Shown here: in pieces, positions 1-64,000 of the stretch
How the letters are laid out: each line of letters begins with the position of its first letter
How positions within the stretch are numbered: position 1 is the stretch's first letter
DNA from: Psococerastis gibbosa
Lineage: Eukaryota > Arthropoda > Insecta > Psocodea > Psocidae
Assembly: GCA_963971405.1 (NCBI GenBank)
Contig: OZ020485.1
Location: 2,046,001 to 2,110,000 of the forward strand
Reading direction: 5' to 3'
Length of the DNA stretch: 64,000 nt
Made by a program: the position numbers and the translations under genes
The notes under the pieces: model-generated
What the model was told of the DNA's origin: nothing
What the model saw: only the letters and a program-made list of their open reading frames with translations
Databases searched by the model: none

Positions 1-235
1 TTTCAGTAAGGATAATTACATCAAAAATAATTCCAGTGCCATTAATTAAGAGAAGAAATTCATCTGTGTTCTTTCCTATACTTCTTACATTGTATTGCAC
101 AATTTTTAGGTGCTGGTGAGTAAAAATTTTTAATTCAAATTGATTACCTCTTGTTATTGTTTGGATTGTATCCTCCTTATCATCTAAATTTTCTAGGAAA
201 GTCTGTCCATTCACATCTACGTCACAGTTTGGCAT
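1..235 (-). CDS. LINE ORF2 N-terminus (AP endonuclease start), runs off the left edge
   Basis: An open minus-strand frame starts at an ATG complementary to 233-235 and stays open for 78 codons to the window edge. After about 45 residues it reads LKIVQYNVRSIGKNTDEF and ends with DVIILTE. This is the start of the apurinic-type endonuclease of non-LTR retrotransposons (N-x-RS-I block, then the catalytic Glu of the xLTE block). It lies downstream of an ORF1-like region on the same strand (880-1512), so the two form the 5' part of one LINE of the Jockey/CR1/L2 kind. No break is visible in the part seen. The clade cannot be settled without the reverse transcriptase, which lies outside the window. 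Confidence 0.8.
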   Translation of the reverse strand, partial: MPNCDVDVNGQTFLENLDDKEDTIQTITRGNQFELKIFTHQHLKIVQYNVRSIGKNTDEFLLLINGTGIIFDVIILTE

Positions 236-879
236 AATGGTATGAGATAGTGGGTAAACGAAATATACAGTATATCACATGATCTTAAAACGAGAGAAAA
301 AGAAAAACAGAAAAAAAATTATAACAAGTGAATGTATAGACGGTAGGTTATCTGTACAAAGTTAATTCATTCGAGTTTGTTCTCATGAAACAGAGCATTT
401 TGTGAATACAGCAGTAGCCTATTTTATATAGCCTTGTATATTATAGTATAAATGAAATTAGTTAATTTTTTGTTTCTAAATTATCTAGCCTATGCATCTT
501 CTTATGATCTTAAAAATAAAATTAAAATTTAGTCTTGGATATTAAACAAAATGAAAAAAATGATAGTAGGTATTTGGTACCGGTGAACGAAAGAAAGATA
601 GCTAAGCAACAGACCACGCTTGAATCACGTGGTTATCGGTAGGTACATATTGTATTATGTATTGGCCTGTTGTGGCATTCTCCTACATGAAACTTTATGT
701 TTCTTAAAATCTACGTGCACCATCAATAGTACACTGTACTCTACCGTATTTGTCATTTTCTTCTATTACACATCGCTCTCTTTTCCATTATTTCTTCCTT
801 GGCTTCTTCCGTTTTCTCTTCTTCTCCTTCATTGGAAGTAGTAGTAGTGGTTAGTTACTTCTGCAGTTCTCTTTCTGTG

Positions 880-1620
880 GTTATTGAGTGCTTATTGGTG
901 CCGTTGATAATTATAATACGTCCGCCGTCAGTGTATACTTGGCGAATGCCCCATGTACTTCGCGCTGCTTACAATAGTGACATTCTGTGAGGAGTCAAGG
1001 ATTCTGTTACGACGTATGGAGTACCTTTTAATAGTTTATTTTTTAAGAAGACCTTTACTCTGCTTTGATAACTTACAAACTTGACTATTATGGGTCGGTT
1101 TTTTTTTTCTGGTTCTGATGACAGGGGCCTAATCGATGAGTTGTGTCAATATCGGCTTCGGTGAGTTTAATACTGAGTTTATCCATGACGAACTTTATGA
1201 CTGCATTGGTTTTTCATTAGTTGTTTCAGGTAAACCGTGTATAAGTAGACTGTTTCTTCTAGAGTATTGGAGACAGCTTTCAAGTTTATCATTTGCATCT
1301 TCAGTATTATTTTAAACTTTATCTACTAAATCAAGTACCTTGTTTGTAAAGATTGAGAATTGCTTCTTTAATAGTACTGCCTCCTCGTTCCCGCTTGCCT
1401 CATCCAATCTTTTCTGGAACTCCTTCATCTCCCCTCTTAGTAGGCTCAGCTCAGATTCAAATCTTTTGTCCATTTTTACTTTTAACTTAACACTATTGCA
1501 CCAGGACAACAATAAAAAGACACCACAAAACTCTTAGCTGTCTCAATTATTACTTAAATAAGTAACTACCGAAACTGTAACGGAAAAACAAGTTACTCAT
1601 CCGCCATCTTGGATGCTACT
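880..1620 (-). pseudogene. LINE ORF1 region and 5' end, decayed
   Basis: Read on the minus strand, the element begins near 1620 (GATGGCGGATGAGTAACTTG). An ORF follows with ATG at 1473 that encodes MDKRFESELSLLRGEMKEF, a heptad-rich coiled coil, up to a stop near 1312. Further on, in changed frames, come YSRRNSLLIHGLPE, DTTHRLG and AKYTLTADV-like blocks, which match the RRM-like and C-terminal parts of ORF1p in CR1/L2/Jockey elements. Several frameshifts and stops are present, so ORF1 is dead although the ORF2 start at 1-235 is still open. In the family ORF1p binds the element's RNA. Confidence 0.65.
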
Positions 1621-2557
1621 TCAGTTATTATCTATATATTTCCCTCTTGCAATCAATCGATATCTAGCATGAGCTAAGGGGGGGGGGGGGGTATCGTAGC
1701 GAAATGACAGCGCGGCGCAACTTTAGACATGACTCAGCATAATACGTAATTGAATTGGGGAACTTTGCATCGTGACGTGAATAGACACCGCCCGACAGCT
1801 TCTCCCAACAATTTGTTGTTGGGTCCCGCTCGAATAGGAGCTGCTAAGCATCGCATATTGTCCCCCAGGGAAATGCTAACTTAGCAGCTATTACGGTATT
1901 TTAATTGTGGCAGATTTGTTTGCATCTTGACGTGAATAGACACCATTCTCCACCAGCCTTTACTACAATATTTATTGAGTCTGCAATGGTGTGAAACAAT
2001 TGGTTGGTTAGGTGATGCATATTGTGAGCACATTGTCTAAAAAGAAAAGAAAGAACATGTGGTTATTTTCCACTGGGCGAATTTCGAATTATCTTAGAAT
2101 TAATTGAATCTAGTTATGGCCACTTAGTTGAGGTTTCCTCTTTACTCACTTACTCGTAGTCAGGGCGACCCCGAATATGCACTTCTTACCGAATTGGCTT
2201 ATTTTGTAAGCAAAGAATGAGCGACCAAATTATTTAATTCCTCCTTCCACAGACTAAAGATATATGAATATGGCCATATGAAAACCTTACGCAGTAAAGT
2301 TACACATTTGCTCCCCTAAAAAAAAAAACCCGATTAAGGGCGGATTCTACTACTCATCCAATAAAGCACTATGTACGCATACCAACAACTTAAATAGAAA
2401 TCACGAAATATGAGGGTTAATAATAAATAGAAATCACGAAATATGAGGGTTAATAAAATTGGATTGCAGTTTTTTCTATAATCCATCATAGGACATTATT
2501 AATTACGCTTAATAGTAGGCTACTCCTAGTGTTAGTGTAAGCTGAAGAGTTGAACCG
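1621..2557. other. No gene seen; short tandem and dispersed duplications
   Basis: No coding signal. It holds a G-run near 1679-1691, a perfect two-copy 33-bp tandem duplication at 2391-2456, and two copies of a short segment containing TGACGTGAATAGACACC at about 1773 and 1928. Confidence 0.6.
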
Positions 2558-2561
2558 TTAA

Positions 2562-2920
2562 GAGAATATGCTACGTACAAAATTGGCCACCTAAATTAAA
2601 TAAAATACCTACTTTTCATTTTTTATTTCATTAACTCCGCAAGTTATTAAAAATTTGGCTCATGTAATCGGGTATTTTTACTTTTCGGTTTTGTAGTTTT
2701 ACCAAAAATCCCAGATTGGATTGCGCGAAATTTTAGTCCCGTCTGGTTTTTATGAAAGAACCAAAAATTTAATATTTCCTATTAGATGATGCATGAAGTA
2801 GTCCTCTACAACTTACATGAGCCAAATCTTTAATAACTTGCTTTGTTAATTAAATAAAAAATAAAAAGTCAATAAAAACATCAAATTTTGGGGTGCTAAT
2901 TTTCTACGCAGCATGTCCTC
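2562..2920. mobile_element. TTAA-type non-autonomous DNA element, copy 1 (element A)
   Basis: The left end TTAAGAGAATATGCTACGT (TTAA at 2558-2561) and the right end GCAGCATGTCCTC are inverted versions of one another and match the ends of a second copy at 11025-12290. The interior is AT-rich and non-coding. The right-hand TTAA is incomplete because the Gypsy LTR begins immediately after it. A TTAA target is known for piggyBac-like and some Sola elements; the superfamily is not proven here. Confidence 0.7.
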
Positions 2921-2924
2921 TTAG

Positions 2925-3345
2925 GTATGCACACAATGCACGCGCCAACCAAGGACACACAACCCCCGTTCATAAGGGGCAGCTCAGGTATCTGCACATC
3001 GGACTCCACCACTCGCGACCCCTCTAGAACAGTCCTCTGTACTTAGCTTATGGACATGGAAGTCTCCATCCTGTTCTAGCGAAGAAATGATATTTCCAGT
3101 AATTTCCAGTTGCTTCCAGATTTTTCTACAGGCTTTTATAAACGCTGAGAGAGGGTGTGCAGTCAGTCAGTGCAATTCGGTCAATCTTAACGTTAGTTTC
3201 TCGTAGTAATCTATTTTGTATATTCAATCGGTTTTGTTGTGTTGTGTTGGATAAATACATTCTCGTCTCGATATTATTATTTCGCGTGTTGTTTATCGTC
3301 CCGTGCTTCAGAACATTATCATTGTAGTGCAACCTATCCGCTACA
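2925..3345 (+). repeat. 5' LTR of the Gypsy/CsRn1-like element
   Basis: Matches 6874-7294 almost base for base over about 421 bp. It ends in CGCTACA directly before the primer-binding site. Confidence 0.9.
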
Positions 3346-6300
3346 TAATTGGTGACCCTGTTAAACGAATATACCGTGCGCGTTAATATCAACATTATGG
3401 ACGATAATACTGCAATCGCACCTTGTCTGTCGGGAATTTCCCTCAGCGCCCGCATCCCGAGTTTTTGGCGCGACCGGCCTACGTTATGGTTCGCCCAATT
3501 CGAAGCTGTCATCGGACCTTCAAAACCGTCGGACGAGAGCCAATTTCAACTGGTCATCGCATGGAGCAACTACAAAAGAAAATCGATGATCTCACTCTAG
3601 AACGTTCACGAGACAGATCACGCGACCGCGTTCAGCACTACCCAAGAAATCGTTCAAGATCCGACAGCAACAGATCGAACCAGCAAAACACACTATGTTA
3701 CTACCACCGTCGATTTGGTACTCAGGCACGTAAATGCACCCTTCCGTGCTCTTTCAAGCAGGGAAAAGCGAACCAGCAACTTGCGTAGAGACGACCGAAG
3801 TTGCTGGGAAGTCCTGTCGTCTCTGCATCCGGGACAAGTGCTCAGGTGAACCATTCCTTATCGACAGCGGAGCAGGAATTTCAGTCTTAGCCACCAAGGC
3901 ATTAGCACCTCAACCATCGCCATACGTACTCTATGCTGCGAACAAGACTAAAATTCACACCTACGGTACGGTAACGATACAACTTGACCTCGGTCTACGA
4001 AGAGTATTCCAATGGACCTTCGTTCGAGCAGCAGTATCTCAATCAATTATCGGCGCTGACTTCTTACAACATTTTCGGCTTATGCTTGACGTTCATGTAC
4101 GACGGCTTATTGATAGCCTCACTGGACTCAGCACACCCGCCTCACTTTTAGCTGCTAACTCTGTCCTACTGGACACAATAGACCGCTCATCTCCTTACGC
4201 TGACATACTTCAAGAATTCTCCAGCATCACACGACCGTTCAATTTCAACACCAAACCCACACACTCCGTCGTACACCATCTGGAGACCACAGGACCACCA
4301 TTATCTTGCAAAGCACGACCGATTCCGCTCAAGTTTTATCAACTGGCGAAAGCCGAATTCCAAAAAATGCTGGACTTAGGCATTTGCCGACCTTCAAGTA
4401 GTGCCTGGGCCAGCCCACTCCACATCGAAGAAAAACGGCGAAATACGTCCATGCGGAGACTTCAAACGGCTCAATGCTGTGACTCAGCCTGACAGATATC
4501 CACTCCCGCGACTCACTGACATCCAGTACATTCTTCACGGCAAAACCGTCTTCAGCCATATCGACCTCGCTAGAGCTTACCACAATATCCCAATGGCTAC
4601 TCAAGACATCGAGAAGACAGTTATCATCACACCATTTGGTTTGTTCGAATTTCCTCGCATGCCATTCGGCCTTCGTAATGCTGCACAGACCTTTCAACGA
4701 TTTCTCGATAACATTTTCCGTGACCTGGATTACGTATTTTGCTATATTGACGACTTGCTAATCGCATCAACTCCAGAAAACCACAGCGAACACCTACGGG
4801 AGGTATTCAGACGTCTACAGCACAATAACATCACAATTAACGTCGATAAGTGTCAACTCGGACAATCAGCACTAACCTTCTTAGGCTACCACGTTGACAC
4901 TGAAGGCATTCGTCCACCTACCGACACAGTAAAAGCTATGCACGAATTTCCCCGTCCAACAACAATTTCGGAGTTACGACGCTTTCTGGGAGCTATTAAT
5001 TTCTTCCGATCATGCTTACCACACGCTGCCGAGCATCAAGCTTGCCTTTACAAACTACTCTAGGGTAAGAAGAAACGTGACCGATCACCCATTGCCTGGG
5101 ATGACCAAACCAATAGCGCCTTCCTCAAATGCCGAACAGCATTAGCCGAAGCTGCTACTCTCGCGCATCCCGTCCCTGACGCCGAACTACGGCTCATGAC
5201 CGACGCCTCACTGACGTGTGTCGGAGCAACGCTACTTCGAATGGTCAACGGCAAACCTCAGCCACTCAGTTTCTTCTCTAAGTGTCGTTCACCAGCGCAG
5301 CAAAAGTATTCAACTTTCGACCGTGAACTACTAGCCATCCGTCTGGCTGTAGAACACTTTCGACGACTAGTTGAAGGACGCAGCTTCTCTATTCTGACTG
5401 ACCACAAGCCGCTGACTTTCGCTTTCACCGACCCTTCATCGCCAAGCGAAACTCCTAGACGCCAGCACTACTTAGACTACATTTCTCAATTCACTACCGA
5501 TATCAGGCACGTCGATGGACCCGACAACCCGGTTGCTGACTCTCTGTCACGGATAGCTGCAATCAGTTGCCCATCAAGTCTCGACTACGCTGCCATAGCA
5601 AAAGCTCAATCTACTAACACAGAACTCACAGAACTGCGCAAGAACAGCAAGTACTCATTTCTCTCAATCACTCTCCCTGATGCCACTGCACCTGTTACTT
5701 GTGAAGTTTCTTCAGGCCGCGCTCGTCCTTACATACCTGAACAATTTCGTTGTTCCGCTTTCTCTTCGATTCACAATCTGAGCCACCCTGGAACACGTAA
5801 TACTCGAAGGACAGTCGCTTCACGATTCTTTTGGCCATGACCTGGCCAGGACCTGGGAGACTGGACCCGTGCTTGCGATGCTTGTCAACGTTCAAAAATT
5901 CATAAGCACACCAAGCCACCTCTTGGCACATTTGCTGCAGCCGAACGCTTTGAACATGTGCATCTTGACATTGTCGGACCGCTTCCTTTATGCCAAGGTC
6001 ATCAGTACCTTCTCACATGCATTGACCGTGCAACTCGCTGGCCGGAAGCTATTCCTCTAACAAATATTACTGCAGTCACTGTCGCAGAAGCATTCTACAA
6101 TCACTGGATTGCAAGATTCAGTTGTCCCCTAAGGTTAACTACAGACCAGGGTCGACAGTTCGAATCCACACTATTCAATCGACTAGCGCAATTACTTGGC
6201 TGCAACAGCATCCGCACAACTCCATACCATCCACAATCCAATGGAGTAATCGAACGCTGGCATCGATGCCTCAAATCTGCTCTCACAGCTCACCTTACCG

Positions 6301-6857
6301 ACAATTGGATGCAAAATCGACCCACTGTATTGCTCGGACTACGTTCAATGATGAATGATTCTGGCACTACTCCTTCACAACTGGTTTACGGTACAGAACT
6401 TCGCCTACCTGGTGACTTCTTCACACCACCAACCAGCATCCAAGAGCCAGCAGAATACTTACAAGCCCTACGTAACTCAATTACGCAAACATCACCATCA
6501 TTTTCCAGCCACAGAAGACCATCATTATTTATACCAAAGGACTTGGCTACTTGTTCCCACGTTTACGTCAGGAATGACTTGGTTCAAAAACCGCTCTCTC
6601 CTGCGTACTCCGGACCTTACGCTGTCATAGACCGACAACAGCACGCCTACAAGCTGCAATTCCACGGACGACAGACCTATATTACCATCGAACGCCTCAA
6701 GCCCGCTTATATGTTGCCTTCCGACTCCACTCCAACAACAACAACAACAGCTCAAGCACCTTCACCTGCTGCTATGACACCAACGCAGCAGCCTGCTCAA
6801 CCTACCTCCAGATTTGGCCGACTTCTGCGTCCTACCGTTCGCTTCGCCTTCCCTTAG
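3345..6857 (+). pseudogene. gag-pol region of the Gypsy/CsRn1-like element (fossil)
   Basis: Parts in order: gag remnant with a CHCC-type zinc knuckle (CYYHRRFG, about 3690-3760); aspartic protease with LIDSGAGIS (about 3855); reverse transcriptase with DLARAYHNIP and the active-site YIDDLL (about 4260-4900); RNase H with TDASL and LTDHKPL (about 5190-5560); integrase with a zinc-binding start, HLDIVGPLP and HPQSNGVIERWHR (about 5780-6300), and a C-terminal tail to 6857. The block wording fits the CsRn1 group of Ty3/Gypsy. The copy is not intact; a handful of breaks are present. Confidence 0.85.
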
Positions 6858-6873
6858 GGGGGAGCTGTGTGCC

Positions 6874-7294
6874 GTATGCACACAATGCACGCGCCAACCA
6901 AGGACACACAACCCCCGTTCATAAGGGGCAGCTCAGGTATCTGCACATCGGACTCCACCACTCGCGACCCCTCTAGAACAGTCCTCTGTACTTAGCTTAT
7001 GGACATGGAAGTCTCCATCCTGTTCTAGCGAAGAAATGATATTTCCAGTAATTTCCAGTTGCTTCCAGATTTTTCTACGGGCTTTTATAAACGCTGAGAG
7101 AGGGTGTGCAGTCAGTCAGTGCAATTCGGTCAATCTTAACGTTAGTTTCTCGTAGTAATCTATTTTGTATATTCAATCGGTTTTGTTGTGTTGTGTTGGA
7201 TAAATACATTCTCGTCTCGATATTATTATTTCGCGTGTTGTTTATCGTCCCGTGCTTCAGAACATTATCATTGTAGTGCAACCTATCCGCTACA
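6874..7294 (+). repeat. 3' LTR of the Gypsy/CsRn1-like element
   Basis: Second copy of the sequence at 2925-3345, preceded by the purine-rich tract AGGGGGGAGC. The full LTR probably begins a few bases earlier at a TGTG, since LTRs usually start with TG and end with CA. Confidence 0.9.
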
Positions 7295-8214
7295 CTGCCA
7301 AGGATCATCCTTAAGCAGCATGCCTGTATTCTGTCTAACTTTTTAATCTGGGTGTTGCCAGCTGAAGCATAAATGCAGGCCCCATAGTCCATCGTCGCAC
7401 GCACAGTGCCGCGGTAATAGGTCATGGCAGTTTTGGGGTCAGCCCCCCAGTGAGCGTTCGTTATCGACCGCAAAATGTTCATGTGCTTTTCACACTTAAC
7501 TATAATTTGGTCAATCTGACTGTTCCAAGACAAACGCTTTGTTAGATTTAGCCCCAAAAACTTAATGTTTTCAACTACATTAAGAGACATGCCTCCTAAA
7601 TTAATTTTAGATCCTTGGTATGGGAGTCTTCTCCTTCTGGTGAAAACGCAAACTTCTGTTTTAACTGGAGAGATGCTAAGACCTATTTCATTAAGATGTG
7701 CTTTCAAATTTTTTATAGTTTGGTCAAGTTCTGAGATAGCATCTCCCCAGTTATCACATGTGTTGTAAACACATACGTCATCGGCGTATGTTATCATTTT
7801 TACCTTAGACGTCATCACCGACTCAATGCGAGCAATGTAACTTATAATATAAATAAAATTGTGCTTAAAATTGATCCTTGTGGCAAACCGTGGCCCGTCA
7901 CACGTGGGCCGTGTAGCTGACCATTTATTCTGACTGAAATATTTCTTTCCCAGATGAGCGATATTAAGTGGTATGCTACCTGCGGGTGTAGACCTATGTC
8001 CAACAGAATTTTATAAAGAATAGAGAGGTTGACATTGTCATAGGCAGACTCTATATCCAAGAATACAGCGACAGTCGTTTCGTTGCGGGTGAAACCTAAT
8101 AAAATATCTAAGGTTAGAATATTTATTGCGTCTATTGTCGACAGTTTTTTTTCGAAAGCCAAACTGGTTCTCTGGTAAAATATGATTTCGTTCGGTCCAC
8201 CATTATTATTATTA
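7295..8214 (-). pseudogene. LINE reverse transcriptase fragment (FxDD/YADD type)
   Basis: Minus-strand coding in two frames. The first (8234-7842) has LDIESAYDNVNLSILY and GHGLPQGSILS, RT blocks A and B; the second (7829-7295) has MITYADDVCVY, the catalytic block, and continues through the thumb to LDRIQACCLRMILGS, where the Gypsy LTR begins. One frameshift near 7845 separates the two parts. Both ends are missing: the upstream end borders a Helitron-like repeat after a short ATT run, and the 3' end is cut by the LTR. The wording fits the Jockey/I/R1 side of the LINE tree; the exact clade is uncertain. Confidence 0.8.
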
Positions 8215-8290
8215 ACTATGAAATTACACATCATTTCTATCTACTAATTTATAAATTGGAAAGCATGTTCGAGTAAGCTCGGACCGGTTC
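8215..8290 (-). repeat. Terminal fragment of Helitron-like repeat B
   Basis: Carries the B end: ATTTATAAATTGGAAAGCATG, then a hairpin (CGAGT-AA-GCTCG) and GACCGGTTC. The LINE at 7295-8214 begins inside it, so the LINE came later. Confidence 0.65.
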
Positions 8291-8785
8291 TTTATTTTAT
8301 TTTTATTTTTAGTGTAGGGAAAATTGTTACAGGTCTTCTTGTATGGCCTTATAATTATTGTGTTTAAATTGTTTTTTAAATGCTCACTTACTTGCTTGCT
8401 ATCTCCTCCACTTTTACTGCGCCCCCTCATGGAGGGTCGGCGACACGACAGCAACGTTTCCCCACAGTCCTGTTCTGTGATTCCTCGGTTGAGAGTCCCA
8501 AACTTCTTATATTATATCTCCGGCCATCTTCCTTCCCAGTGTAAGAATAACTAAATTTACATAAGTTCCAAATAAAAATGTATTTATCGTAAATAATTGA
8601 TATCGGTTAATGAAATTTCTTTGTGAAAAATGTTCGACCTCCCTGGTGGTCTTCTTCCTTGTATCTCCCGGTCCATTACTCTTTTGACGGATTTGTCAGT
8701 CCACCGCCGCCTGGGCCCTGGGACGACTGGACTGTCCGGGCAAGATTCCCGATGTTGTCAATGGGTTGTTGGTGATGTGTTTCAG
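8291..8785. other. No gene seen; intron or upstream sequence of the dpr-like gene
   Basis: No further Ig exon could be read here. The last bases TTGGTGATGTGTTTCAG form the acceptor of the first dpr-like exon. Confidence 0.5.
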
Positions 8786-8920
8786 GTGTCGACGGGGACG
8801 GGGATCATGTCGCACTTCGTGAACGTTCACATCGTCGTGCCGGAAGCGTTCATCGTCGGCTCGCAGGAGCACCACGTCGACATCGGCAGTGCCATTAGTC
8901 TCGTCTGCATGATAGAGAAG
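8786..8920 (+). CDS. dpr-family Ig protein, exon for the start of Ig domain 2
   Basis: A 45-codon phase-0 exon between the acceptor TTTCAG and the donor GTAATATT. It encodes VSTGTGIMSHFVNVHIVVPE and then EAFIVGSQEHHVDIGSAISLVCMIEK. This is the interdomain strand plus strands A to B of the second Ig domain of a dpr protein; the Cys of SLVC is the first Ig cysteine. In flies dpr proteins are neuronal surface proteins that pair with DIP proteins to set synaptic specificity. The VSTGTG(I)MSHFVN start is like the dpr1-dpr5 branch, but I do not assign a number. The first Ig domain and the signal peptide must lie to the left of the window or in unrecognised exons. Confidence 0.85.
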
Positions 8921-9274
8921 GTAATATTCTTCAATATACAGGTGTCACTCCCAATCTAGAGAAACACGCTCCATTCTCCACTCAACTTCATCTAAAAAAA
9001 TATTCGGCATGAATTCAAATAGGTTGGGATCACTTATTAGAATCACCAGTGAATGCTCCTATTCAATGCCTTTGCTTAGTTAGATGATTTTAAACAAGTT
9101 TTACTTGTGTATTATACAACAGTGGGGACGTTTGGGGCTTAGATAACTGCAATCGAGGTGAATATCTTTGCCGATAAGCATGCTGATTGGGTTTTTGAGG
9201 CTTCCTCAACTCAACATGACTTTACAAGTACCTAGTGCCATATTTAGACTGTATATATATGTGTGTGTGTGCAG
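8921..9274 (+). other. Intron between the two dpr-like exons
   Basis: A 354-bp GT-AG intron. It ends in a (TA)n/(GT)n tract at 9251-9271 that serves as an unusual pyrimidine-poor acceptor ending TGTGCAG. Confidence 0.75.
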
Positions 9275-9488
9275 AGCCCGGTGCCGCCGCAGTACGTCTT
9301 CTGGTACCACAACCACCGCATGATCAACTACGACACAGCGCGGGGTGGCATCTCCGTCGAGACCAACCCCGGGCCAAAGACGCAGAGCCACCTCATCATT
9401 CGGGACGCGGTCGACTCTGACTCAGGCAATTACACGTGTAGCGCGTCCAACACAGAACCAGCCTCAATATTCGTCTTTGTGTCTGAAG
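9275..9488 (+). CDS. dpr-family Ig protein, exon for the rest of Ig domain 2
   Basis: A 214-bp exon (71 codons plus one base, ending in phase 1, as is usual for an Ig-domain boundary) between TGTGTGCAG and the donor GTAAGCTG. It encodes SPVPPQYVFWYHNHRMINYD, with the Ig-core Trp, then RGGISVETNPGPKTQSHLII, then DSGNYTCSASNTEPASIFVF with the Y-x-C motif and second cysteine. The NTEPAS-xxVFVS ending is a hallmark of the family. ETNPGP recalls a viral 2A motif but is a variant of the family's own loop (see findings). The membrane anchor exon was not found downstream in this window. Confidence 0.88.
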
Positions 9489-9812
9489 GTAAGCTGAAGC
9501 TCACCATGCACACTTGACAAGTCAGACGACGATAAAAACCAATTCACCCCTCCATCTTTCCGGTCTGCATATTTTACACAAAACAGTGCAATTAATGTGG
9601 TACGTTGCTTGGTTAATGATAAATGGCAAACGCATAATTATTTTCGTAGATAAGAGCACTTGGGATACGGAATAACTTGTATAGAAAGAAACCGAAGGAT
9701 ATCATACGAAATTGATGGCGGGTGAGATGAGTGGTGGTGTCGATCGATGTCAGCCCCATCGCAGTCTGATATTTTTGTCCGTTAACCCTTCACCAGCCCC
9801 CGCCCCCACCCC
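9489..9812 (+). other. No gene seen; presumed dpr intron
   Basis: No exon recognised. Ends in a C-rich tract (CCCGCCCCCACC) that borders the tandem duplication. Confidence 0.5.
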
Positions 9813-10268
9813 CGCCCCGGCCTCCTCAACTGTTCATACTCATTTGCATGTTAGGGGGCAACTAAATTCACTTGCTTTACTAATTATGAAAAGGACTAAA
9901 TATTATATTCGATAACGTTCCTACGGTGCCGACGGTCATCATTAGCTCTTACAATACGATACATTAGAGCTGGATCAGTTCAACTGTAAAGACCAGAATT
10001 GATCCGTCAAAAAGTCAGTTTTCGTTTTCGTACCCACCTCCGCCCCGGCCTCCTCAACTGTTCATACTCATTTGCATGTTAGGGGGCAACTAAATTCACT
10101 TGCTTTACTAATTATGAAAAGGACTAAATATTATATTCGATAACGTTCCTACGGTGCCGACGGTCATCATTAGCTCTTACAATACGATACATTAGAGCTG
10201 GATCAGTTCAACTGTAAAGACCAGAATTGATCCGTCAAAAAGTCAGTTTTCGTTTTCGTACCCACCTC
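9813..10268. repeat. Perfect 228-bp tandem duplication
   Basis: Copy 1 is 9813-10040 and copy 2 is 10041-10268; I see no difference between them. Both begin CGCCCCGGCCTCCTCAAC. It is non-coding and probably lies in an intron or 3' region of the dpr-like gene. Confidence 0.9.
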
Positions 10269-10980
10269 CGCCTCTGTACCAGCACTAACAATTTTAAGTT
10301 ACTGTATAACAATATGAGAAAGTACCGATATAACACCGAGTTGACAAGTCGCTAAGGAATACTGCACAGCACCACCATCTCCCAATGTATGGCAATAAAA
10401 AGACAAAAGAAAATTTGCCTAAGGAGATTTTTTAACCCAAACGCAAAACACCAAAGGGACTTTGATTTTTATGGAGGTTTTAGGTATCGATGAATCCATA
10501 ATTCCCGACAACATACGGCCAGTTATTATAGGTCAAACCCGATTTTCACTGGATTATCAGGGTATTACAACAGCTGTCGATACAAATTGGTTTCCGTAAA
10601 AATAACAAATGGGTCAGTTAAACAAACATCAGATCCCATTTTAATACGACCATATTCAAACATTGAATCAACGGTCACTTAATTAAAAATATATCGTGTA
10701 CAGCAGTGTATACATCAAATAATCACCAATTTCATTTTACTTTCCCAATGAATTTATTGTAGTTTAAGAAATGGAACTGGAATGGTCATTAGTTTTAGGT
10801 AGGCTTTAGTGTATTTTACAAGACGACCGTAAAATGACACATGGCGTAGACAAATATATATAGTAGTTTCATATCGAGGGAGAAGCAGGAAAGAGCGAAG
10901 AGTTGATAGTTCGTGTCTCACATTTCCTGCTTTTCCTGGCCATACTTGAGACTTCAAAAGGAATGAACGACAAAGAAAGG
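10269..10980. other. No gene or clear repeat seen
   Basis: AT-rich sequence without a supported ORF, splice pattern or repeat end. Confidence 0.5.
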
Positions 10981-11024
10981 TTGTGTTTGTTTTCCAACGC
11001 TTGCTTTCAGCATTTCTGCTTTAA
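10981..11024 (-). repeat. Interspersed repeat C, left piece, split by element A
   Basis: The segment GCTTTCAGCATTTCTGCTTTAA is the reverse complement of a stretch in the uninterrupted repeat C copy at about 25752-25790. It resumes at 12291 after element A, with TTAA on both sides. Confidence 0.75.
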
Positions 11025-12290
11025 GAGGATATATGTATGCTACGTAGAGAATTTGCACCCCAAAATTAAATACTTTTAAATTTTTATTTAATTAACTCAG
11101 CAAGTTATTGAAAATTTGGTTCATCTAAGTTGTAGAAGACTACTTCGTGCATCATATAATCGGATGTTTTAACTTTTCGGTTTTGTAATTCTTCCAAAAA
11201 TCCCTGAATACGCGAAATTTTGGTCCTGTCTGGTATTTATGAAAGAACTAAGGTACCAAAAATTTAACATTTCCTAATAAATATGATGCATGAAGTAGTC
11301 TTCTACAACCTCAATGAGCCAAATCTTTAATTACTTTCTCTGTTCATTGAATAAAAGAACCGGTCCGAGTTTACTCGAGCATGCTTTGCAATTTTTTTAA
11401 TTAGTGGAGATAGAAAATGATTAATTTGGTAATTAATTGGAAATTGATTAGCATGGTAAATAATTTCCTATGGTTAAATTGCGGATATCTTGGGGGGGGG
11501 GGGGGGGGGGGGGTTCGTCCACCTGACGTCACTAGAGGTGACGTAAATTCTAGATAGGTCAGACCAACACATTACCACACTGCAATAATGGCAGGGCACG
11601 CAATGCATTTGATCGTGAATTTGCTTTCCTTAAAAAAAAAAAAAAATCCACAAAAACCAAATGGTTTTTTGGGAAAGCAACATGTCCTGTTTCTTTACTC
11701 AATTTAACACCTAAAACATGTCTGAAGGTAGAAATCATTAATAGAAAGGTTTCACAGAAAAATTATTTTTTAATCATTTTTCATTAAAATTTAGTTATTT
11801 TTATTTTTATACCCCTAGAAGCAAACCATCAAGGGGCAAGCGACCCCCCGCATTTTGTCAACATTAATAACGACTAAAATATATGTGAATTTAAAAGAAA
11901 TCGTTGGAGCCGATTTTGAGAAATAATTTTTTTAGACGTTTTTTTTGGAGTTTTTTGAGAACAAACCCCCCCCCCCCCCCCAAATTGAGTTAGCCCAAAA
12001 TAAAAATAAAATGGTGCCGAGGCACGATTTTTGTTAACCTACATGCAAACTTTCATCAAAATCGACTGAGTAGTTTGCCCGGAAATCGATGAACAGACAG
12101 ACAGAGCGACAGACAGACAGACCGACATTTCATAAAAACGTGTAAATACGTTGAAATCGCGGAATCGAAAATTTCGACCATCACAAAGCTTTTCTTATAG
12201 CCTACTACGTATAAATTGGAAAGCAAAAATGAAAAGTCAATAAAAACAACAAATTTTGGGGTGCTCATTTTCTACACGTAGCATGTCCTC
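11025..12290. mobile_element. TTAA-type element A, copy 2, split by Helitron-like B
   Basis: Inverted ends of about 45 bp (GAGGATATATGTATGCTACG on the left; reverse complement of CGTAGCATGTCCTC on the right), flanked by TTAA at 11021-11024 and 12291-12294. The empty site, with one TTAA, is present in the paralogous repeat C copy at 25752-25756, so the 4-bp target duplication is confirmed within the window. Without the B insertion the element is about 400 bp, non-coding and thus a MITE. Confidence 0.8.
11357..12224 (-). mobile_element. Helitron-like non-autonomous repeat B, copy inside element A
   Basis: Bounded by GAACCGGTCCGAGTTTACTC on the left and TATAAATTGGAAAGC on the right. Read on the minus strand, the element begins with GCTTTCCAATTTATA-like sequence, contains a (GTCT)n core (12099-12123 on plus as GACAGACAGAC), and ends with the inverted subterminal repeat, a hairpin (CGAGTAAACTCG) and GACCGGTTC. 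Comparison with element A copy 1 shows a clean insertion without a target duplication. Subterminal repeats, a 3' hairpin, a microsatellite core and no duplication are the layout of Helentron/Lep1-type elements; membership is inferred. It contains long G and C runs at 11493-11512 and 11967-11980. Confidence 0.6.
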
Positions 12291-12321
12291 TTAAGCAACC
12301 CTGTCTACCTGACGGGGGTAG
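12291..12321 (-). repeat. Interspersed repeat C, middle piece
   Basis: TTAAGCAACCCTGTCTACC continues the repeat C sequence after element A and is cut again by the TA-flanked element at 12324. Confidence 0.7.
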
Positions 12322-12323
12322 TA

Positions 12324-12832
12324 GGGGTCTTCACAGTGTTGGTGTTATCGAGTTAAATGTGCTATCCAAGTTAACACACAATCATGAGTGGACCTCGGGA
12401 GTGAGTTATATTATGCTATATCGAAAATATTTAACAGAGTAAACAACGTGGTAGTAGTCAGACGTTCTTGGCACGATTTTAAAGAAAGTGGCAGAACTCT
12501 ATTCTATGTGTCACATTTGTTTATATTTTTTTCATTTTGGTTATTATAATTTTAAGTATTTACGATAATTGCTTGTGACGTAATAGATAATATAAATAGT
12601 AAATTTAAATAAGTAGGCCTACTACAAAATTTTAAAGGCGTGTTTCAAATCAATTGACAAAAATAAAAACGGCGGCAGTCAAGCTAAAACACAGTTAACT
12701 AACTTGGAAGTGGATAGGAAGGATAGCACGCTGGTTAGCTTGATTATCGGGTTTCACGTGTGTTAACTTAGCTTGATATAGTAAGACACTTAACTAGGTA
12801 TAACTCGATAACACCAACACTGTGAAGACCCC
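12324..12832. mobile_element. TA-flanked TIR element (MITE), inside repeat C
   Basis: Inverted ends of about 32 bp: GGGGTCTTCACAGTGTTGGT at the left and its reverse complement at the right, with TA at 12322-12323 and 12833-12834. The neighbouring repeat C sequence runs on directly on both sides. Non-coding, 509 bp. TA duplication points to the Tc1/mariner superfamily, which is inference. Confidence 0.75.
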
Positions 12833-12960
12833 TAGTGAGTCGGTTTGAGGCACCCTAGGGGTAAACTCGTTCATCTCAGGGAAAAGGGGAGTTGACTGGC
12901 AGAGTGGACCTCTCGATTATAGTGGATTCCGATTGACTTCAGGGAGCCTACCCATCAGTC
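12833..12960 (-). repeat. Interspersed repeat C, right piece
   Basis: Reverse-complement match to 25600-25730: shared blocks include the reverse complement of GGAATCCACTATAATC and of CAGTCAACTCCCCTTTCCC. Confidence 0.7.
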
Positions 12961-15074
12961 TAAAAGACATGTAACTAGCGCTTTGGTTGGCTAATAATGA
13001 CGCACAACTGATGACAACTAGCTATAGGTACACTGGTACGCACGGGTATTACCTTTAGACCTATCGGTCCAGAGCGAATCATTATTATGCAATTGAGGAC
13101 AATTGTCAGTACAACAACTCGACAAGCACTTAGACTGACTGGTAGTCAGGTCAGTACAACTTTTTAAGGTCATAGCCTACGTATGTTTTAGAGTTTGTAG
13201 GTAGACCTATATTATATTGAGCCGTTTTCGAGAAAAGAGGCTGGTTTCCAGCCTTTGTAGCAGTTTGCCATGATAAATGGCAAGATGGCAGAGACAATAG
13301 CTAAAATAGCAGCGTCTATGGGCAAGAGGGGCAGCCGTGCAAGGTAGGGTCAATAGAAGTACCACGTACGGAGAGTGGTGTATCAAACATAACCCATCTT
13401 ATCCAAAATTCTTCCTGATTGTAGTTATATGAATGAATAAGTGAGTCTTCATCGGTAAAATCTTAAGTTTTTTGCTGGCGAAAGACCCCATAATTTTGCA
13501 CCTATATTTTAAAATGTACCTCAGCCCCTGTACGGAGCTAGTTCAAAAGTCTTGATCTGTAAAATCTAAGCATTACTGGTGTCAAAATGCGTAAACCCCC
13601 ACTATTTTTTCAAACATGTACAGGTCTGTAGGGCTACAGCAGAAACAGTAAATGACGGCGATTTGTTTCAGGGGACAAAATGGCGGCGATACAAAGGAGG
13701 AAGCCAACTTCGGGAACAAGCATAACGGATGTGTTTCTCTGGTTCATCATACTTCCAGTGACGGCCGTCATAGTTAGATAAGTGAAACCGTTTTAGCGAA
13801 ATTACCACTGAGTTGTGAGCTGTGATCAGAACAATTACCAGTGCGTGTACTTGTCACTCTTGTTAGGACTTGTTCAAAAATTCTCAATTTTAGTGAAGCT
13901 ACGTACAGACTTTGGCCACTAAGTTTTATAGATTAACATTTTTGTGGTTTCCCACATCTTGAGAGAATAAATAACGTTTCCTGGTGCTGGCTTATTTTAA
14001 GACCAAATGGCATCGGCTCAATTTGTTATCTTAAGTTAAGATCGGCATTATGCATTGTGTTCCAAGTGTAGGCTAGTTAGTTTTATCACAATTTATTTTA
14101 AGAGTCAGCATGTTATTCGCACACCTCAACTTCAATAGAGACTTCTCAAAACAAAATGACATCACTCTTGCTGCAAAAAAGTTGAGCGATAACTCTAATG
14201 ATTGATGACGTAAAAGATATTACATTAGGTAGGCTTTCTGGTTTAACAGATTTTTGTAGGCAAACTGAATTTTGATAGATCTGACATGAAACACGTTGCG
14301 TAAGCCGTAAGGCATTTCATGTTGTATAATTTAATTAAATGAGTACAACAACATCAAATACAATAAATGATCTTAATGATCGTCTTGCTTCAAATGATAT
14401 ATTTCACAAAAAAGATACCGCAAGATAAAAAATTATGTTTCGAATTCTATTCCCAACAAGCAACAACATTTGTGTGAGCATTACAAACATTTCCATGTAG
14501 AGGACAATTTGTTGCATGGTTGTTACCTTGCCTCAAAGTGAAAATAAGTCAAGGATAAATGCAATGCAGTAGTATACAATACAATACTTATATGCATTTT
14601 TAAAAGGCATATAAGGCTTAAATATTGGGGAGTGGCTAAGGGTAGCCATGCAGGCGGATGGTTGGAATCACCTATTTTATTGCACGGCAATATGGTAACC
14701 AACTAAATCGTCAGTACTTAGCAGTTGGTTTTTAATTTAAAACAGGGAATGCAGGGTCGTACGTTACGGTCGTATAGAAATACCTGGCTCATGTATATCA
14801 GTGCGGTATAAGGCTATGTAGGCAGTCAATTAGAGACGACGTTTCATTTTTCTGTTTGCTGGTCCTCAAACAATTAACAATACAAAATTTTCTAAACGAT
14901 GCAGGTCCATTTTTTAACGATTTGAGCTTGAAATTTACTATACCAGAAACTAATGTTTTGTACTTTTGTTGAGATGGCTTCCAGTGCAAGTTACAGTAGA
15001 TAAAAGGCGTAATTGGCCAGCATGGCGTTTTAAATATTTTTCAAATACAATATTGTCATACTAGTAACATGACA
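12961..15074. other. No gene seen (2.1 kb)
   Basis: No ORF with family resemblance, no splice pattern and no clear element end. At 13600 a stretch with AAAATGCGTAAACCCCCACT recurs near 35280 and 59390 (a repeat of unknown type). Confidence 0.5.
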
Positions 15075-15420
15075 ACAACGAACTCAAACGTATTTCCAAA
15101 CGTTTCGTCAACATCTGCGGTCAACAACTTCAGTAGAACTGCGTAGACTTCTAAGATTGTATCTCGGAGGCTCAGCAGCAAGTGTTTGGGTAAGGGGATA
15201 GTGCACCCACCGGAGCCTGGTCCTGATTGGCTCCCTACTAACTCAACCTGATTTTCGGATGATGACGTCATTAATGGGGGAGGTTCAACCTAGATCCCCC
15301 CACCACCCTGCAGCTTGGTATAAAATATATCAGTGCAAGATGTTGACCGCAGATGTTGACGAAAAGTTTGGAAGTACGCTTTGAGAACGACCACGGTCCA
15401 TCATGTAGGGTTCTACTGCT
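15075..15420 (-). mobile_element. Penelope-like element 3' end with inverted terminal pieces, copy 2
   Basis: Minus strand 15271-15085 encodes ENQVELVGSQSG and then LRDTILEVYAVLLKLLTADVDETF, parallel to the Penelope-like C-terminus at 37.6-37.9 kb. Plus strand 15340-15420 holds an inverted copy of the same terminal sequence (GACCGCAGATGTTGACGAAA). The element is therefore a short 3' piece joined to an inverted terminal piece, the same design as the copy at 37481-38081. It is older, as the two arms differ at several sites and no target duplication is obvious. Confidence 0.65.
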
Positions 15421-16449
15421 TATACAAATAACTCCGGCCTTTGTAATACTAGGCTATATAACTGGTTTATGGCTTAATTTTTTTAATATTTTTTGTTCTG
15501 AATGAGGAAGACGATTTTTTAAGTTACACGTTCCCTATTGTGTTTGTTAAATGATGGGTAAACCATCAGCTTGTTATAATAAGGTACGTTTATTTTTTTC
15601 ATAATATTATATATACTGTACATACCTAAACTGAATATTAGTCACAATTTCTTTGTTCAAATTCCATATGGGTGGTAATTTTAATGAAATCTATTGTAGG
15701 CTACTTTGTACGTTTTTTCAAATTTCCTGTAACTTATTGTAGTATTATTGTTTGGATCATTTTAAAATATATGAATTCAATGAGGCATACAGTACGAATG
15801 TAGCTACGTGTTCCAGCAGAGGACCCCATTTTGCAAGTGTTGGCCCTAATTTGTAGTGATATTGCTTTTTGAGTCAATCAGCGGTTCCTCTGCACCAGGT
15901 TTTCGTTTAAATATGAAAAACTGTTGAAAGTTTTCATGTAGTGTAATTATTACTGAAAAAAGGTTGTACGATACAAGTTGTAAAGTGTAGCGTAACGAGC
16001 CCTCAAATCAAATACCTATTTATCGACAAAAAGGAAAAATGTTGCACAACATGCCAAGCAGTCGGCTTGCTCCAAAGGGCTCCAAAGTACACATTGTGAT
16101 ACAGAAATATAGGCTTCGTTTGTTTCAACCTTGATGTTCAGCTATTTACTGTATATTGTAAATGACTTTTCTATTATTAACCAGGGTACAATCTACAATT
16201 ACTCTCACAATTTCAACTTGATCAGGTACTCGAGTTGTAGGTTACGAGTTTCCCTATGTACGTAAATTTTGTTTTCCAGTGAAAATGAGCCTAGGCCCTA
16301 GGGTAAACCTTGTACAGTCATGGAAATACATCAAATAGAACGTTCTTTTTACTACAAGTTGCGTTATTTTTTTTTTTTAGATATTTTGAAACCATGTGAT
16401 GCATGATCTATAGAAAAGTGAAGCAGCTGAAATTGAGAGTCCTCACTTG
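15421..16449. other. No gene seen (1 kb)
   Basis: AT-rich, without ORF or repeat that I can identify. Confidence 0.5.
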
Positions 16450-16460
16450 AAAGTAATTAT

Positions 16461-16759
16461 GACTTGACTTGACTTAGGGTGGCGCTAACAGCCCATGGGG
16501 ACTTTTGGCCGCACGTACTATGCCTCTCCATTCCGCTCGATCACAAGCCACCGTCCGCCACGTTTCTGGGTGCAAGCCCATTTTTTGGACGTCATCCGCC
16601 ATCTGGTCCTGGTACCTCTTCCTTGGCCTTCCCAGGGGTCTGGGTTCGGTCAAGTGAGCCTCCCATACAGCGCGTGCTGCTCTGGAGGGGTCCATTCTCG
16701 CTACATGGCCTATCCATTGGAGTCGCTGCCCCCTGAGACGATCCAAGACACTAAAACTA
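16461..16759 (-). mobile_element. RTE-like LINE 3' fragment with 11-bp target duplication
   Basis: Minus-strand frame (16746-16474) encodes LRGQRLQWIGHVARMD, RPLGRPRKRYQDQMADDV and AEWRGIVRAAKSPHG, the typical C-terminus of RTE-type LINE ORFs. The 3' end on the minus strand is a short tandem tail (AAGTC)n. The 11-bp AAAGTAATTAT flanks the copy at 16450-16460 and 16760-16770, so this is a single 5'-truncated insertion that keeps an open frame, suggesting a modest age. Confidence 0.85.
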
Positions 16760-16770
16760 AAAGTAATTAT

Positions 16771-17536
16771 ACTTGTAATAATATATATAATGATGTATGC
16801 CTGCTGGTTGCCATAATAATAATAATAGGAAAACCCAGTACGACTGAACCAGGTTGTATTGTAGGGCGAATTCCCAGTTCAATTGGCAACAAAAATAACC
16901 CATCCATTGCCATACCGAAAATTTACCATTATCGACTATATTAGTTCTCAAAATCAATGCTTCCACGTGAAATCGGTTAGCTAAGTCGACGATCGGGTGT
17001 GGCCTATAAAATAGCTATTTTATTATTTGGAAATTATTTCGAACTTTCTTCAGCTCTTCATTGTTGAAAAATGTTTCTATGCGGCAAAGTTATTTCAAAA
17101 TTGTACTTTATTAACTTTATAGCCAATTTCATTAGCACTCAAAATCAGTGCTTTGATGTGAAATTGATTACCTGGGTCGACAACAGGGTGCTCGTTTCTG
17201 AAACAGCGCAGCACCCTGTATTAGGAAAAATTGTTTCATTTTCAGTCTGTAACCATATGGGCTATTTTTGATCCGAATAGACTGAATAAGTCAAATTTTT
17301 TATCATTTAAAAATGTAGGAAAAATTGGCAGGCGCGATAGTCAATGAGGGACCCTCGTTCGAATTAATTCCGACAAAACAACCTGTATTAACCTGTGCTT
17401 TTTAGGGAGATTCATCTACCTATTGAGATGGCGACCAGCTTTCGGAAAATTTCTTCACAACCTTTCATTTCATGACCCCCTGAGCCTAAAACCACCCTCC
17501 GTTCAAAATGTTATGTATATATTTATATGTATATGT
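16771..17536. other. No gene seen
   Basis: AT-rich. No supported feature. Confidence 0.5.
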
Positions 17537-18724
17537 GCATATACAGGGTGCCCCAGACCATCCGTCCACCTACTTATTCTCGAAAACGAATGACGTCAGA
17601 GATCTGAATTTTTTTTATCATTACAAAGTGGGCGTTGATCCATTTCTGGAAATTAGTTTGGAATTTTTTGGGGACCTGGAAGGGGGGTTTTGGGGGGGGG
17701 TCCATATACTGTTCCTTGGAATAATCAAATGTAAAGGTATGTCAAATTGCACATCATTGAAAGCTTATAAAGTGTTCATTCATAATTTGCAAAAATTTTG
17801 ATTGTATCCCTACAGGTTCAGGTACAGTAAACAGCTAAAGTTTGAGATTAAATTTCTCTAAAATATCAAATAACATCATATGGCACATTGTGCCTTAAAT
17901 GAAAGCTTATTCCAAGAGTTATCAAGTTAATTATACAAATCGTACCTGAACCTGCGCCTGATATATGTATATCGATTTTGGGAAACAGGATGGCGGCCGA
18001 TTGAAACCTTGCATAATTCATATCTCAGTTATTATTGGTCGCAGAGGAATGAATTAAAATTTGACTGAAAGTCCGTATTATTATTTACGATAATGGTAAT
18101 CAACACTTTTTACGACAAATCAACCATTTTAAGATGACGCCCAGTCAAAGTGAAAATAATTTGATAAATAAAAGTTCATAGTCGGCATTGTGGTTCGAAA
18201 TTAGGAACACAAGAGTGTTTTGTGTGTTGATGTTGTGGTCGGGAAAATAACGAAGTACTAGGAGGTATATTTTATTTGTTATTACATACATAGCGTAGGT
18301 AGCGTAGAGGAAAAGCACGGTCTGCGGAATCTCCCTACACCTGATCGGCCAGAGCCGAATGGGATTTTTTTAGCTTAGGCGGGAACGAACCAGAATGGCT
18401 GCTAAAACACAGAAAAATTCAGTTGAATGCAACTTCTGGGTTTCCCAACATATTTTGACTAAATTTGGACGGAAATTTATGATGGGCTTGTTGATACATT
18501 GCATGCTTATATGTAGAGTAGGTCCACTAGTTTTTACGCATTTCCCCGGAACTCTCAAAATTTCCCACATTTTACTCTTAGACCGCCCCCTGATCGATAA
18601 TGGTGCATATTAGTTAAGACAGTATGTGGGTTATTTTTTACTGAAATTGAACTGGGAATACGCCCTGAAAGTTTGTCACTGACTAACTGTTCTCTTCAAA
18701 CACTCTGTACTATATACAGTACAT
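17537..18724. other. Unclassified repeat-like sequence beginning ACAGGGTGCCCC
   Basis: ATACAGGGTGCCCCAGACC near 17543 resembles a widespread arthropod repeat end (ACAGGGTGTCCCA). No second end, coding part or target duplication was found. Confidence 0.35.
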
Positions 18725-19026
18725 ATCTTCTTCTTCTTCTTCTTCTTCTTCTTGTGGCTGTACAGCCCTTGATGAGGTTTGGGCTGCCCGACAACACTCC
18801 TCCGGTCATCTCGGTTTTGTACAACGCTCCACCACCTATACGGACTTCCAACTCACCCTTCTAGCGTTTTCGAGGGTCATCTTCCTGGCTTTGTACACTT
18901 TTCGGCATGGAGTCGTCTTACGACGTATCCCAGCCATTTTATGCGTTGCGCTTTTATGAACCGGACTATGTCTTCTCCGTTGAGTATTACGTCTATTTCG
19001 GCCTTTGAGGACGATAGAATGTTCTA
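18725..19026 (-). mobile_element. RTE-like LINE 3' fragment with (AAG)n tail
   Basis: Minus-strand translation gives [20 protein letters not shown], the conserved LINE C-terminus, then decayed sequence through RWWSVVQNRDD-like and QPKPHQGLY blocks. The minus-strand 3' end is (AAG)n, seen as (CTT)n at 18727-18754. Frameshifts are present. It abuts, tail to the left, an oppositely oriented RNase H-type LINE at 19027. Confidence 0.75.
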
Positions 19027-19375
19027 GCCAATTTAAAATCTTCAGGATGGACAGTTGCTGTCCAATGGATACCGAGCCACGTGGGAATAGCTGGAAACGA
19101 AAAGGCAGACCTGGTAGCTAAGATAGCCACAAGTGCAGCGAATTCGGCAGTTCCTCTAACACTAAATAGTGCGAAGCGCAATAACAAAGACACAAGAACG
19201 CTCTATCAACCAGCGCAACAGCACAGTCATGGGAAACTTTGCTAAAAAATCCCTTACCACATGACCTGCCAAGGAAGCTGTAACAAAGACATCTCATCAC
19301 TTTACTGGCAGGCGCGGCACCAGATGGCGGTAAAGCCAAGAGTGGGCGTTGGATAAAGTAAAGTAAGTAAACTAT
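19027..19375 (+). pseudogene. RNase H-bearing LINE 3' end, copy 1
   Basis: Plus-strand frame encodes SSGWTVAVQWIPSHVGIAGN followed by EKADLVAKIATSAANSAVPL, the end of the RNase H domain found in I/Loa/Nimb-type LINEs, then decayed sequence. The 3' end is GGATAAAGTAAAGTAAGTAA, a short tandem tail shared with the copy at 50930-51865. Confidence 0.75.
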
Positions 19376-20039
19376 TTCTTTCTTTTACGTCACTCTCCTA
19401 TTTTTCCTTGTAATTAAAGATAATTATAGCTATAGTCAATTTAAAAAATTTAAAATTAAAAGCAAGAATTTGTTGATAAAAAAATATTTAATACAAAAAA
19501 TCAAATTTTAACATAATTCATTAAAAAAAATTTAAATAATCAATCTTTTTTATTTTGACAGTCATATTATTATTACATTTATTTGCATCAGCATTTAACC
19601 ATATATTTGTTTGTGGCAATGGCGGCCCCAAGGAGGGGGTGGCACCACCCCCCCGCCCTCCCCAACCCCTACTCCGAAAAATATTGCAAATTACTTTTAA
19701 TAAATTTAAGCCGAAGCCGATATTTTGAGAAATTAATTTATACTGAATTAAGTTGGTTAACTTGGTTCATCAGCAGTTGATTTTTATTTTTTTGAAATAG
19801 GTCCAAATGGTTTCTAATTGTGTATACTTAGGGATGGACACTTAGGGATGGATTTCCTAAATACCTTCAAGCTTTTTGTACGAAATCCAACAATGCAGCC
19901 CAAACCCCCCGGCACCATCCAGAATCATAATCTGCAAGATTTTCTGAGCTTTCACAATTTTCAGAATGCGGTCCTCATATTTTGCATACTCAGCAACCTA
20001 TAGCACCTCGTCTAGAAGATAATTTCATATTATATATCT
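19376..20039. other. No gene seen
   Basis: Very AT-rich up to 19600, then unremarkable sequence without supported features. Confidence 0.5.
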
Positions 20040-20098
20040 CGGTACCTATATTTGATAAATAGAAAAGCATGTTCGAGTAAACTGGAACCGGTTCTTTT
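20040..20098 (-). repeat. Terminal fragment of Helitron-like repeat B
   Basis: AAAAGCATGTTCGAGTAAAC then TGGAACCGGTTC matches the hairpin-bearing end of repeat B. Confidence 0.55.
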
Positions 20099-20912
20099 GG
20101 CTTGTGCTCACCGCATTGGAAACTGTTTGGTTGATTAAATTTTCAAAAATTAATTAAGTACCGTAGATAGGCTACATATCGTAATGTACCTACCATACAA
20201 CAGACACCTGTCAACTGTTTAATTCGGAAAATGCGATTTATTGTCGCATCAGTTGCTTTGTGCAAGTTAGCATAAAAATATGTTGGACTGTAGCCTGCAT
20301 AACCAACAAACACATGAAAATAAAAGCTCGGAGATACCAATCGGTAGTACAGTAGTAATATTTTTAAAAACATTAAAATTTATATGAGTTAGGACTGAAG
20401 TAGGTCAATCAAGTCGCACAGTCTGCTAATTCAAAACGAGAATGAGAAACACGTTTGTAGCTACAGTGGGCTGCTAACAATCTAATAAAGGCAGAGATAT
20501 CAGAGCTGCTCCCCAAAAGGAAAGATAATAAAAGAAAAAGGTGATGCTATGGTCCGTACCGAGGCCGTTTTTTTTCCGCAGTGAACCTTGCTAGCAAATT
20601 AGTTGTTTTAGTGTCGGAAAAGATCGTTCCGTCTGGAGTCTGTTCCTGGGCTCGACTTGGAGGTAGTATGACGAAAATGAAAACCGTATATTTATATCCA
20701 ATTAATAATAAGGTAGTTTTACAATTGTGAAAGGGGGATCCCAAACGAATGGTTCCCGTGCTGGGGCCCTCCTTCAACTCATCGAGCTTTACCTAAAAGA
20801 AAACCTAACGTTTAAATAAAGAATAATAATTAAAAAAAAAAAAAAAAAAAAATAAGAACTGATGAGAATAGCAAGCAATATTAGAAGTATTAAATAATAG
20901 TTAAATAAAAAG
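20099..20912. other. No gene seen; A-run after an AATAAA
   Basis: TTAAATAAAGAATAATAATT is followed by 22 A residues (20832-20853). This looks like the poly(A) end of an unidentified plus-strand retrocopy or LINE tail. Confidence 0.4.
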
Positions 20913-21443
20913 TTATGAACTATTTTGTAATATGCATTCTTCTAGTATGTTTGTATAAGGATTAAGGTATGTTTTAATTCGTTGTTTGAAAATTTTTGTT
21001 GTAGGGGTAGATTTAATGTTTTCTGCTAGCTTATTAAATAATGAGACAGGCAAGTAAGTATGGGAGTGTTGAAGTAGGGACGTATTGTGCTTAGGAATCT
21101 GGTAATTACAGCCGCTGCCAAGTCTTGTGCCACAATTGAAATGATAGCCGGTTAAAGTCCCGGGTATGGACAATTTGTTTGTCACCCTAAATAGAGAGAC
21201 TCGAGCAGAGGCACGGCCAAAGCCCAGAAATGGTCTTGTTTTTATTTTCGTAAAGATATGTTGGAGAAGGGAAATATGAGGTAATATCCATGACAATTGG
21301 TGGCCGTACTTGTCGTATAAGCAAGAGTAACGGCCAGGAAAATTGCTATTTATGATAATACAGCCAGCAAACGTAGCGGCAAATTCAGCCAACGCCAGCA
21401 GCAAGCATTTCCTTTTCATCCCATACATTTTCATTTCTATCAC
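20913..21443 (-). pseudogene. ORF of 176 codons, LINE C-terminus-like
   Basis: The last third reads TYLPVSLFNKLAENIKSTP, then TTKIFKQRIKTYL, the pattern seen after the reverse transcriptase in CR1/L2/Jockey-type LINEs (small-WN-LP-xx-I spacing before FK-x-RLK-x-YL). The first 100 residues have no motif I can name. It is open throughout, but no RT block is attached, so I read it as a 5'-truncated LINE piece; it could be something else. Confidence 0.4.
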
Positions 21444-21794
21444 AATATTTGACTGGCATACAATATGTCAATTATGGTAATCCATTTACTTGAGTGAGCC
21501 ATCAATTTTTCTTTATCGAGCCTCTATATGAAATATCGCTACATTTCGTGATGTAGTTCATGTTTATAGAATTCTCAAGACAAAGCTTATTGGACAATTA
21601 TTTATAGGCCTGCAACACGCATCTTCCCCCGCCAAATTTAACACAATTACGTGATAACTGACAGTTAGGCTCATCTCATAAACTGATCCTTAATGGATTT
21701 AAATTATTATAAAAACCTTGGGAAAGCAAAAACAGCATGCAACCCAAATTGGGGCGATCGGTGATCGATAGTCTAAAGTTAATACAACTTAATT
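21444..21794. other. No gene seen
   Basis: No supported feature. Confidence 0.5.
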
Positions 21795-22643
21795 GAACCG
21801 GTCCGAGTTTACTCGAACATGCTTTCCAATTTATAAATTAGTAGATAGACATGTGTAATTTCATAGAAAATAATTTCCCTATGGTTAAATTTTAGATCCC
21901 TCGAGGGGGGGGGGGGGGGTCAACCTCAATGTATTAAAAACCCCTTAAAACTTAATTGCATATTCTGGAACGAACAGACCAATACATTGTAACAGTAGTA
22001 ACGATGACACATGGCACGTAATGTATTGGATCGTGAATTTTCCATAATTTCTTCAAAAAATAATTTTTTGCACAGAAACAAAAATTTTTTCGGGAATGCA
22101 ACCTGTCCTTTTTTGTTACCCTATTGAACATCTAAAACATACCTGAAGGTAGAAATCATCGAAAGAAAGGTTCCGCAGAAAAAAAAAAATTTAGTCATTT
22201 TTCATGAAGATTGAGTTATTTTTATTTTTTTACCCCCAGAAGCAAACTATCAAGGGGCAAGACACCCCCCGCATTTTGTCTACATTAATAACGACTACAA
22301 TATATGAGAATTTAAAAGAAATCATTGGAGCCGTTTTTGAAAAATAATTTTTGTAGACGTTTTTTTTGGAGTTTTTCGAGAATAGAACTCTTTCAAATTG
22401 AGTTAGCCCAAAATAAAAATTGTCCCGAGCTATGATTTTTGTAAACCTACATGCTAAATTTCATCAAAATCGACCAAGTGGTTTGCCGGGAAATCGATGA
22501 ACAGAGGCAGACAGACAGACATTTTGTAAAAACCACTGTTTTGGGTTCCTGGGACCTCAAAACGGGTAAATCCGTTGAAATCTCGGAATCTAAAATTTGG
22601 ACCATCACAAAGTTTTCCTTATACTATGTATAAATTGGAAAGC
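21795..22643 (-). mobile_element. Helitron-like non-autonomous repeat B, most complete copy
   Basis: Same ends as 11357-12224: GAACCGGTCCGAGTTTACTC on the left and TATAAATTGGAAAGCA on the right. It has a G-run (21905-21918), a shared middle containing ACATACCTGAAGGTAGAAAT, and a GACAGACAGAC core at about 22507-22520. No coding part. The left end carries the hairpin CGAGTTTACTCG about nine bases from the terminus. Confidence 0.65.
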
Positions 22644-22744
22644 AATAAACAATCCGCGTTAAAACATTATGCAGACAATACTGAGCCTTTCTAATGGACG
22701 GGTTTGATTTGGTCAAAACTGCAACTTACCATCAAGTCATGCCG

Positions 22745-23907
22745 CAGTGGCGGCGCTAGAAATTTTAAGATGGGTGGGCCGGGGGGGGGGGCATGACTTC
22801 TATCTGGGGAGCCAATGAAAAAACAAAACACGTTTAATTTGGAGTAGCATTGGCGTAAATTCCCAAAATTACTGGGAAGGGGGGGGGGGGCTTTAGGACC
22901 CCCCCAAGACTTAGATTCATTACACATTCACTGCTGAAGTCTGCCCAGCAAATTTTATGACTTTATTATTACTTAAATTTTCTTTTTTTAATGTGTATAA
23001 AATACCATTGAATATATAACAAGAGAAAAAAAAGTGATAAATGGGCCCAAATTAGTGAGGTTTTGCGCAAGTTATATTCTGGGATGAGGGGGGTTCCGGG
23101 GGTCTCTCCCGGAGAAAAAAATTGATAAATAGGCCTAAATTAGTGAGGATTTACGGATTTTGCAAAAAGTACAGTTGAGATTTAACCGACGAATAAACCT
23201 GCCACTCAGGGGGGCCCGGGGGTCTCCCCCGGAGAAGAAGTTCGAAAAAATAGGACAGAAGCATTTTGAGTAATTTATTTTTGTGAAAGTAATAAAATTA
23301 GTCGCCAATATGTTGATTTTTTTCATGATGTCTTTCATGTGAAATAGGCATACCAATAATTAATTTCCCTTCCGATATTGTGGATACTATGCCGTTCGCC
23401 CCCATAATGTCTTCGTCACCAGAAATCCTGGAAGGATGCTACGGGTGCCCTATCTACGCCAATGGAGAGTAGGCATACCTGGAAGTAAGTAACTTGTTAC
23501 CAAGGACTTGCACACGAACAAATACAAGTATCCCCCCTTAGACAACACTGACAGTAACACAAGAACAGCAACATACAGGACAATTATAAGACTATGGACC
23601 AGGGACGAACTCCACAAATTACATTAATGAATTAGGTATATTTAGGTATTGAGTGCTACCCTCGCACACCGCTGGCATTAGGGGGCACTTCAACTGTATT
23701 TGGATAAAATGGTTTTAGAAAAAATACACGGTTATTTATTTATATATTTTATACCAGTTGTGTCGGACTTTTTTGAATTCCAATAATTCTTCAATTTAAC
23801 AAAATGTCAAATATCTCAAAAGGAGAAATTGTTGGGGGCCCTGGGGGGGGGGGCAGAGAAATTGTTGGGGGCCAGGCCCCCCGGGCACCCCCGTAGCGCC
23901 GCCACTG
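22745..23907. mobile_element. hAT-like non-autonomous element with GC-rich ends
   Basis: CAGTGGCGGCGCTA at the left and the reverse complement of it at the right (TAGCGCCGCCACTG) bound 1.16 kb of non-coding sequence rich in G and C runs. CAGTGGCG ends are typical of hAT elements. A possible target duplication AGTCAYG lies close to both ends but is imperfect, so one end may have drifted. Confidence 0.55.
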
Positions 23908-25011
23908 AGTCACGAACAGCACTAGCCTATTAACATTGCTCTAAGGAAGGCTAAAGGTCGGTAAACTTTAAGAAAGTACTACAGGTTAGGGTGGGGTGAT
24001 AACGAAGAGAAGTGGGCTACGTCTAAACAAGGGCGCATTAACATCTTGTGCTAATGAGCTGCCCCGATTAATCCACGTTACGTTACGTTACTCTACTCAA
24101 CATTTAACCCCGATTGAGTAAAAGGCAGAGTACAGCTTTTGAAAAACTCAAGAAAAGACAAGTTCGAACCTGTACATGCTTTCCTACCTATTGTATTACC
24201 TTTTATAGGTACCGTCTGCGCATTGATATGTTTTCCAAAAGTAATTAATCCAGAAACTTAAGGCGCAGTCTCATAACTATTATATCAAATGACAGACTAT
24301 TTTAAGGGATTTAGATTTAATGTGCAACATGCCATATTATTACAAAGTTGGAAAATCCGATGATCCTAGCTCGTGTACCTAACAAGTCAGGTTCACGAAA
24401 ACTTGATGCAAAAATTCCTAATTTATGGTAGGTCTGGCACAAGTCATAACTTGATGAAGAATATGCATTGAAAAGGCACAGCCATAATTAAGACGTTTGT
24501 TCTGATTGTACCTGGACCTTTAGGCATAGGTTCAAAGCAATATACCAAATTAAATGTCTCAAAAATAGCTTGCATTTCATGTGTGACCTGACACAGGTTT
24601 GCATTTGTGATTTGAAAATTCCGAGATAGCATCTACGACCCCAAAAACACACACATTTACGATCAAAAGGTAGTTTGACTCCGACTAAGTTCTCAGCTAC
24701 TTTCTTTATCCTATCTAAAAATTCCTCATAATAATTGAAACATAGGATCTGGACGGGGGGTGTATAACTCCCCATAGGTGACATGATTTTTCATTTCCAA
24801 TTTCCTCAAAAAATTATTTTACACTCAATAAAAAAAACATTGTATAGTACCTACTCTAAAGGCAATGTATTAATTTTTTTCTTAAAAATGCAGTAAGTTA
24901 TAACAATTTATCAATAATTTATCACATTAACTAATCTAAATGTACTAATATTTTTAGGGCAATCGCATGACAATGACGTCACGGTATTATTATTATAAAT
25001 TTATTGACTAC
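23908..25011. other. No gene seen
   Basis: Two overlapping minus-strand ORFs of 62 and 98 codons near 24450-24780 show no family resemblance. No repeat end recognised. Confidence 0.45.
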
Positions 25012-25125
25012 ATTAGAGAATATAGAAAAAAAAGCTCAACTTGACAGGATTCCAACCCACAATACCGCCAAGTCCAGTTTCGGTTATAACAACGAGATTA
25101 CCTCTTCAAGCAATGTTAATTTAAT
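25012..25125 (-). repeat. tRNA-derived SINE-like head
   Basis: On the minus strand: TTGAAGAGGTAATCTCG (A-box-like), then GGGTTGGAATCC (B-box-like, one change from GGTTCGAATCC), about 50 bases apart. The same head occurs near 31590-31640. It is not a tRNA gene: no acceptor stem is visible. Confidence 0.5.
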
Positions 25126-25434
25126 CTAATACTGCAATATATTATAATTATTATATTCGTGTTAGCTTATAAGCTGATAAGAACCAACGCAATCATAGCA
25201 AGAAAGGAAGAAATGACAAAACAGGAAATTGACAAAAACCCCAATCAAATGCGACGGCAGCTCTCTAATTCGAACCTCTTGACGAAAATTGGATTCCACG
25301 TACCGGCACACCGCCCAGTATGTACACCGCATTATATGGTATAATGATCCATCGTTGCCACTGCGTATGATTTTACCTTTCACTTTATTTATTTATTTCC
25401 ATTTCTGAAGGATGTAACTTTTCAGGGGGTATTC
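25126..25434. other. No gene seen
   Basis: No supported feature. Confidence 0.45.
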
Positions 25435-25800
25435 GCCAACGGACTTACCATGTTGATTCCATTAGAGCAGAGCATGTTTCAAACTGCGGCAACTTGGTAG
25501 TGTGCACAGCGTTGTCAGGGGAACCTGGTGGGGCATGATAACGCGCTTAGCCAGTGTAAGTCGAATCCTGGTCACCTCCGATTTAATCGTGTGACTTCAC
25601 CATGTTCCCCAAGTGGTTCGGAATCCACTATAATCAGGAGGTCCACCCTGTCAGTCAACTCCCCTTTCCCCGAGGTGAAAGAGTCTGCGCTTAGGGTGCC
25701 TCAAGCTAACAAACAGACTCACTCCCCCCGCCAGGCTGACAGGGTTGCTTAAAGCAGAAATGCTGAAAGCAGGCGTTAGAAACAACAGGAGGTATACTTT
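25435..25800 (+). repeat. Interspersed repeat C, uninterrupted copy
   Basis: Shares blocks with 42590-42765 (same strand) and with the split copy at 10981-12960 (opposite strand), including GTGGTTCGGAATCCACTATA and GGTTGCTTAAAGCAGAAATG. The latter is the empty site for element A. GTCGAATCCTGG near 25560 is weakly B-box-like. No coding part. Confidence 0.7.
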
Positions 25801-26629
25801 AATAGGGGAGGGATTGCTAATGCAATACGGCACTAATTTAACAAGTAGCCCTAACTACAATTATCTCAGCAGGTAATTCGAGAGTATAAATACTCAAAGG
25901 AGAGCGTACGCGATGTTATGTTGGCAATACATAAACTAGGATTATTTGCACATGTTTGTAGGTATACACATGCACATATTACACAAACAACTGGCAAAAT
26001 TATAAGTACATAGCACACAATAACGTGCATAACAAATAAATCTGTCAAAACCAAAGCTCATTTCACAAATTAAAAAAGTTTTTTATGAAAAGTCAGCATT
26101 GTCAAGCTTACAGGGCCAATGCACCATAATGGCTGTTATTACAACTCACGTTGTCGTTCAAATTCAACTTCAAATGAAACGCTCAAAGAGGAGTAGAAAA
26201 GGAAGACATAATAAGACAAACATTGCCAGCTAGTCTTCTCGACGGTTTATAGCCTTTGTTCGAATGCACCTCAACCACCCGATTTTGAATATCGTGTTTC
26301 CAATTTGTTTGTAAACAATCTGAGTTCTATTGACAAGATTAGAGTGAGCAGCAGTGCGCGAGCCACGTTCCCTAACATACTCAAAACGTTTTGCACGACA
26401 AAGGCTTGCAGGTAACTTGGAAGTGTTTAGGTTGGGATCAATTACTTAATATCACGATCGACAGCCATATAAACTAATCAGAGTAGTCGTTTGAAGACTT
26501 AATTAAAAATACAAGCTTTCGCAGTGAATTTGCGTTTTCTAGTATTAATGCTCTATAAAACACGATAAAGTAGTCCATTATACAGATTTTATAGAATAGC
26601 AATAAGTCCGTGGGTAGTAGTAGATTTTT
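25801..26629. other. No gene seen
   Basis: No supported feature. Confidence 0.5.
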
Positions 26630-27297
26630 GGCTAAGCCTCAGGCCACGGTGAGGGCCCATAGGACACACGCCCCATCTTGCTCACTCGTACAACCCGATT
26701 GCGGTCGCGAAGCGCGCCACCTCCTTTGGGCGAATGACGATGACATCTCGTTTTAGCCACTCATCCGGTCCGAGCAAACATGCCTTGGAGTGATGCATTC
26801 CGCTTGCACTGGACCACACTGAGCTCCACTTGTCCCTCATGACGCAGTTTCCCTGGTTAAGGTTAACCCTCCATGGGACCGGGAGAATATAGGCTCAGGA
26901 CCAACTGGAAAAACTGCTGAGCCAGCACGAGCTAGTTCGTCCGCTTTTTCATTGCCAAGCACTCCACTGTGACCGGGAACCCACACCAGCGTTACGGAAT
27001 TATGGTGTCTCAATGACATGTATGCAGCCTCACAGTCCCGTACAACATCAGAGGTAGCACAGCCCCGTTGAAGGGCTTGAATTGGCGATTTCCTATCGGA
27101 GCAAACTGCAATGGCCTTGCCACTAAAGTCTTCACAGAACTTTATCCCTTCATGGATACCAAATAGCTCAGCCTGGAAGACCGACGCATAGTCACCGAGG
27201 GGGAGAGAGAAAGCAATGGAAGGGTCCTCACAGAAGATACCTGGACCGGCTTTCCCGTTTATTTTCGAACCGTCTGTGTAGAGAATGTGGGTAAATA
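26630..27297 (-). pseudogene. RNase H-bearing LINE 3' fragment
   Basis: Minus-strand frame from 27297 gives LYTDGSKINGKAGPGIFCED with the RNase H catalytic Asp, then AELFGIHEGIKF, AVCSDRKSPIQALQR and VTLVWVPGHSGVLGNEKADE. This is a nearly complete RNase H domain (27297-26837). A frame change follows, and DEWLKRDVIVIRPKE-like sequence continues towards the 3' end near 26635, where the tail reads TCTACTACTACC. The reverse transcriptase is missing, so it is 5' truncated. Fits I/R1/Loa-type LINEs. Confidence 0.8.
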
Positions 27298-27845
27298 TTC
27301 AGCGCCCCGAAATTGTTTTGTAATTTTGATTTTCCATCCGTTAGTATACCTACGGAAAGTTTTATTGTATGATGGTCCAAATTTTCAATTGCGAGATTTC
27401 AACGACCCTAAAAAAAACTGTTTTTAGCAAAATTGCTGACTGCCAATTCATCTGTTTCTCCGTCAGTGCATCAACCCCAGAAACACCAAAAAATTGGCTA
27501 AACAATTATTTCTATAAACTGCCCATTAAAGATTTGCTGGATTTAAGTTGTACAAGACTACCTATAGCTTACACCATATCACGAGGCACTTTTAATTTTT
27601 TGTCCTGCAACTTTTCTATAAAAATAAATTTAAAAAAAAAAAAATTGGATCTTAAATGTCACAAAATAGGGAAATAATGGAAAAATTGCAACACCAATCA
27701 TTTAAAATACCCTTTGATGATGTTGAAGTCGTGTACAACTCAAATATCAGACTGAATATTTAATTAGGTAAGTTAAATAAAAACTGACAGACTGGCCTCG
27801 TGACAGTTGTCGCACTCACTTCATAACATTAATAATCGCATGACA
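27298..27845. other. No gene seen
   Basis: A 102-codon plus-strand ORF (27369-27677) is Lys- and Ser-rich with no recognisable motif and is probably chance. Confidence 0.4.
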
Positions 27846-28175
27846 GCCCCTATTCTTTACATACGAGACGCGACACGGCCGGGGAGACCTTGTAAGGTCA
27901 GCACCACACACAGGCAAGTGTGAGCGACTGCTTCCTACCTATATACTACAAGGTTTCGCCTACCTTAGACAACTCCCGATTGAACTGAGAGCGGCGAGAA
28001 ATGCTACTAACTTCCCTAAATTGCTTAGAGACCATCTCTTAGAGAAAGCTTTCTACGCTGAGGCACTAGCACAATCACAATGACAGAACTACCTGATTTT
28101 GACGATTTTACTTTATACATTCTTGTTGATTTCCTGATTGTATAATTTAACATAAATATATATATATATAATAGC
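27846..28175 (+). pseudogene. LINE ORF2 C-terminal fragment with (TA)n tail
   Basis: Plus-strand frame encodes YLRQLPIELRAARNATNFPK and LLRDHLLEKAFY before a stop, the usual LINE end (LP-x-x-LR, then FK-x-LLxxLL). An AT tail ending (TA)n at 28158-28172 follows. Confidence 0.55.
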
Positions 28176-28555
28176 TTTTCGGATGTTCCAATCTATAAAA
28201 TATCTATAAAAGGAACAAAGTAAAGTGAATACCGAGACAGTAAGCAGTGCTGCAGGTGTCACAATATAAATTAAATAGCAAGTGGATGAGGGTCACGGTT
28301 GCTAGCAAATTTACTTTTCTTGCCTTTTTTGTAGCAGCAGCAGTAGCAGCAGCGGTCTCAACTTTTTAAGATGTTGCCGTTGAAGCATGACTGCATTACT
28401 AATAACTTGAGCAGCTAACTTGCCATTCAAGCGCTTTAACTTTTGTGCTGACTACGCCACGGCTAAGCTCCTTAGCAACTTGACAAGTTTTTATTAAACA
28501 GCTACCTACTATACACTGTACTCCGTAAACCAAGTTGGGCGTTTTTACTAACTAC
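28176..28555. other. No gene seen
   Basis: A short (AGC)n tract at 28333-28352. No other supported feature. Confidence 0.45.
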
Positions 28556-29070
28556 TAAGTCACTATAACTGATGATTGTGGTAGCTTATATATTGGACAA
28601 ACTGGGAGGGGTTTTAGAGAATGAATAGCGCGGAGCATAGACGTGGGGTAGGAAAACTCGACACTCAGTCCGCCTTTGCCCAACATATAAACACCCACAG
28701 CCATGCCTGTGACTTGGATAATTTTAAGATCTTACATGTAGCCAACAAGGGGAAACTTCTTGATAATTTAGAAACCATTGAGATTAGGGAAGCTATGGTT
28801 AAAAACAAAACGTTACTTAATGACATAACGTTTTTAAGTGGTTCTCCCTTGTTAGCGCTACCATTGGTTAATGTTTAAATGTTTAATTTTAAAATTGTTT
28901 ACTTTATGCGATGCTGTGTGTACCTTGACAATGCCTTTTGTTATGTTTTAGCTTGCATACCGTTTTGTTTTTTCTGTTTTTCAATTGCACTTGACGGTGG
29001 CGTGAGCCGAAACCGGTTGTTTGTTTTTTAATTTATTACGTAAATAAACTGTACTAAGTAATTTTTTAAC
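28556..29070 (+). mobile_element. Penelope-like element 3' end with GIY-YIG endonuclease
   Basis: DDCGSLYIGQTGRGFRE is the GIY-YIG start of the Penelope-like endonuclease. One base gained after it shifts the frame, and the open frame 28630-28878 continues AEHRRGVGKLDTQSAFAQHI, then NTHSHACDLDNFKILHV and the C-terminal helix EIREAMVKNKTLL. The 3' untranslated part (about 28985-29025) has a stem GGC-GTGA-GCC followed by GAAAC, resembling stem II and the GAAA core of the hammerhead ribozymes known from Penelope-like terminal repeats. The endonuclease cuts the target for priming. 5' truncated. Confidence 0.8.
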
Positions 29071-30264
29071 AATGAGTGACAGCAAGTTTTACAAAGCTAC
29101 TACGGAGGTTATTATGTTTATTCACTATAACTATAACTAATTACCTACGGTCCTATGTCCAGCAATTACACAGTTCCATAACTTTGTTCATGCACTGCCG
29201 GTTCCCATTCATCTGCAGACAATTAATAAATTTGGTATCTTTAACTTTGGTAACGGCACACCGAACTCGCCATAAGCTGGTTTTCTGCTCAACAGTACAT
29301 ATTGTAAATTCGGCACATCTAGAAATTACAACACATCGCGCTTTGCGAAGAATGGTTTCTGATTTTCTTAATGTAATATGTAATAAACAATACTTTGTGT
29401 CTCGTAAGATAGCGAGTTGTGGTAAACTGGGGAGGCGTGATAGTAAGAATAATCTCAATGTTATCATGTTCTGAAAAAAGTGCAAATAAGACTGAGCAGT
29501 TAGCAGCTCCCGAGTTGGTATAGTTTTGCCTATGTTCAAGTGTTGAGCACGGCATGGCCTGACTGCTGACAGGAAGCACAATAAAAAAAAAACTGTACGG
29601 AAATGGCAGGGCGATAATTTAAGGGGTCTCGAGTGTCCATTCGGTAAATCAGTAAATTCTCAGCACAATATTTTCCATTCAGCAGAAAATTCCCTGCGGA
29701 CATTTTTCTTTTGACTGGGGAATTTCTCTTTTGTGTTTGTTGCCTCCTTATCCTTCCCCACTTGTAGTTGCCTGGCATTTTAATACAATTTATCGCGCTT
29801 CACCGTCCAGCTACAATATCCATCCTCCTTCCATTTTCCGTTGTAGGCCGATGGCGATACCAGCAAAAAATACTCACTGACAAAGTTCAGAGAGCCGGTA
29901 TAACTTTGATATTGATTTTCAATACAAACGCGGGTGGCAGAAAATTATATTTAAAATCGCTGTTTCAGTATGGAAGCCCAATAGAAAAAGCTATGTATCG
30001 TAATATTGCACTGCCGTCACCTGCTTGCTGCATAATGTCCCCAGTTTTAGAATTAAATGTGTAGGATACCTACTTAATACAATTTTAGCTTAAAACAAAT
30101 CCACCTTGGGATTACAACAAGAATTTGAACGATATCAGCCCAATTTCAAAGTCAGCCGATTTTAATTTGTATATACATAAGTACAATAGTTAGTGCGCTC
30201 TATAGCCGTGGTTTAGATGATTGTAGGTAGAGAGCTTTTTAACAGAAACGAGGATTTGTTACAA
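29071..30264. other. No identified gene
   Basis: Overlapping ORFs of 80-142 codons on both strands (29076-29778) show no motif I recognise. They may be remains of an old transposase or chance. Confidence 0.35.
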
Positions 30265-30536
30265 CAGTGGTTCCCAACCGGTGCGGTCCGCGGACCCTGG
30301 CCAATGATCCGCGAGAATGTTTGCAGTGGCTTAATTAACAAGAACATTAAGCCGAGAATACAATGAATTGTACAAAACATGCGTGCCCAAGTTTCACATT
30401 AACTTTGTGGTACATTAAAATCATACTGTAAGCTAAATATAGGGATATAATTGAAAGTTTTCTAATTCTAAGAAAAAAATAATAATGATAGATGTTGAGA
30501 GGTGGTCCGCAGACTGTCCCTTGTTGGGAACCACTG
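30265..30536. mobile_element. hAT-type MITE
   Basis: Ends CAGTGGTTCCCAACCGGTG and, at the right, TTGTTGGGAACCACTG in inverted orientation; GGTCCGCGG/CCGCAGAC continue the inverted repeat. 272 bp, non-coding. CAGTGGTTC-type ends are classic for hAT. The flanking octamers TGTTACAA and TCTTAGGA match only in part, so it is old. Confidence 0.75.
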
Positions 30537-31589
30537 TCTTAGGAGATTTAGTTCAGTAGCTGGCTACAATATTGTGGCAGTAGGAAAATTAAACATACCA
30601 AAACAACCTGCATATTGATTATTGATTTTAATAGCTAATACAACAGCTTCACCAAAAAAGTCACGAATCAAATTGGTGCATTACTAGGGATTATCTGAAT
30701 GAGCGCCCAGCTTTGACCATGTTTATGTTTCCCACATCTCACTAACAATCATTTGGATATTCAAATATAAGTACACATGCACCGACTAGATACAAAGTTA
30801 AAATACTAGGTGGCAGACAAATTTGTCCCTTGGATTTATCATTTATGTACGGGTATATCGGTATTTTTGCCATTTCCCTCCTTATTCATAGCCAAATTTG
30901 ATGATAGGCCAACTGATTGGTCGTAAGCATAGGCATTGGGGGAGGCAAAAGGAATCCGACGCCACAATGGACTTGTTGAAATGTTATAGTACGTGCCAGC
31001 CTGCCATCAGCTAACAATCAACAAATTTAAACGGAGATTCGACGAGTTTCCAAGAAAAATGGTGCCCGGGCAAAGCCGTTCCTGCAGTGCAGCAGCAAAT
31101 GTAAGCACCTTGGGCGCACTTCCAATTAAAATTTCATGAGATCTGACTCCCCAGCCTGCACTTCCATCTGCCGGACGAATGAGCAACTCAAGGGTCGCCG
31201 CGCTCTGAGTGCGGAGAAGCCCTCTGGGGGGAAAGCCAATAATTAGGTAAAAAGGGGTGGTAAGGTGTATTTTATAAATTGGTGCCAAACAAGAACATAC
31301 CTTACTTCTCAGCAGGGCGCAGTCCATCTTTAGTATTGTAGCAACGAACTACTTATTGCATTAAAATTGCCGCCTACTCAGATAATCCTAATGCACAAAA
31401 GGGACAGAGTCAATCCGTTCACTAAAATTAAAGAGATTAAACAACAGCGTGGGTATAACCAATTCACCAAGTTATTTATTTTTATTTCGACTGTTTTTCA
31501 GAGTTTGTACATCATTTCTGCTATCATCTATTGCAAGTAAATTGTAGTATTACATGGTATATATAACACTGACATTAAATTAACTTTGG
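30537..31589. other. No gene seen
   Basis: A 106-codon minus-strand ORF (31007-31327) has no recognisable motif. Confidence 0.4.
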
Positions 31590-31735
31590 TTGAAGAGGTA
31601 ACTTCGTTATTTATAACCGAAATTAGAGGATATGGAAAAAACTGGACTTGGCGGGATTCGAATCCACGATCTACGCCTAGATCGTGCGTTCAAATTCCGC
31701 CAATCCCAGTTTTTTTCCATGTCCTCTAATTACGA
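31590..31735. repeat. SINE-like tRNA head with a 50-bp inverted duplication
   Basis: TTGAAGAGGTAACTTCGTT (shared with the minus strand of 25012-25125) leads into an inverted repeat: AATTAGAGGATATGGAAAAA at 31621 is mirrored by TTTTTCCATGTCCTCTAATT at 31714-31733. The arms include GGGATTCGAATCC and its diverged partner. A transcript would fold into a long hairpin. Confidence 0.6.
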
Positions 31736-31879
31736 TCTATTACAAGCGTATTAAGGGAAGCGAGAGGTACGCAGTATGACAAATCTTGGCAGTGGAACTC
31801 ATTTTTCATACTGAAACCAAAGGATTACCAGGCGACCACACTAAATGTTTAAATATTGCCGAGAAAGCCAATATTTATT

Positions 31880-32172
31880 TATATAACACATGACTTGGGC
31901 CACCCCCCCCCCCCCAGGGGTTATTCCGGCACTGTTTTGGGGTCCTAGGAACCCAAAAAGTGGTATTTACGAAATGTCTGTCTGTATGTCGCTCTGTCTG
32001 TTCATCGATTTTTGGGCAAACTACTCGGTCGATTTTGATGAAATTTAGCATGTATGTTCACAAAAATCATACCTCGAGACAATTTTTTTTATTTGGGGGG
32101 GGGGGGGTTATTCTCAAAAAACTCCAAAAAAACGTCTAAAAAATTATTGGTTATTATGGGTTCAAAATCGGA
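31880..32172 (+). repeat. Helitron-like repeat B, partial copy, inverted relative to the others
   Basis: Contains a GTCTGTCTGTATGTCG core, TTTTGATGAAATTTAGCATG and AACTCCAAAAAAACGTCT, all reverse complements of blocks in 11357-12224, with C and G runs in the same places. It is cut at 32172 by a LINE insertion. Confidence 0.65.
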
Positions 32173-32775
32173 TTGTACTGGGTGCCTGCTCACGTAGGTA
32201 TTCCGGGCAACGAAGAGGCCGATAGATGGGCAAAACTATACATTAATTCAGCGGGCCAAACCTACGACTGTATTGATGTCAGGGACTGCCATAGCGGTGT
32301 CAAAGACCGATGCCGCGATTGGTGGCAGCAGACGTGGGACTACGATGAGAGGGGGCGGTACTGTCACTCAATTCTCCCCAGAGTGGCATGGGGAGGGTGG
32401 CGTGAGTCTCTAAAGTTGTCACAAGGTGTGGTGACAGCTTCGTCACGCCTGATATCAGGACACACCAGGACGAAGTGCCATCTGCAGCGAATGTAAATTG
32501 TGGACTCTGCCTCTTGCGACCAGTGTGGCCAACCGGAAACGGTGGAACACATATGGGACTGCCCACGCATGGATCTAGCCGCGAGGGATAGACTCAGAGT
32601 TGCCATTCGTCAAGGTTTGGGGTACTCGGTCACGGAAGTAAGGGACATTATGGCGATGGCTCTTGAACTAGGGGTATCATTGGTCCTGCAATGCCTTACA
32701 AGGGAGTTGGACGACGTAGTCACGATTTAGGAGTTTGTGCTGTTCCTCGGCCAGCTATTGGCTTAGCCAAGTGGC

Positions 32776-32814
<39 letters not shown>
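32173..32814 (+). mobile_element. RNase H-type LINE 3' end with 36-base poly(A), nearly open
   Basis: Open frame YWVPAHVGIPGNEEADRWAK (end of RNase H), then a linker, then CDQCGQPETVEHIWDCP, the C-terminal Cys-His motif (C-x2-C-x7-H-x4-C) of R1/Loa/I-type LINEs. Translation runs to 32730 with a single in-frame stop at 32494-32496. A 36-base A tail (32779-32814) ends the copy. It is 5' truncated inside repeat B. The long clean tail and near-open frame mark it as one of the younger LINE copies here. Confidence 0.85.
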
Positions 32815-32815
<1 letters not shown>

Positions 32816-33946
32816 ACGGAAGATTCTTGCAGTCGCGATTTGCCGACGTCATTTCCATTGCAGCCATAGGACTAGCATTAGCAAACATTTCGAGTCGATT
32901 TCTCGATGATTTTACTAGCGTAAAGCCGACCATTCAATCCAATACAAATTTCTCAGCGTCTGACGCCAACGTCTAATCTTAACGATTTGCTGACGTCTTT
33001 TCAATTGCAGGGATAGGGCTTGGTGAATTGTCAGTGCAAAACCACATAGTCTAATTTAGAAGATTTCTATAATCTGGCGTGTCCAGGGGAAACCGGTGAA
33101 CTTTTGTACGGTTGGCTTCACGCCAGCTTCCAAAATCGTCGAGATATCGGCAAGAAATCTACTAGCCCTATGGCTACAACGGAAAAGTCGTAGACAATTC
33201 GTGACTGCGAGAATCGTCAGTGTTTACCAGACCTAAGAAGAATTTCTGTTAAAACTTGGCAGATAATGTCGTTCCAATTTTTTGCTGCCTTACATATATT
33301 TCTGTTACATATCACTTAATCACCAATACCTTTAAGCTTGGTATAATGGTAAGACAGTACCGGTATGTAGAGATCTAAGATAACCATCATGAAGTATGCA
33401 TACTAAATATATTGACAATTTTAACCTATTCAGTCTTTACCTTATTGAATTTACTTACAACGACAGTTTCCACCGAGAACATACGAGTAATTGCCAAGTA
33501 GTAGCTTCAAAGTAGCGTGCAGTAACAATACTTCTCAAAACTAAATCAACCAATTGCAAAAATACAAGCGAACCTTAAAACCGGAGGGGGAAAACTTTAC
33601 CAGCATAAAAAATCAAATTCTACAAGAAAAATCGATCGTGGAGGTATAGAAAAGTTTCTCTAATTTTTTATTAACATTATGCCACAGCGTTCGAAATTGA
33701 TTTGTAAAAAATTACAATGAGAATATCAGGTCCAAGTAATTCCAAAACTGTGGCCGTTCGGCCATTAGGCACATTTTGCACAATGAGACATTTTTACAGC
33801 TCTACGTTCGATACTTCATGTGAAATTAGATTTCATTCAAGAAAAAAAGGACTGTCTCTTAACACAGGTAGATCCAAATTGACCAATAAAAATATCAACT
33901 CACCCAATGCAAAATTCTACTTCATCGATTATGGATAGTTGCGGTT
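32815..33946. other. Intergenic, downstream of GON4L; no gene seen
   Basis: No supported feature. GON4L's poly(A) signal should lie here on the minus strand; TTTATT at 33668-33673 (AATAAA on the minus strand) is a candidate. Confidence 0.4.
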
Positions 33947-34618
33947 TCAAGATTTCTTTTTAGCTTTCCTCAGATTCTCGACGTATTCCCTCCAAACAGG
34001 AGGCAGCAGTTGAACAACTTGGTCAATAGGCGGCTTGAGGAAGGCGGAATTGCAGGGAACGACGTGGTGGACGACAGAGGGCGCCCTCCGCGTCATGTGG
34101 TACTGGTTGATCGGGTTCCCGCTCATCGTCCGCAAGTTCCGGACACGCGTCAGCAACTGCTTGCTGCTCTTACACGGCAGTAGATACTTGTGAATAAGGT
34201 CACAAGCCCCATTCACGGCACCAATTCTCTTGTCGCACCACCGCGGATACTTTTCAATGTGCGGCACGAACTGTTCCAGCCCCAGGGCAATCAGGTTGTC
34301 TTCCGATTCGAGGAACTCCAGTTTAGTGATTTCACCGTAACGGAAAGGGGTAGGGGGCAGCAGTCTGGGGTAGAGGAACACGTCGCTGTGGGCGAGCACA
34401 TACAGCAGCTCGGGGGTGAACGCGCCCACGTGCTTGAGTCGCCGCCGCTTCTTGTCGACCGCCTGCCGGTGCTCGGACTCGTAGTGGTCCACGATACGTT
34501 GGCCCCGCGGCGACGCCAGCAGTTTCTCCCACAGCTCGACGAGCGCGAACGCGCGCGGAAGGTTGTAGACGTTGAGGGCAGACTCGCTGCGGAGTTTGAC
34601 CAGCTCCATCAACTCCGC
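33947..34618 (-). CDS. GON4L: GON4L coding exon 6 (last)
   Basis: Begins AELMELVKLRSESALNVYNL after CACTTGCAG. Contains ELWEKLLASPRGQRIVDHY, AFTPELLYVLAHSDVFLYPR, FRYGEITKLEFLESEDNLIA with LGLEQF, and YLLPCKSSKQLLTRVRNLRT, the most conserved part of GON4L. It ends VENLRKAKKKS and TGA. No credible donor lies near the end, so this is a true last exon for at least one isoform. Confidence 0.93.
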   Translation of the reverse strand, partial: AELMELVKLRSESALNVYNLPRAFALVELWEKLLASPRGQRIVDHYESEHRQAVDKKRRRLKHVGAFTPELLYVLAHSDVFLYPRLLPPTPFRYGEITKLEFLESEDNLIALGLEQFVPHIEKYPRWCDKRIGAVNGACDLIHKYLLPCKSSKQLLTRVRNLRTMSGNPINQYHMTRRAPSVVHHVVPCNSAFLKPPIDQVVQLLPPVWREYVENLRKAKKKS

Positions 34619-37600
34619 CTGCAAGTGGTTATGCCTATTAGGCTACATACTGCGTAGTGCGATAGCTATAATCAGCATAAAATTGGTCCTCCCATTGTTT
34701 TGTCCAAAGAAAATTAACCATTCATTATCATTGTTTACTTTCTGAGCGCAATCGGCGAGCTAAACCAATTTAGCAGCCTCACTTAGTTTATGGAACTAAA
34801 GTATATAACTATTAAAATTGCAGTTCCCAGCACAGAGACTTGACATTTCTAGCAGATTTAAATATTACGGGTATTCACTGCGACTTCCCTAAGGGAAAGT
34901 AGGAACAGAACTCCAGTTTTTTCTACCTTAGAAAAATAATGCCATAAGGAAATGTAGTTCAAAACATTCCCCCAATTTCCCCAAACACTTGGTTGGGTAA
35001 ATTGAGCTTGGGAAATCGAAAACGCTAAACGGTCATAATAGGTATTTGTTATTGTTTTGCATTTGAATTTTGGTTTTTATTTTATATTTTTAAAAAATGA
35101 CACAAATTAATAAAAAAAACAAGAAAGTGAAACATATGGCAAGAGGTGGACTACAGCAGATGTTCATAAGTTAAGCGAAGGCAGACAGAGGCGGACACAG
35201 CGACCGGCACTGCGGGCAATTGCCCCCCCCCCCCCTTGGAAGGCAGTTATATTCTTTGCCTCTAAAATCCAAGTGTTAACTGCACTCAAAACGCGTAAAA
35301 CCCCACTATTTTAGCCCTATTTTTTAAAAAAATCTCCCGGGGGAGACCCCGGGCCCCCCTTGTGCACATTTTTATTAATTCCCTGTAATATAGAAACCTT
35401 ATTGCTCTGTAAATGAGTAAAACCCCAATATTTCAAAAACGATTTCACGGGGGAGACCTCATATTCTCCGAACCCTCTAAGGTCATTAATATAAAAGCTG
35501 CGTACGTCCATGAGAACGGCTTTCCCCATTTTATACACTTTTATGAAAATGGGTGGAGGGGCGCCAAATTATACACCGCCCCCTTCGAAAACCTATCGTT
35601 ACGCTACTGACAAGTGCCTTCCCCTTTCATGTGGTCTGGGACCGCCTCTGGGTAGGGAAAAGTCGGAAAGTTAAAGATATACGTAGAAAAACTGGAGTTT
35701 TATTCCTACTTTCCCTTAGGGAAAACGAAACGCAGTCAATACCCCTAGTATAATAATAATCATTTTATTGATACCAACAATACAAGTAATTTATCAATGA
35801 ATATACCACAAGGCACTAGCCCATGTGCGCTTTAACGTTAGTTTAATTCTAAATTATATTTATACTACACATATTTATGAAATGAGCATTATAATAAAAT
35901 AAAATAAAACGAATCGTTCAATATGAAGTCGTCAAAATTGGGGGAGGTGCATTTGACTATACTATTTGAGCTTCAATCAGTGTTTTTTATGTCCAAGGGC
36001 AGCTAGTGTGTATAGTAATAGGTTAGGCCTGTGAATTGTGCTTGCCTTTGGGTAAGTTTTGTGCGGTTTTGTATTAGTGGTTTTGTTGTAATGTATCTGT
36101 ATGTGTTATGTTGATGAGCGGTTTCTGGGATGTGTGTTTTATTTTTTTGTATTTCTATTGTAGACTCTTTTACGAATAGTTGTTATAGTTTGTACAGCTG
36201 CTATTCTCTAGATGGGAATGTGTTGGGTTTTCTATACAAAGTTTCAGGATTTTTTTCTGAATTGTACTTAATTTGTCTATGGTGTTTTGATAAGCCCCTC
36301 CCCATGCTAAAATTCCGTAAGTTAAGTGAGGTTGAACGAGTGCATAATATAGTTGTTTTAATAAAATAGGAGTGACTATATTTCTTGGTGGTACGAATTT
36401 GTAGACTGTTGTTCTGAGTTTTTTTAGTGTATGTTGAATGTGTTCCTCCCATTTTAATTTTTCATCGAGTATTATACCGAGGTATTTAGTTGATTTAGTT
36501 TTTTGAATATTGTTTATAGTTATAGTTTGAGGAGACTTTTTGTTGGAAAAATCTATATAGGTTCGTTTTTGTCAGATTAAGGGTTAGACAGTTCTCGTTT
36601 AGCCAATTTTGTAGCAGTACCGTTTGCGTACTGTTGAAGTTCTTCACTGGTACTGGCGGTGCAGACTATTCTGGTGCCGTCGGCAAATGCTGCTATGGAA
36701 CCTTTTGTGCTAATATAAAGTAAGTCGTTTACAAAAAGCAATAATAATAAGGGCGCTAGGATGGTACCTTGGGCAAATCCTAGTGTAATAATTATTTCTT
36801 TGCTTAGTTTGATTCCTATTTTTGTTCAATGTACCCGGTTTGTTAGATAGTTTTTTTTGATCAGGTTCCATGCAACGCCTCTTATTCCAAGTTTCTCTAG
36901 TTTTTCTAGTAGTCTGTGTTGTGAAATTGTGGCAAACGCTTTTTGGAGATCTAGTATAATAATTATGCAATATTCTTGATTTTCACGTGCATTGTTAGTG
37001 TGTTAGTAGTGTCCTTAGTTTTTTTCTGAACCCATATTGTTTTGGGGACAGTAGATTAAGTTTGACTAAGTCAAAAATGGCTGCGTTGTGCTTAGTTTTT
37101 TGCTGAACCCGTATTGTTTTGGGGACAGTAGATTAAATTTATCACAAAAGCTTTGTATTTTGGTGTGTATGACGCGCTCAAAGATTTTACTGATATTAGA
37201 TAATAGTTCCCTGCTTTTAAAAATATGTATTATTTATTATTATAGATTTTTTTCGTTCTTAATGAGTTGTTTATTACGTGTGTAAGTGTTTGGTTGTCTT
37301 TTTTAATGTGGTTACGGTTATTCCATCGTCGCCAGTGCTGTGTCCATTTTTCAAGTTTTTTATTATATGTTTGACCTCAGATTCTGTGGTAGGCGTTAAA
37401 AACAAAGAATTTGCGTTTGTGTTTATGTGATTCATATGTACATTTGCTGGTTGTGCAATCGGTATGTTTATGTCCTATGTAACAGCAAAGGCTTTCACGG
37501 CCGGAGCCAAATGCAGAATCAGTAGAATCCGGGCTGATGGGCCGTGGTCGAAATGAAAGCGAACTTCCAAACGTTTCGTCAACATTTGCGGTCGACATCT

Positions 37601-40600
37601 TCAGTGGAACTGCGTAGACTTCTAAGATTGTATCTTGGAGGCTCAGCAGCAACTGTGTGGGCAGGGGGATGTGCTCTGATATTTATACCAAGTTGCGGGG
37701 TGGTGGGGGGTGGAGGCGGAGTCTTCCTCATTCCTGTTTGGCTCCCCATTACCTCAACCCGATTTCCGGATAATGATGACATCAGTTTCTTCGTTGTGGT
37801 TTTGTTTAAAGCTGGATACCAAATTCTATTAACTTTCAGTCCTTCCTCCTTTCTATTGAAGTTGTGAGGGTGCTTATAGATCTCTATAGCCTCTCTGTGT
37901 AACCGGGGGTGGTATGAAGAAGTAGTACTATCTACTACTTCTTCATACCACCTCCAAGATACAATCTTAGAAGTCTACGCAGTTCCACTGAAGATGTCGA
38001 CCGCAGATGTTGACGAAACGTTTGGAAGTTCGCATTCATTTCGGCCACGGCCCATCAGCCCGGATTCTACTGATTCTTCACTTTATGTCCTATGTCAATA
38101 TAATGATCATTAAATATATTTGCTACAATCAACAATGGTTGGTTCGTTATTTCTTAGTTGTGAGTGATTTTTTGAATTGTGCGAATTTTTGTTTTCGTGT
38201 TAGTTGTTATTTCATTAAATGTGGCCCATGTTTTCCTCATATCCATTTTTATGTCTTTTAGTTTATTTTTATAATAAGTTTCCTTAGCGCTCTTTATTTT
38301 ATTTTTCAACATCTTATTTATATTGTTCTTATACGTTTTGAGGACTTCATTGTAAGGCTGTTTTTTGAGAGTTCATGCAAGTTGTCACGGCGCCTAATTA
38401 GGTCATTCTCTGCACTGGGTACAATTGATGTTGCCTCAGTATAACATCAATATTTTTCCAAAAAAACTCATATTTGATTTTGCAGCAACTAAATGACATC
38501 TTTATTCGTGTCCTCACGTAAACCAAATAAATTAACGTGCGCGGCAGCGCACGAGCCAAATTCCAACACCTGTTGTGCGACCCAGTAATTATACACGAAA
38601 GAGCTTAAACGTGAAAATTGGCACTTTTGAGCCCATGTAGTTTAGCCCCCACTGCACCTATAACGATGAAATTATGAATTTTTCCTAAAGTTATACTTCT
38701 CTATAACATATTAAAAAAGTTAGGCTCCCGGTTCACAGGGGGCTGAGATACAGATACCTGAAAACCCCCAAAAAGCCGAAAAAAACGAACGATACATATA
38801 GATGAGTGACTTTTAGGAACTTCTACTGTACCTGGAAACCTGAAATTTTGCGTGTACTTAGCTAATGTATTGAAACCAACAGAAAAATTATGAAATCCAA
38901 AATATCTGCTGCCGCGCACAGCGCAAAATGTGCTTATTCTAAGCTTTTTCTAGTATGACATCCGCTGGACATAGTAATCTGAAATTTTTGCATGTAGGTA
39001 GGTAATAAACTAAAACTAACAGCAAAGTTCCAAAATCCAAAATATTCGCTGTCGTGCCTGAACAACAGCGGAGAAATAAAAAACTAGTGCGGCTTGTAGT
39101 TCTTAGATGCATGTTGCATGGTAATGTGTGCTTTCTTGCCTTATTGCAGTTGTTGTTGCTGCTGCTGTTGTTATTGATGTTGCTGTTTCCGCTGTTGTTG
39201 TTGTTGTTGTTGGGATTTTCCAAATCTTTGCAGCTCACGCGACTAAGAAAAGGGCCAACCAACCTAGTCCTTAAATAATTAGTCACATAGGTAGTTTATA
39301 GCAAATTCAAATATGACTGCAAAAAGTAGTGATATCTAAACAAAAACACTCCGCGTAAAAACGAGCCAAGTTCATAGGCATAATGCCTGTTGCTGTTGTT
39401 GTCCAAGTGCCGTTTCTTTCGACCATACTGCATTATTATGCCCATATCAAAATCAACATATTCTTAAATGATTCCTGTGCAACGTCGTTGACCAGAGCGT
39501 TCCGGATAGCAGATATTTATGGTGGCCGGCAACCATGGTGGTTACATGACTTTGAGACTTTGTATTAAAGATTGAGTCCTCAGCTAGTGTACACCACGGT
39601 CCAGGGAGTCCAGGGAGTGTCATATTCTGTGTACGCTTTAGGAGGGATGTTTCCTCCCTCCTCTGTACGTGGCCCTACCAGCTGAGTCTTCTTTCCCTTA
39701 GCTTCAGTGCGACATCACCAGTTTTCATTTCCAACCTTATGTCCTCATTTCGGCGCCGGTCTTGCAGGGTCAGCCCACACGCTCTTCGTAGCATTCTCAT
39801 CTCCGCCACGTGAATTTTGTGTTCATCTCGCTTCCTGACCGCCCAACACTCCGCACCGTACAGCATGCATGGTCGGATCACTTGCTTATATATTCGACCC
39901 TTGAGCTTCTTTGGCATTTTTCTGTCTGTGAGGATTGGTGCCATGTCATGAAATTTCCCCCAGCCTGCTTTTATTCTTCCTTTCACGTCTTCTTCACATC
40001 CACCGTTTTGCCATGTATTTTGAAAAATCTTGTGACCTATGAACTTCACCTTCATCGCTATCTCATAACTTTAAATGGCCATTTTAAAATGGTGTAGTTA
40101 TAAATGTTTCCGTTTCGTATATTGCTGGTGTTCTGTATATACTTAGAAGTTTAAAATTATATTCGCGTTGTTTGTCTGTAATGTTGAGCATGATTGAGGT
40201 ACAGTTCGATATTTTGTGTGCTATGTGTTTAATATCGAGGTTGTTTTTGTAATATATTACCACTCCCTCGTTTTTCGTTATGGTTCCACCTTTTGCTACA
40301 TATTCGTACGAAGGTAGAGGGTATTTTATCCGTTCATCGCTTATCAATGCTTCTGTTAGAACAATAATTTCTATATGATTACTCATGTTTTGTAGAAATT
40401 CTGATGTTTTTGGAATTATTGACTAATTGTGACGCGTAACTATTATTTGGTATGGTAACAGTGTTTATCTTTTGGTGGTTTAGAATTATTTTGTCTAGGT
40501 CATCATTCATGTCTTTTATGTATTATCTCATTTAAATGGAGCTTTCTCTGGTACATAATATCATGGCACACATACAATATATGGATTAAACGCATCAAAT

Positions 40601-43600
40601 GTGGTTGGCAAAGAGGTATAGACTGTTGCTTGTATACTTTTTGTTTGTTATAGTTGGAAGTGTGCAGTTCGGGTTAGGTGAGGGCGATGAAAGCGAGAAT
40701 AAAAAAGTAGGTAGTCGTAAACTGAGATTTTTCAGGTCTTCTTTGGCATTGATTGCGATAATCTGTGAGTTGTCTGTTTTTCGGGCTAATACTGAGTTGT
40801 TGTTCCACCAGACGTATTTGTAATTATTTGTCTTAGCCTCTGTCTTAGTTAGCCAGAATAGTTGTCTATAGTGGGGACTGAGATGTTCTCCGATTAACTC
40901 CGTTAACTCTAGAAGCCAGGTCAGCAATAATGGTATCCTTGGCCGCTGATTCTGTTTTTAAAAGCTCAACCTCTTTTACAAGTGTGTCTTGAGATGACAG
41001 AACGCCGTCAAGGCGGGCTCTTATGTCGTCATTCCCCGCTTTCAGATCTATTAGTAAAGCATGCAAATCTTCTAGGTAATGTTACTATTGGTGGACTTAC
41101 TTGTCATGTTGGAGTTTTTGGGGGTGTACCCATGACAGGGCAAGTAATAGTGACGGAACTCACCGCTGAAGTATATTCGTTAGGTGTATGATATTAAGCC
41201 ACCCCCCCCCCCAAAAAAAAAAAAAAAAAAAATACTTGGACCAAGACTAAAATGGGTAGTTGGAACCGGTTCTTACCAACATAACTTTGGAAGATTGGGC
41301 ATGCTTGCTGAAGAGCGGGTGTCGGTGGGTCTGCAGAAAGTGCTGCGTGAGAAGCTGGACGTGCTGCCGTAGGTGTTGCTGCAGCAGCAGGCGCTGGCTG
41401 CTCGTCATCCCGATCACCTCCAGCTCCGGCTCTGGCTCCGGCGTGGGAATGCGCTCTTCCATATCCGCAGAAGCCACCTCTTTCACTGGCTAAAAACACA
41501 CAACAAAATTCAAATCTCTAGAGGAAAATGTGAAGGCCGATTTTAAGAAATTTCAGCTTATCATGATTATGAAAGTAGGTATGGTTTTCGGACGTAACAA
41601 TTTCGGGGCTGTTGGGTCTATCCCACTTTTCTTTGTTGAGGATGTTTTGGTGAAGAAGCTTGTATCTAATTTAACTCAACACTTAGTAAATGTGAAATTT
41701 TCCAATACTCATTTAGAGGGGCTTGCGACTGCAGTACCTACGATGACTGCCCCACTCGTGGCCACTGCTGCCAATATCTTTTGTAGAATGCCCAGCCCTA
41801 TGTCCACTTCCAACCTGATAGGAGCTATTAACGAGGCTTATGCCGATGCGATAATCAGCAAGTCCCATCCATTGGTGCCTCTAGCGGGGGTCTTCGACTC
41901 TAAGTCATTTTCTGAGGCCCTTTTAGCGGCGGTGGTACCCCTCAGTCTATAACCGTGTCCACTCCCTCACAGGCCAAGACCGACAAACTTCAAAGGAGCA
42001 GCCAACTGCGGTCTTAAGGCTGAACTTTCCTACATTTTCTGGCCATGCTTCGGAGGGCATGTAAAGCAGGTGGTCCCGGGTCTTCCTAGTTGAGTGTAAG
42101 AGAGGGCTTTATAGCCCTAACTCCGCTAGGTTGGCTTTGTAATAGAACAAAAAGTCATTATTATTATTCTTATAACCTTCTAGGCCCAACTGGCCGAAAC
42201 TCAGGATTTGCGATGTGCCTGACTATTAAAATTCTTCACCATTGCTTCAAGCCATTCACCAACAAAACTTGGACGAAGTCAAAGAGGACGTATTTGTGTC
42301 TGAATTCAAACTTTTGGGTTTTGTCAAAAATTCCAAGTGTCCGGGTACAGTGATCTGTACCGCTCAGCGCTCACCATTCTTGCGGCGTGGTCTACTGTCG
42401 AGGGAAAGCATTGTCATCGGATTTACTGCTTGTCGTGTGGTTGATCATGTTCCGGTCAGAATGTGAGATGATGAAATGTCAGAGCTTCGGTCACCCAGCC
42501 AAGTAATATAAGGCTTGTGTTTTTTGACTATTCACTGAGTCACTCACATAGAGACTACACTGTACTCTTCACTGTTTGCCGGCCGCCATACCAAGTTGAA
42601 TCCAGCGGACCAGAGCAGGTTCAAAGCTGCAGATAAATTGGTCGTGTGCACAGTGCCGGTAGGGAAACATGGTAGGACTTGTCATGGTCACCTCCGAACT
42701 AATCGTGTGACTTCACTGTGTTTCCCAAGTGGTTCGGAATCCACTATAATCAGGAGGTCCACTGGAGTCCTATGGGCCCACACCGTGGCCTGGGACTGTG
42801 TCAAACCATACTACTACTACTACTCTTCACTGTTTAGGGCGAGAGTCCTCAGGAGTTCTGGGGAGTGCCATCTTCGATGTTCCCCGGGGGCGATGTCCTG
42901 GGAGTGCCATGTGTTGTGCCCCCACCAGCGCAGTTAACTTTATTTCATTTTCTAAGTGTCATCAGGAGTCTTCATCTCTATCCTTATGTTTATGATCTTA
43001 CAGCTTAAGCCCACACAATTTTCGCAGCCTTCGCCAGTCAGTCAACTCAGTGCCGAAAGATATTTAATTGGCATAAGTAATTGGTGTTTGGTTGTAGAGG
43101 GACAGGGGAGTACGAATGTGCCATGTGCAATTGAGTGCAAATAAATGAAAAGATAATTTATACAGTACATATGCGTAGTTCTTGTACAGTAAAATAATTA
43201 AATATTGTCCAGGGTTGAAAATTTTTTTTAAAGACATCAAATTATAGTAGAATAAATTATAGTATTATATTAATTAATATATTAATATATTAATTATAGT
43301 AGAATGAAACCCATTGGAAATGGAAGATTATATGACAGAAATTAAAGGGAAAATAAATTACGGGCGATCTGAGTTCGGGAAGTAGGTGGGGGGGGGTTAA
43401 GGGTGAAATACGGTACGGTACATCTTCTTTTCCGGCAAAACTAAATAAAATTATGAATCGGATGGATAAATTTCCCTGCTCTTTTTTTAAATATCTTTAT
43501 AATTTTCAGTCCTTGCCAATACACTTTTATTATTCAAAATTTAATTTATTTAATTTAATAATTTAATTAAACAATCTATCCAACTGATCAATAATTTTGA

Positions 43601-46600
43601 TTTCATTTATAAAGGTGTTTTGAAAAATCCTGCCAATTTTCAGCTAGATGCGAATTAATGCAATCTCGGATGCCTAAGTTGACCGGACTATATTTTAAAT
43701 ATTAAAGACATCATTTTTCGATTTAGTATTTTGCATTTTTTTTTTATTTGCACAGTAGTGTATATTGTTTTTTACACCATCGGAATGTAGATTTAAAAAA
43801 AAAAAAATTTAATTGATTTTTTGACGTGAGATTTTTTGATTGAAAATTAGGGTGCTTTCTTGATATTTAGTTAAATTTAGGTGAAAAAAATTAATATTTT
43901 AAATGAAAAAAAATTAAAGTATCTTTTGAACATAAGAAGGTACGTTTTCGCCAAATTTCGGGAAAAAAAAAAATGTTTTAATGTAACAGACATAAATATA
44001 CAACCAAAACCTTGGTTTTTGGCATTTTTCACATAAATTATGAGGTTATCTGAAAAAAGTGTGATAACTAAAGTTGTATATCTTCTTATTACCTACACTT
44101 TTGCTATTTGACCTTTTTCCATAGGTATTGTAATTTTGCCAGAAATGAAGATGTACCGTATTACACCCTTAAAAATCCACCCCCACCTACTTCCCGAACT
44201 CATATGGCCCGTAACTTATTTTTCCTTTAATTTCTTTCATATTATCTTCCATTTCCAATGGGTTTCATTCTACTAAAATTTGATGTCCCATTTCACCATT
44301 TTTCAAAGGATCTACCCTGGACTATATTGATTATAAGCCCTCAAAATTCAACCGGACTTAAAATAAATAAAAAGCAATTTGTAAGATTTTGTGGCGGCCA
44401 ACCTGCGGGGCCGGGTCAGGGTCTTCGTCACTCGAGCCTGCGGCGTCAGGGTCCTGGAGCAGCTCCAGCATGAGTGTCTTGAGCTCGGCCCTAGACACGT
44501 GGACCCCTCGGTCCCTGCGTAACTCTTCCTTGTCCAGGGTTTCCTCTTCGCCTAGCACGTTGTACTCGGGGTCGTCGTCCTCGTCTGCATCCGTGCAGTT
44601 CTCAGGCAGCGGTTGCATGAACTCCCGTAGGAAGTTTTCCCAGTCCCGGTCATCGCACTGCAACCACACCATACACAGGTTATCATGGATCCTCAACTAT
44701 AATAGCACATAAAGTACCTATTATTATATCGGTTTCCAAGGCAAGGTGGCAGGAGGAACTTAGTACTTGTGAGAGTCTCTACACACCATGCGATCGGAGA
44801 CGCGCCGTAACACACACAAGGGAATTAGAGGATCCCAATTCCGTCAATTTTTCCATGTCTTCCTTTCTCACATGTATACTACTGAATACTGTACTAGTGG
44901 TGAACTCGACCAAGTTTAGGAAAGTTATTGTATATCAGACCAACGACATCATACCAGAATAGATATAGTGGTAACGTGGTGGAATTAGGGAACCAAAATG
45001 TCCCGTGGGCCCGACTATCGTATATAAAATGCAGGCATGCTTAGCTATTCAATTATTTATTTATTGGCTTCATAAAGAGAAGTATATATATATATATATA
45101 TATTAGTATTATAAACGTGCCAAGTTAGGGCCACAAGGCCATAAGACCTGAAGGAAGCAATGGTTCCAGATTCTCTAATCTCAGTTGGGATGGAGTTCGG
45201 CACACGAGACGATAAAAGACTTGTCAAACATGTCAGTGCGGTGGAGAGCGATTTCAAGAAGGATATCTACGACCTCTAGTATTATACCATCTGTTAGACA
45301 GCCTGTTTACGCTAGAGGAAAGGTATGAGAAGGCCATCTGATGTAGAAATTTGTGCACAAGAACGGCGTGATGGAGGAATCTACGGTCATCCAACTTGAG
45401 CAATGAAACAAGAACATGAAATGGAGAGACTGATGGACCGAAAGTCAGCTAAACGAGCTGGTGTAGAAGTCTGTGGTAATGGCCATGCTGAGGGAAATAC
45501 TGAGCCAGAAAGAGTCCAATTTACAATGTCTGGGAAAGGTTGAAGAATAGCATGAGTTACCAACATGAGCATGGATATAGGGATTTCATCACAGCTTTTA
45601 AGACAGACTCTTGGGAAACTTCTCTGAATGCATAGACAGGGAGCACCGAGCGGGGAGATCGAAATGACAGCCTGCACATCAGCAGCATTAGATAAAGCTG
45701 TGCAAACTTGTTAATTAGGATTTCCTTCCTGCACATAACTGTACGGAGCTAATGTACGGAGCTATTTGGCGACATAATATTATGTACCTTGAAGTCGTAC
45801 ATGTCGGTGGTGATGTCCGGCGGCACGAAGGCCTGCTCGATGGCCTCGAGGGGCGTGCTGCTCAGACTCAGCTTGGACCGCGTCCTCTGCCCAATGCTCT
45901 CCGGCCCCTTCCCCAGTGGACGCTTGAAAGCCGAGTCCTCGGGGGTGGGGGGCGCCGTCCCGTCCAGCAGCCCGGGGTCGAAGGTTTCGAGGTAGTGTCC
46001 AACCGTTGAGGAGTTGAGCGAGCTCGAGAGGGACAGTCTACCTGAGGAACAACAAACTCTTGGTCCTTAATACCATACAATATGCTGCATCATAAGCCAC
46101 TCATAGCTGCAGAAACGTACATAACTTTAGGTGGCTCTACAGTCCGTTCTTCAGCCTAATCTCTCGTGCGTCCAAGATATTGACCGACATTAACTTAAAG
46201 TCCGATAATAGAAGAGAGACTAACCCCAGACCAACTTGGTTTGCAAAATGGCAGAGGAACGCCCTAAGCGATTGTTTCCCTAAGAATACTGCTGGAGAAA
46301 AGACTAAGGAGAAATGTTAGAACTTATATAGAGTTTATTGACCTGGAGAAGGCTTTTGACAAAGTTAAGTCGGTAAAGCTCTTTGAAACACCCAAAACAG
46401 CCGGAGAAACGTACAAGGGCAGGAAAATCATGCGGGCGCTACACTAGGTGCAGTTTGGTAATATCTATCATGCACACGGTACAATAAGACCAGTGAACAC
46501 AGCAGCACATTGGAAGCACTGTGCAGTTTTCAGATGGGTTGTAAGTTGCTGCAAGTCCAGATTATCAACAAGAAGCACTGTACTTCCAAAAGCTATTCCA

Positions 46601-47986
46601 TTAGTAAAAATCGCAAATATAGAAATACAGCAGCAAAATAAGATATTGCTTATCAAGGGATGAAGACATTCGGCATTATTTGCTGCAAGGCCAAATCGAA
46701 GAATTGATATGTCACACGTACCTGATTCGTCGTCGCTGTGTTCAAGCAGGTCCTCGGGGGTCGGCCGGTACTCGTCATCGTCCTCCTCATCTGGCAGCTC
46801 CTCCCGGATAAGAACATGGTGCTCGTCTGGAGGCGGCGGCCGCACGGGCGACAGCGGCCACAGGATGTGTTTCTTCTCGCGGAGCTGCCTGGCCTTGGAC
46901 CGCGTCAACGCCGGGTCGTACTCCAGCCCACCCTTCGCGCCCGCGTCTTTCATCGAGCTCCTTACCATCGCCAGCACACTCTCATTTCCTATCACGTACT
47001 GCAACAATTGTCCACAGGTTATATAATTAATTCGGACACAACCATCGATCGTCGCAATCTGAGGCCGATTGCGACTCAATCGTCGCAGTTCTCACGATTC
47101 CAGTCTAGAAAACATCTAGCATCCAATACCCCGAGTTATGTTAACATCCAAATAAGCAATTCTGCTGGTCGAAATATTTTTATGTAACCTATGCGTTTTT
47201 AGTCTCATGAATCCGAAAACCATGTCGTCTAAAACTATATTTTTTATCGCTATGAAAACCCAAATTACTAATAAACATAGTCCAGCCCTCGAACCAAACT
47301 ACCAACCATGGGCATACGCCCAGTCAGGCCTATCATATTATGAAACTGAAACACAGACACGATCCGGAATAAAACAGAAAGCATAAACTTACTCGAAGAA
47401 TAGATTTAACGTTCTTGACCGTCAAATTCGTCTTCTTGGCTTTCTTATCCAACTCAGTCTGGATGTCACTTTCAATGTCTCTGTCGATATCATACACTTG
47501 CTGCTCCTCACTTCTCCTTCTTTTCTGACCGGACACAGGCACTATAATTTGTAGACTAGTAGAATCATTTGAACTCTGGTCCTCGACATCCAGCGTAGGC
47601 GTGCTCGCCACAGGATAACCCACCACATCACCAGGCCCCTCATTATTTCTTAAAATGACACTGGATCGCTGTTCCAAACCTACATTTTCTCTACTTAGGT
47701 CATCGACAGTAATTGCATGAGTTTCATTTTTCGAATTTGCTTCCAAGCAATTATTTTCCGATTCATTCTGGGTTTTCACAGTCTGGTTTGTCCGATACTG
47801 ACACAGACCTGAAAGTCCTTCACCGTTTTCACAGCCAGCTTCCAAATTTTCCCCAGCTTGGCCTGAAAGTCGTTGCAAAATCCGTTCCTTTCTACTTGTC
47901 GGAGTGACGCATACTTTCACAGGGGAAGTATTTCTTTTAGGTGTAGAATACTGTTTAAGTTGTTGAGCTTCTTCTGAGTTCATTTC
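33947..47986 (-). CDS. GON4L: GON4L / mute-type nuclear regulator, six coding exons
   Basis: Minus-strand gene. Coding exons are 47983-47393, 46998-46722, 46041-45788, 44657-44403, 41489-41277 and 34618-33947. All introns are GT-AG and phases agree (0, 1, 0, 0, 0), giving about 753 codons. Marks of the family are TRSK...PPPPDEHHVLIREEL, LEAIEQAFVPPDITTDMYDF, DDDPEYNVLGEEETLDKEEL, QRLLLQQHLRQHVQLLTQHF and LEFLESEDNLIALGLEQF. GON4L proteins are nuclear co-repressors (Drosophila mute acts with histone-locus and muscle gene control; vertebrate GON4L works with YY1, Sin3a and HDAC1). Acidic and basic stretches with no membrane segment fit a nuclear place. The protein ends soon after the conserved core (RKAKKKS), without the PAH/SANT tail known from vertebrate forms. 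Introns 4 and 5 (2.9 and 6.7 kb) are full of transposons. Confidence 0.92.
34868..35745. mobile_element. TA-flanked TIR element, GON4L intron 5
   Basis: Arms of about 58 bp: TTCCCTAAGGGAAAGTAGGA with AACTCCAGTTTTTTCTAC at 34884-34925, and the inverted copy at 35690-35745. Ends CGGGTATTCACTGCG and the reverse complement of CGCAGTCAATACCCC, flanked by TA at 34866-34867 and 35746-35747. The interior (35160-35610) contains a second, C-run-rich repeat with AAAACCCCACTATTT and GGGGGAGACC blocks that recurs near 13600, 23100 and 59400, so elements are nested. Non-coding. Confidence 0.7.
35760..38399 (-). pseudogene. LINE with decayed RT, GON4L intron 5, split by a Penelope-like insertion
   Basis: Minus strand from 38370: YNEVLKTYKNNINKMLKNKI and KSAKETYYKNKLKDI (linker after the endonuclease); after the insertion at 37481-38081, FLTPTTESEVKHIIKNLKNG with DDGITVTTLK; FERVIHTKIQSFCDKFNLLS; DLQKAFATISQHRLLEKLEK (RT block A); then HIQHTLKKLRTTVYKF and ILLKQLYYALVQPHLTYGIL with AWGGA (36452-36230), the region behind the RT. 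Frameshifts are many. Fits CR1/L2/Jockey-type LINEs. The 5' end and the 3' end are unclear. Confidence 0.75.
37481..38081 (-). mobile_element. Penelope-like element, short 3' copy with inverted ends and 14-bp target duplication
   Basis: The minus strand encodes HREAIEIYKHPHNFNRKEEG, VNRIWYPALNKTTTKKLMSS and NRVEVMGSQTG, the C-terminus of the Penelope-like ORF, up to a stop at 37579. Terminal sequence (TTCCAAACGTTTCGTCAAC, then GGGCCGTGG and GGGCTGATGGGCC) lies at 37500-37640 and again inverted at 37967-38075. At the junction GGTGGTATGAAGAAGTAGTA faces its reverse complement across five bases (37909-37953), a near-perfect hairpin. TTTATGTCCTATGT flanks the whole at 37467-37480 and 38082-38095, so the structure entered in one event. 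Confidence 0.88.
38400..39569. other. GON4L intron 5; no gene, degenerate duplication and (GTT)n
   Basis: Two segments of about 120 bp (38820-38935 and 38960-39065) are diverged duplicates: CCTGAAATTTTGCGTGTA versus CTGAAATTTTTGCATGTA and AAATCCAAAATATCTGCTG versus AAATCCAAAATATTCGCTG. A (GTT)n/(GCT)n tract lies at 39137-39216. Confidence 0.6.
39570..40055 (-). pseudogene. RTE-like LINE ORF C-terminus in GON4L intron 5
   Basis: Open frame 40055-39675: GGCEEDVKGRIKAGWGKFHD, APILTDRKMPKKLKGRIYKQ, PCMLYGAECWAVRKRDEHKI and HVAEMRMLRRACGLTLQDRR, the classic RTE post-RT segment, then RRLSW-x-GHVQRREE after an in-frame TAG. The tail is lost in low-complexity sequence. Confidence 0.85.
40084..41100 (-). 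pseudogene. LINE ORF1 end and ORF2 endonuclease in GON4L intron 5
   Basis: Minus strand in order: coiled coil LKAGNDDIRARLDGVLSSQD with LVKEVELLKTESAAKDTI (41066-40866); ORF1p C-terminal piece TNNYKYVWWNNNSVLARKTD (about 40840-40760); then APE endonuclease EIIVLTEALISDERIKYPLP, NEGVVIYYKNNLDIKHI and LLSIYRTPAIYETETFI (40386-40084). Frameshifts lie between the parts. Same general type as the LINE at 1-1620. It breaks off next to the RTE-like piece at 40055. Confidence 0.75.
41277..41489 (-). CDS. GON4L: GON4L coding exon 5
   Basis: 71 codons in phase 0: PVKEVASADMEERIPTPEPE, then MTSSQRLLLQQHLRQHVQLL and QTHRHPLFSKHAQSSKVML at donor GTAAGA. The Gln/His-rich helix QQHLRQHVQLLTQHFLQT is a family signature. 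The donor lies in GAACCGGTTC-type sequence also seen in repeat B ends, probably by chance. Confidence 0.9.
41530..41952 (+). CDS. Unidentified 140-codon ORF on the opposite strand of GON4L intron 4
   Basis: Open frame starting MKADFKKFQLIMIMKVGMVF with later segments NNFGAVGSIPLFFVEDVLVK and MSTSNLIGAINEAYADAIIS, ending LLAAVVPLSL. Composition is protein-like (hydrophobic helices alternating with short polar turns, few rare residues) and GC is higher than the surrounding intron, which argues against chance. I do not recognise a family. It could be a retrocopy, a piece of an unknown mobile element or an old viral fragment. No poly(A) or target duplication seen. Confidence 0.35.
   Translation: MKADFKKFQLIMIMKVGMVFGRNNFGAVGSIPLFFVEDVLVKKLVSNLTQHLVNVKFSNTHLEGLATAVPTMTAPLVATAANIFCRMPSPMSTSNLIGAINEAYADAIISKSHPLVPLAGVFDSKSFSEALLAAVVPLSL
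41985..42185 (+). repeat. SINE-like repeat with the GCTTCGGAGGGCA core
   Basis: CCATGCTTCGGAGGGCATGT and GGTGGTCCCGGGTC form a core that also appears on the minus strand at about 50660-50705. It ends with an (ATT)n tail at 42160-42170. The core resembles a conserved central motif of invertebrate SINEs. Confidence 0.55.
42186..42466 (+). CDS. Unidentified ORF fragment in GON4L intron 4
   Basis: An open plus-strand frame to a stop at 42464 encodes LDEVKEDVFVSEFKLLGFVK and ends TACRVVDHVPVRM. No motif recognised. It follows directly on the SINE-like core at 41985-42185 and may belong with the ORF at 41530-41952 as parts of one unknown element. Confidence 0.3.
42590..42765 (+). repeat. Interspersed repeat C, partial copy
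   Basis: Shares GGTCACCTCCG, TAATCGTGTGACTTCAC and GTGGTTCGGAATCCACTATA with 25435-25800. Confidence 0.7.
42780..43045 (-). pseudogene. RTE-like LINE 3' fragment, GON4L intron 4
   Basis: Minus strand reads IRIEMKTPDDT, then LRWWGHNTWHSQDIAPGEHR and RRWHSPELLRTLALN, matching the plus-strand copy at 49130-49270. (ACT)n at 42809-42824 borders the end. Frameshifted. Confidence 0.65.
43206..44324. mobile_element. Long-TIR element (about 220-bp arms), GON4L intron 4
   Basis: Left arm 43206-43440 and right arm 44140-44324 are inverted copies: for example ATGAAACCCATTGGAAATGG at 43304 mirrors CCATTTCCAATGGGTTTCAT at 44250-44269, and GAGTTCGGGAAGTAGGTGGG mirrors CCACCTACTTCCCGAACTC. Ends TTGTCCAGGG and its reverse complement, flanked by TA at 43204-43205 and 44325-44326. 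Interior is extremely AT-rich and non-coding. A foldback-like MITE with probable TA duplication; superfamily unknown. Confidence 0.75.
44403..44657 (-). CDS. GON4L: GON4L coding exon 4
   Basis: 85 codons in phase 0: CDDRDWENFLREFMQPLPEN, then the family's best acidic block DEDDDPEYNVLGEEE and the helix VSRAELKTLMLELLQD. Acceptor GGTTGCAG, donor GTTGGCC (non-consensus beyond GT but CAG precedes it). Confidence 0.92.
45057..45680 (-). pseudogene. L2/CR1-like LINE fragment in GON4L intron 3
   Basis: Minus strand 45677-45390 reads KSCDEIPISMLMLV then FPSAWPL and RLADFRSISLS, the first RT blocks (normally DGIS..ML, FP..WK, DFRPISLL). After an internal loss come LKLDDRRFLHHAVLVHKFLH, SNRWYNTRGRR and PNSIPTEIRESG, the LINE C-terminus. 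Many frame changes; the fingers-to-palm core is missing. AT tail at 45087-45105. Same strand as GON4L. Confidence 0.7.
45788..46041 (-). CDS. GON4L: GON4L coding exon 3
   Basis: Begins (G)RLSLSSSLNSSTVGHYLETF after GTTCCTCAG and ends DITTDMYDFK at donor GTACAT. Contains the conserved LSSTPLEAIEQAFVPPDI. The Ser-rich start is a likely phosphorylation region. Confidence 0.9.
46310..46447 (+). pseudogene. RTE-like LINE reverse transcriptase fragment in GON4L intron 2
   Basis: RIYIEFIDLEKAFDKVKSVKL is RT block A (the DLEKAFD motif) of RTE-type LINEs, followed by a short decayed piece. Opposite strand to GON4L. Confidence 0.7.
46722..46998 (-). CDS. GON4L: GON4L coding exon 2
   Basis: Begins YVIGNESVLAMVRSSMKDAG after TTGTTGCAG, ends EDLLEHSDDES plus one base at donor GTACGT. 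Contains the family block DPALTRSKARQL and the acidic EELPDEEDDDEYRPTPEDL. Confidence 0.9.
47393..47986 (-). CDS. GON4L: GON4L coding exon 1
   Basis: ATG at 47983-47981 starts MNSEEAQQLKQYSTPKRN. It lies 3 bases after a TTTTAAG that looks like an acceptor, so a non-coding first exon may lie further upstream. The segment is polar and low in conservation, with a basic cluster GQKRRRSEEQ (likely nuclear localisation) and a helical end KKAKKTNLTVKNVKSILR before the donor GTAAGT. 197 codons, ends in phase 0. Confidence 0.85.
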
Positions 47987-47998
47987 CCTTAAAACCAA

Positions 47999-48119
47999 AA
48001 CAAGAGACAGCCCAATATAGAAACTAATAATAATAATAATAATATAATATTAATATTTATGCAAAACTTGTATGCCAGATAGTTGGAGGGAAAGTGGGAC
48101 AATAGAGCCACTATTTGAA
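47999..48119. other. Upstream of GON4L coding start
   Basis: (AAT)n at 48027-48044 on the plus strand. No promoter motif that I can defend. Confidence 0.4.
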
Positions 48120-49330
48120 ATGGTACCAGCGACTTGGTGAGACTCGGCTAATAGCCCCGGTGGAGGGCGACATCTCCGAAAACCGCATCGGCTTCATGAA
48201 GGGTTGAGGCACGACGGATGGCATATGCACTGTCAGAACCATGTTACAACTGCACCGAGATGCAATTAACACTCCGCTTATAGACCTGGAGAAGACATAC
48301 GACCCAATACCAAGAGATCCGGGAATGCCAGAGAAAGAGAGGTGTGCTGCTGGAGTATGTCCAGGTTCTCCAAGAAATGTATGCAGATTGCACCACTTGA
48401 GTAAAGCGCGCTGCGAGACTCAGCGAAGGCTTAACCGTCCAGTTCGTTCCTTTTGGATATTATAGTATAATGGGCACAATCACTAAAAATATTTTTAATT
48501 TTTTTTTAGTTTAGGCGACACCTAGGCATATCAAACCCTTTTGCCAATCGGGTATTATAGGAGTGCACTGTACTCCGAGCTGGCAATCCAGGATTCATCT
48601 TTACGGCCATTAGACAATTAAAGACATACTGGCCATGAACAGTGAGGACTCTAGCGGCTTTAAAAAGGGGTCTACAGTGAGCAAGATACGAACTTTTTGT
48701 GACAATGCGGATAGCTCGTTTTTGTAGTAAGAGTACATTGCTTACTCCTGCAGAGTGCCCCCATGCCAGTATACCATAATTTATATGGGTATGAAATGAA
48801 ATGTATGAATACATTGAAAAAGAGAGACTGAAGATTTACAGGAGAAAAACCGAATACATGAAGTGCGTGAAACAACTCAAATAAGAACTAGGCACTTCAA
48901 AAAGACATGAAGAAAGTGGATACTTCTAAATACCTAAACAAAACGGTGGCTGTGAGAAAGACATGAAAGGAAGAATAAAAGCAGACTGGGCGATGCCATT
49001 ACATGGCGCCAATCCTTACCTACAGAAAAATTCCAGAGAAACTCAAGGGCCAAATCCGTGTGGGTTCACCCGCCAATGGAAGACATGAGGATGGTGGGAG
49101 ATGAAGACAGGAAGACTCATATGACACTCAGAAAATGAGAGAAAGACAAACTTGGCTGGTGGGGGCACAACACATGGCACTCCCAGGACATCACTCCCGG
49201 CGAACACCGAAGATGCTACTCCCCAGAAATATCGAGCACAACCTGTGCACTCTCGCCCTAAATACAGTAGATAAAATTGCCTCAACAGAGTTGTCTGGAA
49301 ACCCCCCTGCCGTGCCGCTGGCTCGCCTTG
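48120..49330 (+). pseudogene. RTE-like LINE, split by another LINE
   Basis: First part (48140-48470): GDISENRIGFMKG, GTTDGICTVRTMLQLHRDAI and LIDLEKTYDPIPR (RT block A), then RCETQRRLNRPVRSFWI. Second part (48825-49280): KTEYMKCVKQLK, GGCEKDMKGRIKADW, then GGGTTHGTPRTSLPANTEDA at the 3' end. Many stops. A minus-strand LINE piece lies between the parts at 48490-48820. Confidence 0.7.
48490..48820 (-). pseudogene. CR1/L2-type LINE piece inside the RTE-like copy
   Basis: Open minus-strand frame: YISFHTHINYGILAWGHSAG, VLLLQKRAIRIVTKSSYLAH and CRPLFKAARVLTVHGQYVF, ending SYNTRLAKGFDMPRCRLN. This is the region after the RT in CR1/L2-type LINEs. An A-rich tail (TTTTTTTTTAG on plus, 48500-48513) ends the piece. 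The open frame suggests it is younger than its host. Confidence 0.8.
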
Positions 49331-49617
49331 AGGACAAAGGCGACGTAAAAGTAATTAAAGTAAAAATAATTTTTAAAAAGGCAAGTACCTACCAATAAAA
49401 TAATACTAGCATTGATGTTCTTGCTGAATTGTAGCACGGTAGGTTTCAAAAAGTTGTCAAAATATTTCATTTATACAGTACTAACTATAAATTAGGTGAC
49501 CACGGTTAATTGTCAGTTGTCATCAGTCGTGAATTGCAGCAGATTTTAAAAATCATAAACTAAAATAATTAATAGCGGCAATTATAGTACACAACAACAA
49601 ATGAACAAATGTGGCCA
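49331..49617. other. No gene seen
   Basis: No supported feature. Confidence 0.4.
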
Positions 49618-49620
49618 TTA

Positions 49621-49782
49621 GGGGGGTATTCCATATACGTCAATCGTCAACGAAAAATTGAAAAATGACGTTTTAGCAGACATTAAAGACATACTAAAAA
49701 TTCTGCTACCACGTCAATTTACGTCATTTTGACGTCATTTTTCAATTTTTCGTTGACGTTGTACGTATGTGGAATGGGCACC
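49621..49782. mobile_element. Harbinger-like MITE with TTA duplication
   Basis: 162 bp with arms of about 55 bp: GGGGGGTATTCCATATACGT at the left and the reverse complement of ACGTATGTGGAATGGGCACC at the right, both leading into CGTCAACGAAAAATTGAAAA. TTA at 49618-49620 and 49783-49785 is the target duplication expected for PIF/Harbinger. Confidence 0.8.
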
Positions 49783-49837
49783 TTAGCAGCAGACTGCTAC
49801 TTGCATAGACAATAGATGAATAGACCACTTGTACATA

Positions 49838-50015
49838 AGAGCAACGTATACGAAAACTTAAATGCTGGACTTACTCCTTGTTACTGCGCATGTGTCAGTC
49901 CAATGGGGTACACAGGTCCTCTCGGGTGGCTATTTTTGTTTGACACGGTCGGATCGACTGGCTCTGGCTCTGGCTGGTCAGGGACTCTAATTTTTGTATT
50001 GTATTGTATTGTATT
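49838..50015 (+). repeat. Interspersed repeat D with (TTGTA)n tail
   Basis: TTACTGCGCATGTGTCAGTC, CTCGGGTGGCTATTTTTGTT and GACACGGTCGGATCGACTGG lead to GGTCAGGGACTCTAA and a (TTGTA)n tail at 49996-50014. Parts recur inverted at 52440-52545 and 53530-53605. Confidence 0.7.
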
Positions 50016-50555
50016 TTAACTTAAAGTTGCTTAATGTAGAATAGAATAGAATAGAAAAAAAATTTATTACATCACACAGCCGTAGCCCTTATGTGTATAA
50101 ATATTACATAATGTAATAAAGCGAAAAAACAACAACAACAAAAATTCCTACTGTTTATAGCCTATTGTAACTTCTTATTAACTCTCGGGCTGTGTGACGT
50201 CACCCTACACGCTGAGGTTCGGCTTGTTAACTTTTCCCATAGGCTTTGAAATTACTAATTATTTTTATTTTGTTTTCATTGCATATATAAATATTATTAC
50301 GTCTTAATTGCGGATAAGTTTGTAAAAGGTGATTCCTGGGAATTGCCTCGTTTTGACATTGATGTGATGTGATCCTTTCATATTTTAAGTAGAAAATCTC
50401 TTTATACAGCCCCAAAAATGCGAGGTATCAAGGAGTGCAGCTTAGTAATCAAGCCGATTGTTAAAAAGTTAAAATATAGACTCTTGTGACTTTTGCTTAT
50501 GCATTTACTATATTTAATACCTAAAGTTGATTGAATGTTGAACAATATAACTTAT
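50016..50555. other. No gene seen; short (TAGAA)n
   Basis: (TAGAA)n at 50037-50055. No supported gene. Confidence 0.45.
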
Positions 50556-50559
50556 ATAA

Positions 50560-50830
50560 CTAGGGTAAAGTAAATTCGTGTCGGGGTGGTACTACCCGTG
50601 GTACAGGAGTTTTCAGGTTGCATCAACAGCCTCCTGTTTAACCTATCGACAGTCAGGGAAGACTGCCGGGACCGCCGGCTTTACATGCCCTCCGAAGCAT
50701 GGTAGTCAGAAGATAAATAATTGTACCACTAGAAAATTTTGGCATTCGGGTGAGACTCGAACCAGTCACCTTCTGGATGATAGTCCGAGTCGTTACCTCT
50801 ACGCCATTCTGACTACTATAACTAGGGTAA
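50560..50830 (-). repeat. tRNA-derived SINE with the GCTTCGGAGGGCA core
   Basis: Minus strand: ATGGCGTAGAGGTAACGACT (A box) and CTGGTTCGAGTCTCACC (B box) about 40 bases apart (50808-50745), then CCATGCTTCGGAGGGCATGT and GGCGGTCCCGGCAG (50705-50660), then an unrelated tail to 50560. tRNA head plus shared core is the plan of a SINE; the same core without a head occurs at 41985-42185. Confidence 0.75.
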
Positions 50831-50929
50831 ATTCAGCATTAAAGCATGACTACATTCAAAGCTAAGTTTTAAGATCCTATGACAATGTGCCAGAAAAAAG
50901 GGGATAGTTAGTGTTGCAAGCCCTAGTTT

Positions 50930-51865
50930 TGAAAAACTGTAGGCAGTTCCGGTTGGTGCATCCAGCAGTAGCTTCGACGGAAAGGTAGCTGCTCGCCTCA
51001 TGTGAAAAGCTGGTCAACTTTCAGCTTAGACTCGTTGTGTTCCTTGTTGACTCACAGTCAGCGATTACAGCGGCATGCACCAACTCTACTACAGAATGTC
51101 TGAGGACGTTAGAACACGGGGGAGTCTTAGCCAGTTAGTTAGCTCAGGATGGACAGTTGCTGTTCAATGGATAGGTACCGAGCCCCGTCGGAATAGCTGG
51201 AATCGAAAAGGCTCACCTGCTAGCTAAGGTAGCCACAAGTGCGGCGAAATTTGCAGTTCCTCTAACGCTAAATTTTGCGAAGCACTAACCAGAAGATGCA
51301 AGAACACTCTCTACACCAGCCCAGGAGGATAGCCATGGGAAACTTTGGTAAATCCTTTACCACATGACCTACCAAGAGCTGCTTTTGTCAACCTTTTTCG
51401 CTGCACCTCCGGCCAGAGGTGTAAAATTTTAGAATGATGGCGGGGGGCAAAACTAAGTAGACCTTATGACGTCATCAGGCAGGATAAGGAAAAATAGAAA
51501 ATATAAGAGCAAAAAAGCAGGGTTTTACGCATTTTAATAGTAGTAAAGTATAGCTGTAGATTTTACAAAGCTAAAAAAGGAATGTCTATATTCATATTGA
51601 TGCAAAAGGGACTATGAAGTATGAACCACGTCTTACAATGCTCAAGGTGGGGGGGGGCTTTGCCCCTGCTTCAGGCCCCGACTACCTGTAGGCTCACCTG
51701 TTTCGCCTGGCGGCTTCAGACTAATGCCCATTCTGCCTCAGCGAGCGCATAGATGCTGCCTACCTTCTAATGTGTCAATCGATTCAGAGCCCTAACAATG
51801 GCATTAAATCACTATGCACTGGTAGGCGCGGAACCAGAGTGGGTCTTGGATAAAATAAAGTAAGT
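50930..51865 (+). pseudogene. RNase H-bearing LINE 3' end, copy 2, with an insertion
   Basis: RNase H pieces VFLVDSQSAITAACTNSTTE and SSGWTVAVQWI match copy 1 at 19027, in changing frames. The coding part runs to about 51420, resumes about 51690 (RLTCFAWRLQTNAHSASAS) and ends with TTGGATAAAATAAAGTAAGT, the tail of copy 1. The gap holds about 265 bp of unrelated sequence. Confidence 0.65.
51425..51687. other. Insertion within LINE copy 2, unclassified
   Basis: GGTGTAAAATTTTAGAATGA to GCCCCTGCTTCAGGCCCCG. Its GGGGGGGGGCTTTGCCCC end and AGGGTTTTACGCATTTTAAT recall the repeat near 23100, 35300 and 59400. No clear inverted ends or target duplication. Confidence 0.4.
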
Positions 51866-52439
51866 TTTGCAGCTACAAACAAAATTACAGTTTTAGACAC
51901 AGGTTATGACAAATTATTTTCATTAACCTTCTGACCGAAGCACAAATATATTGGGAAGCCCATAGGCCTACACATTACGCGGCCTAGATTGGTTGACTAG
52001 CTTGGATTTCTCCTCAATGCTTTTTTTATTGCGATGTAAAATACAACTATATTGTATTTTATTTTATCACACATCAGAGGTTTCATTAGTAAAGAATAGT
52101 TACATATCTTCCTAATACACCACAATGGGCAAGAAAAACTTACTGTATTAAAATGCAAGTTATATTTTACGAAATCTGTGCAACAAAATTAATTATGTAA
52201 ATGGTGATTATTAACAAAACATAATATATATTGAAATAATAATAATAATTAGCTCTTTACATCGAACTGATTTTCACAGTAATACAAAACAATTTTGAAA
52301 TTGACAAGTTCTCCACTGGCTGCGTTGGTCCACAATCTCCGCCTTTTCTCATCTAAAGGCACACTCAAAACAGTTCCTTTGGTGTCTTGATTGTATTATC
52401 TGTACACATACTTTTAGGCTATATTTTAAAATTCTGGAA
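51866..52439. other. No gene seen
   Basis: AT-rich, no supported feature. Confidence 0.45.
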
Positions 52440-52545
52440 CTTGTACACCTTCCTCGTTGGAGGGGTAGAGCAAATTGGACCCCTGACACATGCGCAGTAA
52501 CAAAGAGGCAGTCCAGCATTTAAGTTTTCGTCAACGTATCGCTAA
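52440..52545 (-). repeat. Interspersed repeat D, head part
   Basis: Inverted match to 49838-49910: GACACATGCGCAGTAACAAA and CAGCATTTAAGTTTTCGT. Confidence 0.65.
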
Positions 52546-53529
52546 TTTATTCCTAAGTTGTCGTCTGCTTGACTGCTTTAGAACTTGGGAGTCCAGAGTT
52601 GGGACTTGGGAGACGTTTTTCCGGAGTTCCGGGCATTTTGTTCTTTTTTTCATTTTTCAATTTAGTGTTGGTGTTTCCATGTGCCTATTTTAATGTTAAA
52701 CCCCTCCCCTACTTAGCCCAATCAACTATATTACAATGGAGAAGTTGTACTCGTGTAGGAAGTGCGCCCTGTTTTGCCTACTGGTGTTTTTTGTTGTTCT
52801 ATCGACCGAAGCAGGTAAATTGTTATTGCTTAAACACTATGAAGGAGTTTAGGGAATAGTTCATTGGCTTATAATTTTACAGCACTCTTTGAAATGAGGA
52901 GTACTTGGTCGCAGTAATTGGTCACGCGAGGCGCGACCTCGGTTGCCTGTTGGTCTTCTGAACCTACTTCGACTCCGACGAGTTCGTTGTGCATCTATTA
53001 TTTTCACACAACTATAAAGATGTGTTACTTAAGTCTCTAGAAAGGTTCACCTAAGTGTATTCCATGCATACTAATATCATTATCTTCAATAGCCTCATGC
53101 CAGTAAAGTTGAACCTGGACTACCATCTGAGTGGACTGTACACTCCTATAATACACTCGCGGCAGCAAGTGTTGATATGCCTGGGTGTCGCGTAAATAGG
53201 CGAAACTGTCTTACCAGCTGTACAACAAACCGTCCCTAACAGTGAGACAATTGTTTTTGGCCATCGCTATACTTGTTGCAGTCAATGTAAGTAAGTAAAT
53301 AATATATTACAAAATTTACAAGCACAGTTTACATTGTCTACCCCAGCACTAAGTACGGTACTCTAAGAGACTTGTATCGCTGGGGAAATTTTAATTTAAC
53401 ACTAAAGTAATGCATAGACAATTCTGACAGTTAGTTTAAATATTTAGAACATTCGTTTAAAAAATATATACATAAAAATTTAAAATTATAATAAGTAACG
53501 GTGTGCAAAAAGCTAGGTTGAGCAATATA
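52546..53529. other. No gene seen
   Basis: No supported feature. Confidence 0.45.
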
Positions 53530-53605
53530 ACACAATACAATAATTGGAGTCCCTGACCAGCCAGAGCCGGATCGACCGTGTCAAACAAAAATAGCCACCC
53601 GAGAT
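53530..53605 (-). repeat. Interspersed repeat D, tail part
   Basis: GTCCCTGACCAGCCAGAGCC and GTCAAACAAAAATAGCCACC are the inverse of 49921-49987; ACACAATACAATAATTG corresponds to the (TTGTA)n tail. Confidence 0.7.
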
Positions 53606-54009
53606 GGTTTTCTACGAAAGAAGGAGGAGGTACTTAGATAGTCCAGCTCCTGGGGTCGTACTCATCCAAATTATATAGTGAGGCGTCAATAAGTCTGCTC
53701 TTAATGTATGAGCAAATTTAGTAAATGTAATAATAGTAAAATAAAGATCATAAGCCAGTATACAAGTACGAAAACTAAATTAACGGAGTTTTTAATATTT
53801 AATCACTTTAACTCCTTATGTAAAATTTTGCATTCGTGTTGTATTGAACATAATTTTTTCTAAACATTTTAAAGTGATGTGTCCGGCATTGAGTAAAAAC
53901 AGTTTGCAAGCTAACTTAAGAATTTAGGAGCATGTTGAAAAATAACTTTAGTAGCAGGTTGTATATATATTTCTAGTCTATGTCGAGGGTTATTTATTTA
54001 GTGACAGTT

Positions 54010-54660
54010 TTGTTGGGGATTTGAGGAGTCAGTATGTCAGTAACTTTGCCTTATTTTAAGCAACGTGGTAATAAGGTCTTTTTTCATGTAAATAATTCCG
54101 TGTTTCGCCCATACAAACTTAAAGTTCAGATTTTTTCCAGCTAAACGTGCATGCCAGTATATATAAACTCTCATTTATGTATATATAGCTGAGGCCGTTG
54201 ATCCACCAATAACATCACTGCTTGTAATTCCTGTTTTGCGTTTTTCTAACCATTGTTGTGCATTTTTACGGTTCAAGAACTTAGCAATTATCGGTGGAGG
54301 ACGGGACCCACCGTTAACAGCTGTAAGCCTATGACCTACTTCTACTAGATTCATGTCTGCAGGCAGATTTAACTTACTGGCTACTAAGCTCAACATATTT
54401 TGGACGTTCTCACCAGCATTTAGTTCAATGCCATGAATCTCCACGCAATTGCGACGACTGTACTGCTCTAAATCATTCAAAACATGTGTAGTTTGGTTTA
54501 ATTCTTGAGAAAATAGTTGGTTTTCATTTCGCCAAGTTAAAACTTTCTGCTCTAGGATCTTGTTTTTCTCTTGCTCCTCCTTGAAATCTGAATGCAGGTT
54601 ATCGTATTTATCACACAGGAAATTCGTGGCCTTTTTTGAGTCGTGTAACTCTGACATTAT
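54010..54660 (-). CDS. LINE ORF1 protein, largely open
   Basis: Open minus-strand frame 54657-54175. Coiled coil MSELHDSKKATNFLCDKYDN with EEQEKNKILEQKVLTW (residues 1-60), then LEQYSRRNCVEIHGI and NLPADMNLVEVGHRL (RRM-like domain), then PPPIIAKFLNRKNAQQWLEK. After a frame change near 54180 the C-terminal part continues LAGKNLNFKFVWAKHGIIYM-KKD to about 54080. ORF1p of CR1/L2/Jockey-type LINEs binds the element's RNA. The first 160 codons carry no stop, so this copy is younger than the one at 880-1620. No ORF2 follows in the window. Confidence 0.8.
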
Positions 54661-54689
54661 AGCATCTTAAGTGCCTAATTTATCAAGTA

Positions 54690-54960
54690 TTATTTGAATA
54701 AGACGGGTCCAGCTTTTAGAAGTCAGCTAAAGAGGCACCTCGTAGACCAATGCTTACATGTGGAGGACATGATGTGGAACTAGACAGCTGGTGTTCTTTT
54801 CATGATTCTATATGTATATTGCTTCCTTTATTTATTTATTTATTGACTTATTGTTATTGTGTCTTAGGTTTTACAACGCCTATTGTTTCATATTATGACT
54901 CTATACAGAGATATTCTATTCTATTCCTGTCGATTTTTCTTATTTTTTGCTTTGCATACA
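54690..54960 (+). pseudogene. LINE 3' fragment with (TTTA)n
   Basis: GPAFRSQLKRHLVDQCLH resembles the end of a LINE ORF2 (FR-x-x-LKR-HL). A (TTTA)n tract follows at 54828-54843. Weak. Confidence 0.35.
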
Positions 54961-55375
54961 AACATACACCTCCACTGTAGCTTTTGTTTCGGAATACAGT
55001 TTCTCACCTGCGCACCCATATAGTCATAATAGTTACTACAGCCTTCACACTTGACAAAGTCCGTACCTGAAGAGGTTCTACACTTTGCACAGTGCATATT
55101 TCATCAAGGAAAAGAAAATGTGTTTTTGCCATTGAACGGATAGCTTGACAAAGACGCGTTTCGACCAGTGTTGAGTGAACTGCTGATGCTGAGTCTGTGG
55201 TGCCCCGATAGACACATATATGCCAATTACCTATGAAGTGAGACTCGAGCCAGCTCGAACAACGACGACACCTCTCCCGCGTTTTATTTACAAAATCGAA
55301 TTTCTAAATGGGGTGCCATACAGTTCAATAAATTATGTGCTACGTGTTTAAATAGATAGTATATTGTAGTAACTT

Positions 55376-55405
55376 CAAAGTGCAAAGGCTTTCACGGCCG
55401 GAGTC
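55376..55405. repeat. Penelope-like terminal fragment
   Basis: GCAAAGGCTTTCACGGCCGG is identical to the left end of the Penelope-like copy at 37484; the match stops after about 25 bases. Confidence 0.55.
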
Positions 55406-57621
55406 GAATGAATTCAATGCGCTCGTAACAAAGTTTCCACACCTAACCTTGCCTTCAGAAACTGTGCCTAAACGGTTAACGCTGTTAGTGCTAGATAGTC
55501 ATATATATAGATATCAACATGTAGAGCATTTCTCCTACTTTATAACAGATCTTTCATGAGAAATCCCTTTCGGGTCTGGCTCATGCAGAGCCGACATCAC
55601 GGGGCGGTGGTTTCTTCTTTCCTTGTCAATGATATCATATTGCAGAACACATGTCGCAATACGTATGTAATTACAAATGAAAAATCGTTTTAAAGGTAAC
55701 TTACGCCCTCTATTGACTCCATTCTTTTCCCGCCCACAACATCCACAAACAAAACACTCCAGGGCTCCAAAATTCCAACCGGAATTACGACTATCAACTA
55801 TTGCTTTTAGTATTATTTTCAGTTTGGCAAGACGCTATAATGAAATCGTTCATTTGTCATAAAAAGTATTTAGTACCATTATCGTGGATAATAAAAAGAG
55901 CTTTTAAGGTTTTGATCCGCCGCCATCTTGAAACAAAATGAGAGATCCCGCTGGTTAACAAACTCGATCAAGACATTTTATGATAAATTTTTGTGCCCAT
56001 CAATATCGGGTAATATCTATGGAAGTTCAGTGTTTCCTAAAATCGCAATACAATAAACATATACATATATAGATTATAGATTTTAAATTTATTATATTTC
56101 ACTTTAACTTTTGTAAAAGGGGGGCCCAGCACGGGACTTGTCCTTTGGACTCCCGTTCCAAATGTAATTAAATTGTAACTGTTGTACTTGAAGAAACAAA
56201 ATACAAAAATTATTATTATTATTAATACGTATACTGTACATACATACAGTATTTATTAGCAAGACATATTATTGCTTAGACCAGGCGATAGCCGACAGAA
56301 TCTCTCTTTTTCATATCCAATGTTTCTTTTTGGCTGTTAGTTATCTATCTAACTAGTAACACACAGACTTTTTTTATACTATAATGTTGATAGAACTCTG
56401 TAGATGGGCGTCTAATAATTGTCCAATAGTACATTAATTGTAACATAGAAATTGCAAAAGTATCCTAACATTTTAACTACTGTAGTATTTTAAAGATATT
56501 GAACCCCAGTCAAAATCAAAATGCGTATATGTGTTATAGGTAGTTAGGTAGTAGTCATATGTATGGTGACTTAGCGACCAAAATATGAAAACATTAGCTT
56601 ATGCGTATGTAAACACAGTGCGACACTGTCATGTTATCTGTTGACTTAAATAATTATGTGAACCGTTTACCATATTATCATAACGTGCATACTGGCATGA
56701 GAATACCATAAAACGGCTACAACTGTGTCAAAATATGTATAATTTGTATGCTCTTTCGATTAAAATCATGAACCGCGTTTCCGAAATGGGGAGCACAGTC
56801 GCGTCAAAGTGCTTCTCGCTGGCGACTCAGCCCCTTTTTCGATTTTCTCTTATTAGTCACGTTCCATTTCTTTCCGAGCTGTTGACCACAGTTGAATGCT
56901 AGTCTCCAGAACCGATGCTTCGTGCGATTCAAATTAAATATTAGTATTTCAAATGTTTAGATTAGAATATTTAATACGTTTGTAAGCATTTTTAACCAAT
57001 GATCATTTCCGAAAAATAAATTTAACCATGACTGAACGAAACCATTATTGTATTATTTGTTGTGATAGCTATCTCGCGGACGACCTGTCAGGCTCAGGCC
57101 TACCACCTCTGTTGGCCGGAATTCCGGTTTAAAATAAGGGTGGATTACATTAGACATAAAGTGCATGGTGGTTGTCCTGTCAACAGTTAAAAGTTTTATT
57201 ATAATTTGGTGGTCTAGAGCTAGCCAGTTTTCTGTCATTGGCTCAGGCCCAGCAGCAGCAGCTTGGCTACACATAGCTGACCTACAAACTCTTTGCTCTG
57301 TGAGTAGTCACCACTGGCCCAAAAAAGTGATAAGGAGCAGGGAAAAGTGAGTTGTAGGTGTTTTAGATTGGCAAGCTGTCGTAAAATTTGCGTACGAGTT
57401 TTCTGTTGATATGTTGGGCGTTTCTAGATTTAGCTCGAGCAGCTGTAGTGTATTGACTGGATATCCGGCTTGATCCAGTTGGTTCTATCGTGCAGCGGTT
57501 CACTAATATGCTGTAATTGACTGCATTGTTAAAGCACATTTTAACAATTAACTTGTTGTAACCTTTTATTTTCTGTTGCAATGTTTAAGCGTTTATATTA
57601 TAGTAAATTTCACTGTCTAGA
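55406..57621. other. No gene seen (2.2 kb); possible LINE tail
   Basis: GGGGGGCCCAGCACGGGACT near 56120 followed by (ATT)n at 56210-56224 looks like a LINE 3' end but no coding part is attached. Otherwise nothing supported. Confidence 0.4.
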
Positions 57622-57629
57622 ATGGGCAT

Positions 57630-57781
57630 CAGGGACGGATCCCACCGAGAGAAATAGCTTTATACTAGATAGAATGGACTTTTGAAGGAAATTAAGAAAA
57701 ATTATTACTCAAGTAAGGGAAACGCGATATTTTTCAGGAACCGCCCCCCCCCCCCGAAAACGTTTTCTGAAACCGTCCCTG
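57630..57781. mobile_element. hAT-type MITE with perfect 8-bp duplication
   Basis: CAGGGACGGATCC at the left and GAAACCGTCCCTG at the right, flanked by ATGGGCAT at 57622-57629 and 57782-57789. 152 bp, includes a C-run. It sits at the end of a LINE remnant. The intact target duplication suggests a fairly recent insertion. Confidence 0.85.
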
Positions 57782-57789
57782 ATGGGCAT

Positions 57790-58340
57790 ATGCCATATGC
57801 GCTATAATATAATTATAATGGGGGAAAAACATTCGTTGTGAGGTGACAATCTGAACGATTTGCATTTCATCCTCCAGGCTCCAGCTCTCCCGGTCTTGCG
57901 TCTTCATCTTGAGATGTTGGTACGTTGGAGCTCCTGCGTCCTCTTTCAGTTCATCTATGAATTCTCCTATTGATTTCTTGCAGTGTGCGAGTCTGAATAA
58001 ATGCCCTACCCATTTCGCACTTGTACTCTTCAATAGCTGATTGGTAGCATCCACATTTCAAACGCTTCAAGCCTGTTCAGTTCCTTATCTGCTATACTCT
58101 TAGTTCAGGTTTCACATCCGTGTAATAAAGCACTCCTTACGCAGGTCTTTAGCAACTGCTTCCTGATGTTTAGTCTTATTTTGACAGTATTGCAGGATCT
58201 TGAATTTTTTATTTTTGCTTACCAACTGTTTATTTCCCCTGCTGAGCTATTGTATTCAGCTACTGTCCAAGTACTTAAATTGGTTCACACTGCTGAGGGC
58301 TTCTCCGTCAAGGACTGCATATACGTATACTTATATATAC
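57790..58340 (-). pseudogene. LINE ORF C-terminal fragment
   Basis: Minus strand reads ALLHGCET and IADKELNRLEAFEMWML, then (frame shifted) SAKWVGHLFRLAHCKKSIGE with FIDELKEDAGAPTYQHLKMK and TQDRESW. This follows the LHG(C/A)E-W ... RRLNR-WxGH pattern behind RTE-like reverse transcriptases. Decayed. Confidence 0.6.
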
Positions 58341-58682
58341 CTTATATATTAAAAAACTACTACTTACGACAGTAATGTGTTCGGGTTCGTTACTCTATTT
58401 AGCACTGTATATATCATACTGTATACTAAAGGTTGGGATGCATTCATGGAAAGAGCTATATAGATATTATATTTTTTGCACCAGGTCCAGACTATCTAGA
58501 GAGAACTGACCTAGTAGGCTCTCCTTCCAATAATAACTACTAATAACTGACTATACAATGTATTTATCTGAATTTTAAAAAAATCTTTCGGCCGAGTAGT
58601 GAAGACCTAATATGATGACCTAAAATGACACAGAGCTGTCAGGACCGTGTGCCAGCATTTTACAATTCCATTTTATTTCTTT

Positions 58683-58910
58683 CAAATTTATACGTTAGTA
58701 TAAGGAAAGCTTTGTGATGGTCTGTAACTATATAATTTAATGAATTCGGTATGTGTAGGCTCCCAAAAATATTCTCCAAAGGAATTTTATCCATGTTATT
58801 TATAACTTCATTTTCGGTGTTTTATACCCCGAAACCCCCAAAACTACTTTTTAAAAAAGGCTTTTCTCAAAAACGGCTCCGAATATCTTTTAATCCACAT
58901 ATTTTGTTAC
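58683..58910 (+). repeat. Diverged Helitron-like repeat B fragment
   Basis: AAATTTATACGTTAGTATAA, GGAAAGCTTTGTGATGGTC and TCAAAAACGGCTCCGAATAT are diverged reverse complements of blocks in 21795-22643. Confidence 0.5.
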
Positions 58911-58979
58911 TTATTAACCGCCACAAATAATTTTTCTTAGGAACCTTTCTATCGATGCTTTCTAAATTGAGGTATGTTT

Positions 58980-59174
58980 TAGATGGAAAATAGTGTAACA
59001 AAACCTTTACCAGTTTACTCGTTGGCACTACGGCCCGTGAAGGGCTTTGACCTGCTCTGTGACTGCGCTTTCCGTGTTGACATGACCCGTGGTCGTCCCA
59101 CATGCCCTCGCCACCTGATGCGGGCTCTCATGAGGAGTAGGGTAATTTCCCTAGCAAATTATTTTTCTGGATAA
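58980..59174 (-). pseudogene. Possible RTE-like LINE tail
   Basis: Minus strand MRARIRWRGHVGRPR recalls the LINE R-x-RWxGHV block and CCCTTCACGGGCCGTAGTGC resembles the tail at 18760. Short and weak. Confidence 0.35.
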
Positions 59175-59394
59175 TCCGAGCCCCGATTGCATTGCATACC
59201 ATTGCTGCTGTGTTACATTATTGGTGTGCCCATTCTAGACTTAACAATAAATAGTAAATTTGTATTTAGCCATGGGACAATAATTTACAATTACAATGTA
59301 CAATTGATGTGAACTGAGCTATGTTACAAGGTTATCTTGAGAACAATGCATAGTCTACCGGAAACATTTCAAATTAGAGAGACATGTTAAAATG

Positions 59395-59466
59395 CGTAAA
59401 ACCCCCACTACTTTGCAGATATATTTCAAAATTTTCCCACGGGGGAGACCCCCGGGCCCCCCTGTT
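59395..59466. repeat. Repeat with GGGGGAGACCCCCGGGC block
   Basis: AATGCGTAAAACCCCCACTA and CGGGGGAGACCCCCGGGCCC recur near 13590, 23215 and 35280-35360. Type unknown; perhaps the end of the hAT-like family at 22745-23907. Confidence 0.55.
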
Positions 59467-60284
59467 TGGGTTAAATGCAATTTCTTTTAAGATTGAAAGA
59501 AGTATACACTCGTAATTGGTAGGGTTTCGTCAGTAAACAGTAGTAATGAAGTAGGCCACCCCTGTATATAATATGTTGGTTGGTCTGTATAAAATTGATG
59601 TGGCTTTCATTTCCACTGTGGGGACTTGCGCATACTAATGAAAAATTAATAATATTGTCCTCGTCAGAACAGTGTGCAATGGTTTGTAGCATTAAATATT
59701 GTTGGCCGCTTGCTATTCCATTGACTTGTTCAGTGCAGCGTTAGTGGATGTACTGTATAGTGTATTGCCAGGTTTCAATGGTTGAAGCCGTGAGAAATAG
59801 CGCTCAATTTGCCTTATAAGAATGTTTGTATGGTGCCACTGCGGCAGTAAAGATGGGGGATTTGATTAGGGGAGGCCGTGCTGCCATTTATAGGTCAGCC
59901 TCACTCCACCCCACCACTTACAATGCTTTACAACTAAGCCCGGCCACTCCGCTACTCTGTCAGTCACCAGTCAAATGCTCAGTAGAAAGTAGTGTAACAT
60001 ACTGTATGATGGCACGTGTTGAGTCAATCGTAAAACCTTATCTGTTGATTGGTTATCTGCTGATGAAGAAATTGCCGTCTCATTTTTTGGTGGTTAATAA
60101 TGTAATGAGCAATTGCTCAAGTCACATTACAGCACCGCATCTTTGAAGACTATAGCGTTTTCATTGGGAATAACCTATTTTTGGTCGAAAACAAGCATGC
60201 CTGGGAGCATGTCGTAGGCTGTCAGGCTACAGTAATTACAGGTACATAGTACCTAACCCTATGTAACTTTGTAGGCAGAGAGAT
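59467..60284. other. No gene seen
   Basis: A 106-codon ORF (59826-60146) has no recognisable motif. Confidence 0.4.
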
Positions 60285-60365
60285 GTGCAAACTGGATTCG
60301 AACCCGAGTCTCCATCTTGACAGGGTCATGGTACATGCTCTACCAAATAGTAGTCAATAGTGCAG
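60285..60365 (-). repeat. tRNA-derived SINE head
   Basis: Minus strand: TTTGGTAGAGCATGTACC (A box) and CTCGGGTTCGAATCC (exact B box GGTTCGAATCC) 35-40 bases apart. No acceptor stem or CCA, so not a tRNA gene. Confidence 0.6.
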
Positions 60366-60905
60366 TGCTACTACCCCGTCCATTTTTCCGTATCTTCCTT
60401 TCTCTCATGCACAGAAGGGCGTTGTGAAAGTAAGAGGAAACTGCACTACAAGTTGTATCCTATAGGCTGTCAGTTTCCCTGTTTAGATTTAAATACGAAT
60501 CGTTGCATCAGGGCCGGATCTAGCCACTGGGCTAACTGAGCGGCTGATTTAGGGGGGTGGCAAATTTTCGCTGGAGCAGAATTTTGGTAGACGTGCATGA
60601 AGAAATATTATTTAAAATCGGCATTTTTTTTTTTTTAATATAAAATATAAAATATCCCATAATTTTAGTTTGATGGTTAAAATGGGGGTCACATGGTATT
60701 GGGGGTGACGTCATGTAATGTCTATTGTTCAGTGACGTCATTTTCATGTTACCTATTCTGTTTGCGTATTGGCTCTTTTAATTTACAGCTAAAAACACTT
60801 TTCTTAATTTTTGAAGTTTACTCCTTAAGAATCGATTGTCATATATATAGGCGCCCGGTATGGGAAAAATATATGAGAGTGAAATCTAGTTTTCAAATGA
60901 GCTCG
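60366..60905. other. No gene seen; possible hAT end
   Basis: CAGGGCCGGATCTAGCC at 60509 resembles a hAT element end; no partner end was found. Confidence 0.4.
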
Positions 60906-61186
60906 TAAGCTGCGTCCAGACTGGTGCATTAACGCAACGCATTACGGCAGTGCCGTAGTGCTTTGCATTATGGCCTCCGTCCACACTACAGTTGCAGCTT
61001 GTGGACGTGTGATTTCGGGATCAGTATCGCTCGCAATGCTTCAGGAAGAAGATGTAGTGTTGGCCGCCGCTGCTGCCGTGATTTTGCCTTGTGCACCTAT
61101 GCGCAGGAAGAAAAGATTTTGTGTTCGACCGAGTCTAAACATCAGGACTACCTACAGCGTCAGTGATTTAATGAAAGATCCGGGGG
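60906..61186 (+). pseudogene. Harbinger transposase 5' part, cut at a G-run
   Basis: AAGCTGCGTCCAGACTGGTG near 60908 resembles a Harbinger terminal repeat. The open frame encodes MLQEEDVVLAAAAAVILP from 61036, then RRKKRFCVRPSLNIRTTYS and VSDLMKDP, the N-terminal segment of PIF/Harbinger (HARBI1-like) transposases, whose next segment carries the DDE core. Here the frame is lost at a G-run (61183-61197) and repeat B sequence follows. The transposase is thus only its first 50 or so residues. Confidence 0.75.
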
Positions 61187-61262
61187 GGGGGGGGGGGATC
61201 CACCTCAATATATTAAAAAACCCCTTAAAACTCGATTGCATATTCAGGAACGAACAGACCAA
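61183..61262 (-). repeat. Helitron-like repeat B middle fragment
   Basis: G-run, then CCACCTCAATATATTAAAAA and CCCCTTAAAACTCGATTGCA, matching 21905-21990. It begins exactly at the homopolymer that ends the Harbinger piece. Confidence 0.7.
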
Positions 61263-61279
61263 AGTAGTATAGAAAGGGC

Positions 61280-61484
61280 GGTTCTGGCGCTTACCCCACC
61301 CCCCGTCGAGCTACCCATCTACCCCACCCCCCGTCATGCTACCCCTCGTGGGTGGTCTGAGGTTCTGGCGCTTACCCCACCCCCCGTCGAGCTACCCCAT
61401 CTACCCCACCCCCCGTCATGCTACCCCTCGTGGGTGGTCTGAGGTTCTGGCGCTTATCCCCCCCGTCGAGACCCGTGGGTGGTC
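61280..61484 (+). repeat. C-rich minisatellite, 81-82 bp units
   Basis: Units 61280-61360, 61361-61442 and a partial third from 61443. Each has GGTTCTGGCGCTTACCCCAC, two CCCCACCCCCCGTC blocks and ends CTCGTGGGTGGTCTGA. The C blocks could form i-motif or, on the other strand, G-quadruplex structures. It lies upstream of the two-ORF unit. Confidence 0.85.
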
Positions 61485-61679
61485 TTTCTATGGCACTATG
61501 ATTGTTTTTTTTTTTATAATTACTAATTTGTGAGATACAGAGTTATATTTTGATTTTTTTTTTTATGGTGTTAATTGAATTAAAACATTTCTTTCTTCTT
61601 CTTTCTTCTTCGTGGGTGGTCTTTGTACCCCGCCGTGCTTATCCCGTTGTCTATCTATCTCTGTACCAGGTGGGTGGTC
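61349..61679 (+). promoter_or_regulatory. Cluster of five TGGGTGGTC (GLI/Ci-type) motifs
   Basis: Exact copies at 61349-61357, 61431-61439, 61476-61484, 61613-61621 and 61671-61679. GACCACCCA is the core site of GLI/Ci zinc-finger factors. The first three are part of the minisatellite; the last two are not. A sixth lies at 63285-63293 before the second ORF. Confidence 0.5.
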
Positions 61680-61740
61680 TATGACGCACCCCCCCCCCTC
61701 CCCGTACAGCGTACATCTAGAATGTTCCAAATGTGTCGTT

Positions 61741-61842
61741 ACAAAAGGCATCACCTTGGGTTGAGGAGCTTAGTTGAAGCCAAACCTTCATTCAAGACTC
61801 AAGTAATACCACTTTATAAGTAAAATTGTATAATCTTACAAC
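61741..61842 (+). promoter_or_regulatory. Shared leader, copy 1, before the 101-codon ORF
   Basis: ACAAAAGGCATCACCTTGGG, TTGAGGAGCTTAGTTGAAGC and CAAACCTTCATTC are repeated at 63300-63396 ahead of the zinc-finger ORF, and the match continues up to the ATG (TTGTATAATCTTACAAC-ATG versus TTGTGTAATCGTACAGC-ATG). GCTTAGTTG could be an initiator. Probably promoter plus 5' UTR. Confidence 0.75.
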
Positions 61843-62148
61843 ATGACATCTCTATTCAATAAAGTTAATGCCATCAACCAAGTAGCCGGGCCTACCATAC
61901 CAATGCGAAAACTAGTGATTGGAGTTAAATACCTAATATTGAAAATAGTGCAAATCGAAAAAACAGAATATGGACCAGCTGTAAAAGTCATACTGCGAGG
62001 ATTGGAAAAAGAAGTCGTGGAATGTTTTGTGCCTCAACAATATCTGCCAGCCTTTCAACAAAGTGAAGTTACTCCAGGAGCTGAGATGTATCTTATCGTT
62101 TCAAGCCATCGGGGAAAAAATAGTGTCAACCTACAGATCATAGAATGA
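61843..62148 (+). CDS. 101-codon ORF of unknown function, first of a pair with a shared leader
   Basis: ATG directly follows the shared leader, which also decides the start. The protein begins MTSLFNKVNAINQVAGPTIP, then KLVIGVKYLILKIVQIEKTE, then YGPAVKVILRGLEKEVVECF and ends GKNSVNLQIIE. It is a small soluble protein of alternating beta-like segments (KYLILKIVQI, AVKVILRG, EMYLIVSS, VNLQIIE) without signal peptide or membrane segment. The beta pattern recalls a small OB-like fold, a guess only. The 3' side runs into tandem repeats, each with AATAAA, which could end the transcript. I cannot name the family; similar short ORFs with K-Y-x-I ... T-x-Y/F-G-x-A-V could exist in mobile elements. 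Confidence 0.6.
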   Translation: MTSLFNKVNAINQVAGPTIPMRKLVIGVKYLILKIVQIEKTEYGPAVKVILRGLEKEVVECFVPQQYLPAFQQSEVTPGAEMYLIVSSHRGKNSVNLQIIE

Positions 62149-62415
62149 ATATTTCATGATGTATTATTATTGTAAACTACAGAAATAATGTAAATATATG
62201 GATAATTTCTATATATATTTTTGTTTTATTAATTGCATAACTAATTTTAAGCTTACAGTTAGATGATGATGAGTATTAAAAACTAATGTTTGAAAGAAAC
62301 AAGCTATTGCTTCAGTCATAATCGAGAACTTGAACTGTGAAGGGTTATCATAATCATAGACTATGAAATGATGTAAATCAAATAATTAAACGAGTACATT
62401 AGCTAATTAATTTTA
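62149..62415. other. 3' flank of the 101-codon ORF
   Basis: AT-rich; no further ORF. AATAAA first appears at 62415. Confidence 0.5.
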
Positions 62416-63180
62416 ATAAATCTATCCGAAGCATAGGTTTATGGGAAGTATTGATTTGGTAAATAGTTAACCGTGTGCAGGTTCAAACCTGTTGTGAATC
62501 ACCAGGTGCATATAACTCTGTACAGCCGTCTAATGGTTCAGACAAACAACACATTAATAAATCTACCCCTCGCGGACAGTCCATTGTAAGCTAATGTGAT
62601 TTTTGTTTTCGTAAATCTATCCAACACTTATATTGAAGGGAAGTATTGATTTGGTAAACAGAGTGCAGGTTCAAACCTGTTGTGAATCACCAGGTGCATA
62701 TAACTCTGTACAGCCGTCTAATGGTTCAAACAAACAAGCCATTAATAAATCTACCCCTCGCTGACAGTCCATTGTAAGCTAAAGTGATTTTTGTTTTCGT
62801 AAATCTATCCAACACTTAGGTTGAAGGGAAGTATTGATTTGGTAAACAAATAACAGGGTGCAGGTTCAAACCTGTTGTGAATCACCAGGTGCATATACTC
62901 TGTACAGCCATCTAATGGTTCAAACAAACAAGCCATTAATAAATCTACCCCTCGCTGACAGTCCATTGTAAGCTAAAGTGATTTTTGTTTTCGTAGATCT
63001 ATCCAACACTTAGGTTGAAGGGAAGTATTGATTTGGTAAACAGAGTGCAGGTTCAAACCTGTTGTGAATCACCAGGTGCATATAACTCTGTACAGCCGTC
63101 TTATGGCTCAAACAAACAAGCCATTAATAAGTCTACCCCTCGCTGACAGTCCATTGTAAGCTAAAGTGATTTTTGTTTTT
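62416..63180 (+). repeat. Tandem array of four 188-195-bp units with paired palindromes
   Basis: Units begin at TCTATCC at 62421, 62616, 62804 and 62998. Each holds CAGGTT-CA-AACCTG, eight bases, then CACC-A-GGTG, followed by AACTCTGTACAGCC, ATTAATAAATCTACCCCTCG and GTGATTTTTGTTTTCG. Units 1 and 3 carry about 7 extra bases before GTGCAGG; units 2 and 4 do not. Lies between the two ORFs of the shared-leader pair. Confidence 0.9.
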
Positions 63181-63284
63181 GCATTAGTTGCAATCGATCG
63201 TTAGAAAATGAATGGTGTCTTAACAACATATTATCCGCTTCGTGATGGACAATCTATCCCTGTACCCTTACCATCTATCCTTCG

Positions 63285-63396
63285 TGGGTGGTCATCGCTA
63301 CAAAAGGCATCGCCTTGGGTTGAGGAGCTTAGTTGAAACCGAACCTTCATTCGCGTAGTACCACTTCAGTGTAGTGAATTTGTGTAATCGTACAGC
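63285..63396 (+). promoter_or_regulatory. TGGGTGGTC motif and shared leader, copy 2
   Basis: TGGGTGGTC at 63285-63293 lies 7 bases before CAAAAGGCATCGCCTTGGGT; the leader then matches 61741-61842 to the ATG. Confidence 0.75.
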
Positions 63397-64000
63397 ATGG
63401 AATCGAAGAAAAGGAAACTGAACGCGAGGGAATATGTGTGTAGAATATGTGCTGTGAGTTTCACACTAAATTGTCATTTGAAAAGGCATGCTATAAACAA
63501 ACATGGAGTTAGTATTATACCGTGCAAAAAATGTAAAGCTACATTCACATGCAGAGAGGACCTATCTCATCATATATTGCAGCGGCATACATCAGCAAAT
63601 CACGGGATGGAAATTGTACAAACTCGCCCAAAACTGACATCTGCTGGGAATGGAGAGGACTGCAAGGCATGCGGGGGCAAAATCAACAACTCCAGTCCAC
63701 TTACAGTTCTGTGTAAAGAATGTTCATCTATCTTTTCGTGTAAGTATGAGAATCCTGTATCTGTTAAAACCCTTGAGTGTAAATATATTTGTGAATTCTG
63801 TTCGGTCCCTTTTGCTCGGAAGTATAGTTTGAAAGTCCACATATTAAGCATACATATTATTAATTGTTTGAATTGCAAGAAATTGTTTATGAGGGAAGAT
63901 TTTACTAATCATAAGAATAATTGCACAATTATGAGCGGGGGAGCACTATCCAACGAGGAGAACTTTTTATGCAAAACATCTATAGCTCTAGATGGTGTTG
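63397..64000 (+). CDS. C2H2 zinc-finger ORF, second of the pair, runs off the right edge
   Basis: 201 codons visible, no stop. Starts MESKKRKLNAREYVCRICAV (basic run, likely nuclear). Fingers: C-x2-C-x12-H-x4-H at residues 15-36 (CRIC...HAINKH); a second at about 41-64 (CKKC...HILQRH); then a Cys4 pair (CKAC...CKEC, about 89-110) that may form a zinc ribbon; a third C2H2 (CEFC...HILSIH) and a C2HC finger (CLNC...HKNNC). DNA binding is likely from the family pattern. It might be the N-terminus of a longer protein such as a transposase, replication protein or host factor; the rest is outside the window. Shared leader and strand link it to the 101-codon ORF. Confidence 0.7.
   Translation, partial: MESKKRKLNAREYVCRICAVSFTLNCHLKRHAINKHGVSIIPCKKCKATFTCREDLSHHILQRHTSANHGMEIVQTRPKLTSAGNGEDCKACGGKINNSSPLTVLCKECSSIFSCKYENPVSVKTLECKYICEFCSVPFARKYSLKVHILSIHIINCLNCKKLFMREDFTNHKNNCTIMSGGALSNEENFLCKTSIALDGV

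Follow-up and report, generated by a model that had tools for sequence, protein, structure and literature searches.

A shared promoter-like leader precedes the DNA polymerase gene and a small ORF at the end of a Maverick/Polinton element

The DNA polymerase gene of a Maverick/Polinton element and a neighboring 101-codon ORF (ORF101) are preceded by the same leader of roughly 100 bp, which is probably a promoter cassette that drives both genes together, probably ahead of the virion genes. The stretch analyzed here (the window, 64,000 nucleotides) corresponds to C2:2046001-2110000 of the 409-Mb assembly and carries the left end of a young Maverick/Polinton of 15.3 kb, located at C2:2107263-2122580 and read as pieces L031-L034. 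The features at this end, in window coordinates, are as follows:

61257-61262, no strand: left copy of the 6-bp target site duplication GACCAA; the right copy lies directly after C2:2122580
61263-63252, + strand: left terminal inverted repeat; 61263-63179 matches the right end at 99.8%, followed by 120 bp at 94%
61263-61276, + strand: element terminus AGTAGTATAGAAAG, of the (AGT)2 type (AGTAGT), present at both ends
61280-61464, + strand: 82-bp tandem repeat, 2.3 copies
61349-61679, + strand: five TGGGTGGTC sites (61349, 61431, 61476, 61613 and 61671), partly within tandem repeats, of putative function
61740-61747, + strand: TATA-like TACAAAAG of leader 1, 32 bases before the A of TTAGTTG, one mismatch to TATAWAAR, of putative role
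61741-61842, + strand: leader 1, the putative core promoter of ORF101 together with its 5' UTR; transcription presumably starts (+1) near 61772
61843-62148, + strand: ORF101, 101 codons, inside the terminal repeat
62417-63179, + strand: 188-bp tandem repeat, 4 copies, inside the terminal repeat
63208-63255, + strand: in-frame remnant of ORF233 (its first 16 codons) at the inner repeat edge; ORF233 is the opposite-end gene
63285-63293, + strand: sixth TGGGTGGTC site, just upstream of leader 2
63299-63306, + strand: TATA-like TACAAAAG of leader 2
63300-63396, + strand: leader 2, the putative core promoter of the DNA polymerase gene together with its 5' UTR; transcription presumably starts (+1) near 63331
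63397-64000, + strand: polymerase ORF (1326 aa), N-terminal zinc-finger part; it continues outside the window to C2:2113377

The gene content of the element bears out the suspicion, raised in the initial annotation, of a multi-gene virus-like mobile element. Beyond the polymerase lie genes for a double jelly roll (DJR) major capsid protein (PF21738, E 1.4e-77), a weak C5/C48-like cysteine protease candidate (PF00770, E 0.0047, below the family cut-off; no PHROG match), a phospholipase A2-like protein (PF08398), an A32-type packaging ATPase (PF04665, E 4.5e-9) and a retroviral-type (rve) integrase (PF00665, E 1.4e-10). A 231-aa ORF adjoining the capsid gene, a penton (minor capsid) candidate, had no Pfam match, and searches of viral contigs with ORF101, the major capsid protein and the leader pattern returned no relatives. 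The terminal repeats measure about 2 kb, with 1919 bp at 99.8% identity (L031 463-2379 against L034 3080-1162) and 120 bp at 94% (L031 2333-2452 against L034 971-852). The terminus AGTAGTATAGAAAG was found with at most two mismatches at 29 of 30 loci, and 6-bp target duplications flank six of the seven full elements that have both ends among pieces L001-L030. According to the accessible part of one report (PMC8097293), vertebrate Mavericks end in (AGT)2 or (AG)3 and are flanked by 6-bp target duplications. The window element thus resembles Mavericks/Polintons in its (AGT)2 ends, 6-bp duplications, terminal inverted repeats, DJR capsid, A32-type ATPase, rve integrase and family-B polymerase motifs. 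It differs from described Mavericks in that its 2-kb repeats hold a whole gene with a promoter-like leader, in that a second gene carries the same leader, and in that palindromic, capsid-less derivatives occur here. The gene set is that of an ordinary Maverick; the leader pair, the gene within the repeat and the palindromes are variations on this known kind. Within the accessible open-licence literature, there was no report of a shared leader, gene-bearing repeats or palindromic polymerase-only Mavericks.

Because the terminal repeat encloses both ORF101 and leader 1, each of them is present twice in the window element; leader 2 begins about 48 bp inward of the inner edge of the left repeat. 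The ORF233 remnant at this edge suggests that the terminal repeat once extended further into ORF233. About 660 bp past the right end of the element (L034 3744-4793) there is an open 349-aa ORF, which we take to encode a mariner-like transposase, and elsewhere in the window, at 9805-10272, a 228-bp tandem repeat occurs in 2.1 copies at 99%.

The 1326-aa ORF is, judged by its motifs, a family-B DNA polymerase with C2H2 fingers at its N-terminus. The exonuclease and polymerase motifs YADFE, HNLKRYD, DCTNLYGHAM, KLKINSMYGK and TDTDS occur in order (patterns picked after reading the protein), and the assignment is based on them. PF03175 does not reach this ORF and instead matches six other loci of the genome; no Pfam polymerase model matched the ORF. 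In PHROGs, the polymerase ORF gave an endonuclease-VII-like match over one stretch and two further weak matches, both of unknown function; ORF101 matched nothing. Neither protein has sequence relatives among solved structures. ORF101 also had no Pfam match above noise and the other ORF begins with C2H2 fingers, so the two look unrelated, in line with the earlier observation that they have no protein likeness.

Between the window family (family A) and a sister family (family B), ORF101 shows a dN/dS of 0.29 at a dS of 0.315, which indicates a real gene under selection. A model of ORF101 built from the single sequence has the strand order b-b-b-a-b-b with a mean pLDDT of 47; the best Foldseek match had an E value of 0.072, and several of the top rows are, we assume, OB-fold proteins. 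From this weak OB-fold-like prediction, ORF101 is presumed, as a lead, to be an ssDNA-binding partner of the polymerase. Bam35/phi29-type systems encode a small SSB with a divergent OB-like domain beside a protein-primed polymerase, as the accessible part of one report describes (PMC8276246). ORF101 is like these SSBs in being a small protein encoded with a polymerase, its OB reading being a low-confidence prediction, and unlike them in having no sequence match to solved structures.

The two leaders, 61741-61842 and 63300-63396, are one block present twice, each ending at an ATG, and the alignment reaches through the ATG, which confirms that the same leader stands ahead of both ORFs right up to the start codon. 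Identity is 93% between 61736-61793 and 63295-63352 and 78-79% over the whole leader (BLAST E 4e-19; 87 of 110 columns, 15 coding bases included). The divergence between the leaders, initially estimated at 15-20%, is real and measures slightly higher, near 21%. A 38-base core, allowing up to three mismatches, occurs twice in the 64-kb window and in none of 100 shuffles. In family A, the leader homology starts within 4 bases of TACAAAAG (61740 and 63299).

Leaders of both kinds recur across the genome. Leader 1 runs directly into an open 101-codon ORF at all 30 fetched loci (40 best of 608 candidates), and leader 2 runs directly into the polymerase start in 30 of 30 matches in the fetched pieces, several of which are one place fetched twice; the proposed search for further copies, each ahead of an ORF, was thus positive for both genes. 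Among the matches listed, the leader with ORF101 is found genome-wide, often as facing pairs that are mostly 12-14 kb apart. In all seven full elements, picked for having ORF101 at both ends, the polymerase with leader 2 occupies one end and ORF233 the opposite one. Copy counts throughout are lower bounds, the best candidates scored being 150 of 377, 40 of 608, 40 of 560 and 40 of 388, and in further searches 133 of 730, 130 of 843 and 126 of 486. One full element, L043 (C14:2807200-2810500), has a diverged polymerase stretch, with 191-203 of 1570 columns differing from most other copies, and is perhaps a recombinant in this stretch.

The leader is restricted to these two genes in the window element. 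A leader HMM run on this copy (L032-L034) found none before the capsid, protease-like, ATPase, integrase or ORF233 genes; it recovered only the leaders of ORF101 and polymerase and the mirror copy, and the uniform promoter of many genes that had been envisaged was rejected for this element. The only further copy past the right edge, where more members had been thought possible, is the mirror copy carried by the right terminal repeat. The leader was also absent from two other PolB lineages of the genome, within the stretch read. In another PolB lineage, L083 (C1:5846700-5850700), a 114-aa ORF lies divergently (head to head) 220 bp from the polymerase start. It faintly resembles ORF101 through a suggestive motif, but 57 of 1000 shuffles score as high, and we do not count it as a relative.

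Family B places the leader in a different gene order. A capsid search returned at least 84 full-length copies at 99-100%, at least 42 family-B copies at 91% and 7 partial rows (best 133 of 730), and the integrases form two groups at 98-100% and 93-94% (best 130 of 843). In family B, the leader precedes the polymerase in L063 and L067 and the ORF101 homolog, an 82% identical protein, in L064, L065 and L066, with the gene inverted relative to family A. The presence of the leader before both genes in both families indicates that it was on both before the families parted and was kept through the change in gene order, in agreement with the initial view that the copies are not recent. In the family-B copy L063/L064, the ORF101 homolog lies outside the 919-bp repeat, and at the end opposite to it, at L063 2414-2517, a decayed ORF101 start with its leader stands back to back with the polymerase leader. 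The copy L065/L066, which has capsid and integrase, carries the ORF233/ORF101 kind of end on both sides. The two ends form an inverted repeat, 99.9% identical over 3078 bp or more, and the left piece, L065, gave no match to a polymerase start. This end duplication (L065, C2:28933400-28939600; L066, C2:28946000-28950400) is opposite to that of the polymerase palindromes described below.

The comparison of the two families also indicates how strongly the leader is conserved. Leader cores are 78-88% identical over six pairings; between A and B orthologs, the core of the ORF101 leader is 88% and that of the polymerase leader 78% identical. Synonymous divergence of three genes between the families is 0.28-0.37, which predicts about 71-77% identity, and the 3' flank of ORF101, 256 bp of non-coding sequence, shows 78-79% identity (both strands compared). 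Given this neutral expectation and the flank, among orthologs the ORF101 leader stands out and the polymerase leader does not, and conservation of the leader appears modestly above that of neutral DNA. Neither the outer terminal repeat nor the 188-bp repeats matched between A and B on either strand. Leaders of different genes, which parted before the A/B split, have cores that are 83-86% identical in all four pairings. This cross-gene likeness is the better argument for constraint, although gene conversion could also yield it.

The core promoter of RNA polymerase II has a TATA box (consensus TATAWAAR) about 30 bp before the initiator. In all four leaders, a TATA-like sequence starts 29-32 bases ahead of the A of the heptamer TTAGTTG, which is conserved except that one leader has ATAGTTG and which itself lies 64-71 nt upstream of the ATG. 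The TATA-like sequences are TACAAAAG at -32 in two leaders, CATAAAAC at -32 in another, and GATATACA at -31 or TATACACC at -29; these TATA and initiator matches are weak and were picked after looking, with a chance of 2.7% (one mismatch) or 11.5% (two) at these offsets. RNA folding of the four presumed 5' UTRs was in no case clearly better than shuffles (z -0.27, 0.61, -1.54 and 0.35), and a structured RNA leader was set aside for this reason. Together, the weak TATA-like and initiator-like geometry and the lack of RNA structure favor a core promoter with its 5' UTR. The cassette would comprise a TATA-like box, the initiator-like TTAGTTG and a 5' UTR of 64-71 nt running into the ATG, and would presumably be read by host RNA polymerase II. 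It would drive the genes of a replication module together, namely those for the family-B polymerase and for ORF101 as its putative ssDNA-binding partner, with expression early and probably ahead of the virion genes.

Common expression, already suggested as the reason for the like leaders, is judged the likeliest explanation. Of the alternatives, an unlikely one is that the leader is a historical leftover, duplicated passively when the polymerase-ORF101 region was flipped and duplicated around the terminal repeats, and since then undecayed or gene-converted. Such duplications do happen, as seen from the broken ORF101 start and leader kept beside the polymerase leader in L063, and repeats and palindrome arms are homogenised. 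The extra upstream stretch ACAAAAGGCATC, common to both family-A leaders and lacking in family B, is what gene conversion would give, and the 3' flank of ORF101 shows almost the same conservation as the leader. A passive leftover accords poorly, however, with both leaders directly adjoining the starts of intact genes in either family and either gene order, or with copies older than the A/B split being as alike as younger ones. The gene-less family-B remnant also scores 45.8 bits with the leader HMM, compared with 74-80 bits for leaders before genes, four of which built the model.

An element acting at the RNA level, that is, a common 5' UTR setting the translation or stability of both mRNAs, would account for a conservation that spans the presumed 5' UTR as far as the ATG, and for the absence of upstream ATGs from both family-A leaders. 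We regard it as improbable, as the four leaders fold no better than shuffled sequences to any clear degree and the family-A homology already sets in upstream of the presumed transcription start, at the TATA-like box. Least probable is that the block acts in cis as a signal in replication or packaging and not in expression. Its appeal lies in the location of the copies near the ends of a linear element that, by their position, is presumably protein-primed; yet the leader points at and ends at the ATG in both families and moves with ORF101 when that gene is inverted.

The TGGGTGGTC sites around the leaders are a side lead. TGGGTGGTC is the GLI consensus GACCACCCA, as given in the accessible part of one report (PMC2930663), read on the opposite strand. 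Six exact sites occur in 61263-63396, compared with a mean of 0.014 in 500 shuffles, the sites being partly tandem copies, and one lies within 40 bp upstream of leader 2 in 30 of 30 matches (several being one place fetched twice). None was found in six family-B end pieces, and GLI sites as the cause of shared expression are kept as no more than a lead.

Related arrangements of upstream sequences or promoters are described for other elements. In the yeast linear plasmids pGKL, one conserved upstream sequence precedes different genes; this UCS has 6 bases, usually lies 20-40 nt before each ORF and is used by an element-specific cytoplasmic RNA polymerase (PMC6211774, accessible part). The window element is similar in being linear with a common upstream sequence before different genes, but its block is about 100 bp, in contrast to the 6-base UCS, and precedes two genes only. 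In the tectivirus GIL01, replication genes are under the early promoters P1/P2 at the left end and virion genes under another (PMC6182141, accessible part). The replication genes at the left end and their proposed early expression are alike; unlike here, the GIL01 promoters are in tandem and belong to a bacterial phage, and the accessible part of that report describes no leader common to two separately led genes.

Some elements have leader 2 and the polymerase at both ends, with at least seven on C1 among the matches listed. Four were read (C1:3433700-3448500, 27839500-27851300, 25643600-25657500 and 156400-171000; pieces L051-L062), and all four consist of repeat, ORF101, leader 2, polymerase and spacer, followed by the mirror image. 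Seven of the eight arms stop matching the full element at one common position, L032:4184, some 70 bp into the capsid gene; the remaining one, in the 27.84-Mb palindrome, is truncated and ends earlier. The protease-like, ATPase and integrase genes lie on piece L033, to which none of the four palindromes has a match longer than 250 bp. The centers of three palindromes are inverted repeats, 99.3-99.8% identical in the outer 410-453 bp and rich in TTAGG/CCTAA, while that of the palindrome with the truncated arm is not an inverted repeat. Over 1570 aligned polymerase columns, the arms of one palindrome differ by 0-1 and two palindromes of one sublineage by 0-2; both arms carry the same 14-17 differences that separate two sublineages, and both differ from the window copy by 11-19. 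Because elements of the same sublineage are also 0-2 apart, the sign of concert is the presence of the shared 14-17 sublineage differences in both arms.

In 27 of 50 facing ORF101 pairs (best 150 of 377 matches), a listed family-A capsid gene lies between the two copies; the other 23 have none and are candidate palindromes, the structure being established by reading for four elements. An arm-end query gave 11 facing pairs (best 40 of 388 matches). Six-base target duplications flank three of six testable palindromes, compared with six of seven full elements. The palindromes may have integrated as whole units, which the three duplications support and the three misses weaken, and an assembly error is a possible explanation. 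Tentatively, and with doubt somewhat outweighing confidence, the replication module could be a selfish satellite, in which giant two-gene palindromes lacking capsid, ATPase and integrase, maybe near full elements in number, are integrated in trans and their arms kept identical by snap-back or hairpin copying in each cycle. The palindromes, which carry the two-gene module with its leaders, were presumably integrated in trans by full elements.

Maverick transcription, and Maverick replication factors besides PolB, are little described in the open-licence literature. The leader is a concrete candidate promoter, and its presence on both polymerase and ORF101, in two families with different gene order, makes ORF101 a likely replication partner. 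If the palindromes are satellites, these young and nearly identical copies would allow the study of Maverick parasitism and of replication by arm copying.
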